Shown here: one piece after another, positions 1 through 52,571 of the stretch
Position numbering within the stretch: the first letter of the stretch is position 1
Layout of the letters: the number at the start of each line of letters is the position of its first letter
NCBI GenBank assembly: GCA_017536405.1
Contig: JAFXHL010000018.1
Location: forward strand, 1 to 52,571
Length of the DNA stretch: 52,571 nucleotides
Direction: 5' to 3'
Source: Oscillospiraceae bacterium
GTDB taxonomy: Bacteria; Bacillota; Clostridia; Oscillospirales; Ruminococcaceae
Translations under genes and position numbers: made by a program
Notes under the pieces: model-generated
What the model was told of the DNA's origin: nothing
The model's input: only the letters and a program-made list of their open reading frames with translations
The model's database searches: none

Positions 1-17
1 GATATCCGACAAATGCA

Positions 18-89
18 GTTACCGAGCCACAAATTTATTTTTCACAACAAAATGCGTAACGATTTGTCCTGTGCGGTCACGCACAAAAC
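18..89. repeat. Dispersed repeat R1, copy 1
   Basis: Begins with GTTACCGAGC and ends in a hairpin GTGCG-gtca-CGCAC (71-84) followed by AAAACAAAAAAG. The same layout recurs at about 20626, 32182 and 44549. It lies just beyond the terminator of the pilin genes. No function is known to me. Confidence 0.6.
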
Positions 90-90
90 A

Positions 91-117
91 AAAAAGGCTC
101 TCTTATGAGAGCCTTTT
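91..117 (-). terminator. Terminator of the distal pilin gene
   Basis: Hairpin AAAGGCTCTC-ttat-GAGAGCCTTT. Read on the minus strand it is followed by a T-rich run, as expected for a rho-independent terminator, and lies 25 bp past the stop of the pilin gene at 142. Read on the plus strand it also has a short T run, so it may act in both directions. Confidence 0.8.
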
Positions 118-141
118 CGTTTGTTAAGTAGTTAACTCAAA

Positions 142-639
142 TTATGAGTTAGCAGGGTACTGAGGATGAACACCTACGAGTGTACCAGCCTTGTAAGCTG
201 CGATCTGATCTTCTTCTGTATGAGGAACTGTAAGTGTTGTTGTGTCCTGTGACCATACAGCGTATTCAACTGTATCGCCTGAAGCACCTGTCTGGAATGC
301 GAAGTCGCCGATGAACTGATCGCCGAGGTAATCGCCGAAGTCGTTAAGTGTAGCTGAACCACCTGTTACATCGAGACCGATAGCCTGGCCCTTAGTTGTA
401 ACTGAACCTGAGAATGGCTGGTTCTTTGTGCTCTTTGTGCCGTTAGCTGTGCAGTACTTTGTTACTGCAGCCTGAGCTGCTGTGTAAACTGCATGTGCGT
501 TCTGGTTAGCCTGTGAGATCTTTGAGTCTCTCATGTAACCGAGCATTGCGGGAACGAGAACTGCTGCGAGTACGCCGATGATTGCGATAACAACGATGAG
601 CTCAACGAGTGTGAAGCCCTTTGTCTTAAGATTTCTCAT
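142..639 (-). CDS. Type IV prepilin, probably the major pilin
   Basis: 165 aa. The N-terminus MRNLKTKGFTLVEL is a class III prepilin signal: short basic leader, Gly before the cleavage site, Phe at +1 and Glu at +5, then a hydrophobic alpha1 helix to about residue 33. The remainder is a small globular head rich in Thr, Ala and Gly. PilD would cleave after KTKG and methylate the Phe. It is the last gene of the pilus locus, with an excellent ribosome binding site (AGGAGGGG), its own possible promoter and a strong terminator. The compact size and strong signals suggest the main structural pilin; which of the two pilins here is major is inference. Confidence 0.85.
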   Translation of the reverse strand: MRNLKTKGFTLVELIVVIAIIGVLAAVLVPAMLGYMRDSKISQANQNAHAVYTAAQAAVTKYCTANGTKSTKNQPFSGSVTTKGQAIGLDVTGGSATLNDFGDYLGDQFIGDFAFQTGASGDTVEYAVWSQDTTTLTVPHTEEDQIAAYKAGTLVGVHPQYPANS

Positions 640-661
640 GATAGAAACCCCTCCTGTAAAT

Positions 662-711
662 ATAATATTTTTTTATAAAAAGCTCTTGCAAACGTCTTTC
701 GCAAGAACGCT
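662..711 (-). promoter_or_regulatory. Attenuator-like hairpin overlapping a possible promoter before the distal pilin
   Basis: On the minus strand a stem (TCTTGC paired with GCAAGA, closed by AGC/GCT with a 2-nt bulge; 681-711) is followed by TTTTT, so it resembles a terminator between the two prepilin genes. The same bases supply a -35-like TTGCAA (686-691), 18 bp from TATTAT (minus strand; 662-667). The arrangement could set the ratio of the two pilins. It is read from sequence only. Confidence 0.45.
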
Positions 712-724
712 TTTCCGTAAGTGA

Positions 725-1420
725 TTAGTTGTAGAATGACTGCATAGGATAACAACCTACTATGTTATAGTCAAGTCTTGCTCTTTCGGTTGAAGCCTGC
801 TGTTCAAAAGGATCAACATAATACCCTTCGCTGTCAGCACCTACTCTGCCGAAGAAATAATTGTTAAGCTGGATAGGATCTTCTGAATAAAGAACATACT
901 CTACTGTGTATGTTTCCATATTGACTTTGGCAAGCCACGAAGGATTCCAGGTTACATTAGCGTTATTACGCTTTGTGTAGATTGTGTTTATAGTATCGTG
1001 CATATCAAAGTCAACTATACCGCCTCTGCCATCTGTAACAGAAGCATTAAAGGGAATTACACCGCCGCCGACACCGTAAACATGTCTGCATATTCCGATA
1101 TTTGCTTCAATCTTGCCTGTGTTTTCGAAGTTTCCTACATAGATTTTAGCATCAACTTCTCTTTTGATACCGCCGACACCGAATACTTCATTTCCTGAAG
1201 AATCTATTGTCATATGGCCTTCGGCATCATACTGATTGAGCTTTATCTGAAGCGCTCTGTAAATTGTTTCTGCCTTTGCATTGGCATCGTCGTATTTCTT
1301 ATCTCTTAAGAATGCACCGACCGCCATTACAAGTGTTGCAGTCAGAACGGCAATTACAGCCATTACTACTATGAGTTCGACAAAGGTAAAGCCTTTTGCC
1401 GACTTGCGTATTGACTTCAT
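725..1420 (-). CDS. Type IV prepilin
   Basis: 231 aa. The leader MKSIRKSAKG ends in Gly before FTFVELIVVM, the type III prepilin cleavage context with Glu at mature position 5. The helix runs to about residue 35, and the larger head contains two Cys (in the GICRHVYG and YNIVGCYP segments) that could form the pilin disulfide. It precedes the smaller pilin at 142-639 in one transcription unit from the consensus promoter at 1483-1511. It may be a second structural pilin or a tip/adhesive subunit. Confidence 0.82.
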   Translation of the reverse strand: MKSIRKSAKGFTFVELIVVMAVIAVLTATLVMAVGAFLRDKKYDDANAKAETIYRALQIKLNQYDAEGHMTIDSSGNEVFGVGGIKREVDAKIYVGNFENTGKIEANIGICRHVYGVGGGVIPFNASVTDGRGGIVDFDMHDTINTIYTKRNNANVTWNPSWLAKVNMETYTVEYVLYSEDPIQLNNYFFGRVGADSEGYYVDPFEQQASTERARLDYNIVGCYPMQSFYN

Positions 1421-1482
1421 TTCAATCGCCCTCCAAGTCCATAATTTTTTTGAACTATCGGTTAGTTCCTGACTGTATCCTA

Positions 1483-1511
1483 ATTATAACCAGTCATTCA
1501 CATATTGTCAA
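1483..1511 (-). promoter_or_regulatory. Consensus sigma-A promoter of the two-pilin operon
   Basis: Minus strand TTGACA (1506-1511), 17-bp spacer, TATAAT (1483-1488): a perfect -35/-10 match, the best in the window. Transcription would start about 60 bp before the prepilin ATG at 1420. This fits a highly expressed pilin operon. Confidence 0.8.
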
Positions 1512-1531
1512 TAGTTTTTTTAAAAAATTTT

Positions 1532-1553
1532 GAACAAAATCTTAATTTTGTTC
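1532..1553 (-). terminator. Probable terminator after pilT
   Basis: Perfect hairpin GAACAAAAT-ctta-ATTTTGTTC, followed on the minus strand by an A/T-rich run with TTTTTT. It separates pilT from the pilin promoter. A second hairpin (about 1664-1697, ATACACC...GGTGTAT) lies nearer the pilT stop but has a poor T run. Confidence 0.55.
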
Positions 1554-1715
1554 ATTTTTTCATTAAAACCGCCTTTTCAGAAACATTTTCCGTCAATTTA
1601 TACAAGAGTTGTTCATAATTTGTAAACCAAACCTGTAACTGAGATGTAACCAAAAGCGATTTTATACACCCTTCTCCCGAAAGAGAAAGGTGTATATACC
1701 TTATATATAATATGA

Positions 1716-2795
1716 TTAAAGGTCGTAGCGGTTGCCCATAAATCTCTGAAGGTCAACACGGCTTGCGCATCTTTCGATAGCGCTGTCGATTGTGATTGTT
1801 CCGTCGTTAACAAGTTTAGCGAGGCACTGGTCGAGACACATCATACCCTGAGCCTTACCTGTCTGGATAGCAGAAGGAATCATATGAGTCTTACCATCAC
1901 GGACCATCGCTGCGATAGCGTCTGTACAAGAAAGAATTTCTGTTGCGGCAACTCGTCCATCGCCGTCCGCTGTGGGAACGAGAGTCTGAGTCATGATACC
2001 AACGAGAGTTGCGGCAAGCTGAGTTCTGATCTGTGACTGCTGGTGTGCAGGGAAAACGTCGATGATACGGTTAACTGTATCCGCTGCTGATGTTGTATGA
2101 AGTGTTGACATAACGAGGTGTCCTGTTTCGGCGGCGGTTACTGCGGCTGTGATTGTTTCAAAGTCACGCATTTCTCCTACGAGGATAACGTCGGGGTCTT
2201 CACGGAGTGCGGCACGGAGCGCACCTGCGAATGAGTCAACGTCGGCACCGACTTCACGCTGGTTGATCATACATCTGTTATGTTCGTGAACATATTCGAT
2301 AGGGTCTTCGATTGTGATAACATGTGCACTTCTATGTTCGTTTACATAGTCAATCATAGCAGCAAGTGATGTTGATTTACCTGAACCGGTAGGTCCTGTT
2401 ACGAGTATGAGTCCACGAGGACGCATAACGAAATCCGCAACAACGGGAGGAAGGTTAAGGTCTTTAAGAGTAGGAATATCGTTTCTGAGGAGACGGATAG
2501 CGATACCTACCTGTCCTCTCTGGTGATATACATTTACACGATGACGGAAGCCCGCTTTTGTAACATAAGAGAAGTCAGTGTCGATAAAAGCCTTGATACT
2601 TTCGAGCTGACGGCTATTTGTCATCTGAGCGGCAATCGCCATAATGGATTCGTTTGTCATTTCTTCATAAGCGCTGAGCTTACGGAGAGAACCGTGAAGT
2701 CTTACAACGGGGGGAATATTTGTTGTGAAGTGAAGGTCTGAGCAGCCAAGGTTTCTAACCTCGTCGAGCAATGAGTCAATGTTTATAGTCTGCAT
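1716..2795 (-). CDS. pilT: Type IV pilus retraction ATPase PilT
   Basis: 359 aa, the usual PilT length. An N-terminal PAS-like subdomain is followed by a RecA-like ATPase: Walker A GPTGSGKS (134-141), Asp box around TIEDPIEY (161-168), Walker B ILVGEMRD (204-211) and His box HLVMSTLHTTSA (225-236). The GEMRD and STLHT motifs match PilT. It lacks the long N-terminal domain and zinc cysteines of PilB. It drives pilus disassembly and twitching at the inner face of the membrane. It lies 45 bp after pilB in the same direction. Its presence means the pili should be retractable. Confidence 0.95.
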   Translation of the reverse strand: MQTINIDSLLDEVRNLGCSDLHFTTNIPPVVRLHGSLRKLSAYEEMTNESIMAIAAQMTNSRQLESIKAFIDTDFSYVTKAGFRHRVNVYHQRGQVGIAIRLLRNDIPTLKDLNLPPVVADFVMRPRGLILVTGPTGSGKSTSLAAMIDYVNEHRSAHVITIEDPIEYVHEHNRCMINQREVGADVDSFAGALRAALREDPDVILVGEMRDFETITAAVTAAETGHLVMSTLHTTSAADTVNRIIDVFPAHQQSQIRTQLAATLVGIMTQTLVPTADGDGRVAATEILSCTDAIAAMVRDGKTHMIPSAIQTGKAQGMMCLDQCLAKLVNDGTITIDSAIERCASRVDLQRFMGNRYDL

Positions 2796-2840
2796 ACTGG
2801 GTTCTACTTCCTTTCATAAGGGATTTAGTTAGCATTAGAA

Positions 2841-4529
2841 TTAGATAGAGAATGTTGTCTTAATGAGTTCGTCAACAGATGTTGTACCCTGCATAACGAG
2901 TTCAGCAACGTTGTCACGGAGAAGACGTGTTCCCTTTGTTTTAGCCATAGCAGCGATCTGTTCAACTGTACCATCGTTTGCGATAAGTGTTGAGAGTTCA
3001 CCGTCACACATGATGATTTCGTGAATAGCAGTACGTCCTGCGTAACCTGTGTTGTTACACTTTGAACATCCGCAGGGTTCATATATAGGAACAGATGACT
3101 GAATTCCCAAAAGGTCATTTTCTCTTGCGTCAGACATTCTCATCTTCTTACATTCGGGGCAGAGAATCTTAACAAGTCGCTGTGCGATAACACCGATAAG
3201 TGATGTAGCAACCATGTATGATGCGATACCCATGTCACAAAGACGGATGATTGTTGATGCAGCGTCATTTGTATGAAGTGTTGAAAGAACAAGGTGTCCT
3301 GTGATAGCCGCTCTGATACCGATTTCTGCTGTTTCGGTATCACGCATTTCACCGATCATAACGATATCGGGGTCCTGACGGAGAATTGAACGAAGAGCAG
3401 CGGCGAATGTCATACCTGCCTTTGTGTTAACCTGACACTGGTTAACGCCGTCGATATTCTTTTCGACAGGGTCTTCAACGGTAACTACGTTAACGTTGGG
3501 CTTAGCGAGTTCGCCGAGTGCGGCGTAAAGTGTTGTAGATTTACCTGATCCTGTAGGTCCTGTTACGAGGATAACGCCGTGAGGACAAGTAATCATCTTT
3601 TCAAACATTACATAGTTGTAGTCTGTCATACCGAGGTCTGTAATCTTTCTTACAGAAACGTCACCTGTAGAAAGGATACGGATAACGATCTTTTCGCCGG
3701 CAACCATGGGGAGTGAAGATACACGGACGTCGAGAGTAACGCCGTCAACTACCTGTGTGAAACGACCGTCCTGAGGGATACGCTTTTCAGCGATGTTCAT
3801 TCCTGAAATAATCTTAACACGAGTTGAGAGAGAGTTATGTACTACATTTGAAACCTGCATCATTTCAACGAGTTCGCCGTCGACTCTGACTCTGATTCTT
3901 GTGTAGTTCTTGAAAGGTTCGATATGGATGTCTGATGCGCCCATTCTGAATGCGTTTTCAACGATTGTTGTTGCAAGCTTAACGATAGGTGCGTTGTCGA
4001 CACGGTCTGCCATATCTGCTTCTTCAACAGCAGCGATATCTTCTTCGGGGATAAACTGGTTTGAAACGCTGTCGAGAACTGAGTCAACGTTCTGCATTGA
4101 GTAGTTTCTGCCGATAGCCTTTGTTATCTGGTCCTTAGTTGCGAGAACGGGGATAACGTCCATACCTGTGATAACCTTAACGTCTTCAAAGATATAGAAG
4201 TTAACGGGGTCGTTAGTAGCAACTGTAAGTCTTCTACCCTGAATGTTGATAGCGATGATTGTATGTTTCTTAGCGAGTGATTCGGGAACCTTCTTTACAG
4301 CTTCTGCATTGATCTTGTATTCAGAAAGGTCAACGAATTCAACGCCCATTCTTTCAGCGAGAACCTTAGCGAATTCAACGTCTGAAACATAACCGAGTTC
4401 GATTACATAGTCACCGAAGAATTTACCGGGTGTACGGTTTTCTTTTTGTGCCTTAAGGACTTCCTGTAACTGTTCGTCAGTAATAAGTCCCTTCTGCACC
4501 ATATATTGTCCAACAGGAATGTTTTTCAT
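2841..4529 (-). CDS. pilB: Type IV pilus extension ATPase PilB with MshEN-like N-terminal domain
   Basis: 562 aa from the ATG at 4529, chosen because GGAGGG lies 7-8 bp upstream; the open frame continues 30 codons further but without a ribosome site. Residues 1-62 contain two MshEN-like half-motifs (VGQYMVQKGLITDEQL and FGDYVIELGYVSDVEF), a fold that binds c-di-GMP in MshE-type ATPases. The spacing is 3 residues longer than canonical and the usual Arg is missing, so binding is uncertain. The ATPase core has Walker A GPTGSGKST (324-332), a GEMRD Walker B (403-407) and a zinc-type Cys set (C457, C460, C488, C491). It powers pilus assembly. pilT follows. Confidence 0.95.
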   Translation of the reverse strand: MKNIPVGQYMVQKGLITDEQLQEVLKAQKENRTPGKFFGDYVIELGYVSDVEFAKVLAERMGVEFVDLSEYKINAEAVKKVPESLAKKHTIIAINIQGRRLTVATNDPVNFYIFEDVKVITGMDVIPVLATKDQITKAIGRNYSMQNVDSVLDSVSNQFIPEEDIAAVEEADMADRVDNAPIVKLATTIVENAFRMGASDIHIEPFKNYTRIRVRVDGELVEMMQVSNVVHNSLSTRVKIISGMNIAEKRIPQDGRFTQVVDGVTLDVRVSSLPMVAGEKIVIRILSTGDVSVRKITDLGMTDYNYVMFEKMITCPHGVILVTGPTGSGKSTTLYAALGELAKPNVNVVTVEDPVEKNIDGVNQCQVNTKAGMTFAAALRSILRQDPDIVMIGEMRDTETAEIGIRAAITGHLVLSTLHTNDAASTIIRLCDMGIASYMVATSLIGVIAQRLVKILCPECKKMRMSDARENDLLGIQSSVPIYEPCGCSKCNNTGYAGRTAIHEIIMCDGELSTLIANDGTVEQIAAMAKTKGTRLLRDNVAELVMQGTTSVDELIKTTFSI

Positions 4530-4569
4530 AAATAGCCCTCCGTCGTGATATTTCTTTGAGGATACCCTC

Positions 4570-4598
4570 CAAAAGTCCCCTTGCATTTCGGACTTTTG
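4570..4598 (-). promoter_or_regulatory. Hairpin in the pilB leader
   Basis: A 9-bp perfect inverted repeat, CAAAAGTCC (4570-4578) with GGACTTTTG (4590-4598), lies about 40 bp before the pilB ATG, between pilB and the divergent pilD promoter. No run of T follows it, so it is not a plain terminator. It could be a leader structure or an operator. Confidence 0.4.
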
Positions 4599-4608
4599 CA
4601 AGGTATTC

Positions 4609-4637
4609 TTGAAATTCATATTATTTTGTGGTAGAAT
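4609..4637 (+). promoter_or_regulatory. Promoter of pilD
   Basis: TTGAAA (4609-4614), 17 bp, TAGAAT (4632-4637), preceded by TGG, giving an extended -10. It is placed 32 bp before the pilD ATG. Confidence 0.7.
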
Positions 4638-4669
4638 TAGTTTAAATTAAATTTTAGGGGGATTGCAAA

Positions 4670-5485
4670 ATGCTTCTTTCTCAAGGTCAGTATTATATTT
4701 TAAGACCTGATTACCTATTCGATTCACCGATAATCGCGGCAATAATTATTGTGATGACATTTATTTTCGGTGCCTGTATCGGCAGTTTTTTAAATGTATG
4801 TATAATAAGAATACCCTTGGGTGAATCACTTGTAAAGAAAAGTTCTCATTGTATGACTTGCGGTGAACCGATTAAGTGGTATGACTTAATACCGATACTC
4901 AGTTGGGTTATCCTCGGCGGAAAATGCCGTGGCTGCAAGGAAAAGATATCGGGCAGATACGCTCTCGTTGAAAGTCTTACGGGGATTATCGCCGTGACTA
5001 CACTTTTGAGATTCGGTATCTCTGCGGGATTCTTCATAAATATGATTTACTTTTCGCTTCTTGTCGTTATCGGTTTTACCGACTGGGACACACAGGAAAT
5101 GATGATTGTTGAACTTTTAGCGGTTGGTATTCTCGCTGTTCCCGCATTTCTCTTTATCCCTGATTCAGCAACCTTAATCGAAAGACTCATAGGCGCTGCT
5201 GTCATAAGCATTCCGTTTTTAATAATCGCGCTCATAACAAAAGGAATCGGAATGGGAGATATTATCCTGATGGCCTGCGCGGGCGCATTCCTCGGATACA
5301 AAGCGGTTATCGCTGCTACATTCATAGGAATTGTTACTGCCGCAATAGCAGGAATAATCATCAAGTTTTCAACGAAAATTTCCAAAATGGCTTTCGGCCC
5401 CTGGCTCTGTATAGGACTCTATTTCGGAGCGATGTTCGGGACAGAAATGTTCAACTGGTATCTTATGCTTTTAAAACCTCATTAA
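4670..5485 (+). CDS. pilD: Prepilin peptidase / N-methyltransferase PilD
   Basis: 271 aa integral membrane aspartyl protease (A24 family). The N-terminal part has the methylase-side segment with two CxxC pairs (CMTCGEPIKWYDLIPILSW and CRGC) typical of PilD/GspO. The catalytic Asp residues lie in GFTDWDTQEM and GIGMGDIIL. About 7-8 hydrophobic helices. It removes leader peptides from the prepilins encoded nearby and methylates the new N-terminus. It is the only gene of the pilus locus on the plus strand, with its own promoter and a shared terminator downstream. Confidence 0.95.
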   Translation: MLLSQGQYYILRPDYLFDSPIIAAIIIVMTFIFGACIGSFLNVCIIRIPLGESLVKKSSHCMTCGEPIKWYDLIPILSWVILGGKCRGCKEKISGRYALVESLTGIIAVTTLLRFGISAGFFINMIYFSLLVVIGFTDWDTQEMMIVELLAVGILAVPAFLFIPDSATLIERLIGAAVISIPFLIIALITKGIGMGDIILMACAGAFLGYKAVIAATFIGIVTAAIAGIIIKFSTKISKMAFGPWLCIGLYFGAMFGTEMFNWYLMLLKPH

Positions 5486-5509
5486 GATTTTTAAAAACAC
5501 AAAATTTTA

Positions 5510-5544
5510 CAAAGGCGGTCGGGCAGTAAACCCGACTGCCTTTG
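5510..5544. terminator. Bidirectional terminator between pilD and the minor pilin operon
   Basis: 14-bp stem CAAAGGCGGTCGGG / CCCGACTGCCTTTG with loop CAGTAAA. A T-rich tail follows on the plus strand, and a looser one (TTTTGTGTTTTT) on the minus strand. It separates converging pilD and the prepilin gene ending at 5574. Confidence 0.8.
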
Positions 5545-5573
5545 TTATTTTGTTTAAAATTTGTTCTTACCGA

Positions 5574-6581
5574 TTATTCGGGAACTGTGTAGAAAATAAA
5601 TATGTTAACGCCTTCGGACGGTTCAACAAAGTTTGCGCCATTATCTCCGTGTACTCCGGGAGTGTTGTCGCCGGGGCCGATTGTACTGTGCACTGTTCCT
5701 AATTTTGCGTTAACAGGAGTAACTACGCCTATTTCACGATGACCGTTATCGTCCTCGTAAACCTGACCCCAATTTATATCGTTCTTGAAGTTTATGGTTC
5801 TTTCAATGCGGTTAGCGATATACTGACCATGCTGGTCCATTATGTCATCGGGAGTTTTTCCTTCCTGTCTCATCGCTTTGATATTATTGCACATATTCTT
5901 AACTTCTCGTTCTGAAAGTTTTGAATACTGCTTCATATCAAAAGAGTACAAGGTGTAACTTATATCACCCTGAGCCATATGAACATTATCGGGTCCTGTG
6001 TTTTCAAGGTTGAAGAAATATGCACCATCGCCATAAAAAGCCTCTCCACCGACAAGCCATGCTTCTCTCTCAGAATCGATATATTCTGATTTATAGATTC
6101 TGCAGGTTGACTTAACTCCGTTGTTGTTTGTAAAGTCATCGCTTTTTACACCGCATCTTGTATAATCAAAGTCATTGATTATTGCGATACAATGCAATTT
6201 GTTGTAAGTAGTTCTGTTTGCCGAAAGCGCTGTACGAGCAAATTCTCCTCCCCAGCTTTCAGCCATACTATACGCAAAGCCGTTACAACCGATACACTCA
6301 GAGTCTCTGTCGCTACCAACGCCGCCGCAGAAGCCATAACCGTTTGCTGCGTCATATAAAACGAAGATTCTGTCTGCATATTTGAGGCTGTCATCAAGAT
6401 ACTGCGCAATACCATCCATAACATAACGGTCTTCTGTGTAAGAAGTTGTATCCGCAAAAACCTGTGAGATAGGCTTCATAATAAGTCCTACCATAATCAT
6501 AAGGACTGACATAAGGCCTATTACTATAATGAGTTCAACGAGAGTAAAGCCTTTCGCTGTTTTTTTCATAAAATTTTTCAT
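5574..6581 (-). CDS. Minor prepilin (PilW-like size)
   Basis: 335 aa. The leader MKNFMKKTAKG precedes FTLVELIIVIGLMSVLM, a type III signal with Glu at +5. The long head contains a cluster of cysteines (GFCGG, ECIGCNG, RCGV, STCRI, NMC), suggesting disulfides. Size and position after a short prepilin resemble PilW/PilJ minor pilins that prime pilus assembly. It is the last gene of the run from 12949. Family assignment beyond prepilin is inference. Confidence 0.8.
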   Translation of the reverse strand: MKNFMKKTAKGFTLVELIIVIGLMSVLMIMVGLIMKPISQVFADTTSYTEDRYVMDGIAQYLDDSLKYADRIFVLYDAANGYGFCGGVGSDRDSECIGCNGFAYSMAESWGGEFARTALSANRTTYNKLHCIAIINDFDYTRCGVKSDDFTNNNGVKSTCRIYKSEYIDSEREAWLVGGEAFYGDGAYFFNLENTGPDNVHMAQGDISYTLYSFDMKQYSKLSEREVKNMCNNIKAMRQEGKTPDDIMDQHGQYIANRIERTINFKNDINWGQVYEDDNGHREIGVVTPVNAKLGTVHSTIGPGDNTPGVHGDNGANFVEPSEGVNIFIFYTVPE

Positions 6582-6597
6582 AACACCCTATCCCTCC

Positions 6598-6978
6598 TTA
6601 TGTTCCTGCTGTAAAGACTTTAAGGTTTGGTGCGTTTTTATAGAAGCTGTCATCGGGGCTTTCATCTCTGCTTGAAGAACTGTCATAAGACTTTGTGCCT
6701 TCGATTTCGACAACGTCTACATTATTGAGAGAAATATTGTTGAGGATGATTTTCTGGTCAACCATAACTTCATCGTAGCCTGATTCTCTCGACGCAACAA
6801 CCTGGCTTGCAAGTGTTGCATGGGTATTAGCCTTCATTGTTGTATTCTGGCTGTCTCTTATAATCTTTGCTGACATCTGAATGATGAGTGCAACTACAAG
6901 AGACATAACTGCGAATACAGCAAGAGCAACTATGATTTCAACGAGTGTAAAGCCTTCGAGTTTTTTTCTTTTAAACAT
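6598..6978 (-). CDS. Minor prepilin (PilV/PilI-like size)
   Basis: 126 aa. The leader MFKRKKLEG is followed by FTLVEIIVALAVFAVMSLVV, a type III prepilin signal with Glu at +5. The short head has no Cys. It lies between the PilX-like gene (14 bp) and the larger minor prepilin (16 bp), so all three are co-transcribed and probably form the tip complex. Confidence 0.8.
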   Translation of the reverse strand: MFKRKKLEGFTLVEIIVALAVFAVMSLVVALIIQMSAKIIRDSQNTTMKANTHATLASQVVASRESGYDEVMVDQKIILNNISLNNVDVVEIEGTKSYDSSSSRDESPDDSFYKNAPNLKVFTAGT

Positions 6979-6992
6979 ACTGCCTTACCCCC

Positions 6993-9218
6993 TTATCTGT
7001 TTGTATAGTAACCGTTACCGGTTGCTGATGATTTGAGGTTATACTTAACTGCTGTACGTGAGAAACCTCCTGCAGGTGTTCCGGGAGGAATTTCCTGACC
7101 GGGATTGTTGTTTCCACCGTTACCTGTTCCGTCAGGGTTGATGAAGATGATACCGGGGCCACCGTCTGACATTGTAAGGTCGTTACCTACAACGGCACCC
7201 ATAAGCCATGTCTTCATTGTCTGAGTTCTTCCGAATTCGTCGATAACAGTAACTTCAGGACCATTTGGTGTTCCCTGTGCTGTCTGCATGATACCTGCGT
7301 CAGGACCATAGATGTAAGCATTGAGGAATGTTCCCTTTCCGCCGATATGACCTACGTTAAGAGTAGCGCCTGCTGCAACTTCCCATTCGATAACTGAGTA
7401 TGCAGGGTCGTCAGCGAGTGTTTTCATATCGATTGTTTCGCCGTTTTCAACCTTTTCCTTAACGAATTCAGACCAGATCTTACAGCTTGTGAGGTTTATG
7501 TTTCCGTCTTGGAAAATCTTAGCGTCACCGCCACCTGTGATTACGATTTCCATATCTGTGTAATCTCCGGGTGGGAGGTAGATTGTCTGTGTTTCGCCTT
7601 CGGGGATATTGATTTCGATTACGCCTGTTGATGCGGCAGGAATTTCGTTATCCACAGTATCAGGTTTCTTTTCTGCTGTGATAACATCATTTGCAGGATC
7701 TCCGCCTTCAAAATACTGACCGAATACAGATTTATCTGTTGAGATATTGTATGTTGTTGAAGGAGTTATAGGTGTTGTAACTGTGAGTGTTCCGTTTTCG
7801 GCATTTGTGATATTAGCCTCAGGGTCGTTGATATCAAAGTTTGTATCAGCAGGGAGTTTTACGAATTTTACTCCGTTTGCTTCAGCCTGTGATTTGTTGA
7901 TAGAACCTGTGTAGTAGATAGTTCCTGTTCCCTTGATGCTGTTCTGGATTGTAACATCACCGTCAACAAAGATAGCACCTGAGATATTAAGGTTGTTTCC
8001 TACAAGAGTAAGGTCGCCACCGCTGAGAACATTTCCGCTGATTGTGTTATCGTCTCTTCCGTATTTACCGCCGTTTCTTGTAAGAATATCCATATGTCCT
8101 GAAGGGATATTACTGTTTGACCAGTCGATTTCATCACAATAGAGGAAAGGCTTATAACCTGCATCTACTGTAGGATCGAATGTTGAGTTGAATTTGAAGT
8201 TGTTGTTAACTGAGAATGTACCGTTGATTGTGATCTGCTGACCTGCGCCGATATCCATTGTTCCGTCATGACCTGAGTCTTTGGGGTCGAAATCGCCGTT
8301 GATGTAAACAGATGATGTATTTCCCTTAAGGCCTGCGAACGATCCGCCGCCACCGAATGAGCTGAGACCACCGATAACATTCATACCTGTACCGCTGGTG
8401 TAAAGACCCATTGTCTTAACCGCCTGAGTGAACTTACCGCTGTTTGATGAAGGTGGTGTGTAGGGAGGGTTGTTTGCTGCTGTGGCTTCTTTTCTTTCAT
8501 AAAGAAGAGCATCGTAGATTCTTGAAACTGTTCTTATCTGAGCAGTATCTCCTGAACCTGACTTAACCTTTACTGTCATCTTTATTCTTGCAAAAGCATA
8601 GTAATCTTCGATATCCTTACCGCCTGAAGTAGATGGATACATTGTAAGTGTTCCGTATCTTATGGGAGTGGTTGATGTTGAACCATCCATCTGTCCTCTT
8701 GTAACTTCTGAACAGATTGCTTCGTCAGAGGGGTCGTGCTTGGGGTCGGGAAGTACTTCGTATTTAATCTGACCGAGAACATTTCCTGATGCGTCAAGAT
8801 AATCAACGAATTCGATTCCTGACATTCCTACTGTGTCGAATTCAACTGTTCCGTATTCTATCTGTCCGCCTGCTGCTGAGTTTTTATATGTTCCTGTCGC
8901 GAGAACATCTGTATTACAATCCTCGATAACATCATAAAGAGGCGCTGCAATATATGCTCTGTCGTCAAGAGAAAGGCTTACCTGACCATAGTCGTTTGTT
9001 GTCGATGTATTGTCAGTTGCTTCGACGATCATATCGAGGGTATTTACCGCTGTAACATAACTCTGGCTTGCTGTATAGTTCTGGAGTGATCTTGCATAAG
9101 CAAGGCTTACCATAGCCATAGCAGTAATCGCAACTACCATAAGGATAGCCATAATACAGATTACCATGAACAAAGCTGAGCCCTTTACGCCTTTTAAGGC
9201 TTTTCTGCGCTTAACCAT
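6993..9218 (-). CDS. PilX-like pilus protein with a large Gly/Asn/Thr-rich ectodomain
   Basis: 741 aa. A basic start (MVKRRKALKGVKG) is followed by one hydrophobic helix SALFMVICIMAILMVVAIT (about 14-32), as in PilX-type proteins, which lack the classical FTLVE. About 700 residues lie outside: a glycine-rich stretch, then short runs such as INGTFSVNNNF, ISGNVLSGGDLTLVGN and ISGAIFVDGDVTIQNS that look like rungs of a beta-helix or polymer-forming fold, and a second similar block near 560-700. Much larger than PilX (about 200 aa). With the two following minor prepilins it may form a pilus-tip adhesin. Binding target unknown. Confidence 0.7.
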   Translation of the reverse strand: MVKRRKALKGVKGSALFMVICIMAILMVVAITAMAMVSLAYARSLQNYTASQSYVTAVNTLDMIVEATDNTSTTNDYGQVSLSLDDRAYIAAPLYDVIEDCNTDVLATGTYKNSAAGGQIEYGTVEFDTVGMSGIEFVDYLDASGNVLGQIKYEVLPDPKHDPSDEAICSEVTRGQMDGSTSTTPIRYGTLTMYPSTSGGKDIEDYYAFARIKMTVKVKSGSGDTAQIRTVSRIYDALLYERKEATAANNPPYTPPSSNSGKFTQAVKTMGLYTSGTGMNVIGGLSSFGGGGSFAGLKGNTSSVYINGDFDPKDSGHDGTMDIGAGQQITINGTFSVNNNFKFNSTFDPTVDAGYKPFLYCDEIDWSNSNIPSGHMDILTRNGGKYGRDDNTISGNVLSGGDLTLVGNNLNISGAIFVDGDVTIQNSIKGTGTIYYTGSINKSQAEANGVKFVKLPADTNFDINDPEANITNAENGTLTVTTPITPSTTYNISTDKSVFGQYFEGGDPANDVITAEKKPDTVDNEIPAASTGVIEINIPEGETQTIYLPPGDYTDMEIVITGGGDAKIFQDGNINLTSCKIWSEFVKEKVENGETIDMKTLADDPAYSVIEWEVAAGATLNVGHIGGKGTFLNAYIYGPDAGIMQTAQGTPNGPEVTVIDEFGRTQTMKTWLMGAVVGNDLTMSDGGPGIIFINPDGTGNGGNNNPGQEIPPGTPAGGFSRTAVKYNLKSSATGNGYYTNR

Positions 9219-9319
9219 AATGGTTTACTCCTTTCATAGAACTTGATTTGTATGTGTTTTTTTATTAGGCAAGACCGCCCCGAGCGAATTTTTTCCGTCG
9301 GGGTAAGGTCAGATTGCTA

Positions 9320-10024
9320 TTAATACTTGGGCTTCTGGATATCAGAAAGCTGGTAAACATAGATTGTGAAGGTGTCTTCTGCTTCTTCGTCTGCTTCTTC
9401 CTTAGCGAGCGCACGGAGAACGATTGACTTGGGATCTTCATCAATCTTATCACATACCTTGAGGTATTTATCAAAGCTGTCGCCGTAAACACCTACTGAT
9501 ACAACTGAAACAACGAGCTGTTCGGGATCAGATGTAGCAACTGCATATTCTGTGTTACCCTTCATAGCGTGAAGTCTTGCTTCGTTGAGGTCTGATGCTG
9601 TACCGAGTTCGTATTCAACATTGAAGAGTTCATATGTGTAGAATTCGATATCTTCTGCTGAAGCTTCTTCGATTGACATTGTCTTGATTTCAAGAGGTTC
9701 GTTTTCTTCGCCTTCTGCTTCAGGGTCACCCTTGAAGTATGCTGAAACATACTGGTCGATCTGGTATGTCTTCATTTCAGGGAGGAAGAATTCGCCGAGC
9801 TTCTTACATTCTTTATATGTATCTTCGATCTGCTGTTCAAGGTCGTCCTTTGTAGCGAGTTTAGCCTTGACATCTGCTTCTTCCTGAAGTTTCTGCTTGT
9901 ATGTAACTGTTGTTGTCTGAAGTTTTTCAACTGATGACTTGATGATTGTAAGTCCTCCGACGAGAACTGTAATGATAAATACGAGTGCTACGAGTATGCA
10001 CTTATCTCTGTAAGACATTTTCAT
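9320..10024 (-). CDS. PilO-like pilus assembly protein
   Basis: 234 aa. One N-terminal membrane helix (about 8-28, CILVALVFIITVLVGGLTII), then a coiled coil rich in Lys, Gln and Glu (about 30-75), then an alpha/beta domain of the ferredoxin-like kind found in PilO/GspM. Its start overlaps the stop of the fused PilM-PilN gene by one base, the normal pilM-N-O order. It would form the inner membrane alignment complex. Sequence similarity is weak, so the call rests on topology and position. Confidence 0.7.
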   Translation of the reverse strand: MKMSYRDKCILVALVFIITVLVGGLTIIKSSVEKLQTTTVTYKQKLQEEADVKAKLATKDDLEQQIEDTYKECKKLGEFFLPEMKTYQIDQYVSAYFKGDPEAEGEENEPLEIKTMSIEEASAEDIEFYTYELFNVEYELGTASDLNEARLHAMKGNTEYAVATSDPEQLVVSVVSVGVYGDSFDKYLKVCDKIDEDPKSIVLRALAKEEADEEAEDTFTIYVYQLSDIQKPKY

Positions 10025-11682
10025 TAGTTCTCACCGCCTTTCAATGCTTCTTCCTGAAGTTTTCCTCTTACCTGGAGAGTAATCTTGAATGTCTTGGGCT
10101 GTATGCTCTTAGCAGGCTCAACCACTGTTTCTTCGCCTGTTACAGGGTCTGTAACAATGATGGGTTCTTCTTCAGCCCCTGTTTCAGCTTCATCGCCGAT
10201 GAACATTCCGTTGCTTTCTTCATCGTCGTCTTCTTCTGTTTCAAATCCTTCGTATGTAACATTATCGAAGAAATCCTGGTCAACAAATCTGCCTGCTACG
10301 ATTGAAGGCATTTCTGCTGAATCTGATATGTATTCGAGTTCGATCATGCCACTGTCTGAGAATGCAAATTTACTGAGCAGAACACCATCTGAACAATCGA
10401 GAATTTTTCCGAATACTTCTGTATTGAAGATAGGATATGATTCAACGCCTGTCTTTGCTGTGCCGATCTTTCCTCTGAATGTGTTGAGTTTGTCAACCAT
10501 TGCGATTCTCTTATCGATTTCAGCGAGTTCGGGCTGAACAGATTCTACCCATGCGTCGATTCTCTTGATTTCCTTCTGCTTCATACCTGTGAGAACAGGG
10601 CTGATAACTGCCCATGCCGCACCGATAACAACAGCACCTGCGAAGAGACCGCCGAAGAGTGTTCCGAGAACCTGGCCTGCTGTAACATCCTTCTTCTGTG
10701 CCTTTGCTGATTTTACGCCACCGTCTGCTGACTGACCCATTGTTGCGTCAGTTGTGAGAAGGTTGGAAGTTTCATCTTCCTTAGGACGATGGTACATAGC
10801 ACCGATCGCGTTTGCGTAAAGTGAGAATTCGAGGTTTTCATAACCACTGAGCATAGGAGGAACTTTAAGGAGTGAAGCCTTAACGTCCATCTGTTCGAGT
10901 GAATTTGTGAGTCTGATGAATTCTGATGTGTCACCATAGAAAACAACGTCAGAAACGTTTTCGCCACTTCTTGAACGCTGGAACTGGAACATTCTGTAAA
11001 GGTTTTCAGTTACAGCCTGGAATACATAGTCGCTCTTGTCATCATAGTCATCGGGTGAGATTGATGCAAAACGTGAGAATGAAAGCTGACCATGTTCAAA
11101 AACGTTGATGTTGATGAAGTTGGGGTCAATCTGAACGAGGAAGAGAGGCATCTTTGATGATACGTTTCCGTCTGAAAGAAGCACTCTTGAAATACAGTTA
11201 CATGAAACTGAAACTGATTTGAGCTGGATGTTGAGCATTGAGAATACTCTTCTGTAACATTCAACAACGTTCTTGGGAACTGCGTTAGCGAGAACCTTTG
11301 TCATTGTCTTGCCGTCTTTTTCAACGTCGCCGATAACTGTGTAGGCGATAGACTGTTCGTCGTTAACTGTTACATTTCTCTGCATTTCGAGCTGAACTGC
11401 AGTTTTGAGCTTTGTTGCCTTATCCTTGGGGATATAGAGTTCTCTGAACACGATAAGGTTTGATGAAATACTGATAACAGCATCCTTATCCTTGATGTTT
11501 CTCTGCTTAAGGCCTGAGTTGATGATTGTTGCCATCTGGGCTATATCCTTGATATAACCGTTTGAAATAAGACCTTCTTCAATTCTGATGTCAGTTGAGG
11601 ACTGGATCTTGATTCTTCCGCCGCCTGACTCTGTACCTTTGATTACCCTGATATTTCTATCTGTAATATCGAATGAAAGCAC
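10024..11682 (-). CDS. PilM-PilN fusion protein
   Basis: 552 aa. Residues 1-300 match the actin-like PilM fold (start MLSFDITDRNIRVIKG; SISSNLIVFRELYIPK; segment FLVQIDPNFININVF like a nucleotide-binding strand). A linker rich in Ala and Lys leads to one membrane helix at about 335-360 and then a PilN-like domain with a coiled coil (KRIDAWVESVQPELAEIDKR). Near the C-terminus is an acidic insert (TEEDDDEES, AETGAEEE). PilM and PilN are usually separate, with PilM cytoplasmic and binding the PilN tail; here one chain carries both. Next gene: PilO-like, overlapping by 1 bp. Confidence 0.75.
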   Translation of the reverse strand: MLSFDITDRNIRVIKGTESGGGRIKIQSSTDIRIEEGLISNGYIKDIAQMATIINSGLKQRNIKDKDAVISISSNLIVFRELYIPKDKATKLKTAVQLEMQRNVTVNDEQSIAYTVIGDVEKDGKTMTKVLANAVPKNVVECYRRVFSMLNIQLKSVSVSCNCISRVLLSDGNVSSKMPLFLVQIDPNFININVFEHGQLSFSRFASISPDDYDDKSDYVFQAVTENLYRMFQFQRSRSGENVSDVVFYGDTSEFIRLTNSLEQMDVKASLLKVPPMLSGYENLEFSLYANAIGAMYHRPKEDETSNLLTTDATMGQSADGGVKSAKAQKKDVTAGQVLGTLFGGLFAGAVVIGAAWAVISPVLTGMKQKEIKRIDAWVESVQPELAEIDKRIAMVDKLNTFRGKIGTAKTGVESYPIFNTEVFGKILDCSDGVLLSKFAFSDSGMIELEYISDSAEMPSIVAGRFVDQDFFDNVTYEGFETEEDDDEESNGMFIGDEAETGAEEEPIIVTDPVTGEETVVEPAKSIQPKTFKITLQVRGKLQEEALKGGEN

Positions 11683-11758
11683 TTTTTACCACCTCTGAAA
11701 ATTTTAGATTTTTGATTATTTAACGCATAATATGCGGGAAAACGAAATCTTATTTCGC

Positions 11759-12949
11759 TTATGCAATGTTTTCGTATGATGAATACATCGCGGGAAGAAT
11801 AGCCGCCATAACGAAACCTACCATAAGACCCATGAAGATGATGATAACAGGTTCGATGAATGTTGCGAGTTTCTGAAGAGCTGTATCTGCTTCGTCTTCA
11901 TAGTAGTCGGCTGTTTTAGCGAGGATGTCGTCAAGAGAACCTGATTCTTCACCGACAAATACCATCGAACAGAACATTGATTCAAATATCTGTGTTCTCT
12001 GGAGTGAAAGTGAGAGGGGTTCACCCTGCTTAACTTCTTCGATAAGAACTGCGAAAAGTTTATCGATATATGAGTTGTTGAGGATCGCTGATGATCTTTC
12101 GAGACATTCTACCATGGGGATACCACTTGAGTAGAGTGATGAAAGTGTTCTTGCGAAACGGCCTGTGTAAATCTGAACAACGAGCTTGCCGACCATAGGA
12201 CACTTGATAATGAACTTATCCCAGCCTTCCTGAACAGCAGGCTGTGTGAATGCGTATTTAACCGCAGCAACAATCGCCACAATTCCTATCAGGACGAAAT
12301 ACCAGTATTTCTTCGCGCCGTTTACTATGCCTATGAGTATCTGTGTGAGTTTCGGAAGCTCAGCGTCACCGAACATTTCAACGAACATAGGAAGTACGAA
12401 TACTACGAGAACTACACCGATTACAAGAACGAGAACAAGAAGGATGATAGGATATGTAAGTGAACCTGTGATCTTGTTGTTCATCTTGTTTTCTTTTGCG
12501 TAATGGTCTGACATTCGCTGCATAACTGTATCGAGTGAACCTGATGATTCACCGGCACTTACCATTGAGATAAGGAATGAGGGGAATGAACCTCTCTGCA
12601 TTCTTAAAGCATCTGAGAATGACTGACCTTTCTGAACTTCTTCATAAACTTCAAGCCAAACCTGCTTTGCGTCTGCCTTTTCCTGTTCATGATAAACGAT
12701 GTCGAGTGCCTTAACGAGAGAAAGACCGGCTGACATCATCGCACTTAACTGACGACAAGCAAATGCAAGTTCTGCTGTTTTGAACTTCTTGATTGTCTTC
12801 GCTTCTGAACTGTCGACTTCCTTGTAGTTTATTACAAACAAGCCTCTTTCCTGCATACGCTCAAGAAAGCCATTGTAATCTTCACAGTTTGTACTGCCCT
12901 TTATCTGATTACCCTGCGCATCCTTAGCGGTGTACATATAAGTTTTCAT
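11759..12949 (-). CDS. pilC: Type IV pilus platform protein PilC
   Basis: 396 aa, the family length. Two T2SF domains, each ending in hydrophobic helices: about 65-190 (ELAFACRQLSAMMSAGLSL, then YPIILLVLVLVIGVVLVVFV) and about 270-390 (FARTLSSLYSSGIPMVECL, SGSLDDILAKTADYYEDE, then FIEPVIIIFMGLMVGFVMAAILPAMY). It sits in the inner membrane between the PilB and PilT hexamers. First gene of the pilC-MN-O-X-minor pilin operon, with an extended -10 promoter and a palindrome in its leader. Confidence 0.95.
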   Translation of the reverse strand: MKTYMYTAKDAQGNQIKGSTNCEDYNGFLERMQERGLFVINYKEVDSSEAKTIKKFKTAELAFACRQLSAMMSAGLSLVKALDIVYHEQEKADAKQVWLEVYEEVQKGQSFSDALRMQRGSFPSFLISMVSAGESSGSLDTVMQRMSDHYAKENKMNNKITGSLTYPIILLVLVLVIGVVLVVFVLPMFVEMFGDAELPKLTQILIGIVNGAKKYWYFVLIGIVAIVAAVKYAFTQPAVQEGWDKFIIKCPMVGKLVVQIYTGRFARTLSSLYSSGIPMVECLERSSAILNNSYIDKLFAVLIEEVKQGEPLSLSLQRTQIFESMFCSMVFVGEESGSLDDILAKTADYYEDEADTALQKLATFIEPVIIIFMGLMVGFVMAAILPAMYSSYENIA

Positions 12950-12973
12950 CTAATGAATCGCACCTCCATATAT

Positions 12974-12985
12974 GTTGTATACAAC
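12974..12985. promoter_or_regulatory. 12-bp perfect palindrome in the pilC leader
   Basis: GTTGTATACAAC, located between the transcription start expected from the promoter at 13021-13049 and the pilC ribosome site. The symmetry and place suit an operator, though a short RNA hairpin is also possible. Confidence 0.4.
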
Positions 12986-13020
12986 GCCTGAAATTTACAG
13001 ACACTTATACATTTTAAATA

Positions 13021-13049
13021 ATTATATCATTTTTTGGCATCTGTTACAA
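13021..13049 (-). promoter_or_regulatory. Promoter of the pilC operon
   Basis: Minus strand TTGTAA (13044-13049), 17 bp, TATAAT (13021-13026) with TGA before it (extended -10). About 70 bp before the pilC ATG. Confidence 0.7.
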
Positions 13050-13183
13050 TAAGACAAAACTAACAAATATTTTGTAATTATTAATAAATGGTGACTAAAA
13101 TTCCTGCTTTTTGCACAATATTTTCGTGATTTTCGGTGCAATTTAACAATTTGTTCATATTTGTGTAACCCTGTCTTACCATT

Positions 13184-16100
13184 TTAGAGACCAAGATTTC
13201 TGTTTGCCTCTATGAGTTCCTGCTTGATAGTTTCGCTTACCTGTGAAGGAACAAACATCGGCAATGCAAAATAGTTGCCCTGCATATAATCAACGCCGAA
13301 TTCAACGAGTTTTACCATTTCGCCGTGAGTCTGGACACCTTCGGCTAAAATCTTTATATTCTGGCGTTTAGCATATGAAATGAGGTTGAGGATAAGTTCC
13401 TGCTTGTTTTCGTCGGTATCAACGCCTCTTACCATATTCATATCTATCTTTACAAGGTCGGGATTAAGAAGGATAAGCGAGTAATCGCCGTTATAGCCTG
13501 TTCCGAAGTCGTCGAGAGCGATAATACCGCCCCAGCCTCTTACATACTCACTCTTCTTTCTTGCAAAGCCTTCATCGAGTTCATCCGATTCGAGAACTTC
13601 CATAACGATATTCGGGAGATACTGTTTATATCTCTGTTCGTAGTCGTTGAAGTCTTCATCGGTAAGAATCTGACTTGAGAATGAGTTGAGGAAGAGTTTT
13701 GCATCGGGCGAGATATTTCCGCTTTCAATCTGATTGATATAAGCCTGCATACTCTTATGCCATGTAAGCTTTTCAATCTGATACATCTTCGCCTGCTGTC
13801 TTGCAACTCTTATTACATCAAGCGGAGTCTTGAGTGTTTCGCCCTGAGGACGCATAAGTGCTTCATAAGCAAAGATTTCGCCGTTTCTTGCATTGACGAT
13901 AGGCTGTAATGCATAGCGGACAAGTTCGCTTTCGATAATCTTGTTGAGTTCTTCCTTACCGCTGAGAAGGATAGCATCCTTATGATATTTTTCGCCGTCG
14001 AATTCGCATATATCGCCCTTGACACTGTGCTTGACGGTATACATAGCAAAGTCGGCATAGCGGAGAAGTTCTTCAAAATCCTTCGAGTCATCGGGATACC
14101 AAGCGATACCCGCTGACGCACGGAGTTTTATCTTCGAACCATCGGGCATTTCGATTTCGGTTGAATTGAATACTTTCTTTATTCTCATTATGATACTGCG
14201 GATTTCGTCCTTTGTATCATATCCGCTGAGGAATACATAGAATTCGTCGCCCGACATTCTCGCAACAATTCCGCCCCATTTTTCAGCGGATGAAAGGATT
14301 TCGGCAGATTTTCTGATGTATTCGTCACCATAATCGTGACCATAGGTATCGTTTATGTATTTGAGGTTGTCAAGGTCCATCATCATAACGCAGGCAACGC
14401 GAAGGTCAACCGTTTCTGAAAGGAAAAGACCCGAAACCTCTCTCTTGAACGCTCTTCTGTTATAGATACCTGTTAAAAGGTCATAGTCGCGTTCAAATTC
14501 GAGTTTGCGTTTTTCCTGAACATCCTTTGTAACATCTTCGGCAACACCCAATGTTCTCGTTCCGAGTTCTGTAACTGTGAACTTTACGAAGCGGATATTT
14601 CCGTAGTCGTCTTCAATGCGGTACCATGATTCGTTACCCGATGTTTCATAGGGAATCATCTCTTCAATCTTGCGTGAGAGGAATTCTTTTCCTACATAAC
14701 CGTCGATGTATGTGAGGGTATTCCATCCCATAAGGTTATAGAAACCTTCTGTGCAGTATGCAAGGTCTGAAGTGTCGTCGTATTCGAAAGCGCCGATTGA
14801 GATATCAAGAACATTGAGAATCTGTGAAAGTTTTGTTGTTGAGCTTACGATTCTTTCACTGAGGCTCTTGATTGAGGTTGTAAGCATATCGATTTCTCTG
14901 ATATTTGTCTTTTCAAACCACACATTTCTTGTTGTATCAAGGTTATTAACTTCGCGAACGACTTTTGTCATAGGCTGAGTAACAAGTCTCGCAACGATAA
15001 GAACGCCTAAAAGACCGAAAAGAACCGAAACAATAACCGCATATGCCGCTGTTGTCATAAGGGAATCAGAAAATCCGAAAAGTGTTCCTTCGTCAACAAC
15101 GCTTATAACATACCATCTGTCTGTCGCGAAAGCGGAGTTATTCGGATAAAGCTGAATCTGTTTTACAGAGCCGTAGATTTTTTCATCCTCATCTTCGGTC
15201 TGCAAAATTCTGTAAACATCGTTATGAACTTCCTGTCCACCGAGATTGAGTATTCCTGTATTTGCATAGTGTTTCTGAAATCTTTCGTGGCTTGAAGATG
15301 CGATTTCGTAATCTCTTATAGAAAGGCTGTCGTCGTTGTGTGCTAAAAGATAAACGACATTATCTATCGAAGATTCGCTGTCTATCTGTAAAATAGAACG
15401 TGTGTAGTATCTTTCAATAAATTCTATTCCGATAACTCCGTAAACAGTACCATCCGCTGCGATAAGAGGCTCTGTGTATGTCATCGATTCGATTATGTAG
15501 TTTTCTATGAGGAAAGGCATACTCCAGTATCCGCAGTCTTTTCCGTCACCCCTCATGCCCGCCTCTAAAGGCTTGAAGAAGAATCTTGCCTCTTCGGCAT
15601 CTTTATCGTTGAAGGTAAAATGGTCGGAGAAATAATATGAATTCTGCTTTTTCGCACCTGTTAATTCAACCATTTCTTCTGTTCCCTTGACAATCTGAAG
15701 ACTGTTTCCGCCGTTAAGGTCACGCCCTTTAAGATAAAGCGATGTATATTCGCCCGTTTCTTCGCCGTTATTGAGAATAACGAAAACGCCTTCTATGGGG
15801 TTTTCCATAGCAACAGTTGAAAGTTCTGAGCTTATATCCATAAGGATTTCGTTTCCGAGTTCCTTATCCGTTCTGATTTCATAGGATTCTCTTCCTAATG
15901 TGAGAAGTTTCGAACTTACGATACTGTTTATTGTGGGTGTCGAGTTTGTAACTATCTTTCGTTTTTCAACAAGCTCTGTCGTTATATGGTTTGAATGTAA
16001 TGTCGTTTTTTCATTGAGTATCTGATATGAACTGTCATAAACATAATCAAGCGAACCGCTTGCGAGCATAACGAGCATAAATACGAGAACCTGAGTAAGA

Positions 16101-16204
16101 ATTATCACCATTATAGGCACCATAAGTCTTACAAGGATTGAATGCTCTCTCTTTCTGAAAAGGTTTACTATCCAGTCTTTTGCGTTGGAAAGAAATTCTC
16201 CCAT
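13184..16204 (-). CDS. Membrane-bound GGDEF-EAL protein with dCache-like sensor and PAS-like domain
   Basis: 1006 aa from ATG 16204 (GGGGTG about 10 bp upstream; the frame extends 12 codons further without a site). Order: membrane helix near 30-50; periplasmic sensor to about 375 (dCache-like); second membrane helix near 380-400; HAMP-like and PAS-like regions; GGDEF domain with SGDEF in place of GGDEF and no RxxD inhibitory site in the usual place; EAL domain with EAL(MR), the NSF, MEVLES, LDDFGTG, KIDMN and ILAEGVQ motifs, so phosphodiesterase activity is likely. It makes or breaks c-di-GMP. It lies upstream of the pilC operon in the same direction. Confidence 0.9.
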   Translation of the reverse strand: MGEFLSNAKDWIVNLFRKREHSILVRLMVPIMVIILTQVLVFMLVMLASGSLDYVYDSSYQILNEKTTLHSNHITTELVEKRKIVTNSTPTINSIVSSKLLTLGRESYEIRTDKELGNEILMDISSELSTVAMENPIEGVFVILNNGEETGEYTSLYLKGRDLNGGNSLQIVKGTEEMVELTGAKKQNSYYFSDHFTFNDKDAEEARFFFKPLEAGMRGDGKDCGYWSMPFLIENYIIESMTYTEPLIAADGTVYGVIGIEFIERYYTRSILQIDSESSIDNVVYLLAHNDDSLSIRDYEIASSSHERFQKHYANTGILNLGGQEVHNDVYRILQTEDEDEKIYGSVKQIQLYPNNSAFATDRWYVISVVDEGTLFGFSDSLMTTAAYAVIVSVLFGLLGVLIVARLVTQPMTKVVREVNNLDTTRNVWFEKTNIREIDMLTTSIKSLSERIVSSTTKLSQILNVLDISIGAFEYDDTSDLAYCTEGFYNLMGWNTLTYIDGYVGKEFLSRKIEEMIPYETSGNESWYRIEDDYGNIRFVKFTVTELGTRTLGVAEDVTKDVQEKRKLEFERDYDLLTGIYNRRAFKREVSGLFLSETVDLRVACVMMMDLDNLKYINDTYGHDYGDEYIRKSAEILSSAEKWGGIVARMSGDEFYVFLSGYDTKDEIRSIIMRIKKVFNSTEIEMPDGSKIKLRASAGIAWYPDDSKDFEELLRYADFAMYTVKHSVKGDICEFDGEKYHKDAILLSGKEELNKIIESELVRYALQPIVNARNGEIFAYEALMRPQGETLKTPLDVIRVARQQAKMYQIEKLTWHKSMQAYINQIESGNISPDAKLFLNSFSSQILTDEDFNDYEQRYKQYLPNIVMEVLESDELDEGFARKKSEYVRGWGGIIALDDFGTGYNGDYSLILLNPDLVKIDMNMVRGVDTDENKQELILNLISYAKRQNIKILAEGVQTHGEMVKLVEFGVDYMQGNYFALPMFVPSQVSETIKQELIEANRNLGL

Positions 16205-16360
16205 AACGATGATACACCCCTTTCTCTGTAAAATGGGCATAGTAAGCCCCTAACATTCCTATTATACATTAAAAAAAGGGCATTGTCTATATTTTACATA
16301 GCAAAACGCCCTATTCTGTGGATAGATGTTTTTGTTAAAAATTTGTTTAAAATAAACAAA

Positions 16361-16390
16361 GGGCAGGGACTCTGTAACGAGTTCCTGCCC
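16361..16390 (-). terminator. Terminator of guaB
   Basis: GGGCAGGGACTC-tgtaac-GAGTTCCTGCCC (one G-T pair), 8 bp past the guaB stop, with TTTGTTTATTTT following on the minus strand. Confidence 0.8.
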
Positions 16391-16398
16391 GAAAAAAC

Positions 16399-17907
16399 TT
16401 ACTTTATGGGTGATACGTTCTTATCTTTAAGAACAACGTCGTGTGCGCCACCTTCTGTGATACTTGTAGCAGAAACGAGTGTGAGTTTTGCCTTCTGCTG
16501 AAGTTCGGGAATTGTGAGTGCGCCACAGTTACACATTGTTGATTTTACCTTGCTGAGTGTAAGACCAACGTTATCTTTAAGGCTTCCTGCGTAAGGAACA
16601 TAAGAGTCAACGCCTTCTTCGAATGAAAGTTTCTTCGCTCCGCCGAGGTCGTATCTCTGCCAGTTTCTTGCTCTGTTAGAGCCTTCGCCCCAGTATTCCT
16701 TCATATATGTTCCGTTAACATTTACCTTGTTTGTGGGTGATTCGTCGAAACGAGAGAAATATCTTCCGAGCATAACGAAATCAGAACCCATAGCGAGAGC
16801 GAGAGTGATGTGGTGGTCATAAACGATACCGCCGTCTGAACAGATAGGAACATAGATTCCTGTTTCTTCATAGTATTCATCTCTTGCCTTTGCAACTTCG
16901 ATAACCGCTGTTGCCTGTCCTCTTCCTATACCCTTTGTTTCTCTTGTTATACAGATTGAGCCACCGCCGATACCGATTTTAACAAAGTCAGCACCGCAAT
17001 CAGCGAGGAAACGGAAGCCTTCTCTGTCAACAACGTTACCTGCACCGATTTTTACTGTATCGCCGTATTTTTCTCTTACCCATGTAAGAACTCTCTTCTG
17101 CCATTCAGAATATCCTTCTGAAGAGTCGATACAGAGAATGTCAACTCCTGCTTCGATAAGAGCGGGAATTCTTTCTTCGTAGTCTCTTGTGTTGATACCT
17201 GCGCCTACAACATATCTCTTCTGGTCGTCAAGAAGTTCATTGGGGTTTGCCTTATGTTCTGCATAGTCTTTTCTGAATACCCAGTACATAAGCTTGCCTT
17301 CGTCATCTATAATGGGAAGTGAGTTGAGCTTGTTATCCCAGATGATATCGTTTGCCTGTGAAAGAGTTGTTTCCTTGGGCGCTGAAACGATTTTTTCGAT
17401 AGGAGTCATAAACTCACTTACTTTTGTGTCTGTTGACATTCTGCTCACTCTGTAATCTCTGCTTGTAACGATACCTACGAGTTTGCCGTTTGCTGTTCCG
17501 TCGGTAGTAACCGCAACTGTTGAGTGACCTGTCTTTTCCTTGAGGTCTAAAATATCCTGTAAAGTAGCATCGGGAGCGATATTTGAATCAGAAGGAACAA
17601 AACCTGCTTTATAATTCTTTGCTCTTGCTACCATAGCGGCTTCTTCTTCGATTGTCTGTGAACCATAGATGAACGAAATTCCGCCTTCTTTAGCGAGAGC
17701 AACAGCCATCTTGTCGTCTGAAACAGACTGCATGATAGCGGATGTCATGGGAATGTTCATCACAATTGCGGGTTCTTCGCCCTTTCTGAATTTTGTTATG
17801 GGTGTTTTAAGGCTTACATTAGCAGGGATACACTCTGCCGATGAATAACCGGGAACGAGAAGATACTCGTTGAATGTATGTGACTCGCCTTCATAGAAAA
17901 ATGCCAT
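16399..17907 (-). CDS. guaB: IMP dehydrogenase, Tritrichomonas-type
   Basis: 502 aa. It oxidises IMP to XMP with NAD+, the committed step of GMP synthesis. (beta/alpha)8 barrel with a CBS pair inserted (about 95-225: [20 protein letters not shown] and [20 protein letters not shown]). Catalytic Cys in [10 protein letters not shown], flap with the RNWQRY Arg-Tyr dyad, and a C-terminal [11 protein letters not shown] segment. These match the protozoan Tritrichomonas foetus enzyme and its clostridial relatives more than the B. subtilis form (which has GPGSICTTR). Single gene with its own promoter and terminator. Confidence 0.95.
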
Positions 17908-17968
17908 AATAAAAATCCCCTTTCAACAGTTTTTAGAGCATATAAATACTGCAAAATTGATTATTAAG

Positions 17969-17997
17969 ATTATATCAAAAGAAAAGCAAATAATCAA
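17969..17997 (-). promoter_or_regulatory. Promoter of guaB
   Basis: Minus strand TTGATT (17992-17997), 17 bp, TATAAT (17969-17974), TGA before the -10. About 60 bp before the ATG. No purine riboswitch was recognised in the short leader. Confidence 0.75.
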
Positions 17998-18077
17998 GGA
18001 AAATATTCTTCATTTTTAAAGGCTTTGTTTGGTTGTTTTGACAATACATTTTTCTTTCGTTAAAATTTTATAAATAC

Positions 18078-18106
18078 TTTATTTTATCTTCGGTTTATGT
18101 TATAAT
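18078..18106 (+). promoter_or_regulatory. Promoter of the GH9 operon
   Basis: TATAAT (18101-18106) with TGT immediately before it (extended -10); only a weak -35 (TTTATT, 18078-18083). It lies 41 bp before the ATG at 18147. Confidence 0.6.
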
Positions 18107-18146
18107 TTAATTGAGAAAAAGAACGCTTTGCGAAAGGAGGTATAAT

Positions 18147-19793
18147 ATGGCTGTAAAAATATCGGTAAATCAGGCAGGATATGTTGCCGACCTTCCTAAA
18201 ATAGCATCAGTTTCAGGCTCGGCGAAAAAGTTTCATATATTCCGCTCTGACGGAACAAAACCCGCATTTTCAGGGCTTCTTCTCGGTGCTGTATATGATT
18301 CCGCCTCGGGCGACAGGGTTCTCTCGGCGGATTTCTCACAGTTCTGCGAAGAGGGAGAATTCTATATAAAAGTCGGTTCATCGCGTTCACCCGTTTTCAC
18401 AATATCAAAAGCACCATATAAACCCCTCCTTGAAGATATAAAAAAATCGCTTTACTTCTTCCGTTGTGGTTCTGCACTTCACAGAAACAGGGCGGGAAAA
18501 TTCGGAAGAAAGCCTTGTCATATCGAGCCTGCAACCTTCTATGACGACAGAGAAAGAACTCTCGATGTTTCGGGCGGATGGCACGACGCAGGCGACTATT
18601 CAAGATGTGTTGTTACAGGTTGCGTGGCGCTCGGTCATCTTCTATATGCCTACTCTCTCTTCCCTGAAGTTTTCGGCGATAAGGACGGCATATCGCAGTC
18701 GGGAAGAAACTGTCCGCTTATTATCGAAGAATGTCTTTATGAACTCGAATGGCTTCTTAAAATGCAGGATAAGGACGGCGGTGTATATCACAGGGTTTCA
18801 TCGCTTCATTATGCGGGTCTTGTGATGCCCTCTGATGATAAGGAAACTCAATATATATTCAGAAAAACAGCCTCGGCGACAGCTCTTTTCGCCGCCGTAA
18901 CAGCCCTCGCCGCAAGAATACTTGAACCTATGGGTATGAGGATAATAAAAAAACTCCGTCCCGCAGCGCTGGCAGCATGGGCATGGCTTCTCAACAACCC
19001 CGATTATACCCCCTTTGAAAACGACAAGAATATCGTTTCTCCCGAATACAGCGATGATTTTTTAGATGACGACATTTTCTGGGCGACGGCAGAACTTTAT
19101 GCCCTGACGGGCGAAAGAAACTTCTCTGAAAGGGCGGAAGAACTTGCAGGGGTTATCGACACAACGGGATTCACAATAGGAAATGTCGGCGGATTCGGTG
19201 CACTCGCATATATAAAATCCGACTGTGAAAAAAATCCCGAAATAAAAAGTGTTCTCGAAAATAAACTCACCCACCGCGCCGAAACGATATGCTCATCGGC
19301 AAGACACAGCGGATATCGTTCATCACTCTCTCCCGATGAATATTCGTGGTGCAGTAATCTTAAAATACTTACAAATGCAATGACTGTGATTTCAGCAAAC
19401 ATCCTTGAGGGCAGAGACGAATTCTTAACAGAAATCTTAGGGCATATAAATTATATCCTCGGAAATAATCCCCTCTCGCTTTCATATATAACAGGTCAGG
19501 GAAGCAACTCTGTAAGAAAGCCTCATTTCAGACCGACCATTGCCGACAACAACACAGAAGCAATTCCCGGAATGGTTGTTACGGGGCCCGATAAAAACAG
19601 AAGTGATGAATATTCACAGTGGCTCATCCCCTATGGAACGCCGCCTGCGAAATGTCATCTCGACCTTGAACACAGTCATTCCACAAACGAAACAACTATT
19701 TATCTCAACAGTGCGGCAACATTCCTTTTCGGCTATATTTCAGACCTCTGCCGAAGAGATACCAATTCCGCACACAATAAAAAGGAGCGTTGA
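18147..19793 (+). CDS. Glycoside hydrolase family 9 enzyme without signal peptide
   Basis: 548 aa from ATG 18147, which follows AGGAGG by 6 bp. Residues 3-90 form the Ig-like domain found in front of many GH9 catalytic domains (ISVNQAGYVADLPKIA). The GH9 barrel has the GGWHDAGDYSRC motif with the two catalytic-base Asp residues, the late SYITGQGSNSVRKPHF motif, and the catalytic acid Glu in HSTNETTIYLNSAA. GH9 enzymes cleave beta-1,4-glucans. The N-terminus MAVKISV is not a signal peptide, so it probably acts in the cytosol on short cello-oligosaccharides. The family is clear; the substrate is inference. Confidence 0.88.
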   Translation: MAVKISVNQAGYVADLPKIASVSGSAKKFHIFRSDGTKPAFSGLLLGAVYDSASGDRVLSADFSQFCEEGEFYIKVGSSRSPVFTISKAPYKPLLEDIKKSLYFFRCGSALHRNRAGKFGRKPCHIEPATFYDDRERTLDVSGGWHDAGDYSRCVVTGCVALGHLLYAYSLFPEVFGDKDGISQSGRNCPLIIEECLYELEWLLKMQDKDGGVYHRVSSLHYAGLVMPSDDKETQYIFRKTASATALFAAVTALAARILEPMGMRIIKKLRPAALAAWAWLLNNPDYTPFENDKNIVSPEYSDDFLDDDIFWATAELYALTGERNFSERAEELAGVIDTTGFTIGNVGGFGALAYIKSDCEKNPEIKSVLENKLTHRAETICSSARHSGYRSSLSPDEYSWCSNLKILTNAMTVISANILEGRDEFLTEILGHINYILGNNPLSLSYITGQGSNSVRKPHFRPTIADNNTEAIPGMVVTGPDKNRSDEYSQWLIPYGTPPAKCHLDLEHSHSTNETTIYLNSAATFLFGYISDLCRRDTNSAHNKKER

Positions 19794-19798
19794 TATAG

Positions 19799-20104
19799 AT
19801 GAAAAACAACAAAATCATAAATGCGGTTGCCGAAAGGGTTGTTGAACTCTGCGCGCCTGCCGAAATCTACCTCGCAACATACAAACAGAATTTAAAACAG
19901 GAACTCACAGCATTCAAACTCCTCATTGTTGTAAATGATGTAAAGAAGGTTTCTGATGTTGAAGAAAAAATCTATATGGAAACCGACTGCGAAATACCTT
20001 TCGACATTATCGTATACAACAAGTCTGTATGGGAAAAACTTATCGACGATTACGGAACCTTTGCACACAAAGTCTACGAAAGCGGTGATAAACTCTATGG
20101 GTAG
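19799..20104 (+). CDS. Degenerate minimal nucleotidyltransferase-like protein
   Basis: 101 aa; overlaps the HEPN gene by 8 bp, the classic MNT-HEPN arrangement. Secondary structure order and the segments IYLATYKQNL and AFKLLIVVNDV line up with the strand-turn-strand of MNT proteins, but the GSRARG loop and the first catalytic Asp pair (SDID) are absent. ETDCEIPFDIIVYN could hold the last strand. It is therefore probably inactive as a nucleotidyltransferase. MNT partners normally AMPylate the HEPN toxin. The start follows AAAGGAGCG. Assignment comes mainly from the partner. Confidence 0.55.
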   Translation: MKNNKIINAVAERVVELCAPAEIYLATYKQNLKQELTAFKLLIVVNDVKKVSDVEEKIYMETDCEIPFDIIVYNKSVWEKLIDDYGTFAHKVYESGDKLYG

Positions 20105-20537
20105 GTCATCATCACACAGATCAGACAGCAAGCGTTACTACGACTGGCTTTATCACGCAAGGCTCGATTATATCGCGGCGAAACATCTTGTAAAAGATAA
20201 GAACTGCAACTGCCTTACTGCGTTTCATTGTCAGCAATGTATCGAAAAAGCGCTTAAAGGGTATCTTTTATATAAAAACCGCAGACTTTTTGACGGTCAT
20301 AACCTGACCTGGCTCTGCAAGCAGGCTATTATGACGGACAGGACTTTTGAAAACTGGCTCGAAAAAAGTTCGGCACTCAACAGATACTACATTGAAAGCC
20401 GTTATCCCGCCGACATTCCGATGGAAGTTGACGAGGAAACAAAACTCTCACTTCTCGGTGCGACCGAAGAAATGCTCGAATTCATATGCGATGAAATCAA
20501 GTTTGATTTCAATAGTTATCATAAAAGAAAGATATAA
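20097..20537 (+). CDS. HEPN-domain protein
   Basis: 146 aa from ATG 20097, which overlaps the end of the preceding gene. A four-helix HEPN domain: RYYDWLYHARLDYIAAKHL, then CLTAFHCQQCIEKALKGYLL (the family's QQxxEKALK signature), DGHNLTWLCKQA and IESRYPADIP. HEPN proteins are often RNases or toxin partners of MNT proteins. The usual catalytic R-x4-6-H is not clearly present (the His in DGHNL is the commoner structural one). The short intergenic hairpin after the stop is a strong terminator. Confidence 0.75.
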   Translation: MGRSSSHRSDSKRYYDWLYHARLDYIAAKHLVKDKNCNCLTAFHCQQCIEKALKGYLLYKNRRLFDGHNLTWLCKQAIMTDRTFENWLEKSSALNRYYIESRYPADIPMEVDEETKLSLLGATEEMLEFICDEIKFDFNSYHKRKI

Positions 20538-20568
20538 AAAATCCCCTCTCAGAAGAGAGGGGATTTTT
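20538..20568 (+). terminator. Terminator of the GH9-MNT-HEPN operon
   Basis: AATCCCCTCTC-agaa-GAGAGGGGATT followed by TTTTT, beginning directly after the HEPN stop codon. Confidence 0.9.
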
Positions 20569-20625
20569 GTGCGTGAATGCACGGAACTTTTTATGCTTAC
20601 CTGTTTGTGTTTCAATATGATTTTA

Positions 20626-20700
20626 CGTTACCGAGCCATAGATTTGTTTTCTGAACAAAGTCGGAAACGATACGGGCTGTGCGCCCTTCGCACAAAACCA
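20626..20700. repeat. Dispersed repeat R1, copy 2
   Basis: Starts CGTTACCGAGCC; 8-bp stem TTGTTTTC (20644-20651) with GGAAACGA (20663-20670), then hairpin GTGCG-ccctt-CGCAC (20679-20693), ending CACAAAACCAAAAAG. Nearly the same as copy 4 and structurally like copies 1 and 3. The 300-bp gap 20573-20875 is otherwise made of repeats and holds no gene. Confidence 0.7.
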
Positions 20701-20703
20701 AAA

Positions 20704-20742
20704 AGATTGCTTGGATTTTTTTAAAACAAAAAGACTGTGCTT
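20704..20742. repeat. 40-bp local direct repeat, first copy
   Basis: AGATTGCTTGGATTTTTT then AAAACAAAAAGAYTGTGCTT; repeated at 20802-20840. Between the two lies a motif CTTAGTTTTAGGCAAACGA that also occurs near 44634 as CTTAGTTCTAGGCAAACGA. Confidence 0.65.
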
Positions 20743-20801
20743 AGTTTTAGGCAAACGACCGCGGAGCCCGCGGTGGCAAATTTAAAACTGCGATAAGCAA
20801 A

Positions 20802-20840
20802 AGATTGCTTGGATTTTTTAAAACAAAAAAGATTGTGCTT
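20802..20840. repeat. 40-bp local direct repeat, second copy
   Basis: Second copy of the unit at 20704-20742, leading straight into repeat R2 at 20845. Confidence 0.65.
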
Positions 20841-20844
20841 TATA

Positions 20845-20892
20845 CAAGGAAGTTTTCCGAAGTTGTACACAGGTACTACGAGGGAAACTGAC
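20845..20892. repeat. Structured repeat R2, copy 1 (end of degV)
   Basis: Starts CAAGGAA, centre GTAC-acag-GTAC (20865-20876), then TACGAG, ends ...CTGAC. It shares this skeleton with 44801-44848. It is flanked by TTGTGCTTT (+ strand) and AAAGTGCAA, which can pair. It supplies the last codons and stop of the degV reading frame. Confidence 0.55.
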
Positions 20893-21778
20893 GCAGTAGA
20901 AAGTGCAAGATTTTTCGTTTTAACCCTATTTTTTTGCAGAACATAATGCCTATGCTGTGTGCGCCTATGTTGCAAAGACAGGTTGCTGAGGTGTCGGCGA
21001 CGAAGATTTTTTTCCAATGGATGATTTTTGTTGCTTCGTCATAGACAATCTGCTGGATGTCATCGGAACATCCCGCAACGGAAATGAAGAGGATATCCTC
21101 TGAAATATTCTTTTTTGACCTCAGCGCACTTCTCACGAATTTTCTTGCATAGGATTCGCGGTTTCCTATGTATAATCCTTTTACACGAAGGTCGTCATTA
21201 TCAATCCTTATTATAGGCTTTATCTTGAAGAATATCAGCATATTCGAAACAAACTGATTGAGTCTTCTGTTGTTTGCAAGATGGAATGTTGACCTTAAAA
21301 TAAAGCTGCAACTTATCTTTCCTTTTACCTTTTCAAGTTCTTTGATAATGCTTTCGGCATTGGCCATACGGCTTGCAAAATCAGCGGCAGCGAGGGTGAA
21401 AAGTCCCATTCCGTGTGATGCGGAACCTGAATCTACGATATGGATATATTCCATTCCCTTTGAGCCGTCAACGGCATTTTTATATGCTATACTGAGTTTT
21501 TTTGCGATTGTTATATGAATAACCTGCTTTTGTCCGTTTTCGGATATCTCTTTGAAATATTTACGGTATTCCTCTATATCGGGGGCAGAACTTGAAACAA
21601 CTTCATCCTGTCTTTCAAGATATTCAACAAGCGCAGAAGAGGTAACCTCGTCGCCGTCTTTGAATCTTGTTCCCTTATAATTGATATAGAAAGGAAGGAT
21701 TTTTATATTGTATTTTTCGACGAGGCTTTCGGGGAGGTCACAGGTGCCGTCCGCTGAAATAACTATATCATTTACCAT
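20876..21778 (-). CDS. DegV family fatty-acid-binding protein
   Basis: 300 aa. DegV fold: N-terminal ISADGTCDLPESLVEKY, the KILPFYINYKG strand, SSSAPDIEEYRKYF, and the second-domain IHIVDSGSASHGMG, then LRSTFHLANNRRLNQF. In Gram-positives DegV-type proteins (FakB) hand fatty acids to the kinase FakA. It starts 4 bp after the hybrid kinase gene, so both are one operon. The last 12-15 residues (after GIMFCKKIGL) come from repeat R2 DNA and are unlike the family, suggesting the original stop was lost. Confidence 0.88.
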   Translation of the reverse strand: MVNDIVISADGTCDLPESLVEKYNIKILPFYINYKGTRFKDGDEVTSSALVEYLERQDEVVSSSAPDIEEYRKYFKEISENGQKQVIHITIAKKLSIAYKNAVDGSKGMEYIHIVDSGSASHGMGLFTLAAADFASRMANAESIIKELEKVKGKISCSFILRSTFHLANNRRLNQFVSNMLIFFKIKPIIRIDNDDLRVKGLYIGNRESYARKFVRSALRSKKNISEDILFISVAGCSDDIQQIVYDEATKIIHWKKIFVADTSATCLCNIGAHSIGIMFCKKIGLKRKILHFLLRQFPS

Positions 21779-21781
21779 AGG

Positions 21782-23905
21782 TTATACCCCCCCCCGTTCT
21801 TCAGTCTGTTCTTTTTCAACAATAAGTTCTTCGGGAAGATTTTTGAGAAGAATCTTACTTAAAACATCGGATTGTATCGGTTTTGTCATAAATCCTCTGA
21901 AGCCTTTTTCCATAAACATCTTCTTTACATCCTCTGCAACATTCGCCGTTAGCGCAACAACAGGAATGTATTTAGCATAATCGTTATCGATTTTTCTTAT
22001 TTCATCTGCTGTTTCTATACCGTCCATTTCGGGCATGAGATGGTCCATAAAAATGATATCATATTTCTTTTTCTTTACCATTTCGACAGCATCTATACCC
22101 CTTGTTGCCATTTCGATAGCAATACCATAACGTTTCATAAATCCTCTTGCAACAAGAAGATTTACTTCGTTATCATCAACAACAAGGATTTTTGCCTTGG
22201 GCGCTGTAAATGAAATTTCGGGAGTTGTTTTAAGGGTGTTTTCCTTGCCCTTGCCCTCGATAATTCTTGCAAACTGATATGTAGCAAGCGGTTTATAGAT
22301 AATTCTTATTGTCTCACAGGTCTGTATCCTGTCTGCCCTTTCCAAAAGGACGAATACATTGTGTGTCTTTGAAATCTCATCAAAATATGCCTTGTCTTCA
22401 AGATATTCTTCCTGACCGATGAATATATGTGAATAATCTCCTATTCTGACCTCTCTTCTGACATCACGCATATTATCGCAGATATATTTTCTCGCCTTAT
22501 ATCTTTTTACGATGATTTCAAAATTCTTCTTATATACCTTTGCGATGAAATCGGGGATTTTCTTATCCTCTTTTTCGTAATAGAGTATGGTTATATCATT
22601 ATTTCTTCTGATATCCATAACAGGCTTTGTGTCAGAAACTTTCTGAGGAATGGTAACTCTGAATTCTGTTCCCTCGCCATAGATACTTTTAACCGAAATT
22701 ATACCGCCCATAAGTTCGACAAGCTGTTTTGTTATGGGAAGACCGAGACCTGTTCCCTCAACGGAATTCGTCTTTTCGATATCGAATCTGTCATAGGCAT
22801 CGTAAAGCCTTTTCATATCTTCTTTCTTTATGCCTATTCCGCTGTCTTTAACCGATATTATGAGGTTTATTCCATAAGATTCCTTTCTCGACCTTACGGT
22901 TAAGAGAACCCCTCCCTCGTTTGTATATTTTATCGCGTTTGTAAGAAGATTTATCATAATCTGTCTTATTCTCGAAGAGTCACCGCGAAGATAATCGGGA
23001 ATATCGGGGTCACAGTCAACAGCGAATTCGATTTTCTTCTTTCCCTTTCTCGCCGATGCCATATTTATAGCCTCTGAAAGAATATCTGAAAGTCGGTATT
23101 CCGTTGTTGCAAGTTGCATTTTGCCCGATTCGATTTTTGAGAAATCAAGTAAATCGTTTATGATGTTCATAAGCGTTTTTCCCGATGAATATATCGTTTC
23201 GTTATTATCCCTCGCTGTTTTCGACATTTCTTCCGTTCTTGAAAGTTCACACATTCCCATAATGGAGTTCATAGGGGTTCTTATCTCGTGTGACATATTC
23301 GCAAGAAATTCTGATTTGAGTTTATTTGAACGCTCTGCACTCTTTATAAGTTCTTTCTGTTTTTCTTCGGCCCTGTCAATTCTCGCTGCAATAATGAGCG
23401 ATGTGATTGTAAATGCCCAGTAAATAATCGGAAAACGGACAATCTGCTGTTCGGAATAAGGGTAGCCGAAGAAATGAAGAGGTGTGAACATATAAACCGA
23501 AACGGTTATACCAAGCACTATACTGAGTATTCCGCCGTAATAAAGACTTACAAAATGCGACGCTGCTATCGGAGCAAAGAGAAGCCACATTATACTTACC
23601 CCGCCGACGCCTCCTTTGAACATAAAGAAGAACATCAGTATATAAATAAAGATTATTACAACCCAGGATAACACACGCGTTGACTTTATCTTCGCAAAAA
23701 TAATCAGGATAAGAATCATTGCAAGTGCTGTAATTATATTTACAGCAACCATAATCATATTTTTCTGAATGAAGCATACTCCTGCCATAACCAATGCATA
23801 GGATGCTATAAGCAGAAAGGTTATATAAAGACCGCTTCGGTTGAAATTCCCCGCTTTTTCATATAGGTGTGCGAGATATTTTTTTACAATACCAAGTTTC
23901 GACAC
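21782..23905 (-). CDS. Hybrid sensor histidine kinase with C-terminal receiver
   Basis: 707 aa from GTG 23905, chosen because AAAGGA lies 9 bp upstream (the ATG at 23914 abuts it). About six membrane helices in residues 15-180, no large outside sensor, then a HisKA H-box FLANMSHEIRTPMNS, HATPase_c with N-box NLLTNAIKYT, G1 DSGIGI and G2 GTGLGL boxes, a middle region of about 120 residues that resembles a receiver without its Asp, and a true receiver with phospho-Asp in DIIFMDHLMPEMDG. It phosphorylates itself on His and passes phosphate to its own receiver. No DNA-binding partner is next to it; degV follows. Confidence 0.92.
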   Translation of the reverse strand: MSKLGIVKKYLAHLYEKAGNFNRSGLYITFLLIASYALVMAGVCFIQKNMIMVAVNIITALAMILILIIFAKIKSTRVLSWVVIIFIYILMFFFMFKGGVGGVSIMWLLFAPIAASHFVSLYYGGILSIVLGITVSVYMFTPLHFFGYPYSEQQIVRFPIIYWAFTITSLIIAARIDRAEEKQKELIKSAERSNKLKSEFLANMSHEIRTPMNSIMGMCELSRTEEMSKTARDNNETIYSSGKTLMNIINDLLDFSKIESGKMQLATTEYRLSDILSEAINMASARKGKKKIEFAVDCDPDIPDYLRGDSSRIRQIMINLLTNAIKYTNEGGVLLTVRSRKESYGINLIISVKDSGIGIKKEDMKRLYDAYDRFDIEKTNSVEGTGLGLPITKQLVELMGGIISVKSIYGEGTEFRVTIPQKVSDTKPVMDIRRNNDITILYYEKEDKKIPDFIAKVYKKNFEIIVKRYKARKYICDNMRDVRREVRIGDYSHIFIGQEEYLEDKAYFDEISKTHNVFVLLERADRIQTCETIRIIYKPLATYQFARIIEGKGKENTLKTTPEISFTAPKAKILVVDDNEVNLLVARGFMKRYGIAIEMATRGIDAVEMVKKKKYDIIFMDHLMPEMDGIETADEIRKIDNDYAKYIPVVALTANVAEDVKKMFMEKGFRGFMTKPIQSDVLSKILLKNLPEELIVEKEQTEERGGV

Positions 23906-23955
23906 AACCGTCATTCCTTTCGTATAATAATTACATAATAGCAATTTACGGAAAG

Positions 23956-23984
23956 ATTATACTACAAAGATTATTACATTTCAA
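23956..23984 (-). promoter_or_regulatory. Promoter of the kinase-degV operon
   Basis: Minus strand TTGAAA (23979-23984), 17 bp, TATAAT (23956-23961). Confidence 0.7.
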
Positions 23985-24013
23985 CACCATTTTTGACAAA
24001 TTTTGTGAATTTT

Positions 24014-24056
24014 TTAAAAAAAGCAAAGAAGTGTGGAAAATAAACCACACTTCTTT
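24014..24056 (-). terminator. Terminator of the PTS gene
   Basis: AAAGAAGTGTGG (24025-24036), loop of 8, CCACACTTCTTT (24045-24056), 7 bp past the PTS stop, followed on the minus strand by a run of T. Confidence 0.85.
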
Positions 24057-24063
24057 TGTTTTC

Positions 24064-26091
24064 CTATATGATTCTCATTAAGTCATCGCCGTTATTGATG
24101 TCATTTTTTCCGATAATTTCAATTTTGCTGAATTCATCATGATTGCAGACTATAACGGGGATTGTCATATTAAAGCCCTCTTTCAAAGCCGATTCCCTGT
24201 CGAATGTTATCAAAAGGTCTCCTTTTCTTATCTTCTGTCCGTTTTTAACCTTTGCTTCAAAATATCTTCCTTTGAGTTTTACTGTATCTATTCCGATATG
24301 AAGTAAGATTTCAGCGCCGTTGTCGCATAGAATACTTATGGCGTGTCCCGTTTCGGCAACGGTTTCTACTACCCCCGAGGCTACTGCATAAAGATTGTTG
24401 TCATAAGGGATAACGGCAACGCCTTTTCCTAAAACCTCAGTTTTAAAAGCCTCATCGGGAACATCCGACAAAGGAATAACCCTGCCCGTTACGGGTGAAC
24501 AGATTATATCTGAAACGGTTTTATGGTCGCCTTTTTCAAGAAAATCAAGAAGTTCGGATTTTATAACAGAAACCTGAGGACCGTAAATCGCTTGAATTCC
24601 GTTTCCGTTTATGATAACCCCTTTAGCACCGCTTTTTGTCAGAAGTTCCTTTTCACAAAGCGACGGATTTTTTACACTGACACGAAGTCTTGTCGCACAG
24701 GCGTCTATATCCGAAATATTTTCTATTCCGCCAAGCCCCGAAAGGATAAGCGCCGAAACGCCCGATGATTTCTTCTCCATATCCTTTCTTGTATAGAGTT
24801 TTGTTTCTTCGCCCTCTTCTTCTCTTCCCGGTGTTTTAAGACGCAGTTTTTTAATCATAAAATAGAATACGAAATAATATACAACCGCATAGATAAGCCC
24901 CGTTATTACTATCCATATCCAGTTTGTTTTTTCGTTGCCCTGTAAAATTCCGAAAAGGGTAAGGTCAATAAGTCCGCCCGAAAAAGTCATACCGACGCCT
25001 ACATTCAGAATATGCATAAGCATATATGAAAGCCCTGCCAGAACACAGTGAACGGCATACATAACGGGCGCTACAAAGAGGAATGTGAATTCAATAGGCT
25101 CTGTTATTCCCGTCAGCATAGACGTCAGCGCGGCTGAAAGAAGAAGTCCTCCGGCAACTTTTCTTTTTTCAGGCTTTGCTGTTCTATACATAGCGAAAGC
25201 CGCGGCGGGAAGCCCGAAAATCATAAAGGGGAATTTTCCTGACATAAACCTTGTTGCCGAAACAGAAAAATGTTCTGTCGATTTTGATGCGAGTTCGGCA
25301 AAAAAGATATTCTGCGCACCCTTTACAACTTCGCCGTCAATAATCATAGAGCCACCGAGTTCCGTCTGCCAGAAAGGCATATAGAAAACATGATGAAGCC
25401 CGAAAGGAATAAGCGCTCTTTCTATTATTCCGTAAATCCATGTTCCGATATATCCCGAGCCGAGAACGAGATTTCCGAGCGCGGCAATGCCTGTCTGAAC
25501 GGGAGGCCATATAAAGAACATCAGAACTCCGACCAAGAGATAGACAAGGCTTGTTATAATAGGAACAAATCTTGTTCCGCCGAAAAAAGAAAGAACTGTC
25601 GGTAATTTTATCTTATAAAATCTGTTATGAAGCGCGGCTGTTCCGAGCCCTACTATTATTCCGCCGAAAACGCCCATCTGTAAGGTTGTTATGCCGAGGG
25701 CAGTTGTTGTTGTGTTAAGGGGTAAGGATTCTACTCCGCCGTTTGCCGAAATAAGCGTTGAGATAGAAGCGTTCATTATAAGATATCCGATAGCGCCCGA
25801 CAAAGCGGCAACATCCTTCTCTTTTTTTGCCATTCCGATAGCAACTCCGACAGCGAATAAAAGCGGAAGATTATCGAAAACAACGCTTCCCGTTTTGCTC
25901 ATTATATCAAGAAGGGTATAGATAAAGCTCCCCTCATAGATAAAAGCGTCAAGCCCATAGGCCTCTAAAGTACGGGGGTTTGTGAACGAGCTTCCTATTC
26001 CCAAAAGAAGTCCCGCAACGGGTAATAGCGCAATGGGAAGCATAAAAGAGCGCCCGACTCTTTGCAGAACTCCGAAAATTCTATCATTCAT
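24064..26091 (-). CDS. PTS sugar permease IICBA (glucose / N-acetylglucosamine type)
   Basis: 675 aa from ATG 26091 (GGAGGT 9 bp upstream; a longer frame lacks a site). N-terminal EIIC with about 8-10 helices and the sugar-site segment FGLHHVFYMPFWQTELGG; EIIB with phospho-Cys in DIDACATRLRVSV; EIIA with phospho-His in ILLHIGIDTVKLKG. It takes up and phosphorylates a hexose using PEP via HPr, needing no separate EIIA. The DACATRLR motif is frequent in GlcNAc-type members, but glucose cannot be excluded. Monocistronic between two terminators. Confidence 0.92.
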   Translation of the reverse strand: MNDRIFGVLQRVGRSFMLPIALLPVAGLLLGIGSSFTNPRTLEAYGLDAFIYEGSFIYTLLDIMSKTGSVVFDNLPLLFAVGVAIGMAKKEKDVAALSGAIGYLIMNASISTLISANGGVESLPLNTTTTALGITTLQMGVFGGIIVGLGTAALHNRFYKIKLPTVLSFFGGTRFVPIITSLVYLLVGVLMFFIWPPVQTGIAALGNLVLGSGYIGTWIYGIIERALIPFGLHHVFYMPFWQTELGGSMIIDGEVVKGAQNIFFAELASKSTEHFSVSATRFMSGKFPFMIFGLPAAAFAMYRTAKPEKRKVAGGLLLSAALTSMLTGITEPIEFTFLFVAPVMYAVHCVLAGLSYMLMHILNVGVGMTFSGGLIDLTLFGILQGNEKTNWIWIVITGLIYAVVYYFVFYFMIKKLRLKTPGREEEGEETKLYTRKDMEKKSSGVSALILSGLGGIENISDIDACATRLRVSVKNPSLCEKELLTKSGAKGVIINGNGIQAIYGPQVSVIKSELLDFLEKGDHKTVSDIICSPVTGRVIPLSDVPDEAFKTEVLGKGVAVIPYDNNLYAVASGVVETVAETGHAISILCDNGAEILLHIGIDTVKLKGRYFEAKVKNGQKIRKGDLLITFDRESALKEGFNMTIPVIVCNHDEFSKIEIIGKNDINNGDDLMRII

Positions 26092-26167
26092 TTTTAAAAT
26101 ACCTCCAAAGAATTCTATGGATAGTATTTTGCAAAAAATGAAAAATATGCTTAAAACCAAAAATAAA

Positions 26168-26196
26168 AAACCCTCTCGGAAACGAGAGGGTTTTTG
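26168..26196 (-). terminator. Terminator of the ugpC-type gene
   Basis: ACCCTCTCG-gaaa-CGAGAGGGT with flanking A and T runs, 10 bp beyond the stop at 26206. Confidence 0.9.
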
Positions 26197-26205
26197 AAAT
26201 CATAA

Positions 26206-27345
26206 TTAGTTGACGATTGTCTTTTCTGTTTCCTTATCGAAGATGTGAATCTTGTTAGGATCGAGAGCAACCTTGATTGTATCCTGAGGACGAGCTGTTG
26301 AACGAGGTGAAACTCTTGCTGTGAGGCTGATACCTTCAACTGAGAGGTAGAGGTATGTTTCAGCACCCATAAGTTCTGTGATTTCAACTTCAGCGTCAAT
26401 GATACCTGTCTTAGCAGCTGAGATGAACATTTCTTCGTCATGGATGTTTTCGGGACGGATACCGATGATGATTTCCTTATCAACGTATTCTTCGAGAACT
26501 TCTTCTCCACCCTTGCTTTCAGGAATTTCAACATAGTATTTCTTTCCTGACTGCTTTCTTTCATTCCAGCCGAATTCAACGTTGTATTTACCGTCAATCT
26601 TTCTGAGGTAACCATCGATGAAGTTCATCTGAGGTGAACCCATGAATCCAGCAACGAACTGGTTGCAGGGGTTTTCGTAAAGGTTCTGAGGTGAGTCAAC
26701 CTGCTGAACGAAACCGTCCTTCATAACTACGATTCTGTCACCCATTGTCATAGCTTCTGTCTGGTCATGAGTTACGTAGATGAATGTTGTTCCGAGTTTC
26801 TTATGAAGCTTTGAAATTTCAGTTCTCATCTGAGCACGGAGCTTAGCATCGAGGTTTGAAAGGGGTTCGTCGAGAAGGAATACCTGAGGTTCACGAACGA
26901 TAGCACGGCCGAGGGCAACACGCTGTCTCTGTCCACCTGAGAGAGCCTTGGGCTTTCTGTCGAGAAGGTGTGAGATGTCGAGAATTCTTGCAGCTTCTTC
27001 TACCTTTCTTGTGATTTCGTCCTTAGGAACCTTACGGAGCTTAAGACCGAATGCCATGTTTTCGAAAACTGTCATGTGAGGATAAAGAGCGTAGTTCTGG
27101 AAAACCATTGCTATATCTCTGTCACGGGGAGCAATATCGTTTACAAGGCGGTCGCCGATGTAAAGTTCACCCTCTGAGATTTCTTCAAGACCAGCGATCA
27201 TACGAAGTGTTGTTGATTTACCGCATCCTGAAGGACCAACGAAGATGATGAATTCTCTGTCACGGATTTCGAGGTTGAAGTCCGAAACAGCTACTACTCC
27301 GCCGGGGTATTTCTTGTAAATTGAGCGAAGAGAAAGATTTGCCAT
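26206..27345 (-). CDS. ugpC: MsmK/UgpC-type ABC sugar transporter ATPase
   Basis: 379 aa. Walker [10 protein letters not shown] (about 38-46), signature [15 protein letters not shown], Walker [15 protein letters not shown]-loop [10 protein letters not shown], then the C-terminal OB-fold pair (about 235-375) typical of CUT1 importer ATPases. It has no permease or binding-protein gene beside it and has its own promoter and terminator. Such single genes (MsmX, MsmK) serve several sugar importers encoded elsewhere. Which sugars are moved cannot be said here. The leader contains three hairpins. Confidence 0.93.
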
Positions 27346-27370
27346 TTAAAAAACCTCCCAAAAATATTTT

Positions 27371-27419
27371 GTAAAAATAGTTAGCATTTTTACGACCTTA
27401 CGGTCTGCGTATATTACGC
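27371..27419 (-). promoter_or_regulatory. Three-hairpin leader of the ATPase gene
   Basis: Back-to-back hairpins on the minus strand: GCGT-5-ACGC (27407-27419), GACC-4-GGTC (27394-27405) and GTAAAAAT-7-ATTTTTAC (27371-27393). They fill the transcribed leader between the promoter and the ribosome site. The last is not followed by a long T run, so transcription end there is not certain. Confidence 0.5.
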
Positions 27420-27428
27420 CTTACAAAT

Positions 27429-27458
27429 ATAATACCAAAAAATGCACCCCTATTTCAA
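27429..27458 (-). promoter_or_regulatory. Promoter of the MsmK/UgpC-type gene
   Basis: Minus strand TTGAAA (27453-27458), 18 bp, TATTAT (27429-27434). The leader is about 75 nt. Confidence 0.6.
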
Positions 27459-27548
27459 GTTGCTTTATACCCAAACTTGCAAAAGTGTGTTTATTTATTT
27501 TGACGAAAAAAAACAGGCGAAAAATCGATTTTTAACCGATAGCTAAAA

Positions 27549-28253
27549 TTAAGACTTGATTTTTTCTATTTCTTTGTGCAATATTTCCCTGCACTCCCCA
27601 AGGGCGAGATTTTCGTCGAGAAAAAGCCCCCCGATTGACAGCCTTTTAAGGTATATTATGCGGTTTCCGAGGGCTTCGAACATTCGTTTAATCTGATGAA
27701 ATTTTCCTTCAAAAATTGTTAAATATACCATATTTTCATCGTCGGTAAATTCTATTACAGCAGGCTTGCATTCCTCTCCGCCTGAGATTGTAATACCCGA
27801 AAGGAAGGCATTTTCATAGTCTTTTTCAGCCTTTTTTTCAAGTCGGCAGAGATATTTCTTAGCGACATGTTTCGAGGGCGAAAGAATGTCATGTGCAAAC
27901 TCACCGTCATCGGTTATAAGAACAAAACCTTCGGTATCTTTATCGAGTCTTCCCGCAGGGAAAAGTCCCTTTCTTTTGAGTTCATCGGGAAGAAGGTCTA
28001 TAACCGTCGGGGCGGTATTATCATCCGTCGAACAGATATACCCCGCGGGTTTATTCATCATTATATAAAGGTATTTTTTATAGGCGATTTCTTTTCCTGA
28101 AATGGTAACAACATCGGTTTCGGGGTCTATCTTCATATCGCCCGATTTAGCGATAATTCCGCCGACAGCAACCTTTTTCGCCTTTATTTCCTTTTTTACA
28201 TCTGCCCTTGAAATCCCTGTCTGATTAGAGATGAATTTATCAAGTCTTTCCAT
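27549..28253 (-). CDS. RsuA/RluB-family rRNA pseudouridine synthase
   Basis: 234 aa. An N-terminal S4 RNA-binding domain (MERLDKFISNQTGISRADVKK), then the catalytic domain with MMNKPAGYICST, catalytic Asp in GRLDKDTEGFVLITDDGE, and the KYLCRLEK and EGKFHQIKRMFEALGN motifs. It isomerises a uridine in 16S (U516-like) or 23S rRNA; the length and S4 domain fit RsuA best. It starts just beyond the terminator of the ribosomal protein operon. Confidence 0.92.
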   Translation of the reverse strand: MERLDKFISNQTGISRADVKKEIKAKKVAVGGIIAKSGDMKIDPETDVVTISGKEIAYKKYLYIMMNKPAGYICSTDDNTAPTVIDLLPDELKRKGLFPAGRLDKDTEGFVLITDDGEFAHDILSPSKHVAKKYLCRLEKKAEKDYENAFLSGITISGGEECKPAVIEFTDDENMVYLTIFEGKFHQIKRMFEALGNRIIYLKRLSIGGLFLDENLALGECREILHKEIEKIKS

Positions 28254-28265
28254 AAAAACTCCTTA

Positions 28266-28300
28266 TAAAAAAGCACCGAAGACTGTTTTGCCTTCGGTGC
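28266..28300 (-). terminator. Terminator after rplA
   Basis: GCACCGAAG-10-CTTCGGTGC, then TTTTTT on the minus strand. It closes the rpmG-secE-nusG-rplK-rplA operon, so rplJ-rplL are not co-transcribed here. Confidence 0.9.
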
Positions 28301-28323
28301 GAAAAGTTCAATCTATCTGAAAA

Positions 28324-29019
28324 TTAAACTCCGTATTTTGTTGTTACAACGGGGATACCAACGCCCATAGTTGATGTAACTGTGCAAGACTTGAGGTATG
28401 TTCCCTTTGCAGCTGCAGGCTTAGCCTTAACGATTGCTTCCATAAGTGTTTCAAAGTTCTGTGTGAGCTTTTCAGCACCGAATGAAGCCTTACCGATGGG
28501 GCAGTGAATGATGTTTGTCTTGTCGAGACGGTATTCAATCTTACCAGCTTTAGCTTCTGTGATAGCCTTTTCGATGTCAGGTGAAACTGTACCTGCCTTG
28601 GGGTTAGGCATAAGTCCGCGAGGACCGAGAACTCTCGCTGCCTTACCAACAACGCCCATCATATCGGGTGATGCGATACAAACATCGAAATCGAGCCAGT
28701 TTTCCTTAACGATCTTGTCAACGAGGTCAGCGCCGCCAACAAATTCAGCACCTGCTGCCTTTGCAACTTCTTCCTTATCTTCCTTGCAGAATACGCAAAC
28801 GCGAACATTCTTACCTGTTCCGTTAGGAAGAACAACCGCACCTCTTACCTGCTGGTCAGCGTGCTTACCATCAACGCCGAGACGAACATGGATTTCGATT
28901 GTTTCATCAAACTTTGCCTTTGCATTCTTGCAAGCTAAATCGAGGGCTTCTGTAGCCTCATACATTTTACTTTTGTCGATTGCTTTTGCGCTGTCGACAT
29001 ATTTCTTACCGTGTTTCAT
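28324..29019 (-). CDS. rplA: 50S ribosomal protein L1
   Basis: 231 aa, normal length. Family motifs [69 protein letters not shown] (split by normal loops) and [18 protein letters not shown]. It binds 23S rRNA at the L1 stalk and in many bacteria represses its own operon by binding the mRNA. Last gene of its operon; a GTGGGAG...ACCAC leader precedes it. Confidence 0.98.
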
Positions 29020-29036
29020 TAAATTATCCTCCTCAT

Positions 29037-29067
29037 AAGTGGTGATAGCGGAATATTCCTCCCACTA
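29037..29067 (-). promoter_or_regulatory. Leader motif before rplA (possible L1-binding site)
   Basis: Minus strand AGTGGGAG, a short variable part, then TCACCACTT, placed directly upstream of the rplA ribosome site. A similar GTGGGAG...TTACCAC motif lies before rplK. Pairing GTGG with CCAC is possible. I infer a ribosomal-protein autoregulatory element. Confidence 0.45.
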
Positions 29068-29080
29068 CATTTTGGGTTTA

Positions 29081-29506
29081 TTAGTCAACAACTTCGATAC
29101 CCATTGAACGAGCTGTTCCGGCGATCATGCTCATTGCATTTTCGACGTTAGCTGCGTTAAGGTCAGGCATTTTCTGTTCAGCGATCTGCTGAATCTGTGC
29201 CTTTGTAATCTTTGCAACCTTATTCTTGTTAGGAACACCTGATGCCTTGTCGATCTTACAAGCTTTCTTGATAAGAACGGCTGCGGGTGGTGTCTTTGTG
29301 ATGAATGAGAATGAACGGTCTGCGTAAACAGTGATTACAACAGGGATGATAAGTCCGATGTCGTTCTTTGTTCTCTCATTGAATTCCTTTGTAAAAGCCA
29401 TGATGTTTACACCGTGCTGACCGAGTGCAGGTCCAACAGGTGGTGCAGGGGTTGCTTTACCCGCTGCGATTTGCAGCTTAATGTAGCCAACTACTTTCTG
29501 TGCCAT
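29081..29506 (-). CDS. rplK: 50S ribosomal protein L11
   Basis: 141 aa from ATG 29506, preceded by GGAGGTG; the frame runs 31 codons further without a site. Motifs [51 protein letters not shown] and the C-terminal [12 protein letters not shown]. It forms the GTPase-associated centre with 23S rRNA and L10. Confidence 0.98.
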
Positions 29507-29527
29507 GCTTTCGCACCTCCATAAAAT

Positions 29528-29614
29528 GTGGTAAGGCGAGTTGATGAGTCTTAGTATTTCAACTCTCCCACTTGTACGCTGTTCTTGCGTACTCATCAAA
29601 GGGGCCTATCCCCT
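29528..29614 (-). promoter_or_regulatory. Structured leader between nusG and rplK
   Basis: On the minus strand: hairpin AAAGGGG-5-CCCCTTT (29596-29614), inverted repeat TTGATGAGT/ACTCATCAA (29540-29600) enclosing GTACGC...GCGTAC, and GTGGGAG (29565-29571) that can pair with the TACCAC at 29528-29533. It shares the GTGGGAG...ACCAC pattern with the rplA leader. Confidence 0.5.
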
Positions 29615-29640
29615 TTAACTTCGTTTGTTAATGATTGATT

Positions 29641-30198
29641 TCAGTCATCAATTTTCTGAACCTGCATAATGCTGATTGTTGCGGGAGTTTCTCTTCCGAA
29701 CATAGAAACGATGACTTCTGCTGTCTGATCATCAAGATTGATGCTCTTGACAACACCCACAAAGCCGTCAAGCTGACCGCCTGAAATACGGACACTGTCG
29801 CCGATTGTGAAATCGACTTCGAGCTTGTTCTGCTTTGCCTTGTCTTCGGCAGAACCGAATTTTTCAAGGAGTTTGCTGAATTCCTTATCTGTAAGCGGAA
29901 CGGGCTTTGACCCGGGGCCTACAAACCCTGTAACGCCTCTGATGTTTCTTACTGCTGACCACGCGTTGTTGTCATCATCAAAAATCATCTTTACGAGAAC
30001 ATAACCGGGAAGAACGTTTCTTTCGTGTTCTTTAATCTTATCATCCTTCTTTTCAGAAACTGTTTCTGTGGGAACGATAACATCAAAGACATAATCCTGA
30101 AGGTTCTTGTTTTCAACAACTCTCATTATTGTTCTTGCAACATTCTTTTCGTATCCCGAATAGGTGTGGATAACATACCATTTTGCTGTATCTGACAT
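29641..30198 (-). CDS. nusG: Transcription factor NusG
   Basis: 185 aa. NGN domain (KWYVIHTYSGYEKNVARTIM..., VLPGYVLVKMIFDDDNNAWSAVRNIRGVTGFVG split by usual loops) and KOW domain (FTIGDSVRISGGQLDGFVGVV, then INLDDQTAEVIVSMFGRETP). It binds RNA polymerase and affects pausing and termination. It lies between secE and rplK, the standard order. Confidence 0.98.
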   Translation of the reverse strand: MSDTAKWYVIHTYSGYEKNVARTIMRVVENKNLQDYVFDVIVPTETVSEKKDDKIKEHERNVLPGYVLVKMIFDDDNNAWSAVRNIRGVTGFVGPGSKPVPLTDKEFSKLLEKFGSAEDKAKQNKLEVDFTIGDSVRISGGQLDGFVGVVKSINLDDQTAEVIVSMFGRETPATISIMQVQKIDD

Positions 30199-30220
30199 TA
30201 TTTAACACCCTTTCTTAATA

Positions 30221-30472
30221 CTACTGAACATTTCCGCCGCTGAGAACGATTTTAAGAAGTTCAGCCAGACCTGCGTCAATAAGACCGATGAATAATGCAC
30301 ATACAGCCATTACTGTGAGCACTATGCCTGTGTTGTGTGCGACCTGCTGTTTTGTAGGCCATACAACTTTCTTGAACTCTACTCTGGCTTCTTTGAGCCA
30401 CTTGACAACCTTATTGCTGTCTTTCTTTTTAGCAGGAGTTTTCTTATCTGCTGTTTTTTTCTTATCAGCCAT
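30221..30472 (-). CDS. secE: Protein translocase subunit SecE
   Basis: 83 aa. A Lys-rich N-terminal tail (ADKKKTADKKTPAKKKD), the conserved amphipathic WLKEARVEFKKVVWPTKQQV, and one membrane helix (about 52-76). Part of the SecYEG channel. The single helix is the normal Gram-positive form. Confidence 0.95.
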   Translation of the reverse strand: MADKKKTADKKTPAKKKDSNKVVKWLKEARVEFKKVVWPTKQQVAHNTGIVLTVMAVCALFIGLIDAGLAELLKIVLSGGNVQ

Positions 30473-30492
30473 AACTTAAAAACCCTCCGCTC

Positions 30493-30642
30493 TTACTTTG
30501 TTTCTTTGTGAAGAGTATGCTTGCGGCACTTCTTGCAGTACTTGTTCATTTCAAGTCTGTCAGGGTCGTTCTTCTTGTTCTTCTTTGAACAATAGTTTCT
30601 CTCCTTGCATTCTGTGCAAGCCAATGTAATTTTTACTCTCAT
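30493..30642 (-). CDS. rpmG: 50S ribosomal protein L33, zinc-type
   Basis: 49 aa from ATG 30642 with AGGAGGTG upstream (the longer open frame is not a gene). [17 protein letters not shown] and CKKCRKHT give two CxxC pairs, so this is the zinc-binding form. First gene of the rpmG-secE-nusG-rplKA operon. Confidence 0.96.
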
Positions 30643-30753
30643 TTCGGCACCTCCTATAAATCTGAAAGCCTCCCTCGTGAATATAAAGGGGATTTTTAAC
30701 CCACTACTGAAAAATGGGCGCAAAAAATAAAACCCCTGAAACGAGGTAATAAC

Positions 30754-30782
30754 ACTATACCACAACGGACAAGTGCTGTCAA
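30754..30782 (-). promoter_or_regulatory. Strong promoter of the rpmG-secE-nusG-rplKA operon
   Basis: Minus strand TTGACA (30777-30782), 17 bp, TATAGT (30754-30759), preceded by TGG (extended -10). The leader of about 105 nt has AGGGG and CCCCT arms that may pair. Confidence 0.8.
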
Positions 30783-30943
30783 TAGAAAAATTCGCATTTC
30801 AAAGACATTTTGTGCATTTTTGATATTTTCATACCTTTTCTCTCCCGTCTTTATACCATTTATTATATATAAAGGGCGCAAAAGTGAATAGAAATCATAT
30901 ATCCGCCCATAATAACCGCAGAAACAGACAGGAGGTTTTTATT

Positions 30944-32092
30944 ATGGATTACGGTGTTTATCTGTCGGACGAAGGATTATGTTCCGAAAACGGAAGAGGC
31001 GTTACATCATCAGACGCTCTTTTAGCGGGAAGATGCATAGCGGCGGTAGCAAAAAAGATTGTTATTGCACATAACGGAGAGAAATCGGCGGAATGTCTTT
31101 CCTTAGCCGTAGCGGCAGGGGCTGCGGAAAGGGGCAGTGATGTATTTTTCGCATCCGCCCTGCCCGAACCCGCTTTCGACCTCGCTATGAAGCTCATCGG
31201 CGCTAAAGCGGGGTGTTTTGTTTCGGGCGGAGTTTTTTCAAAGATAAAGTTCTTTTCAGAAAGAGGGCTTCCCCTTTCATCAGAGGATGAACAGAAGATA
31301 GAAAAAGTCCTTTCGGGAAAGGAAACAAGGGTTCTTTCGGGATACGGAAAAATCCGCAGTATCGACGGGGTTTCATCGGTTTATTCCGAGAGAATAAAGA
31401 ACTTTTTGGGCGATATAAAAACAAATGTAAAAATCTACTCTCCCGACAGAGAGGTTATGGCGGCGGCAGAGAGGATTTTTCCGCGTTGCAGAGGTGACGG
31501 TGATATAGTTTTCAATATTTCTTCAGACGGCAGAAAGGTTTCGGCATTTTCTCTTTCAACGGGGCATATCTTCTATGAGAAACTGCTTCTTCTCTGTTCA
31601 GTAGCGGAATTTAAAGAGAGCAACGACATCTCACTCCCCTTTTCATCGCCCTTTATCATCGACGAGATTGCCTCGGGATACGGCAGAAAAGTAACAAGAT
31701 ATTATGAGAGAACGAAAGATTTTTCCGATAACGATGGCAGAAAAAACGCTCTCTATTGTCGTTTCGGGCGCGATGCCTTGACGCTTATCGCAAAGATTTT
31801 AAGATATCTTGAGGATAATGGTCTGACTCTCTCTGAGGCAATAGAAACTCTCCCCCGTTTCGCAACGGTTACAAGATTTGTTCCGAAAGAGAATGCAGAT
31901 GAGGTCTTTGAAAGGATATGCAGTAAAAAGGCAGGAAAAAACGAGGGTATCGCAAAATGCGAAAACGGCGAAAGAGTTATCATAAAGCCCGTTAAATCGG
32001 GGCGCGGATTTACTCTTATCGCGGAAAGTTTCAGAACAGAAATGGCTTCGGAACTGTGTGATTTCTATGAAAAGAAGATAAAAACTCTTTAA
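30944..32092 (+). CDS. Phosphohexomutase-like protein lacking the active-site serine motif
   Basis: 382 aa from ATG 30944 (AGGAGG upstream). The fold can be followed by spacing with phosphoglucomutase/phosphomannomutase: IVIAHNGEKSAECLSLAVAA like the VSGHDTRPSS region, ALPEPAFDLAMKLIGAKAG like VPTPALYFAV, and a C-terminal DGRKNALYCRFGRDALTLIAKI and RGFTLIAESFRTEMASEL like the substrate and phosphate-binding domain 4. The TASHNP phospho-serine loop is replaced by CFVSGGVFSK, the DGD metal loop is reduced to RGDGD without context, and FGTDGIRG is missing. I infer an inactive relative, function unknown. It is shorter (about 450 usual). Confidence 0.6.
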   Translation: MDYGVYLSDEGLCSENGRGVTSSDALLAGRCIAAVAKKIVIAHNGEKSAECLSLAVAAGAAERGSDVFFASALPEPAFDLAMKLIGAKAGCFVSGGVFSKIKFFSERGLPLSSEDEQKIEKVLSGKETRVLSGYGKIRSIDGVSSVYSERIKNFLGDIKTNVKIYSPDREVMAAAERIFPRCRGDGDIVFNISSDGRKVSAFSLSTGHIFYEKLLLLCSVAEFKESNDISLPFSSPFIIDEIASGYGRKVTRYYERTKDFSDNDGRKNALYCRFGRDALTLIAKILRYLEDNGLTLSEAIETLPRFATVTRFVPKENADEVFERICSKKAGKNEGIAKCENGERVIIKPVKSGRGFTLIAESFRTEMASELCDFYEKKIKTL

Positions 32093-32128
32093 TACGGCAT
32101 GAAAGTGTGGGATACAATGCAAAAGCAG

Positions 32129-32162
32129 GTAAGGACACCGCGATAAACCGAGGTGCCCTTAC
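32129..32162 (+). other. Hairpin after the phosphohexomutase-like gene
   Basis: GTAAGGACACC and GGTGCCCTTAC form an 11-bp stem (one mismatch) with a 12-nt loop, 37 bp after the stop. No T run follows, so it is an imperfect terminator candidate. Confidence 0.45.
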
Positions 32163-32181
32163 TCTGTCTGTAAGAATGCCT

Positions 32182-32250
32182 GTTACCGAGCCCGGAACTT
32201 ATTTTTAAAAACAAACTACGATACGATATGTTCTCCGCGACCACGCGGTG
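32182..32250. repeat. Dispersed repeat R1, copy 3
   Basis: GTTACCGAGCCC..., with hairpin CCGCG-acca-CGCGG (32235-32248). Compared with copies 1, 2 and 4, the two outer base pairs have changed on both sides, so the stem is kept. It ends at the -35 box of the rnj promoter. Confidence 0.6.
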
Positions 32251-32251
32251 T

Positions 32252-32280
32252 TTGACAAATATACTATATTATGATACACT
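32252..32280 (+). promoter_or_regulatory. Promoter of the rnj operon
   Basis: TTGACA (32252-32257), 17 bp, TACACT (32275-32280), preceded by TGA (extended -10). The leader to the TTG start is about 168 nt. Confidence 0.7.
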
Positions 32281-32286
32281 AAAATA

Positions 32287-32454
32287 GATTAACCTGAACT
32301 TTTTGGGGAAGAGTCCCTTTAAACATAAAATACATACACAAAAACAACATAAATCCCGTTATTCCGTGGGGAGAGGCGGTATGCATGAGGCAGAGGCACT
32401 CCGTTGACGTTTTACGGAAAAAAGGATTTCCGACTAATGAAAGGCGGTTAAAAT
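32287..32454 (+). promoter_or_regulatory. Long structured leader of rnj with two mini-ORFs
   Basis: About 168 nt. Possible outer stem TTCCGT (about 32363) with ACGGAA (about 32414), enclosing GGAG/CTCC. A GGAGAGGCGG ribosome site precedes ATGCATGAGGCAGAGGCACT, an 8-codon frame (MHEAEALR), and ATGAAAGGCGGTTAA (MKGG) overlaps the rnj ribosome site. Control by the enzyme on its own leader is a known theme for RNases but is inference here. Confidence 0.4.
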
Positions 32455-34482
32455 TTGGAAAAAAAGAACAATCCCAGACTCAGCGGATTCGGAAAAAAAT
32501 CAGAAAAATCTTCTGAAAAGGCGGCAAGAAAGCCTGTTCCGCAGAAAGCGGCTAATTTTGCCGAATACGAGGCTATGATGAACGAAAAGAAAAAAGCCGA
32601 AAAGAAAAAGCAGAAGGAAAAGAAAAAGCCCGTAATAGAAAAGGCTTCAAAGAAAACTGCAAAGCCCATAAAAAACACAAAGCAGAAACAGAATGCAAAA
32701 AAACAGTCAAAGCAGAATACAAAGAAACCCGCTTCTCAGAAACAGAAGGAAACTGCAATTTCTTATGCTGAATACGCTTCAAAGCAGAGAGAGGTTTTAG
32801 AAACACTTTACAGAGGCGGAAAGAACACTCCCCTTAAAATCATCCCCATAGGCGGACTCAATGAAATAGGCAAGAACCTTACTGTATTTGAATGCGGAAA
32901 CGATATGTTCATCGTTGACTGCGGTCTTGCTTTCCCCGATACAGAACTCTATGGCGTTGACATCGTTATCCCCGAATTCACATATATCGAACAGAATATT
33001 GACAAGCTCCGCGGTATCGTTATTACTCACGGACACGAAGACCATATAGGCGGTCTTGCTTATCTTCTCAAAAAGGTAAAAGCTCCCGTTTATGCAACAA
33101 AACTCACAATAGGTCTTATCGAGGGAAAACTTAAAGAGCATAACCTTTCGGGCGAAGTTACACTCAATGTTTCAAGACCCGGTCAGATAGTTAAAATGGG
33201 ATGTATGGCGGTTGAATTCATAAGAGTAAACCATTCTATCCCCGACGCCTGCGGATTTGCTATCCATACTCCTGCGGGTGTTGTTGTCCACACGGGCGAC
33301 TTCAAGGTTGACTACACTCCCATTGAAGGCGGAATCATTGATCTTGCGCGTTTCGGCGAACTCGGAAGCAAGGGCGTTTTAGCGCTTATGTCCGACTCGA
33401 CAAACTCTGAAAGAGCGGGATATACACAGACGGAAAGAACTGTCGGAAAAGCATTCGACAAGCTCTTTGAAGACGCTGACGGAAAGAGAATCATAATAGC
33501 GACATTCTCATCGAATATCCACAGAATTCAGCAGGTTATCAACTGTGCTAAAAAATACGGCAGAAAGGTCGCTGTTTCGGGAAGAAGTATGGTCAATGTT
33601 ATTTCAACTGCGGTTGAACTCGGTTACCTTGACGCTCCCGACGGAATTATAATAGACATCGACCTTATCAACAGATATTCCCCCGAACAGATAGTAATAG
33701 TTACAACGGGAAGTCAGGGCGAACCTATGTCGGCACTTTCAAGAATGGCTATGAATGACCATAAGAAAGTGTCTATTACCCCTATGGATTATATCATAAT
33801 TTCTGCAACACCAATACCGGGCAACGAAAAACTCGTTACAAAGGTTGTAAACGAACTTATGACATTGGGCGCTACCGTTATTTACGAATCAATGTATGAT
33901 GTTCACGTTTCGGGGCACGCCTGTCAGGATGAACAGAAGCTCATTATGGCTCTTACAAGACCCAAATTCTTCATCCCCGTCCACGGCGAATACAAGCATC
34001 TCAAAAAACACGCCGAAACGGCTGTCGGAATGGGCATTCCCGAGGAAAATATCATAATAGGCTCAAACGGAAATGTTATTGAAACAAACGGCGAGGATAT
34101 AAAGATAACGGGTCAGGTTGCGGCAGGAAGAGTTCTTGTCGACGGTCTCGGTGTCGGAGATGTAGGGTCAATAGTACTCCGCGACAGAAAGCATCTCGCC
34201 GAAGACGGACTTATCATTGCCGTTTCAACAGTCGATTTTGAAAACGGACAGATTCTTTCGGGCCCCGATATCATCTCACGCGGATTTGTATATGTGAGAG
34301 AATCGGAAGAACTTATGTCGGAAGCGAGAAATATAGTTGTTTCTGAGCTTGAAGATGCCCTTATGACAGGAAATTCAGACAGAAACGCAATAAAGACAAA
34401 AATCAAGGACGCTCTTTCAAGCTATATCTATAAGAAAACAAAGAGAAGTCCTATGATTCTCCCCATTCTTCAGGAACTTTGA
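32455..34482 (+). CDS. rnj: Ribonuclease J with Lys-rich N-terminal extension
   Basis: 675 aa, TTG start with AAAGGCGG 8 bp before. Residues 1-122 are a very basic, low-complexity extension (KKKAEKKKQKEKKK and similar), absent from the usual about 555-aa RNase J. Then the metallo-beta-lactamase domain with HGHEDHIGG (His192-Gly-His-Glu-Asp-His), beta-CASP (SDSTNSERAGYTQTE, FSSNIHRIQQ, GSQGEP), HVSGHACQDE and FIPVHGEYKHLKKH. It degrades and matures RNA 5' to 3' or endonucleolytically. First gene of the operon with gdpP. Confidence 0.95.
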   Translation: MEKKNNPRLSGFGKKSEKSSEKAARKPVPQKAANFAEYEAMMNEKKKAEKKKQKEKKKPVIEKASKKTAKPIKNTKQKQNAKKQSKQNTKKPASQKQKETAISYAEYASKQREVLETLYRGGKNTPLKIIPIGGLNEIGKNLTVFECGNDMFIVDCGLAFPDTELYGVDIVIPEFTYIEQNIDKLRGIVITHGHEDHIGGLAYLLKKVKAPVYATKLTIGLIEGKLKEHNLSGEVTLNVSRPGQIVKMGCMAVEFIRVNHSIPDACGFAIHTPAGVVVHTGDFKVDYTPIEGGIIDLARFGELGSKGVLALMSDSTNSERAGYTQTERTVGKAFDKLFEDADGKRIIIATFSSNIHRIQQVINCAKKYGRKVAVSGRSMVNVISTAVELGYLDAPDGIIIDIDLINRYSPEQIVIVTTGSQGEPMSALSRMAMNDHKKVSITPMDYIIISATPIPGNEKLVTKVVNELMTLGATVIYESMYDVHVSGHACQDEQKLIMALTRPKFFIPVHGEYKHLKKHAETAVGMGIPEENIIIGSNGNVIETNGEDIKITGQVAAGRVLVDGLGVGDVGSIVLRDRKHLAEDGLIIAVSTVDFENGQILSGPDIISRGFVYVRESEELMSEARNIVVSELEDALMTGNSDRNAIKTKIKDALSSYIYKKTKRSPMILPILQEL

Positions 34483-34519
34483 TTTTAAAGAATTTACTAC
34501 CTAAAAGGCGGTGATTTAT

Positions 34520-36490
34520 ATGAAGGGTAAAAAATGGCTGTTGTTTCAGGTGACAGGTGCGGCGCTTGTTTTCACTGCATTCTGTTCAGCGGCAATTATT
34601 ATAAAGGACAGCGAAATTTTATCCTGGACAATGCTTTTCGTTACTGCGATTGTGAGTTTTATATTCATTATGCAGTTTGTTATTGCGCAGAAGAATATCC
34701 ACAAATATATCGCAGAGGTTGACGAACAGATAAACAATACAGAGCGCGAAACTATATACAACTTCCCTGCGCCGACAATTATCGTCGATGAAAACGGAAA
34801 GATAGTATGGTTCAACAAGCGCTTTATGGAATATATCTATGAATCGGGTGACCCTTTCGGCGTCAACATTCAGTCGGTTATCCCCGAGCTCGACCTTGAA
34901 AAAGCCGCTATGCGAAACGGAACGATAATCGAATGCAAGGAAAAATATTACCGTGTATGCGCATCTGTCAATAAAAAGGACGATATAGAACTCCGTATGC
35001 TTTATTTTGAAGATGTTACGGAATATGTTCTTCTTGAAGAAGAATTCAAAAATACAAGACCTGCCGTTATGCTTGTAACACTTGATAACTACGAAGATTT
35101 ATTACAGAGTATCAAGGAAAGCGACAAGGCGAGAATACTCATTCAGATTGAAAAACTTATGGAAAGTTTCATCGAAGAAAATGCGGGTATTTTAAGAAAA
35201 ACGGCAGCGGATAAATTCCTTATCATTTTAGAGGAACAGAAAATTTCTTCTGTTATGGAAAACAGATTCAAAATCCTTGACAACGCAAGACAGATTGTTG
35301 TTGACGACAAGATGACAGTTACCCTTTCTATCGGTGTCGGCAGGGGCGGAAATCTTATAGAATCAGAGGATTTCGCAAAGCAGGCGCTTGATATGGCGCT
35401 CGGCAGAGGCGGTGACCAGGCGGCTGTCAAGACAGAAAACGACTATCAGTTCTTCGGCGGAGTTTCAAAGGGAATTGAAAAGCAGACAAAGGTTAAGACC
35501 CGTATGATTGCCAAGGGCATTATGGGTCTTATCGAAGAAAGCACAGCCGTTTATATAATGGGGCATCGTTTCGGTGACCTTGACAGCATAGGCTCGGCAG
35601 TAGGACTTGCTGAGGCGGTAAGAAATATGGGCAAGGCGGTAAGCGTTGTTGTCAACGCAGAGGACAACCTTGCTATCCCCCTTATCGACAGAATAAACGA
35701 AATGGATGAAAATGCCGAAACACTCTTCATCACTCCCGATGAGGCTGTTTCGGAAATCACACCGACATCACTCCTTATTATAGTTGACACACATAATCAG
35801 GATATTGTTGAATCGCCCGAACTTTACAGAAAAGCAAAGCAGGTTGTTGTTATCGACCATCACAGAAAGATGACCAATTACATAGAGAATGCGGTTATCT
35901 TCCATCACGAACCCTATGCTTCATCGGCATCGGAAATGGTAACGGAACTTGTTCAGTATTTCGGCGATGCGGGCAAACTCAGTCAGTATTCGGCAGAAGC
36001 GCTTTTATCGGGAATTATGCTTGATACAAAGAGCTTTGTTATGAGAACGGGCGTAAGAACATTCGAGGCGGCGGCTTATCTTCGTAAAATGGGCGCGGAT
36101 ACAGTTGCTGTGCGTTCACTTTTCGCAAACTCAATGGAATCATATCACGAAAAGACAAAACTTGTCGCATCGGCAGAAGTCTATGAAAGATGCGCTATTG
36201 CAACAAACGAAACACCCATCGAAAACATAAAGGTTGTAGCACCTCAGGCGGCGGATGAACTCTTAGGTATCGCAGGGGTTGACGCGGCATTCGTTATCTA
36301 TATGAATAACGGAATGGCTTGTTTCTCAGCAAGGTCACTCGGCGCTATGAATGTTCAGATTGTCATGGAAAAACTCGGTGGTGGCGGTCATCAGACAATG
36401 GCAGGCGCACAGATTGAGGGAATGAGTCTTTCTGAGGCAAAGGATGCCCTCATAAATGCAATAGACCAGCACAGAAAGGAAATAAGTTAA
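34520..36490 (+). CDS. gdpP: c-di-AMP phosphodiesterase GdpP
   Basis: 656 aa from ATG 34520. Two membrane helices (residues about 8-52), a PAS-like domain (YNFPAPTIIVDENGKIVWFN), a degenerate GGDEF domain without GGDEF, then DHH-DHHA1: GHRFGDLDSIGSAVG (the DxD), IVDTHNQD, VVVIDHHRKMTN and GGGGHQTMAG. It cleaves c-di-AMP to pApA and so affects osmolyte transport and wall stress. Its place before rplI-dnaB is common in Firmicutes. Confidence 0.95.
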   Translation: MKGKKWLLFQVTGAALVFTAFCSAAIIIKDSEILSWTMLFVTAIVSFIFIMQFVIAQKNIHKYIAEVDEQINNTERETIYNFPAPTIIVDENGKIVWFNKRFMEYIYESGDPFGVNIQSVIPELDLEKAAMRNGTIIECKEKYYRVCASVNKKDDIELRMLYFEDVTEYVLLEEEFKNTRPAVMLVTLDNYEDLLQSIKESDKARILIQIEKLMESFIEENAGILRKTAADKFLIILEEQKISSVMENRFKILDNARQIVVDDKMTVTLSIGVGRGGNLIESEDFAKQALDMALGRGGDQAAVKTENDYQFFGGVSKGIEKQTKVKTRMIAKGIMGLIEESTAVYIMGHRFGDLDSIGSAVGLAEAVRNMGKAVSVVVNAEDNLAIPLIDRINEMDENAETLFITPDEAVSEITPTSLLIIVDTHNQDIVESPELYRKAKQVVVIDHHRKMTNYIENAVIFHHEPYASSASEMVTELVQYFGDAGKLSQYSAEALLSGIMLDTKSFVMRTGVRTFEAAAYLRKMGADTVAVRSLFANSMESYHEKTKLVASAEVYERCAIATNETPIENIKVVAPQAADELLGIAGVDAAFVIYMNNGMACFSARSLGAMNVQIVMEKLGGGGHQTMAGAQIEGMSLSEAKDALINAIDQHRKEIS

Positions 36491-37186
36491 ATGAATATCA
36501 GAAAATTTTCGGCATTCTTTCTTTCTGCTGTTATGGTTTTTATGATGACATCATGCAGTAAACAGGAAGCAGGAGAAGAAGAAACCTATAATTTCGGCGG
36601 TGCGAAAACACTTTCTGAAACAAGGGAACATTTCACACAGGGAAAGAAAATCACTCAGGATTTCTATCTTACCGTAAACGAATCAAACGGAGATTTTGCA
36701 ACATACACAGAATTCTACCGCATAGACGAAAAAGAGGTAAGGCTTGTTATCTATGACGGTTATCAGACAAGGTTTATAAGAGACCTTGAACAGTATGTCA
36801 TCGTTGATGATATAGAACAGACCGCAGCGCTTTATCCCTATGAAAACACCCACGACGATATTATGTATTCGGATATGGATTTCATAATATGGTCAATCGA
36901 TATGGCACTTTCGGGTGAACTTGTAAGTTCTGATTATTCAGAAGAAACAAAGGATAGTTTCACAGAGGTTTACAGGATAGAAAGTGACGAAAGCCTGATC
37001 TTTGAATTCGGTGAAGGAAAACTTATCGGAATGGTTTTTCTCGATAAATCGGGAAATGTAATCGCCGTCTATGAAATAAACTATGCGCAAAAGGGCGGCA
37101 AAAAAAGTCTTTTCGATTATAAAGGCTATAAAGTGACAAATATGCGTGTTACAGAAAAAACAGAAGAAACCACTACGGAGGAATAA
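36491..37186 (+). CDS. Putative lipoprotein, unknown function
   Basis: 231 aa; its ATG directly follows the gdpP stop. Signal peptide [22 protein letters not shown] with a lipobox ending at Cys22, so it is likely anchored outside the membrane. The rest (about 200 aa) alternates beta-like strands and includes an acidic C-terminal tail ([11 protein letters not shown]). No family recognised. Position between gdpP and rplI is unusual and may be lineage specific. Confidence 0.75.
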
Positions 37187-37190
37187 TACA

Positions 37191-37634
37191 ATGAAGGTAA
37201 TTTTTTTAAAGGACGTTAAGGGAACAGCAAAGGCAGGAGAAGTAAAGGAAGTTGCAGACGGATTTGCAAGAAACTCACTTCTTCCCAAAAAACTCGCGGT
37301 TGAGGCTACTGCCGAAAATATGTCCGAACTCAACGGAAAAAAAGCATCGGAACAGCATAAGATTGATGTTGCAAGAGCAGAGGCTATGGAATATGCTGAA
37401 AAAATCAAGGGCAAGAAGATAACTCTTAAAGCGAAGGCAGGTCAGGGCGGAAAACTTTTCGGCTCTGTTACAGCATCAAATATTGCGGATGAAATCGCAA
37501 AGCAGCTCGGCGTTAAGGTTGACAAGAAAAAGATAAATGTTGCCGATATAAAGGCTTTCGGAACATTCACAGCCGAAGTAAAACTCTATACAGGCATCTC
37601 TGCCGATGTTTCGGTTGAGGTTGTGGAGGGTTAA
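37191..37634 (+). CDS. rplI: 50S ribosomal protein L9
   Basis: 147 aa from ATG 37191 with GGAGGA upstream (the longer frame overlaps the lipoprotein gene). [21 protein letters not shown] and [18 protein letters not shown] are L9 hallmarks, and the C-terminal domain has [15 protein letters not shown]. It lies 6 bp before dnaB, as in most Firmicutes. Confidence 0.97.
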
Positions 37635-37640
37635 ACCGAT

Positions 37641-38978
37641 ATGAACTTTGACAGTTTAAGAGATAACGATGCCACAAGAAGTATCGAATATGAACAGACG
37701 GTCATAGGGGCAATTCTTCTTAACCCCAATGCTATCGCCGATGCTATGGAAATAGTAAAGGCTGAATATTTTTCAGAGGAAAACCACAGAAAACTCTTTC
37801 AGATAATCCTCAATAAATTCTCTCTCGGTGAAAAAGCCGACGCGATGACGGTTTTGAACGATGCCGTTGACGAGGGAGTTTTTCAGACATCCGCAGAGGG
37901 AAAGAAATATCTTCTCTCTATTATGAATGAAGTTCCCACAACGGAAAACATAAGGGATTATTGTGAAATTCTTCGCGATAAATACGAAAAGCGTGCGCTT
38001 ATTGACGCTATGCAGGAAATAGCCGCTGCGGCTATGGAAAGCGGAGAAAAATCATCGGCACTTTTAGACCTTGCCGAACAGAAAATCTATGACATCAGAA
38101 AAGGCAAGGAAACAACGGGGCTTGTTAAAATCGAAGACGCGCTTGTTGCCGCTTTTGACAACTTAAAGAAAATCAGCGGTGAGGACAGGGACAAATATCT
38201 CGGCGCAAAAATGGGTTTTTCAGACCTTGACAGAGTTCTTACGGGTCTTAACAAATCAGACCTTATCGTCGTTGCGGCGCGTCCCGGTATGGGTAAAACC
38301 GCGTTTGCGCTCAATATAGTTACAAACGCCTGTATGAAAAACGATGGAATGAAGGTTGCGGTTTTCTCTCTCGAAATGTCAAACGAACAGCTTGTAATGA
38401 GAATGCTTTCTTCTGAATCGAGAGTTCCCAGCCAGAGCCTTAAAACAGGAAATATCTCGGGCGAGGAATGGGAACGACTTTCAATAGGCGCATCTCATCT
38501 TGCAAAGATGAATATCTATCTTTCAGACGCGGGCGGACTTACCGTTCCGCAGATGAAAGCAAAACTGAGAAGAATAAAGGGCTTAGGTCTTGTTGTAATA
38601 GACTACTTACAGCTTATGGATTCTGCAAAGGTTAAAAACGGAAACCGAGTTGAAGTAGTATCTGAAATCACAAGACAGCTTAAACTTATGGCCAAGGAGC
38701 TTGATGTTCCCGTTGTAGTTCTTTCACAGCTCGCGCGCGGACCCGAAAGCAGAACAGACCACAGACCCCTGCTTTCTGACCTTCGTGAATCGGGTTCAAT
38801 AGAACAGGACGCAGATATAGTTCTTATGCTTTATCGTGACGGATATTATCATCCCGAGGCTGAACAGCAGAACTTGTCTGAATGTATCGTCGCTAAAAAC
38901 AGACACGGCGAAGTAGGAACAGTAAATCTTGTATGGGATGGTCAGTATACAAGATTTTCGGGAATGGCGAAAGAGTAA
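37641..38978 (+). CDS. dnaB: Replicative DNA helicase DnaB
   Basis: 445 aa. N-terminal collar domain (EYEQTVIGAILLNPNAIADA), linker, and RecA-like C-terminal domain with Walker A AARPGMGKTAFALN, H1a SLEMSNEQLVMRML, Walker B VVIDYLQLM and the arginine finger region SDLRESGSIEQDAD. Hexameric helicase of the replisome. The ribosomal protein L9 and U32 genes flank it, all in one direction. Confidence 0.98.
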   Translation: MNFDSLRDNDATRSIEYEQTVIGAILLNPNAIADAMEIVKAEYFSEENHRKLFQIILNKFSLGEKADAMTVLNDAVDEGVFQTSAEGKKYLLSIMNEVPTTENIRDYCEILRDKYEKRALIDAMQEIAAAAMESGEKSSALLDLAEQKIYDIRKGKETTGLVKIEDALVAAFDNLKKISGEDRDKYLGAKMGFSDLDRVLTGLNKSDLIVVAARPGMGKTAFALNIVTNACMKNDGMKVAVFSLEMSNEQLVMRMLSSESRVPSQSLKTGNISGEEWERLSIGASHLAKMNIYLSDAGGLTVPQMKAKLRRIKGLGLVVIDYLQLMDSAKVKNGNRVEVVSEITRQLKLMAKELDVPVVVLSQLARGPESRTDHRPLLSDLRESGSIEQDADIVLMLYRDGYYHPEAEQQNLSECIVAKNRHGEVGTVNLVWDGQYTRFSGMAKE

Positions 38979-38983
38979 AGATT

Positions 38984-41008
38984 ATGATACATAAACCTGA
39001 AATACTCGCTCCCGCAGGGAGTTTAGAAAGCGTTTACGCCGCTGTAAGATGCGGCGCCGACGCTGTTTATCTCGGAGGAAAGGAATTTTCTGCAAGAGGA
39101 AATGCAACGAATTTCACCGAAGATGAACTTAAAGAGGCGGTTTCTTACTGCCATTTGAACGGAGTTTCTGTTCATCAGGCTATAAACACAATAGCCTTTG
39201 ACAAGAACTTCTCTGATGTTTTGAAAGTTGCCGTCCGTTCCGCAGAAATCGGAGTGGACGCATTTATTATTCAGGATTTAGGCGTTTTTTCTTTAATAAA
39301 AAACGCTCTTCCCTCTATGCCCCTTCATGCCTCGACGCAGATGACAATACATTCCGTTGATGGCGCTAAAAAGGCTATGGATATGGGCTTTTCGAGAGTT
39401 GTTTTATCGAGAGAGCTTTCACTTTCGGCGATAGAAGAAATCTGTAAACTGCCTGTTGAGGTTGAAGTTTTTATCCACGGTGCTTTGTGTATGTCCGTTT
39501 CGGGACAGTGCTTTATGTCCGCTATGATAGGCGGAAGAAGTGCTAACAGAGGGCTATGCGCACAGAGTTGCAGACTTCCCTTTTCTGCCGATAAATCGGA
39601 TTATTATGCGCTTTCTTTAAAAGACCTTTCTTATATCCCCGAAATACATTCACTCGTAAATGCAGGGGTAAAATCCTTTAAGATAGAGGGAAGAATGAAA
39701 CGCCCCGAATATGTTGCATCGGCTGTAAACGCCGTTAAGAATGCACTTTCGGGCGAAAGATATGATATGAGCGTTTTAAAGGCGGTTTTTTCGCGTGGCG
39801 GATTTACCGACGGATACTTAAAAGAAACCTTGGGCAGAAATATGTTCGGAATAAGAGAAAAGGAAGATGTCGTTTCTGCGAAAGACTATTTCCCCGAAAT
39901 CAGAGAACTTTACCGCAGGGACACAGGCAGAAGAAAGATTTCTTTCTCTCTTAAAGCCCGCGAAAATGAAGAAATGAAACTCACAGCTTACTGTGACAAA
40001 AAGGAAGTAACTGTTTCGGGTGATGTTCCTAAAAAAGCCGAAAACAAACCCTCTGATGAAAAATTTTTTATAGAAAAACTTTCTAAACTTGGGGGAACCC
40101 CCTTTATCCCCGACGAAATAAACTGCGATATCGGTGAAAATATTTTCGTTCCCGCTTCGGCTGTAAACGACATAAGAAGAAAAGCGGTTGAAGAAATTTC
40201 ACTTCTTTTGACAGAAAACAAAAAGCATATTATTAATAAAGATGTTCTGAAAAACGGCGAAAGATACATTCCCCGTAACGCACCTTACATAAGAGTTTCA
40301 GTTAAAAAAGCAAAGCAGATAAGTGGACTTTCAGATAAGGTTAAAGAGATAATTCTTCCCCTTTCTGAATATGAAAAAGTTGACGCTTCGGATAAAATTC
40401 TTCTTTCTCTCCCCCGCTTTATCAAAGACGAAAACGAGGTAAGAGAAACTCTTTTAAAAGCAAAAGAAAAGGGATTTTCTCATGCTTACTGCAACAATAT
40501 CGCTCATCTTGAAACGGCGAAAAATCTCGGGTTTATCTGTCACGCAGGGTTTGGAATGAACATCGCGAATTCATATTCACTCGATATGATAAAGGATATG
40601 GGTGCTATGGATGCCGAGCTTTCTTTTGAAATGAAACTCTCGCAGATTTCATCCCTTTCAGGCGATATTAAAAGAGGTATTATAGCCTATGGCAGACTTC
40701 CTTTAATGCTTACAAGAAACTGTCCTATAAAATCTCAGGTGGGTTGCAAGAACTGCAAGAAAATACTTACCGACAGAAAGGGCGAAAATTTCCCCGTTTA
40801 TTGTTATGATGACTATGCAGAAATTCTCAACTGCAACATCCTTTATCTCGGCGATAAAAAGGACGAAATAAAGGGCGTCGATTTTATGACAATGCTTTTT
40901 TACGATGAATCCTCAGAAGAGATAAATAAGGCTGTTGACGACTTCTTTAGCGAAAAAAATCCCCCTCGCGATTTCACAAGAGGACTTTATATGAGAGGTG
41001 TTTTATAA
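38984..41008 (+). CDS. U32-family peptidase-like protein (RlhA/TrhP type)
   Basis: 674 aa from ATG 38984. Motifs EILAPAGSLESVYAAVRCGADAVYLGG, PLHASTQMTIHS, VEVFIHGALCMSVSGQCFMS and NRGLCAQSCRLPF, then a middle DUF3656 region and a second Cys set (NCPIKSQVGCKNCKKILTDR). Proteins of this family make hydroxylated uridine or cytidine in tRNA or rRNA (TrhP, RlhA), with Fe-S cysteines, or act as collagenase-like peptidases. The RNA-modifying role seems likelier. Its stop overlaps the dut start. Confidence 0.9.
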   Translation: MIHKPEILAPAGSLESVYAAVRCGADAVYLGGKEFSARGNATNFTEDELKEAVSYCHLNGVSVHQAINTIAFDKNFSDVLKVAVRSAEIGVDAFIIQDLGVFSLIKNALPSMPLHASTQMTIHSVDGAKKAMDMGFSRVVLSRELSLSAIEEICKLPVEVEVFIHGALCMSVSGQCFMSAMIGGRSANRGLCAQSCRLPFSADKSDYYALSLKDLSYIPEIHSLVNAGVKSFKIEGRMKRPEYVASAVNAVKNALSGERYDMSVLKAVFSRGGFTDGYLKETLGRNMFGIREKEDVVSAKDYFPEIRELYRRDTGRRKISFSLKARENEEMKLTAYCDKKEVTVSGDVPKKAENKPSDEKFFIEKLSKLGGTPFIPDEINCDIGENIFVPASAVNDIRRKAVEEISLLLTENKKHIINKDVLKNGERYIPRNAPYIRVSVKKAKQISGLSDKVKEIILPLSEYEKVDASDKILLSLPRFIKDENEVRETLLKAKEKGFSHAYCNNIAHLETAKNLGFICHAGFGMNIANSYSLDMIKDMGAMDAELSFEMKLSQISSLSGDIKRGIIAYGRLPLMLTRNCPIKSQVGCKNCKKILTDRKGENFPVYCYDDYAEILNCNILYLGDKKDEIKGVDFMTMLFYDESSEEINKAVDDFFSEKNPPRDFTRGLYMRGVL

Positions 41009-41439
41009 TGAAGATAAAACTTTTGAGAGAGGGTGCAAAAGTTCCCGAAAGAGCGACAGAAGGCTCCGCAGGATATGATTTATGCGCTTGTATCGAAAAT
41101 GATATAACTCTTAAACCGCGTGAAATAAAAATCATCCCGACAGGTATTTCTGTTATGGCAGAAAAAAACACCGCCGTTATGATTTATGCCCGAAGCGGAC
41201 TTTCGACAAAACACGGCATCTCACTCGCTAACGGGGTAGGCGTTGTAGACAGCGATTATCGTGGTGAAGTCGGTGTTGCGCTGATAAACAACGGGGCTGA
41301 AGATTTCACAGTCGAAAACGGAATGAGAATAGCACAGATGGTTATAACTCCCGTTTTAACGCCCGACCTTATCGTTTCTGACGAACTTTCTGAAACAGAG
41401 AGAGGCGAAGGCGGATTTGGCTCGACGGGGGCGAAATAA
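41008..41439 (+). CDS. dut: Deoxyuridine 5'-triphosphate nucleotidohydrolase
   Basis: 143 aa, one base overlap (TAATG) with the U32 gene. The five dUTPase motifs are present: GSAGYDLCA, ARSGLSTKHGI, NGVGVVDSDYRGE, GMRIAQMVI and RGEGGFGSTG. It turns dUTP into dUMP and PPi, so uracil does not enter DNA. Homotrimer expected. Confidence 0.97.
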   Translation: MKIKLLREGAKVPERATEGSAGYDLCACIENDITLKPREIKIIPTGISVMAEKNTAVMIYARSGLSTKHGISLANGVGVVDSDYRGEVGVALINNGAEDFTVENGMRIAQMVITPVLTPDLIVSDELSETERGEGGFGSTGAK

Positions 41440-41445
41440 TTTATA

Positions 41446-42225
41446 ATGGAAACACTTATTGAAATAATAGTATGCCTTATAGCAGGCTGCGGAGCAGGAC
41501 TCGGAACAGGCTTTGCGGGAATGAGTGCTGCAGTTGTTATAACGCCTATGCTTGTTACATTTCTCGGTCTGCCTGCTTACAGTGCAATAGGAATAGCGCT
41601 TGCGAGCGATGTTTTAGCAAGTGGAGTCAGTGCATATACATATCACAAAAACAAGAATATCGACATAAAAAACGGAATCGTTATGATGATTGCCGTTCTG
41701 ATATTTACATTCATAGGAAGCTTTGTTGCAAGTTTTGTTCCCAATGAAGCAATGGGCGGAACATCTGTTTTTATGACAACCGTTATGGGAATAAAATTCA
41801 TAATAAGCCCTGTAAACACAACAAAAGAAGCGATGAACAGCGTTTCTTCATCAAGAAGATTCATAAGTTCTCTTATATCGGGGATGATTATAGGCTTCAT
41901 CTGCGGATTTGTCGGCGCGGGTGGCGGAATGATGATGCTTATGATACTCACGATGATTCTTCGGTATGAACTGAAAACCGCTGTCGGAACAAGCGTTTTT
42001 GTAATGACCTTTACAGCACTTACAGGGGCTGTCAGCCATTTTGTAATCGACAATAAAATTCCCGATATATCGGTTCTTGTGATGTGTATTGTCTTTACTC
42101 TTATTTTTGCAAGAATAGGTTCTGTTATCGCAAATAAAGTAAGCTCGCGTACACTCAATCGTGCAACGGGTGTAATACTCGTTCTTTTAGGCGTTATTGT
42201 TATCGGAACAAAGCTTATGACATAA
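41446..42225 (+). CDS. TauE/SafE family membrane transporter
   Basis: 259 aa, about 8 membrane helices in two similar halves; GCGAGLGTGFAGMSAAVVITPML in the first half and GFICGFVGAGGGMMMLMILTMIL in the second, as in the sulfite exporter TauE/SafE (DUF81) family. Cargo in this organism unknown; family members export sulfite, sulfoacetate or other organic acids. Last gene of the rnj-dut operon, 6 bp after dut. Confidence 0.85.
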   Translation: METLIEIIVCLIAGCGAGLGTGFAGMSAAVVITPMLVTFLGLPAYSAIGIALASDVLASGVSAYTYHKNKNIDIKNGIVMMIAVLIFTFIGSFVASFVPNEAMGGTSVFMTTVMGIKFIISPVNTTKEAMNSVSSSRRFISSLISGMIIGFICGFVGAGGGMMMLMILTMILRYELKTAVGTSVFVMTFTALTGAVSHFVIDNKIPDISVLVMCIVFTLIFARIGSVIANKVSSRTLNRATGVILVLLGVIVIGTKLMT

Positions 42226-42248
42226 ACATAAAGCGGTATATCATAATG

Positions 42249-42272
42249 CAACCCCCACAGATGTGGGGGTTG
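42249..42272. terminator. Terminator between tauE and spo0A
   Basis: CAACCCCCACA-ga-TGTGGGGGTTG, with a T-rich tail on the plus strand; both converging genes can use it. Confidence 0.85.
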
Positions 42273-42275
42273 TTG

Positions 42276-43058
42276 TTATCTTTTTACAGCAAATCTTTTT
42301 TCTGAAACTGCGATTTCTCTTTTATAGCGAAGGCGGAGTTTATCCGAAATAAGCGCTATGAATTCGCTGTTTGTGGGCTTGCCCTTGCCTGTATTCACTG
42401 TATATCCGAAATAGGAATTGAGTGTGTCAACATCGCCTCTGTCCCAAGCGATTTCAATCGCGTGGCGGATTGCTCTTTCAACCCTTGATGATGTTGTGTC
42501 AAAACGCTTTGCAACCGTTGGATAAAGGATTTTTGTAACGCTTTCAAGCATCTCTTCATCATAGACGGAAATAACTATCGCCTCACGAAGATAATGATAT
42601 CCCTTTATGTGTGCGGGAACGCCTATCTGATGAATGATTTCTGTAACTATGACTTCCATATTGATTTCGTCTTTCTGCTGATTTATTTCCTTGCTGACAG
42701 AAATCGCCTTTTCAACAAGTGTCTGCACTCCGAAAGGCTTTTTGATTACCTCAGTAGCACCTATTCTCATAAGCTTCTCCTCTTCTTCAATCTGACCATA
42801 AGATGTTATAACAATAAATTTAGGCGGAACAATCATATCAGCCTTTACCCTGTTTATAACGCTTTCAGCATTGGCACCCTGCATTTCGGCATCAACTATA
42901 ACAATATCGGGGCGTTCATCCTTTATCGCTTCTATGGCATCATTTCCGTTTTTCTGCCTTGTTGTAACGATAAAGCCGTTGTTCTTGAGTGCTGTTGCTG
43001 AAACGGATTCGCCATTTATTCCGTTTTCACATAAAAGTATTTTTGTTTTCGCTGTCAT
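42276..43058 (-). CDS. spo0A: Sporulation master regulator Spo0A
   Basis: 260 aa. Receiver (1-125) with phospho-Asp56 in [10 protein letters not shown], switch Thr in FIVITSYG and Lys in IKKPFGVQ, then the Spo0A C-terminal DNA-binding domain: [35 protein letters not shown], and [20 protein letters not shown]. These residues match B. subtilis Spo0A closely. It controls entry into sporulation. Promoter TTGATT-17-TATCAT upstream. spoIVB, its usual neighbour, is missing here. Confidence 0.97.
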
Positions 43059-43101
43059 TCGGGATTACCTCCAAAAAATTACTAATTTTTTCCATATTTT
43101 T

Positions 43102-43130
43102 ATGATATCACAAGATTATCCCGAAATCAA
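43102..43130 (-). promoter_or_regulatory. Promoter of spo0A
   Basis: Minus strand TTGATT (43125-43130), 17 bp, TATCAT (43102-43107) with TGA before it. Placed 44 bp before the ATG. A SigH-type promoter was not evident. Confidence 0.65.
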
Positions 43131-43133
43131 GGT

Positions 43134-44228
43134 TTATTTATCGCATTTTTCGACAAAAACGCCGAATTTACGCGTATCTGCGCACTTAACAATTTCGCTC
43201 TGAATGACGGACAGAAGGGGTATTCCTATAATCATTCCCCATATTCCGAAAAGATTTCCGCCGACAATTATGGCAAAAAGTGTCCAGAAAGGTTTAAGGC
43301 CGACGGAAGTTCCCACAACCCTCGGATAGATAAGTTGGGCTTCAATCTGTTGCAGAATGAGGATAAAAACAACAAACCAGACGGCGCTCATAGGGTCGGC
43401 AAAAAGAAGAATCAATGCCGAGGGGATTGTTCCCATAACGGGGCCGAAAACGGGGATTATATTTGTAAACCCTATTATCGAGCTTATCAGCAGAGGATAT
43501 GGAAAACCTATAACAGCCATTCCGATAAAGCAGAGTATCCCCATAATGAATGAATCTGTAAGCTGACCGCTTATAAATCCCGAAAAGGTTTTAACGGATG
43601 TAGAATAGAGTTCCGCGCCCTTTTTATATATCCTTTCGGGAAGAAAAGACATCGCGAGTTTTTTTGCTCCCTCTTTGAAAGAATTTTTTCCCAGAACAAA
43701 ATAGAAAGAAACCGCAAAGCCTATTACGGTATCGGCGAAGACCTTTGCAATTCCGCCCAAGGTATCAGAAAAAGCAGAAAATGCTTTCGGGATATACTCC
43801 CTTATCTTTTCGGCAGAAGGAAGAATTTTTTCTATGAAACTTAAAAACGGAAGTTCTTTCAATGTTTCCGAAAAACGCTTATAGTAGGAATCGAAATCAG
43901 AAAAAAACTGACGGATACTTTCGATAAGGCTCGGGATTACAAAATAGAGTGCCAAAGAAAAAATGCCTATAAATGCAATATAAACTATCAGCGAAGAAAT
44001 TATCCATGCAATTTTTTCGGGGATTTTATCCGCACGCCAGAATTTCATAACCTTTATTGCAAACGAGTTTATGAGAAAAGCAAAGCCTATGCCTATTATG
44101 ACGGGTCGCAGTGAGAGAAGAAGCGTTTTTAAAAGCAGGAAGACATCATCATATCTCCAGAAGCAGAAGATTATAAGTATTACAAGAAAAGCAGTTATAA
44201 CAATATTTTTTACAGTTTTCGCCGACAC
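43134..44228 (-). CDS. AI-2E family (PerM-type) membrane protein
   Basis: 364 aa from GTG 44228, chosen because AGGAGGG lies 6 bp before it; the frame reaches 44399 only by reading repeats. Eight or so membrane helices, a middle amphipathic region, and the family's C-terminal segment VFGPVMGTIPSALILLF and GTSVGLKPFWTLFAIIVGGNLFG. Members transport diverse solutes (AI-2, sodium). It is read together with, but upstream of, spo0A. Confidence 0.85.
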   Translation of the reverse strand: MSAKTVKNIVITAFLVILIIFCFWRYDDVFLLLKTLLLSLRPVIIGIGFAFLINSFAIKVMKFWRADKIPEKIAWIISSLIVYIAFIGIFSLALYFVIPSLIESIRQFFSDFDSYYKRFSETLKELPFLSFIEKILPSAEKIREYIPKAFSAFSDTLGGIAKVFADTVIGFAVSFYFVLGKNSFKEGAKKLAMSFLPERIYKKGAELYSTSVKTFSGFISGQLTDSFIMGILCFIGMAVIGFPYPLLISSIIGFTNIIPVFGPVMGTIPSALILLFADPMSAVWFVVFILILQQIEAQLIYPRVVGTSVGLKPFWTLFAIIVGGNLFGIWGMIIGIPLLSVIQSEIVKCADTRKFGVFVEKCDK

Positions 44229-44276
44229 ATAAATCCCTCCTCTCATATATTCTAATATGTGCATTATAAGGGGATT

Positions 44277-44440
44277 TATGCCGACGGAGAGCCTCCGCGG
44301 GCAGATTCGCGTGACCGCGGAGGACATATTTGCAAAGAGTGTTTCGCACTCTGCGGAGTGCGACCTTCTTTTTCTCCCGTGAAAAAGAAGGCAAAACACG
44401 GCTCCTTGGCGGAGAGCCTACGCTTGCTTATGGCAAGCGT
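44277..44440. other. Hairpin-rich intergenic segment
   Basis: Perfect inverted repeats in 165 bp: CCTCCGCGG/CCGCGGAGG (44292-44323), CCTTCTTTTTC/GAAAAAGAAGG (44364-44391) and ACGCTTGC/GCAAGCGT (44420-44440). A further CACTC/GAGTG alternation lies at about 44334-44360. No gene recognised; it may be remnants of repeats or structured RNA. Confidence 0.55.
44309..44328. repeat. 20-bp direct repeat, first copy
   Basis: GCGTGACCGCGGAGGACATA, identical to 44679-44698, 370 bp apart. It overlaps the right arm of the hairpin at 44292-44323. Confidence 0.75.
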
Positions 44441-44548
44441 GCCTTGATATTCATTCGCAGCAGCAAATAGTCCGTTGCCGATATTAAGGCTGAAAAATAA
44501 CTTTTCATCGCACGCACGAACTTTATTTATACGCTCATTAGTTTTATG

Positions 44549-44626
44549 CGTTACCGAGCGGTAGAGTTGTTTTCTTGAAAAAGTCGGAAACAATCTGGGC
44601 TGTGCGCCCTTCGCACAAAACAAAAA
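44549..44626. repeat. Dispersed repeat R1, copy 4
   Basis: GCGTTACCGAGCGG..., stem TTGTTTTC (44567-44574) / GGAAACAA (44586-44593), and hairpin GTGCG-ccctt-CGCAC (44602-44616). Against copy 2 the stem has A-T where copy 2 has G-T, another pairing-preserving change. It continues with AAAAAGACCCGACTTAGTTC, part of the longer shared segment. Confidence 0.7.
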
Positions 44627-44678
44627 GACCCGACTTAGTTCTAGGCAAACGAGCGAGCGCGGAGCCCGTGCAGGCACC

Positions 44679-44698
44679 GCGTGACCGCGGAGGACATA
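44679..44698. repeat. 20-bp direct repeat, second copy
   Basis: GCGTGACCGCGGAGGACATA, identical to 44309-44328, just before the palindromic terminator. Confidence 0.75.
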
Positions 44699-44699
44699 A

Positions 44700-44727
44700 A
44701 AAAGAGCACTCTTAAGAGTGCTCTTTT
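44700..44727. terminator. Palindromic terminator-like hairpin
   Basis: A perfect 28-bp palindrome, AAAAGAGCACTCTT and its complement; T runs on both sides. It could stop transcription from either side of this 600-bp gene-free stretch. Confidence 0.75.
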
Positions 44728-44788
44728 GCTTTTTCTTAAAAATGAAGAGACTGTGCTTTTCCCGAAATCAAGCGTAAAAACAAAAAGA

Positions 44789-44864
44789 TCACCCGTATTT
44801 CAAGGAAACACGACGACGCTGTACTGGTGTACTGCGAGGAGTATTGACAAAGAAAGACGGGTGA
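44789..44864 (-). terminator. glgP terminator with repeat R2 (copy 2) in its loop
   Basis: Stem TCACCCGT (44789-44796) / ACGGGTGA (44857-44864); on the minus strand TCTTTTTGTTTTT follows. The loop (44801-44848) carries R2: CAAGGAA, GTAC-tggt-GTAC (44821-44832), TGCGAGGAG, TTGAC, with the same skeleton as 20845-20892. It begins 13 bp past the glgP stop. Confidence 0.65.
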
Positions 44865-44876
44865 GATTTCTTGTTT

Positions 44877-47273
44877 TTACTTTGTGAGGTTCCAGATGTC
44901 GCGTGCATAGTCTTCTACTGCTCTGTCTGCTGAGAAGATTCCTGCGCCTGCTATGTTGTTGAGAGACATCTTGTTCCAAGCTGTTGTATCCTTATACTTT
45001 TCTGATGAGAACGCCTGTGCTCTCTGGTAATCAGCAAAGTCTGCGAGAACCATATAAGGATCCTTATATCTGAGGCTGTTTGCAACTTCTTCGAATGTGC
45101 AGCCATTGATGCCACGATACATTCTTTCGATAGCCGCTCTGATGATATAGTTATCGTTGTAGTAGTTTTCAGGGTTATAGCCTGAAGCCTTCTTCTGAAG
45201 AACCTCATCTTTAAGCATACCGAATGTTATGATGTTATCAGGGCCTACTGCGTCACCGATTTCGATGTTAGCGCCGTCGAATGTTCCGAGTGTTACAGCA
45301 CCGTTAAGCATAAGCTTCATATTACCTGTTCCCGAAGCTTCTGTTCCTGCGAGAGAAATCTGTTCTGAAATATCACTTGCAGGCATAAGGATTTCTGAAA
45401 GTGTAACCTTATAGTCTTCGAGGAAGTAAACAGCGAGTTTATCCTTGATCTTATCGTTCTTTCTGATTTCTTCAGAAATAGCCCAGATCATCTTGATAAT
45501 CTGCTTAGCGAGATAATATCCGGGTGCTGCCTTAGCTGCGAAGATATATGTCTTGGGTGTGAAATCCATATCGGGATTTTCAAGAAGCGCATTATACTGT
45601 GCGATGATGTTAAGAGCGTTAAGGTGCTGACGCTTGTATTCATGAAGACGCTTTACCTGAACATCGAAGATGCTGTCTGTATTAAGAACAACGCCTGAAT
45701 GCTGTTTGATGTATTTTGCAAAGTTTTCCTTATTCTGCTTTTTAACCTTAGCGAGTTTAGAAAGAACCTGTGTATCGTTTTCAAACACGCAGAATTTCTT
45801 GAGTTCAGAAGCGTCTTTAAGGAACTTATCGCCGATTGTTTCAGTAAGAAGCTTTGTAAGGCCGGGGTTTGACTGATAAAGCCATCTTCTGTAAGCGATA
45901 CCGTTTGTAACATTCTTGAACTTATGAGGTGTATCTATGTATTCATTATTGAAAACTTCGTGCTTGATGATTTCAGAATGGAGCTTTGATACGCCGTTTA
46001 CGCTGTGTGAAGCGTCAAGACAGAGGTTAGCCATATGAATCTGGTTGTTCTGAATGATAGACATTCTTGAAACTCTGCCTGCGTCGCCTGTTCTTTCCAT
46101 AAGAGCAGAGCAGTATCTCTGGTTGATTTCGCAGATGATTGAGTAGATACGGGGAATAACTTCCTTAACGAGATTCTGATCCCATTTTTCGAGAGCTTCC
46201 GCCATAACTGTATGGTTTGTATATGCGAATGTGTTTCTGACGATATGCCATGCCTTGTTCCAGCTATAACCGCAATCGTCGAGAAGAATTCTCATGAGTT
46301 CGGGGATAGCGAGAGTGGGGTGTGTATCGTTGATATGTATAGCAACCTTTTCGTGAAGGTTATCGAGTGTTCCGTAAACGCTCATATGATGGTTTACAAT
46401 GTCACCAACAGAAGCGGCGCAGAGGAAATACTGCTGACGGAGACGGAGTGATTTTCCTTCTAAATGGTTATCGTTGGGGTAAAGAACCTTTGAGATAGCC
46501 TGAGCCATACTGTTCTGACCGAGAGCCTTTGCATAATCACCCTGATTGAACATAGCCATATCGAATGAGGGAGATTTAGCCTGCCAGAGTCTTAAAACAG
46601 AAACTGCTTCTGAATCATAACCTGAAACATACATATCATAAGGAACAGCGAGAACTGTTGAGTAATCAACATGTGAAACATGGTGATACTGATTATCCCA
46701 GTATTCGTTGAGCTTTCCGTCAAAATGGATTTCAACTGCCTTGTCGAGCTTGGGAACAAGCCATACCTGACCGCCGGGGAGCCAGTTATCAGGAAGTTCT
46801 GTCTGCCAGCCGTTTTCAATCTTCTGACGGAAGATACCGTATTCATAACAGATTGAATAACCCATACCTGCATAGCCCTGTGTTGCAAGACCATCGAGAT
46901 AACAGGCTGCGAGTCTGCCGAGACCGCCGTTTCCGAGACCTGCGTCGGGTTCGTATTCATAGATATTGTCGAGCTTGATGCCGTATTCTTTGAGAACATC
47001 ACGGACTTCGTTCTGAATACCGAGGTTATAGAGTGATGTCTTTAAAGAACGGCCCATAAGAAATTCCATCGAGAGATAGTAAATCTGTTTTTTACCTTCT
47101 GAATGGACCTTGTTCATAAACTTTCTGCGTTTTCTGCGAAGGTGTGAAACAACAACCGATGCGAGTGCTTCATACACCTGTTTATCAGAGGCTTCGTTGG
47201 GTTCGAGGTTATAATCCATCTGAACCTTCTGTAAAAACTCCTCCTTGAGCTGTTTTTTAGTAATTTCTGCCAT
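44877..47273 (-). CDS. glgP: Glycogen/maltodextrin phosphorylase
   Basis: 798 aa from ATG 47273 (AGGTGG upstream). GT35 family: YYLSMEFLMGRSLKTSL, EPDAGLGNGGLGRLAACYLD, DTHPTLAIPELMRILLD, RRLHEYKRQHL-like KRLHEYKRQHLN, and the PLP site EASGTGNMKLMLNGAVT. It releases glucose-1-phosphate from alpha-glucans. Together with the GH13 enzyme at 50211 it suggests cytoplasmic glycogen or maltodextrin turnover. Monocistronic. Confidence 0.97.
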   Translation of the reverse strand: MAEITKKQLKEEFLQKVQMDYNLEPNEASDKQVYEALASVVVSHLRRKRRKFMNKVHSEGKKQIYYLSMEFLMGRSLKTSLYNLGIQNEVRDVLKEYGIKLDNIYEYEPDAGLGNGGLGRLAACYLDGLATQGYAGMGYSICYEYGIFRQKIENGWQTELPDNWLPGGQVWLVPKLDKAVEIHFDGKLNEYWDNQYHHVSHVDYSTVLAVPYDMYVSGYDSEAVSVLRLWQAKSPSFDMAMFNQGDYAKALGQNSMAQAISKVLYPNDNHLEGKSLRLRQQYFLCAASVGDIVNHHMSVYGTLDNLHEKVAIHINDTHPTLAIPELMRILLDDCGYSWNKAWHIVRNTFAYTNHTVMAEALEKWDQNLVKEVIPRIYSIICEINQRYCSALMERTGDAGRVSRMSIIQNNQIHMANLCLDASHSVNGVSKLHSEIIKHEVFNNEYIDTPHKFKNVTNGIAYRRWLYQSNPGLTKLLTETIGDKFLKDASELKKFCVFENDTQVLSKLAKVKKQNKENFAKYIKQHSGVVLNTDSIFDVQVKRLHEYKRQHLNALNIIAQYNALLENPDMDFTPKTYIFAAKAAPGYYLAKQIIKMIWAISEEIRKNDKIKDKLAVYFLEDYKVTLSEILMPASDISEQISLAGTEASGTGNMKLMLNGAVTLGTFDGANIEIGDAVGPDNIITFGMLKDEVLQKKASGYNPENYYNDNYIIRAAIERMYRGINGCTFEEVANSLRYKDPYMVLADFADYQRAQAFSSEKYKDTTAWNKMSLNNIAGAGIFSADRAVEDYARDIWNLTK

Positions 47274-47319
47274 TATGTTAACCACCTATCATATATATAT
47301 AAATATTTATGCAACAAAC

Positions 47320-47348
47320 ATTATACACCAAACCCCCGATTTTTTCAA
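47320..47348 (-). promoter_or_regulatory. Promoter of glgP
   Basis: Minus strand TTGAAA (47343-47348), 17 bp, TATAAT (47320-47325). Confidence 0.75.
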
Positions 47349-47436
47349 TAAGAAAACGATACCAACAGCAGAAAATCGGGAATATAGCACATTTTTTTCA
47401 GATTTTTTACCATTTCATAGTCAAATAGACTTAAAA

Positions 47437-47865
47437 TCACACTTTTTTTCTTATCCTGAATAAAGTTGAAATACCCACAACGCCGAGTGCTACCGCCGCG
47501 GCTATTCCGAATGAACGGAGTAAATTCTCGAAAAAGAGGGCGGAATTATTCGTTGTGAAATAAAGCATCGTGTCGTAGATAAGTTTTCCGGGGACAAGTG
47601 GAATAAGCCCTGTTACAAGATAGACTGTAACGGGGGTTTTATTTACCCTCGCAAATATTTCGCAGTAAAGGGTCATAACAGCCGCCGCGAAAAGATAAGC
47701 GACGGTTTCGGGCTCTGGCACAAAATATTCCGCAAAGATAAAAGCGCTATGCGAAACAACACCCGCAAGGCATGAGAAAAAGAGATTTTTCCCCTTTATT
47801 CCGAAAATGACCGCGAAAGCAAGTGATGAAATGATAACCGACAGAAAATCAAGAAGAATTATCAT
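47437..47865 (-). CDS. ThrE-type exporter, small (DUF3815) subunit
   Basis: 142 aa, four or five membrane helices, matching the C-terminal half of ThrE (threonine/serine exporter), with the LIPLVPGKLIYDTML motif. Its start overlaps the end of the large-subunit gene by 4 bp, the usual coupling for the split form. Confidence 0.85.
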   Translation of the reverse strand: MIILLDFLSVIISSLAFAVIFGIKGKNLFFSCLAGVVSHSAFIFAEYFVPEPETVAYLFAAAVMTLYCEIFARVNKTPVTVYLVTGLIPLVPGKLIYDTMLYFTTNNSALFFENLLRSFGIAAAVALGVVGISTLFRIRKKV

Positions 47866-48617
47866 ATAAGCGCCCCCTTTGCAAAGAAAACAACGGCAAC
47901 GCCTATGGCTATCCCCGAGGCTGTGAGTATAGCCTCTGAAAGACCCGAAATTCCCGAAAGATAATCCTCTGACATAAAATCACGCATACAGTTTGTAAGC
48001 GCTATTCCGGGGACTAATGTTATCAGCGCGCCCGTCATCGCAATATCGGAATGTGAACAGAATCCGAAAAGCGAAGAAAGCGAGGTTATAACCGCTATTA
48101 AAGCGGCAGCGATTATACTTGTGAAAAAGTTATTGAAGCGTTGTTTTTCGAGGAAAAAGAGAATTATTCTTGTTATCGCCGCCGAGAAAAGCGCTGTTAA
48201 CATATCGCCGATACTTCCGCCCAAAGAAAGCGAATAAGAAAGCCCTACTGCCGCAAAAGCGATAGTTTCTGCTAAAAGCCCCGAACCCTTTTTCTTTTTT
48301 ATCTCTTCAAGCTCTTTCCTTGCAAGAGAAATATCGGGCTTTGTTTCACATATCTTTCTTGAAAGCGCGTTTAAAAGTTCGAGACGATGAAGATTTGTAT
48401 CCTTTCCTTTTATGCGCATTGTTTTGGTGAGCGGTTCACCGTCTTTTTCAGAAACTGTTGCAACGATATTCACATGTGTTGCCGAAACGGAGCAGGAATC
48501 GTATCCATAGGATTTAAGGATAAGTTCCATCGTTTCTTCAACCCTTCGTATTTCAGCGCCGCAGTATAAAAGCTCGGCACCCATATCAACAGCGAACGAA
48601 AGCGTTGTTCCTTTCAT
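47862..48617 (-). CDS. ThrE-type exporter, large (DUF1212) subunit
   Basis: 251 aa. A soluble N-terminal part (MGAELLYCGAEIRRVEETM, then a stretch with the ISLARKELEEI helix) and about five membrane helices, ending ITLVPGIALTNCMRDFMSEDY. Together with the small subunit it probably exports threonine or serine, or a related dipeptide. No cysteine synthase or transport partner is adjacent. Confidence 0.87.
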   Translation of the reverse strand: MKGTTLSFAVDMGAELLYCGAEIRRVEETMELILKSYGYDSCSVSATHVNIVATVSEKDGEPLTKTMRIKGKDTNLHRLELLNALSRKICETKPDISLARKELEEIKKKKGSGLLAETIAFAAVGLSYSLSLGGSIGDMLTALFSAAITRIILFFLEKQRFNNFFTSIIAAALIAVITSLSSLFGFCSHSDIAMTGALITLVPGIALTNCMRDFMSEDYLSGISGLSEAILTASGIAIGVAVVFFAKGALI

Positions 48618-48639
48618 AATAATCCTCCGTATTTAAAAA

Positions 48640-48673
48640 GACAACAAAGGCTTTTCAATGTCCCTTTGTTGTC
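48640..48673 (-). terminator. Terminator of the CheY/MshEN-CheX operon
   Basis: GACAACAAAGG / CCTTTGTTGTC stem with a 12-nt loop, followed by TTTTT on the minus strand. Confidence 0.85.
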
Positions 48674-48687
48674 TTCTTGTCTTAAAA

Positions 48688-49590
48688 TTATTCAGCCTTT
48701 ATCTTGTCTGATGAGATGATAACGGATACTGTTCCGAACGGGAAGCAGATAGGCATAGTAAACATTGAGCCCTTAGTAGAAAGTTCTATGCTTTCCTTTG
48801 AAATCTGGGGTTCAAGCTGAAGTTCAATCTGCTTGTTGTTTGACATATTTACTGTGAAAAGTCCGTTATGTAAGTTTAAAAATTCTGCAACAGATTCTCT
48901 TGCGAGTTCATCGAAACTGTCGATTTCTTCGTGTGAATATCTCTTTGCGAATTCAACCATAGCCGCTTCGGTACCTTCAATAGCTGTAAATACTTCTCCC
49001 TTTCCGTTTACCATCTGATAGGAGATTTTTTCTGCCTTATAAGATGTTGTTGCTTCGGGAGCCAAGGGAATGAAATCATCGCCTATGAAACGGATGATAT
49101 TCTTGAAAACGAGTGATGTGTATTCTGTGAAGAATTCAACATCTGAATCGAATGTGTTGAAGATATAGAAATTGCGGATGATTGTGTCGATTTTACGATT
49201 CTGGTCATCTGTGAAATCTCTTTCTTCGATAAGGTTGTTTTCCTTATATTTAGCGAGAGCATTTGCAAACTGTTCGTTTGTGAGGTAACCCTTGTCAACA
49301 AGCGCCTGACCGATAACGAGATGAGCCTGCTTCTGATTTGAGAGAAGAGTTTCTACCTGTGATTCTGTCATATAGCCCTTTTCAACGGCAATGTCACCGA
49401 ATCTCTTGTCCATTCTCTGCTGTTCTGCGTGAACTTCGTCAACCTGTGCGGCTGTCATATATCCTGCGTTGATAGCGAGAACGCCGAGCTTTGCGCGGGC
49501 GAATTTCTGCATTTCGAGAGCTTCTATAAGTTGCTGTTTTGTAACGAGTTTTTCGTTAAAAAGATAGTTTCCGAAAAATTGTGTAAACAT
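48688..49590 (-). CDS. MshEN-like repeat protein with C-terminal CheX-like domain
   Basis: 300 aa. Residues 5-115 hold four copies of a motif of the form [FL]GxxxxxxGY[ML]TxxQ. The anchoring Gly residues are G7, G36, G65 and G94: an exact 29-residue period, the period of the two half-motifs (24 + 5) of MshEN domains, which bind c-di-GMP in MshE. The third has the usual Arg before the hydrophobic residue (KRFGD). Residues 120-300 resemble CheX/CheC phosphatases: a near-signature ESVAEFLNLHNG (E-x2-N with a Pro 22 residues on, in LEPQISKE) and the terminal CFPFGTVSVIISSD strand. The function is inferred: a phosphatase for the CheY-like protein encoded 6 bp upstream, with a c-di-GMP sensor. Confidence 0.75.
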   Translation of the reverse strand: MFTQFFGNYLFNEKLVTKQQLIEALEMQKFARAKLGVLAINAGYMTAAQVDEVHAEQQRMDKRFGDIAVEKGYMTESQVETLLSNQKQAHLVIGQALVDKGYLTNEQFANALAKYKENNLIEERDFTDDQNRKIDTIIRNFYIFNTFDSDVEFFTEYTSLVFKNIIRFIGDDFIPLAPEATTSYKAEKISYQMVNGKGEVFTAIEGTEAAMVEFAKRYSHEEIDSFDELARESVAEFLNLHNGLFTVNMSNNKQIELQLEPQISKESIELSTKGSMFTMPICFPFGTVSVIISSDKIKAE

Positions 49591-49596
49591 GGTGGG

Positions 49597-49995
49597 TTAC
49601 TTCCTTTCGGCGATTTTTTCGATGATTTTTGTTACATCGTCAAAGTTTACGGGCTTCTGTAAGAATTCATAAGCGCCTGCTGCAATGGCGATCTTGAGGT
49701 TATCCTGTGTACCTACTGATGAGGCCATAACAACCTTTGCAGATGAGTCATATGCGAGAATATCAATGAGCGCTTCAACGCCGCTCTTTTCAGGCATAAC
49801 TATATCCATAAAAACAACATCGGGCTTGTTTGCCTTATAGACATCAACAGCCTCGTTGCCGTTTACTGCTTCAAAAACAGTTGTAATTCCGAGTGATGCA
49901 AGATGGTCTTTCATCTTTTTTCTGACAAGAACAGAGTCATCGCTGATCTGAACTTTAATATCCTTGATTTCCATAATATCTCTCCTCACTTTCAA
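49597..49995 (-). CDS. CheY-like single-domain response regulator
   Basis: 132 aa. Receiver with D12/D13 acidic pair, phospho-Asp57 in PDVVFMDIVMPEKSG, Ser86 in VVMASSVG, and Lys107 in FLQKPVNF. No output domain. Next, 6 bp on, comes the MshEN-CheX-like gene, so the pair is co-transcribed. No cognate kinase gene is near. A chemotaxis- or pilus-type switch is inferred. Confidence 0.92.
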   Translation of the reverse strand: MKVRRDIMEIKDIKVQISDDSVLVRKKMKDHLASLGITTVFEAVNGNEAVDVYKANKPDVVFMDIVMPEKSGVEALIDILAYDSSAKVVMASSVGTQDNLKIAIAAGAYEFLQKPVNFDDVTKIIEKIAERK

Positions 49996-50148
49996 AGTGT
50001 CAAATATACATCTTTATTTTATATTATAATTATATAGATTTCAATAGATTTTAAAAATATTCAACAAAAACACTTAATACCCCTATCCTTTTTTGTTCAA
50101 AAAATACAACAGTTTTGAGAAAATGTTTGTTTTTGCGATAAAGATATG

Positions 50149-50177
50149 TTGCAAAAAGCTATGAAATATGGTAAACT
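50149..50177 (+). promoter_or_regulatory. Promoter of the GH13 gene
   Basis: TTGCAA (50149-50154), 17 bp, TAAACT (50172-50177), preceded by TGG. It lies 33 bp before the ATG at 50211. Confidence 0.6.
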
Positions 50178-50210
50178 CATTTTGTATAACATCAAAAGGA
50201 GAAAATTTTT

Positions 50211-51791
50211 ATGGCAAACTGGGTAAACAGTTCGGTTTTTTATCACATCTATCCGTTAGGATTCTGCGGTGCGCCGATGCTTAATGCTGGCGGTGAACCC
50301 GTTAACAGAATAAAGAAGATTTCAGAATGGATTCCTCATATAAAAGAAGGGAATTTCAATGCTTTATATTTAGGCCCTGTTTTTGAAAGTTCCGTTCATG
50401 GTTATGATACAAAGGACTACCGCGTTATCGACAGACGACTCGGAACAAACGCCGATTTCAAGGCACTTTGTGAAGAGCTCCACGAAAACGGTATAAAGAT
50501 AGTTTTAGACGGCGTTTTCAACCATGTAGGACGCGATTTCTTCGCTTTCAAGGATTTACAGGAAAACGAATACACATCACAGTATAAAGACTGGTTTTAT
50601 GTCAATTTTTCGGGAACAAGCCCCTATAACGACCCGTTTTCATATGAGGGCTGGCAGGGACACTATAACCTCGTAAAGCTCAACATCTCAAATCCTGAGG
50701 TTGCTGATTATATTTTAAAGAGCGTTGAAATGTGGATGGATGAATTCGGTATCGACGGTCTTCGACTTGACGCTGCTGACTGCGTTGACATCGAATTCTT
50801 CAAGAAACTCCGCAGTTTCACAAAATCAAAGAACCCTGATTTCTGGCTTATGGGCGAAATCATCCACGGCGATTATACACGCTGGGCAAACAATGATGTT
50901 TTAGACAGCGTTACAAACTATGAATGTCAGAAGGGTATCTATTCATCACACAACGACAAGAACTATTATGAAATCTCATACTCGCTCAACAGACAGTTCG
51001 GAAACGGCGGAATTTATAAGAATTTAACCCTTTACAGCTTTGTTGACAACCACGATGTAAACAGACTTGCATCGTTCTTAAAACGCCCCGAATATCTCAA
51101 AAACTGCTATACTCTTATGTATACTATGCCCGGTGTCCCTTCGGTTTATTACGGAAGTGAATGGGGCATAAAGGGAGAGAGAACATCCGCATCTGACGCT
51201 GTTCTTCGCCCATCTTTAGACCTTGACAACATCCCCGATGCTGATATGGATCTTTTTAATCACATAAAGGAACTCGGAAGACTTCACGCAGAGCTCTTGC
51301 CCGTTCAGGTCGGTGATTATGAAAATATTCTTATAAGAAACGAACAGCTTGTATTCAAGAGAAGTTGTGCTTCGGGCGCTGTTTATGTTGCTCTTAACCT
51401 TTCTGACCATAACGCAGAAGTAGGTTTCAATATAACAGGTGCCTGCCTTGTTGACAGACTCGCAGGCGACAAGCAGTATATTCCTCAGAACAACTATATT
51501 TCTATCAATATGCCTCCTTTCTCATCTATGATTTTAGAAGAAGGAAACGCGGCGAAAGTTGCTCCTCAGGTTGAAGAACAGGGCATTTTAATCGGAAGAA
51601 TGTATAAGCATTTCAAGGGCAACACATACATAGTTCTCGCTATCGGAAAAAATTCCGAAACAATGGAAGATGTTGTTATCTATCAGGAACCCGCAGGCGA
51701 AAAGAAGGTATGGGTGCGTCCGCTTTCAATGTTCTCCGAAGAGATAGAAAGAGACGGCAGAAAATTCAAGAGATTCACACTTATCGACTGA
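50211..51791 (+). CDS. GH13 alpha-glucosidase-type enzyme fused to DUF1653
   Basis: 526 aa, ATG preceded by AAAGGAG. The GH13 barrel holds the three catalytic residues: Asp187 (IDGLRLDAAD), Glu216 (LMGEIIHG), Asp282 (VDNHD), plus the DGVFNHVG region. No signal peptide, so it should be cytoplasmic, acting on alpha-1,4-glucans or maltodextrins (neopullulanase/cyclomaltodextrinase-like). From about residue 462 a second domain, MYKHFKGNTYIVLAIGK...VIYQEP...VWVRPLSMFSEEI...RFTLID, fits DUF1653. I do not know this fusion as a standard architecture. Next gene: small membrane protein, 18 bp on. Confidence 0.88.
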   Translation: MANWVNSSVFYHIYPLGFCGAPMLNAGGEPVNRIKKISEWIPHIKEGNFNALYLGPVFESSVHGYDTKDYRVIDRRLGTNADFKALCEELHENGIKIVLDGVFNHVGRDFFAFKDLQENEYTSQYKDWFYVNFSGTSPYNDPFSYEGWQGHYNLVKLNISNPEVADYILKSVEMWMDEFGIDGLRLDAADCVDIEFFKKLRSFTKSKNPDFWLMGEIIHGDYTRWANNDVLDSVTNYECQKGIYSSHNDKNYYEISYSLNRQFGNGGIYKNLTLYSFVDNHDVNRLASFLKRPEYLKNCYTLMYTMPGVPSVYYGSEWGIKGERTSASDAVLRPSLDLDNIPDADMDLFNHIKELGRLHAELLPVQVGDYENILIRNEQLVFKRSCASGAVYVALNLSDHNAEVGFNITGACLVDRLAGDKQYIPQNNYISINMPPFSSMILEEGNAAKVAPQVEEQGILIGRMYKHFKGNTYIVLAIGKNSETMEDVVIYQEPAGEKKVWVRPLSMFSEEIERDGRKFKRFTLID

Positions 51792-51809
51792 TAAAAGGAG
51801 AGAAGAAAA

Positions 51810-52376
51810 ATGTCTGAAAAGATAAAGCCATATCGCAGCACATTCCATTTCCCCGAATGCAGAAGAAAAATGAAAATCTGCAAAGCAGCAACTTTTTTCC
51901 CGATTGCCGTTGTTGCTTTAAGCGCCGTTGTCGGAACGATTATAATTCTCGCAAAGGGCGGAATTTCGATAGTAAACGACGAAGCAAACTATCTTTTCGG
52001 AACTCTCATAATGTGGTCGATAATAACCGCTATCCCCTCGGCGTGTATCATTGCAGGGTATAAAATTCCCTGCTTCCCTGCGGGGCTTGCATTCGCCCTG
52101 ATGGCAGCATTCATCGAAAATACCGCGCTTATGATAACCTCGTTTTTAGGAGTTATGTCCTGCGTTATCGCATTTTTCTATATATGCGAAATGGATGACC
52201 TTAAAAATACCTATGGTTATCCGAGTTTCAGAGAGGATTGTGAATTCGAATATCTTCGGACTACAACACCGATAATCGAACAGGAAAAAGAAAGACTCGG
52301 CGGAACAGAAGAAGAAACAGAAGAAGTTTCTGAAGAAACAGAAGAAACTTCCGAAGAAAAAGAAGAAGAAGAATAA
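51810..52376 (+). CDS. Small membrane protein with acidic tail
   Basis: 188 aa. About four membrane helices (near 26-48, 62-85, 88-100 and 105-126) after a cytosolic start with two Cys (PECRRKMKIC). After about residue 150 the chain is almost only Glu and Thr/Ser (EEETEEVSEETEE and similar), encoded by a GAA-rich repeat. No family recognised. Co-transcribed with the GH13 gene. The acidic tail is likely disordered and cytosolic. Confidence 0.7.
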   Translation: MSEKIKPYRSTFHFPECRRKMKICKAATFFPIAVVALSAVVGTIIILAKGGISIVNDEANYLFGTLIMWSIITAIPSACIIAGYKIPCFPAGLAFALMAAFIENTALMITSFLGVMSCVIAFFYICEMDDLKNTYGYPSFREDCEFEYLRTTTPIIEQEKERLGGTEEETEEVSEETEETSEEKEEEE

Positions 52377-52380
52377 AAAA

Positions 52381-52414
52381 GAGTACCGTGTATAAAACAC
52401 GGTACTCTTTTTTT
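52381..52414 (+). terminator. Terminator of the GH13 operon
   Basis: GAGTACCGTG-tataaaa-CACGGTACTC followed by TTTTTTT. Confidence 0.9.
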
Positions 52415-52437
52415 ATATCCTGCATTTCGATAAAATG

Positions 52438-52463
52438 AAAGACGGACTAAAAAGTCCGTCTTT
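52438..52463 (-). terminator. Terminator of secF
   Basis: AAAGACGGACT / AGTCCGTCTTT, 10 bp past the stop of the partial gene at 52474; also followed by T on the plus strand. Confidence 0.8.
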
Positions 52464-52473
52464 TTATTTTTAT

Positions 52474-52571
52474 TTATGCTTCTTTCTTTTTCCTTCCTCT
52501 TGTCTGCCAGAGAATCCAAAGAGGACAAACAACAAACATTGTTGAGTAAACACCTGAGATCATACCGAAGA
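52474..52571 (-). CDS. secF: Protein translocase subunit SecF or SecDF, 3' end only
   Basis: Partial; the gene enters from the right edge. The last 32 codons read FGMISGVYSTMFVVCPLWI, then LWQTRGRKKKEA and a stop. The GMISGVYST...P-W-LW pattern is the last membrane helix of SecF, and the basic tail stays in the cytosol. Whether the gene is secF alone or a SecDF fusion cannot be seen. Confidence 0.8.
   Translation of the reverse strand, partial: FGMISGVYSTMFVVCPLWILWQTRGRKKKEA

Follow-up and report, generated by a model that had tools for sequence, protein, structure and literature searches.

A two-gene module of Clostridia pairing a CheY-like receiver with a putative c-di-GMP-gated CheX phosphatase

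Introduction

Known links between c-di-GMP and chemotaxis act mostly on the motor or the receptors. A large group of proteins built on the MshEN domain was described by Wang et al. 2016 (PMC5013675), who counted more than 10,000 of them, including V. cholerae MshE and T. thermophilus PilF GSPIIB. The phosphatase CheX is named there, in one phrase, among the partner domains of MshEN, and the main text gives this architecture without a function, a pairing or an organism. The catalytic pair of CheX consists of an acid and an Asn (E96 and N99; PMC3641820, PMC3035606).

Here we analyze a window, the whole stretch of 52,571 nucleotides of DNA from an Oscillospiraceae bacterium with a genome of 1.85 Mb, in which an MshEN-CheX fusion is encoded beside a CheY-like receiver. 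Our preferred reading, to which we give a probability of roughly 0.6, is that the pair constitutes an operon for a c-di-GMP-gated CheX phosphatase and a CheA-driven CheY, with type IV pili as the probable output. An initial annotation had taken the architecture to be undescribed. Because Wang et al. 2016 lists CheX among the MshEN partners, the bare MshEN-CheX architecture is not wholly new; the part of the claim that stands concerns the conserved two-gene module and its link to type IV pili, which were found nowhere in the open-access literature searched. That literature also yielded no functional study of an MshEN-CheX protein and, beyond the phrase in the main text of PMC5013675, no c-di-GMP-gated chemotaxis phosphatase.

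Results

The two genes are both on the minus strand and are separated by a gap of 6 bp (49591-49596), the distance that the initial annotation had given (Table 1). Ribosome sites are found upstream of both. The most likely start of the receiver gene is the ATG at 49974, judging from the GAGGAGAG ribosome site just 5' of it, and this start replaces the TTG at 49995 that had been proposed before. On the 3' side of the MshEN-CheX gene, a consensus scan for terminators, which allows only loops of 3-8 nt, was negative and missed a strong hairpin of -20.7 kcal/mol that was detected by RNA folding. Given the ribosome site at the receiver stop codon and the hairpin after the second gene, the pair looks like a closed two-gene operon. 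Its flanking genes vary from genus to genus.

Table 1. Coordinates of the receiver/MshEN-CheX pair in the window and of related genes at other loci
Feature	Position	Strand	Basis
CheY-like stand-alone receiver, 125 aa, gene 1 of the pair	49597..49974	-	Pfam Response_reg 4.6e-22
Codon of the phospho-acceptor Asp57, receiver	49804..49806	-	alignment of 81 receivers
GGAAG ribosome site for gene 2, abutting the receiver stop codon	49600..49604	-	sequence reading
MshEN-CheX fusion, 300 aa, gene 2 of the pair	48688..49590	-	profile searches, predicted structure, fold match
Half-motif M1, residues 5-28, degenerate: position 1 is Phe; Gly10, Gln24 not conserved	49507..49578	-	family alignment
Half-motifs M2+M3, residues 34-86, complete 53-residue MshEN unit, predicted c-di-GMP site	49333..49491	-	NF053729 44 bits
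Half-motif M4, residues 92-115, degenerate: position 1 without Arg/Lys, Tyr for Gln at 24	49246..49317	-	family alignment
CheX-fold phosphatase domain (putative), residues 145-296	48703..49158	-	Z 17.9 to B. burgdorferi CheX
E236-F-L-N239, predicted catalytic ExxN	48874..48885	-	alignment with canonical Bacillota CheX
Hairpin then T-run, likely intrinsic terminator of the two-gene operon	48635..48678	-	RNA folding, z -6.9
MshEN-CheX-like paralogue, genome G000, contig C17	L031:4511-5416	+	
MshEN-CheX-like paralogue	L043:6542-7447	-	
MshEN-CheX-like paralogue	L042:6986-7906	-	
Bacillota REC-CheX fusion, then stand-alone CheX	L194:4143-5454	-	
Bacillota REC-CheX fusion, then stand-alone CheX	L195:4081-5413	+	
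Bacillota REC-CheX fusion, then stand-alone CheX	L196:4068-5401	-	
Bacillota REC-CheX fusion, then stand-alone CheX	L197:4359-5674	+	
Bacillota REC-CheX fusion, then stand-alone CheX	L198:4287-5602	-	

Relatives of the fusion were gathered from one species-level genome collection, in which 218 candidates were confirmed and the best 80 of these retained. The carriers among these best 80 are nearly all Clostridia, many of them gut-derived, with Calidifontibacillus as the outlier. The pairing seen in the window is a feature of the family: at all 80 retained loci (best 80 of 218) a receiver gene lies directly upstream on the same strand. It is also the sole common neighbour, the next commonest being found at 10 of these loci, and a third conserved operon gene was sought among them and not found. 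At a few loci the strand opposite to the pair encodes, no more than about 1 kb away, a small HPt-like protein that is a possible phosphotransfer partner (L082:129-542 and L096:3950-4318, both minus strand).

The receiver is of the CheY type, with the acidic pair, the phospho-acceptor Asp, the Ser/Thr and the Lys in place and no output domain, and the corresponding residues (D12, D13, D57, S86 and K107) are invariant in an alignment of 81 receivers. Its closest solved structures are CheY proteins, T. maritima CheY (1.2e-22) and others including the CheY3 of the CheX-CheY complex 3hzh. It is most likely phosphorylated by CheA, as suggested by its co-occurrence with this kinase in 18 of the 19 carriers described below.

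In the N-terminal part of the fusion, Gly7, Gly36, Gly65 and Gly94 are spaced exactly 29 residues apart. This periodicity was noticed in the initial annotation and is borne out by a lag-29 self-identity of 0.27, a value that none of 5000 shuffles reached for lags of 5 to 59. The NCBIfam model c-di-GMP_motif (NF053729) matches the protein at 4.7e-26, and a phmmer search with it matched PilF and MshE chains. Pfam matches of the repeats to FumaraseC_C and DUF4388 were rejected as separate domains, being below cut-off and overlapping the MshEN motifs. The MshEN assignment made earlier could be narrowed to the middle half-motifs, M2 (residues 34-57) and M3 (residues 63-86), which alone keep every polar contact and have the 24-residue length and five-residue spacer (58-62) of an MshEN unit. 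In each of them, positions 1-3 are a basic residue, a hydrophobic one and Gly, position 17 is again hydrophobic, and position 24 is Gln. M1+M2 was rejected as a binding unit because M1 is without the conserved Gly10 and Gln24, and M3+M4 because M4 is without Gln24.

With contact positions taken from the main text of Wang et al. 2016 (PMC5013675), the predicted c-di-GMP contacts in M2+M3 are K34, L35, G36, V50, H54, Q57, R63, F64, G65, V79, L83 and Q86. Eleven of the 12 positions fit, with the type of residue conserved; only His54, at position 21 of M2, departs. Among the 77 receiver-paired family sequences, L35, G36, V50, Q57, R63, G65 and Q86 are invariant. With three distant paralogues added (79 sequences), the protein has just 13 invariant columns in all, and six of the 12 contacts, with G36, Q57, G65 and Q86 among them, still fall in these (hypergeometric p 1.5e-6 for M2+M3, 0.09 for M3+M4). 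Neither of the two patterns used to gather relatives (EFLNLHNG and [IL]IRF[IV]G[DG]DF) falls within M2+M3. Most relatives have His54 in place of Leu at position 21 of M2, and Ile or Phe is frequent at position 2 of M3; the affinity for c-di-GMP may be reduced as a result.

An AlphaFold2 model of the 300-aa protein (pLDDT 88.5, pTM 0.85) has the four-helix MshEN_N fold, and its residues 32-87 superpose on c-di-GMP-bound T. thermophilus PilF GSPIIB (8pfa/8pdk) with Z 11.2 and 0.9 Å over 55 residues. By the alignment offset, in our own reading of the aligned ranges, K34 and Q57 would face K167 and Q190 in PilF, two residues named in the titles of mutant structures. PilF, which binds c-di-GMP, also has a Lys at motif position 1.

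The near CheC/CheX signature reported for the C-terminal part proved to be E236-F-L-N239, with Pro261 lying 22 residues past the Asn. A fold check of residues 120-300, which the initial annotation had likened to CheX, ranked CheX first, far ahead of the other matches. Model residues 149-296 align with B. burgdorferi CheX at Z 17.9 (2.2 Å over 144 residues) and the domain matches T. maritima CheX at Z 17.7, whereas FliM, FliY and CheC reach only about 10; Foldseek likewise matched CheX (3hm4, E 1.5e-9). The Pfam CheX model (PF13690) scores below its curated cut-off on the window protein (E 0.0024, 18.3 versus 27 bits), and it matches 74 of 79 aligned family members at E values up to 0.1 (best 3.7e-8). 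A sequence-only profile search of the domain against PDB chains returned no CheX, and the link therefore rests on the fold and on an alignment to canonical CheX proteins. The sole match in that search, a weak one to Multicystatin (0.0033), was set aside as chance, the fold search being unambiguous.

When ten canonical Bacillota CheX proteins from the family search are aligned with the domain, E236, N239 and G243 are the only fully conserved columns. N239 is invariant in 79 sequences and position 236 is Glu in 71 and Asp in 6 of 77 receiver-paired relatives, numbers possibly biased by the fact that relatives were gathered by EFLNLHNG or [IL]IRF[IV]G[DG]DF. The 37 relatives without EFLNLHNG nevertheless all have N239, with Glu (31) or Asp (6) at position 236.

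Three paralogues in the window's genus (Table 1) have the catalytic acid replaced by Arg or Asn and no receiver neighbour. The one that was modelled has the same two folds, with Z 15.3 to CheX. The coincidence of acid loss with the absence of a receiver fits a phosphatase-substrate pair, and the paralogues are possibly non-catalytic c-di-GMP effectors. Another recurring receiver/phosphatase module, a REC-CheX fusion directly followed by a stand-alone CheX, was observed in other Bacillota (Table 1).

The distribution of the pair was analyzed in 49 genomes, 19 carriers and 30 non-carriers, with one weak case (G440) excluded. CheA and PilB are found together in 18/19 carriers versus 3/30 non-carriers (p 2e-9), a pattern to be read as association and not as proof because the genomes are non-independent, the carriers were partly picked by kinship to the window, and several genomes are incomplete MAGs. 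Counted by genus, 7 of the 9 genera that have both CheA and PilB carry the pair, against 1 of the other 28 (p 2.6e-5). PilB was detected in every one of the 19 carriers and GGDEF proteins in every carrier scored; the GGDEF part of the GGDEF-EAL protein that had been assigned in the window was confirmed. FliG is present in 12 carriers and missing from the other 7, a weak association (p 0.04), and the pair is absent from five non-carriers that have CheA and flagella and no PilB. Among the matches listed, the FliG-less genomes G100, G154 and G040, and also R. bicirculans (G446), show no stand-alone receiver other than that of the pair, and the FliG-less G239, G268 and G401 show one further stand-alone receiver each. 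CheR, CheB and CheW were found in G040 and no CheA was detected there, so CheA may not be the sole phosphodonor; a CheR-CheB-CheW-like cluster of this genome lies at L170:5795-8091 (plus strand).

A single CheA frame was seen in the window's genome, together with a separate flagellar CheY between fliY and fliO and a CheC further along. Because flagellar CheY, CheC and FliY are also there, the target in this genome could be flagellar. The PilB of the window (2841-4619, minus strand) bears an MshEN pair of its own (50.5 bits at 4353-4514), and type IV pilus assembly itself therefore probably reads c-di-GMP too. A 260-aa protein weakly matching a receiver (51.9 bits) is encoded about 5.6 kb from the pair (42276-43058, minus strand). 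An orphan CheC-like protein (CheC 2e-11) was found on contig C2 of G000 (L172:3169-3768, plus strand), distant from the flagellar cluster and with a MinD/ParA-like ATPase and an enolase-like ORF nearby.

Discussion

Fold, conservation of the active and ligand sites, pairing and co-occurrence were obtained by computation, and from them we infer ligand binding, catalysis, the direction of gating, CheA as donor and type IV pili as target. In the mechanism that we propose, Asp57 of the receiver would take up a phosphate, most likely from the CheA of the cell, and the MshEN-CheX protein would act as its dedicated phosphatase, its Glu236 and Asn239 entering the receiver active site to position the attacking water. 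The c-di-GMP receptor would be formed by M2+M3, fused to CheX and flanked by the two degenerate half-motifs, and its occupancy would alter either the phosphatase rate or access to the receiver. With a CheY-like protein and a CheX fused to a c-di-GMP sensor encoded by adjacent genes, c-di-GMP probably decides how long the receiver stays on, and the lifetime of the phospho-receiver would be set jointly by chemosensory input through CheA and by the global c-di-GMP level. The output would probably be type IV pilus activity and not the flagellar switch. The interpretation offered by the initial annotation is supported overall, with c-di-GMP binding, phosphatase activity, gating and type IV pilus output putative. 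The residues predicted to be critical are Q57, Q86, E236 and N239 of the fusion and D57 of the receiver.

The same observations bear on other readings. The CheX-fold domain might mainly bind the phospho-receiver, with the MshEN-CheX protein itself serving as the output that conveys both the state of the receiver and the c-di-GMP level to PilB or another part of the type IV pilus. The presence of PilB in all carriers would suit such an adaptor, as would the acid-less paralogue of the same fold, a non-catalytic version used in the same genomes, and the arrangement would parallel the cyanobacterial PATAN-CheY regulators that bind PilB1 (PMC9090330). However, binding alone would not require an invariant N239 and an always acidic position 236 in the receiver-paired family, and the acid is lost where the receiver neighbour is missing; we consider an adaptor unlikely. 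The protein could also be active on the receiver as a phosphatase while its MshEN part has lost c-di-GMP binding and acts as a helical domain for dimerization or scaffolding. Binding-deficient MshEN domains such as XpsE are mentioned in the main text of PMC5013675, two of the four half-motifs are degenerate here, and a contact Leu is replaced by His54. Against a silent sensor stand the Gln and Gly residues of M2+M3 that stay invariant even in the paralogues, and the Lys at motif position 1 is shared with PilF, a binder; we regard a silent sensor as distinctly improbable.

Least probable, in our estimate a long shot, is that the pair is a second CheY with its phosphatase acting on the flagellar switch, with c-di-GMP damping swimming. 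The receiver's kinship to CheY proteins agrees with this, and FliG is encoded in the window's genome and in most carriers. Yet seven carriers manage without FliG, the pair is missing where CheA and flagella occur without PilB, the window's genome already has a CheY within its flagellar genes, and the association with FliG (p 0.04) is faint beside that with CheA and PilB (p 2e-9).

A phosphatase that reads c-di-GMP would bring this messenger in at the step where the chemosensory signal is switched off. For gut bacteria of the Ruminococcus type that have no flagella, it would offer a molecular hypothesis of how CheA, CheW and CheR are used with type IV pili. More tentatively, and at slightly less than even odds, we suggest that Clostridia have here a dedicated junction where the dephosphorylation rate of a CheY driving type IV pili is set directly by c-di-GMP. 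The CheA pathway, in some genomes without flagella, would thereby steer surface motility or adhesion with c-di-GMP as a gain control, and the fusion would, as far as the literature found goes, be the first phosphatase of the CheC/CheX class to be gated by a second messenger.

The pair shares features with several known systems. Like other MshEN proteins, the fusion has tandem 24-residue half-motifs with 5-residue spacers and the same Gln, Gly and basic contacts; unlike them, it has four half-motifs, the middle two intact, joined to CheX and encoded beside a receiver of its own. The CheX proteins of T. maritima and B. burgdorferi (PF13690) resemble it in fold (Z 17.2-17.9), in the ExxN...G motif with Pro at +22 and in having a CheY partner. 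The window protein differs from them in being only 13-14% identical and below the Pfam cut-off, in its fused c-di-GMP receptor (predicted), and in that its receiver lies outside any flagellar or chemotaxis operon. The Bacillota REC-CheX modules likewise combine a receiver with CheX, but their receiver is fused in cis and no MshEN or other c-di-GMP sensor was seen in them, whereas the window pair has MshEN. Finally, the cyanobacterial PATAN-CheY regulators (PixE and others; PMC9090330) also join a CheY-type protein to an extra domain in type IV pilus control with c-di-GMP crosstalk. Those regulators bind PilB1 directly, whereas the window pair splits receiver and sensor between two proteins and has a putative phosphatase as the partner.

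Follow-up and report, generated by a model that had tools for sequence, protein, structure and literature searches.

Results

Fusion gene and genomic context

The window, meaning the whole stretch of 52,571 nucleotides that was analyzed, is the complete contig C3 of an Oscillospiraceae genome assembled into 108 contigs (1.85 Mb). Near its end, a single open reading frame (ORF) joins a GH13 enzyme to a DUF1653 domain, with the following features.

50196 to 50201, + strand: Shine-Dalgarno-like AAGGAG of the fusion gene, read directly in the sequence
50211 to 51791, + strand: GH13-DUF1653 fusion gene, 526 amino acids (aa), ATG start, no signal peptide evident by eye
50319 to 51194, + strand: GH13 catalytic (TIM-barrel) domain, residues 37 to 328 (PF00128, 175.7 bits, E 2.6e-51)
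Codons at 50769, 50856, and 51054, + strand: catalytic-type D187, E216, and D282, the same in 34 of 34 orthologues
51312 to 51533, + strand: beta-sandwich C-domain of GH13 type, residues 368 to 441, from modelled strands and full-length fold matches
51546 to 51590, + strand: linker between GH13 and DUF1653, about residues 446 to 460, from the model
51600 to 51779, + strand: DUF1653 domain, residues 464 to 523, SH3/Tudor-like barrel (PF07866, 82.1 bits; AlphaFold model; match to 3BE3)
51609 to 51773, + strand: polar set H467, K469, E483, R503, and R521 (codons at 51609, 51615, 51657, 51717, and 51771), conserved in DUF1653 domains
51810 to 52376, + strand: gene of 188 aa, 18 bases 3' of the fusion, weak Pfam match only

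Both Pfam domains lay above cutoff within the ORF, bearing out the preliminary description of a GH13 enzyme ending in DUF1653. Across the whole protein PF07866 scored 82.1 bits (E 3.7e-23) against a Pfam cutoff of 23.5, and 87.1 bits on the tail piece alone; the HMM check on residues 462 to 526, the segment that had been singled out, returned DUF1653 at residues 464 to 523. The match of Malt_amylase_C (Pfam) to the C-domain was 20.5 bits, below its cutoff of 27. The catalytic barrel starts almost at the start codon, and the fused DUF1653 was the single copy found in the source genome.

The GH13 part contains the catalytic Asp, Glu, and Asp together with the conserved regions of the family in a TIM barrel. 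D187, E216, D282, D100, N104, H105, R185, and H281 were invariant in 34 of 34 aligned GH13 orthologues, and the catalytic triad is complete, as had been claimed; for the roles of the single residues we presume those general to GH13. The best NCBIfam match was cyclomaltodextrinase (206.9 bits, below the cutoff of 540), and none of the 25 matches listed was an equivalog above cutoff. We infer that the product is a cytoplasmic alpha-glucan hydrolase acting on maltodextrins or glycogen fragments. The source genome also encodes GlgX, two GlgB, GlgA (on the same contig as one GlgB), and GlgP (at 44877 to 47285 of the window), which makes an internal glycogen cycle likely in this organism; judging by kinship, the fusion enzyme probably trims maltodextrins in that cycle.

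In 4 of 39 loci the fusion is adjoined by the 188-aa downstream gene. On the opposite strand (48688 to 49995, -), and divergent from the fusion, lie a response regulator and a protein whose matches to DUF4388 and to CheX-like families are weak, a pair found beside the fusion in 3 to 4 of the 39 loci. Elsewhere the window carries a GH9 cellulase with a CelD_N domain (18111 to 19793) and an RNase J frame (32455 to 34482). In the latter the lactamase domain does not start until residue 148, which points to extra N-terminal sequence or to a start placed too early.

Distribution and history of the fusion

The fusion was present in all five other searched genomes of the genus, as three full-length frames and two cut by contig ends. 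The nearest named relative, an Oscillospiraceae genome from roe deer, was 98% identical across the whole protein. Fusions also occurred in Anaerotruncus colihominis (two strains, including the complete genome of DSM 17241), A. massiliensis, Clostridium methylpentosum, and Ruminococcus genomes. In a sample of 394 genomes of the order, 106 had a GH13 orthologue (E <= 1e-60), which carried the tail in 14 and lacked it in 92. DUF1653 itself was found in 103 of the 394 genomes and within a GH13 frame in just 14 of these, in agreement with the earlier statement that the domain usually stands alone. In a phylum-wide sample (398 genomes), the only well-scoring match in a GH13-length frame was the window's own; one 926-aa frame had a partial match.

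In a phylogeny built from the first 440 residues of 81 GH13 domains, with the tail excluded, 44 rows formed one tailed clade (support 98/95). It comprised 27 clear DUF1653 tails, 11 eroded tails, 5 tail-less enzymes, and a single enzyme with another domain; a quick tree that left out the extra rows agreed. All six rows without a DUF1653 tail come from a single other family, and their nesting next to tailed enzymes (100/96) makes loss of the tail the probable history of this group. The tree shows at least four separate origins of eroded tails. Tail-less GH13 relatives include Lachnospiraceae, Spirochaetes, Emticicia, and Fibrobacter. In a tree of DUF1653 only, starred branches force at least three label changes, which could reflect re-acquisition of the tail, exchange, or noise; with 65 columns, that tree cannot separate one fusion from several. 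Two of its GH13 tails (L026 and L058) bore a wrong non-GH13 label. On these sequence comparisons the GH13-DUF1653 fusion is real, old, and conserved, and most simply the domain would have been captured once and then kept, decayed, or lost by lineage.

Several individual loci depart from this architecture. In L189 (1426 to 3597, 723 aa) the same GH13 orthologue ends in a CobA/CobO/BtuR corrinoid adenosyltransferase domain (174 bits) sitting where the DUF1653 tail would be, an odd pairing from a single assembly of the other family. L068 (5995 to 7665) has an unrelated C-terminal tail with no Pfam match, and the fusion gene of an uncultured Ruminococcus (L058, 5992 to 7666) breaks into two frames ahead of the tail, through either a sequencing error or pseudogene formation. 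Matches to the GH13 enzyme in phage collections were mostly unannotated fecal scaffolds and were not counted as evidence of phage carriage.

Selection on enzyme, linker, and tail

Ratios of nonsynonymous to synonymous change (dN/dS, by Nei-Gojobori) in the pairs window/L031, window/L032, and L031/L032 were 0.02, 0.08, and 0.07 for the GH13 part and 0.04, 0.06, and 0.10 for the tail. The A. colihominis pair gave 0.05 for both and 0.48 for the linker; linker values were mostly 0.2 to 0.56 across computable pairs and lower in window/L031, window/L032, and L046/L048, so that most linkers vary more freely than the tail. These ratios indicate purifying selection on the tail as strong as on the enzyme in close pairs, and in most such pairs the tail is kept by selection. 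Eroded tails gave 0.08 (L044/L063), 0.09 (L046/L048), and 0.31 (L041/L042); in distant pairs tail values were 0.18 to 0.24 or saturated.

A chance read-through or misassembly of two genes might be suspected, as the window comes from a fragmented genome. The linker contains no stop, both domains are under selection, and the same architecture recurs in a complete genome and many independent assemblies; these relatives refute the idea, whose probability we regard as negligible.

Fold and conserved polar site of the tail

Modelled alone with AlphaFold (AF2), the tail formed a seven-strand SH3/Tudor-like barrel (pLDDT 95.1). The full-length model reached pLDDT 92.7, with a floppy linker (below 50 at residues 449 to 454). 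With the PDB as fold library, the tail matched 3BE3, a DUF1653 protein of Bordetella bronchiseptica that has the same fold (Foldseek E 3.7e-4; Z 10.2 over 66 residues). Profile matches to the PDB entries Bagel, Cake, and Scone ranked above 3BE3 and were rejected, being repeat proteins whose score is summed over many tiny pieces.

After 3BE3, CarD gave the best fold matches (Z 6.6), and Mfd (Z 5.6) and the Tudor domain of UvrD/PcrA (Z 5.4) were also listed; passages of PMC5397179 describe these as RNA-polymerase-binding Tudor-like domains. The tail could accordingly be pictured as docking the enzyme on RNA polymerase or another macromolecular machine. Z values below 8 may, however, reflect merely a common arrangement; myosin, MscS-type channel, and Spindlin rows scored alike, and it is not apparent why an amylase would bind RNA polymerase, so we hold this reading to be highly improbable.

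Conservation was compared among 75 non-GH13 DUF1653 domains, 30 GH13 tails, and 11 eroded tails; domains below 45 bits were left out of the clear DUF1653 set, and a few rows have no letter at positions 521 to 522. H467, K469, E483, and R503 were kept in 75/75 non-GH13 domains, and R521 in 74/74. In GH13 tails the same set was kept in 30/30, except for K469 (29/30) and R521 (28/28). Together with Y473, Y491, and F522, these positions were invariant in both sets bar one K469, and all are present in the window's tail. By secondary structure, the polar residues fall in loops one and two, where strand four ends, and just ahead of the final strand; the five may form one pocket.

Eroded tails (n = 11, counting rows with a letter) retained H in 1/7, K in 0/7, E in 3/11, R503 in 0/9, and R521 in 0/7, whereas the core persisted: G470 in 7/7, Y491 in 10/11, F508 in 9/9, and F522 in 7/7. 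Totals were 33/34 core cells versus 4/41 polar cells. Eroded tails are defined by a low profile score and part of their consensus loss arises by construction, so that the polar-versus-core contrast alone is informative, with positions picked post hoc and related rows that are not independent. The unrelated tail of L068 is outside the 11.

This contrast bears on the idea that the DUF1653 barrel only stabilizes or dimerizes the GH13 enzyme, in place of the N-terminal domain that neopullulanases have and the fusion enzyme lacks, its polar residues being internal salt bridges. Retention of the core but not the polar set in eroded tails fits that idea, as does purifying selection on them (0.08 to 0.09 in two of three pairs). 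Against it, 27 of the 38 rows with a tail still show the DUF1653 signature, and the polar set is as invariant as in stand-alone proteins, which packing on one enzyme would not require; moreover, untailed orthologues, the majority (92 of 106), also start near the catalytic barrel. We consider a purely structural tail unlikely.

DUF1653 in other settings

Among 20 scanned DUF1653 sequences, partners were NUDIX (4/20), GNAT (2/20), and HTH_3 (1/20); the other 13 had DUF1653 alone, two of these queries being the bare domain. In the order, the fusions were NUDIX in L004, L030, L123, and L125, GNAT in L132 and L114, and HTH_3 in L117. In L115, L116, L113, L121, L006, and L092, DUF1653 was joined to some 120 to 210 aa without a Pfam match, and five such partners that were tested had no NCBIfam match either.

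Stand-alone DUF1653 genes occurred in Bacillus, Alicyclobacillus, and Vibrio phages, in regions carrying ribonucleotide reductase, pyrophosphohydrolase, or dUTPase genes; none of these three gene types is named in the DUF1653 region of phage PM1. A DUF1653 ORF of Alicyclobacillus phage MMB025 (L168, 3962 to 4282) is itself annotated as dUTPase, and another lies in the SPbeta-like phage phi3Ts (L169, 4971 to 5183).

These settings bear on the idea that the tail anchors the enzyme to glycogen or starch as a carbohydrate-binding module. GH13 enzymes often carry binding modules at the C-terminus, and tryptophan 501 is kept in clear GH13 tails. Phages and proteins of the NUDIX, GNAT, and HTH types nevertheless have the same domain, and its invariant set is largely charged, which makes a carbohydrate-binding role improbable.

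The neighbors of 46 stand-alone DUF1653 genes (one gene on each side, within 1.5 kb) were diverse, no family appearing more than 3 times among 92 neighbor proteins. They included PHO4 phosphate transporters (2/92) and DHH/DHHA2 pyrophosphatase-type genes (3/92). In L138, L154, and L155, a DHH/DHHA2 gene directly follows a stand-alone DUF1653 gene; two of these genomes are nearly identical. Alpha-amylase and Phosphorylase were absent among the 25 of 90 neighbor families listed. The suggestion that stand-alone DUF1653 genes might lie near glgP thus came out negative within one gene on each side of the 46. Near the fusion, glgP was found in 2 of 39 loci, both of the source genus, and outside that genus gene neighbors gave no glucan link, although weak single matches could escape among the families listed.

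A separate DUF1653 gene was present in 34 of 92 genomes with an untailed orthologue and in 55 of 288 without an orthologue, while none of the 14 fused genomes had an extra copy (Fisher p 7e-4 and 0.004, kinship ignored; the genome lists of the two surveys were taken as the same 394 genomes). This distribution fits the fused DUF1653 standing in for a separate copy; clade effects could also produce it.

Discussion

Role of the tail

Because the fusion is real, old, and conserved, the domain does something useful on the GH13 enzyme. That much of the preliminary description's view of the fusion as a clue to the role of DUF1653 stands; its tie to alpha-glucan breakdown is not supported, given the NUDIX, GNAT, and HTH partners, the phages, and the gene neighbors. 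Found on unrelated enzymes as well, DUF1653 looks less like a part specific to starch than like a portable module for control or docking.

Our preferred, still tentative reading (probability about 0.45) is that DUF1653 is a mobile module that binds a ligand or partner and thereby controls or places the cytoplasmic, neopullulanase-like enzyme carrying it. A GH13 enzyme of the neopullulanase/cyclomaltodextrinase type without an N-terminal domain would have gained the C-terminal barrel, most simply once, in this gut clostridial order. Since the barrel appears to sit on a free linker and retains the polar residues of stand-alone DUF1653 proteins, it most likely acts here as DUF1653 does elsewhere. 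The H-K-E-R-R site would bind a specific ligand or partner, probably charged, and such binding would control or place the enzyme. Counting against this reading, the polar site is gone in at least four lineages that kept the barrel, and the nested other-family group is entirely without the tail; the site is therefore not essential for the GH13 enzyme everywhere.

A more specific version, which we regard as a long shot, is that DUF1653 is a portable sensor barrel that binds a small molecule carrying phosphate (phosphate itself, pyrophosphate, or a nucleotide) through the invariant H-K-E-R-R site and switches the attached enzyme. Its hints are the charged invariant site, the NUDIX partners, the PHO4 and DHH/DHHA2 neighbors, and the phage ribonucleotide reductase, pyrophosphohydrolase, and dUTPase genes. 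If it were true, internal glucan breakdown would be gated by the energy or phosphate state of the cell, and site-less lineages would be those in which the switch was lost.

No function is known for DUF1653, and the open literature searched hardly mentions it; a table row in PMC2996968 reads "protein of unknown function DUF1653." A description of a GH13-DUF1653 fusion was not found in that open literature. GH13 relatives with an intact barrel, a site-less barrel, or no barrel are 54 to 61% identical to the window protein and offer a ready comparison for the role of the barrel, with an easily assayed enzyme attached.

Comparison with known systems

By sequence and fold, the nearest known enzymes are neopullulanase, cyclomaltodextrinase, and maltogenic amylase (1J0H, 1BVZ, and 1SMA; 25 to 29% identity in fold matches), with which the fusion enzyme has the GH13 barrel, C-domain, and catalytic residues in common and relative to which its DUF1653 tail is extra. 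Neopullulanase 1J0H has an N-terminal domain that the fusion enzyme lacks, query residue 3 aligning to 1J0H residue 130. The sequence MPKLN in the fifth conserved region is a mark of GH13_20-type neopullulanases and cyclomaltodextrinases; the fusion enzyme has LVKLN at residues 154 to 158 and thus departs from the GH13_20 type in this motif as well as in the N-terminal domain. Also among the close matches are two shorter GH13 enzymes (475 to 488 aa), the Nostoc punctiforme debranching enzyme 2WC7 and Thermus 2Z1K, which are 27 to 28% identical to the fusion enzyme and for which no DUF1653 domain is named.

For the tail, the counterpart 3BE3 is a stand-alone chain of 91 aa, 26% identical and with no function assigned; the alignment shows HxKG, the second-loop E, and the third-strand Y. 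DUF1653 is likewise a C-terminal addition to an enzyme in NUDIX-DUF1653 and GNAT-DUF1653 proteins from this order, but there the catalytic partner is unrelated to GH13.
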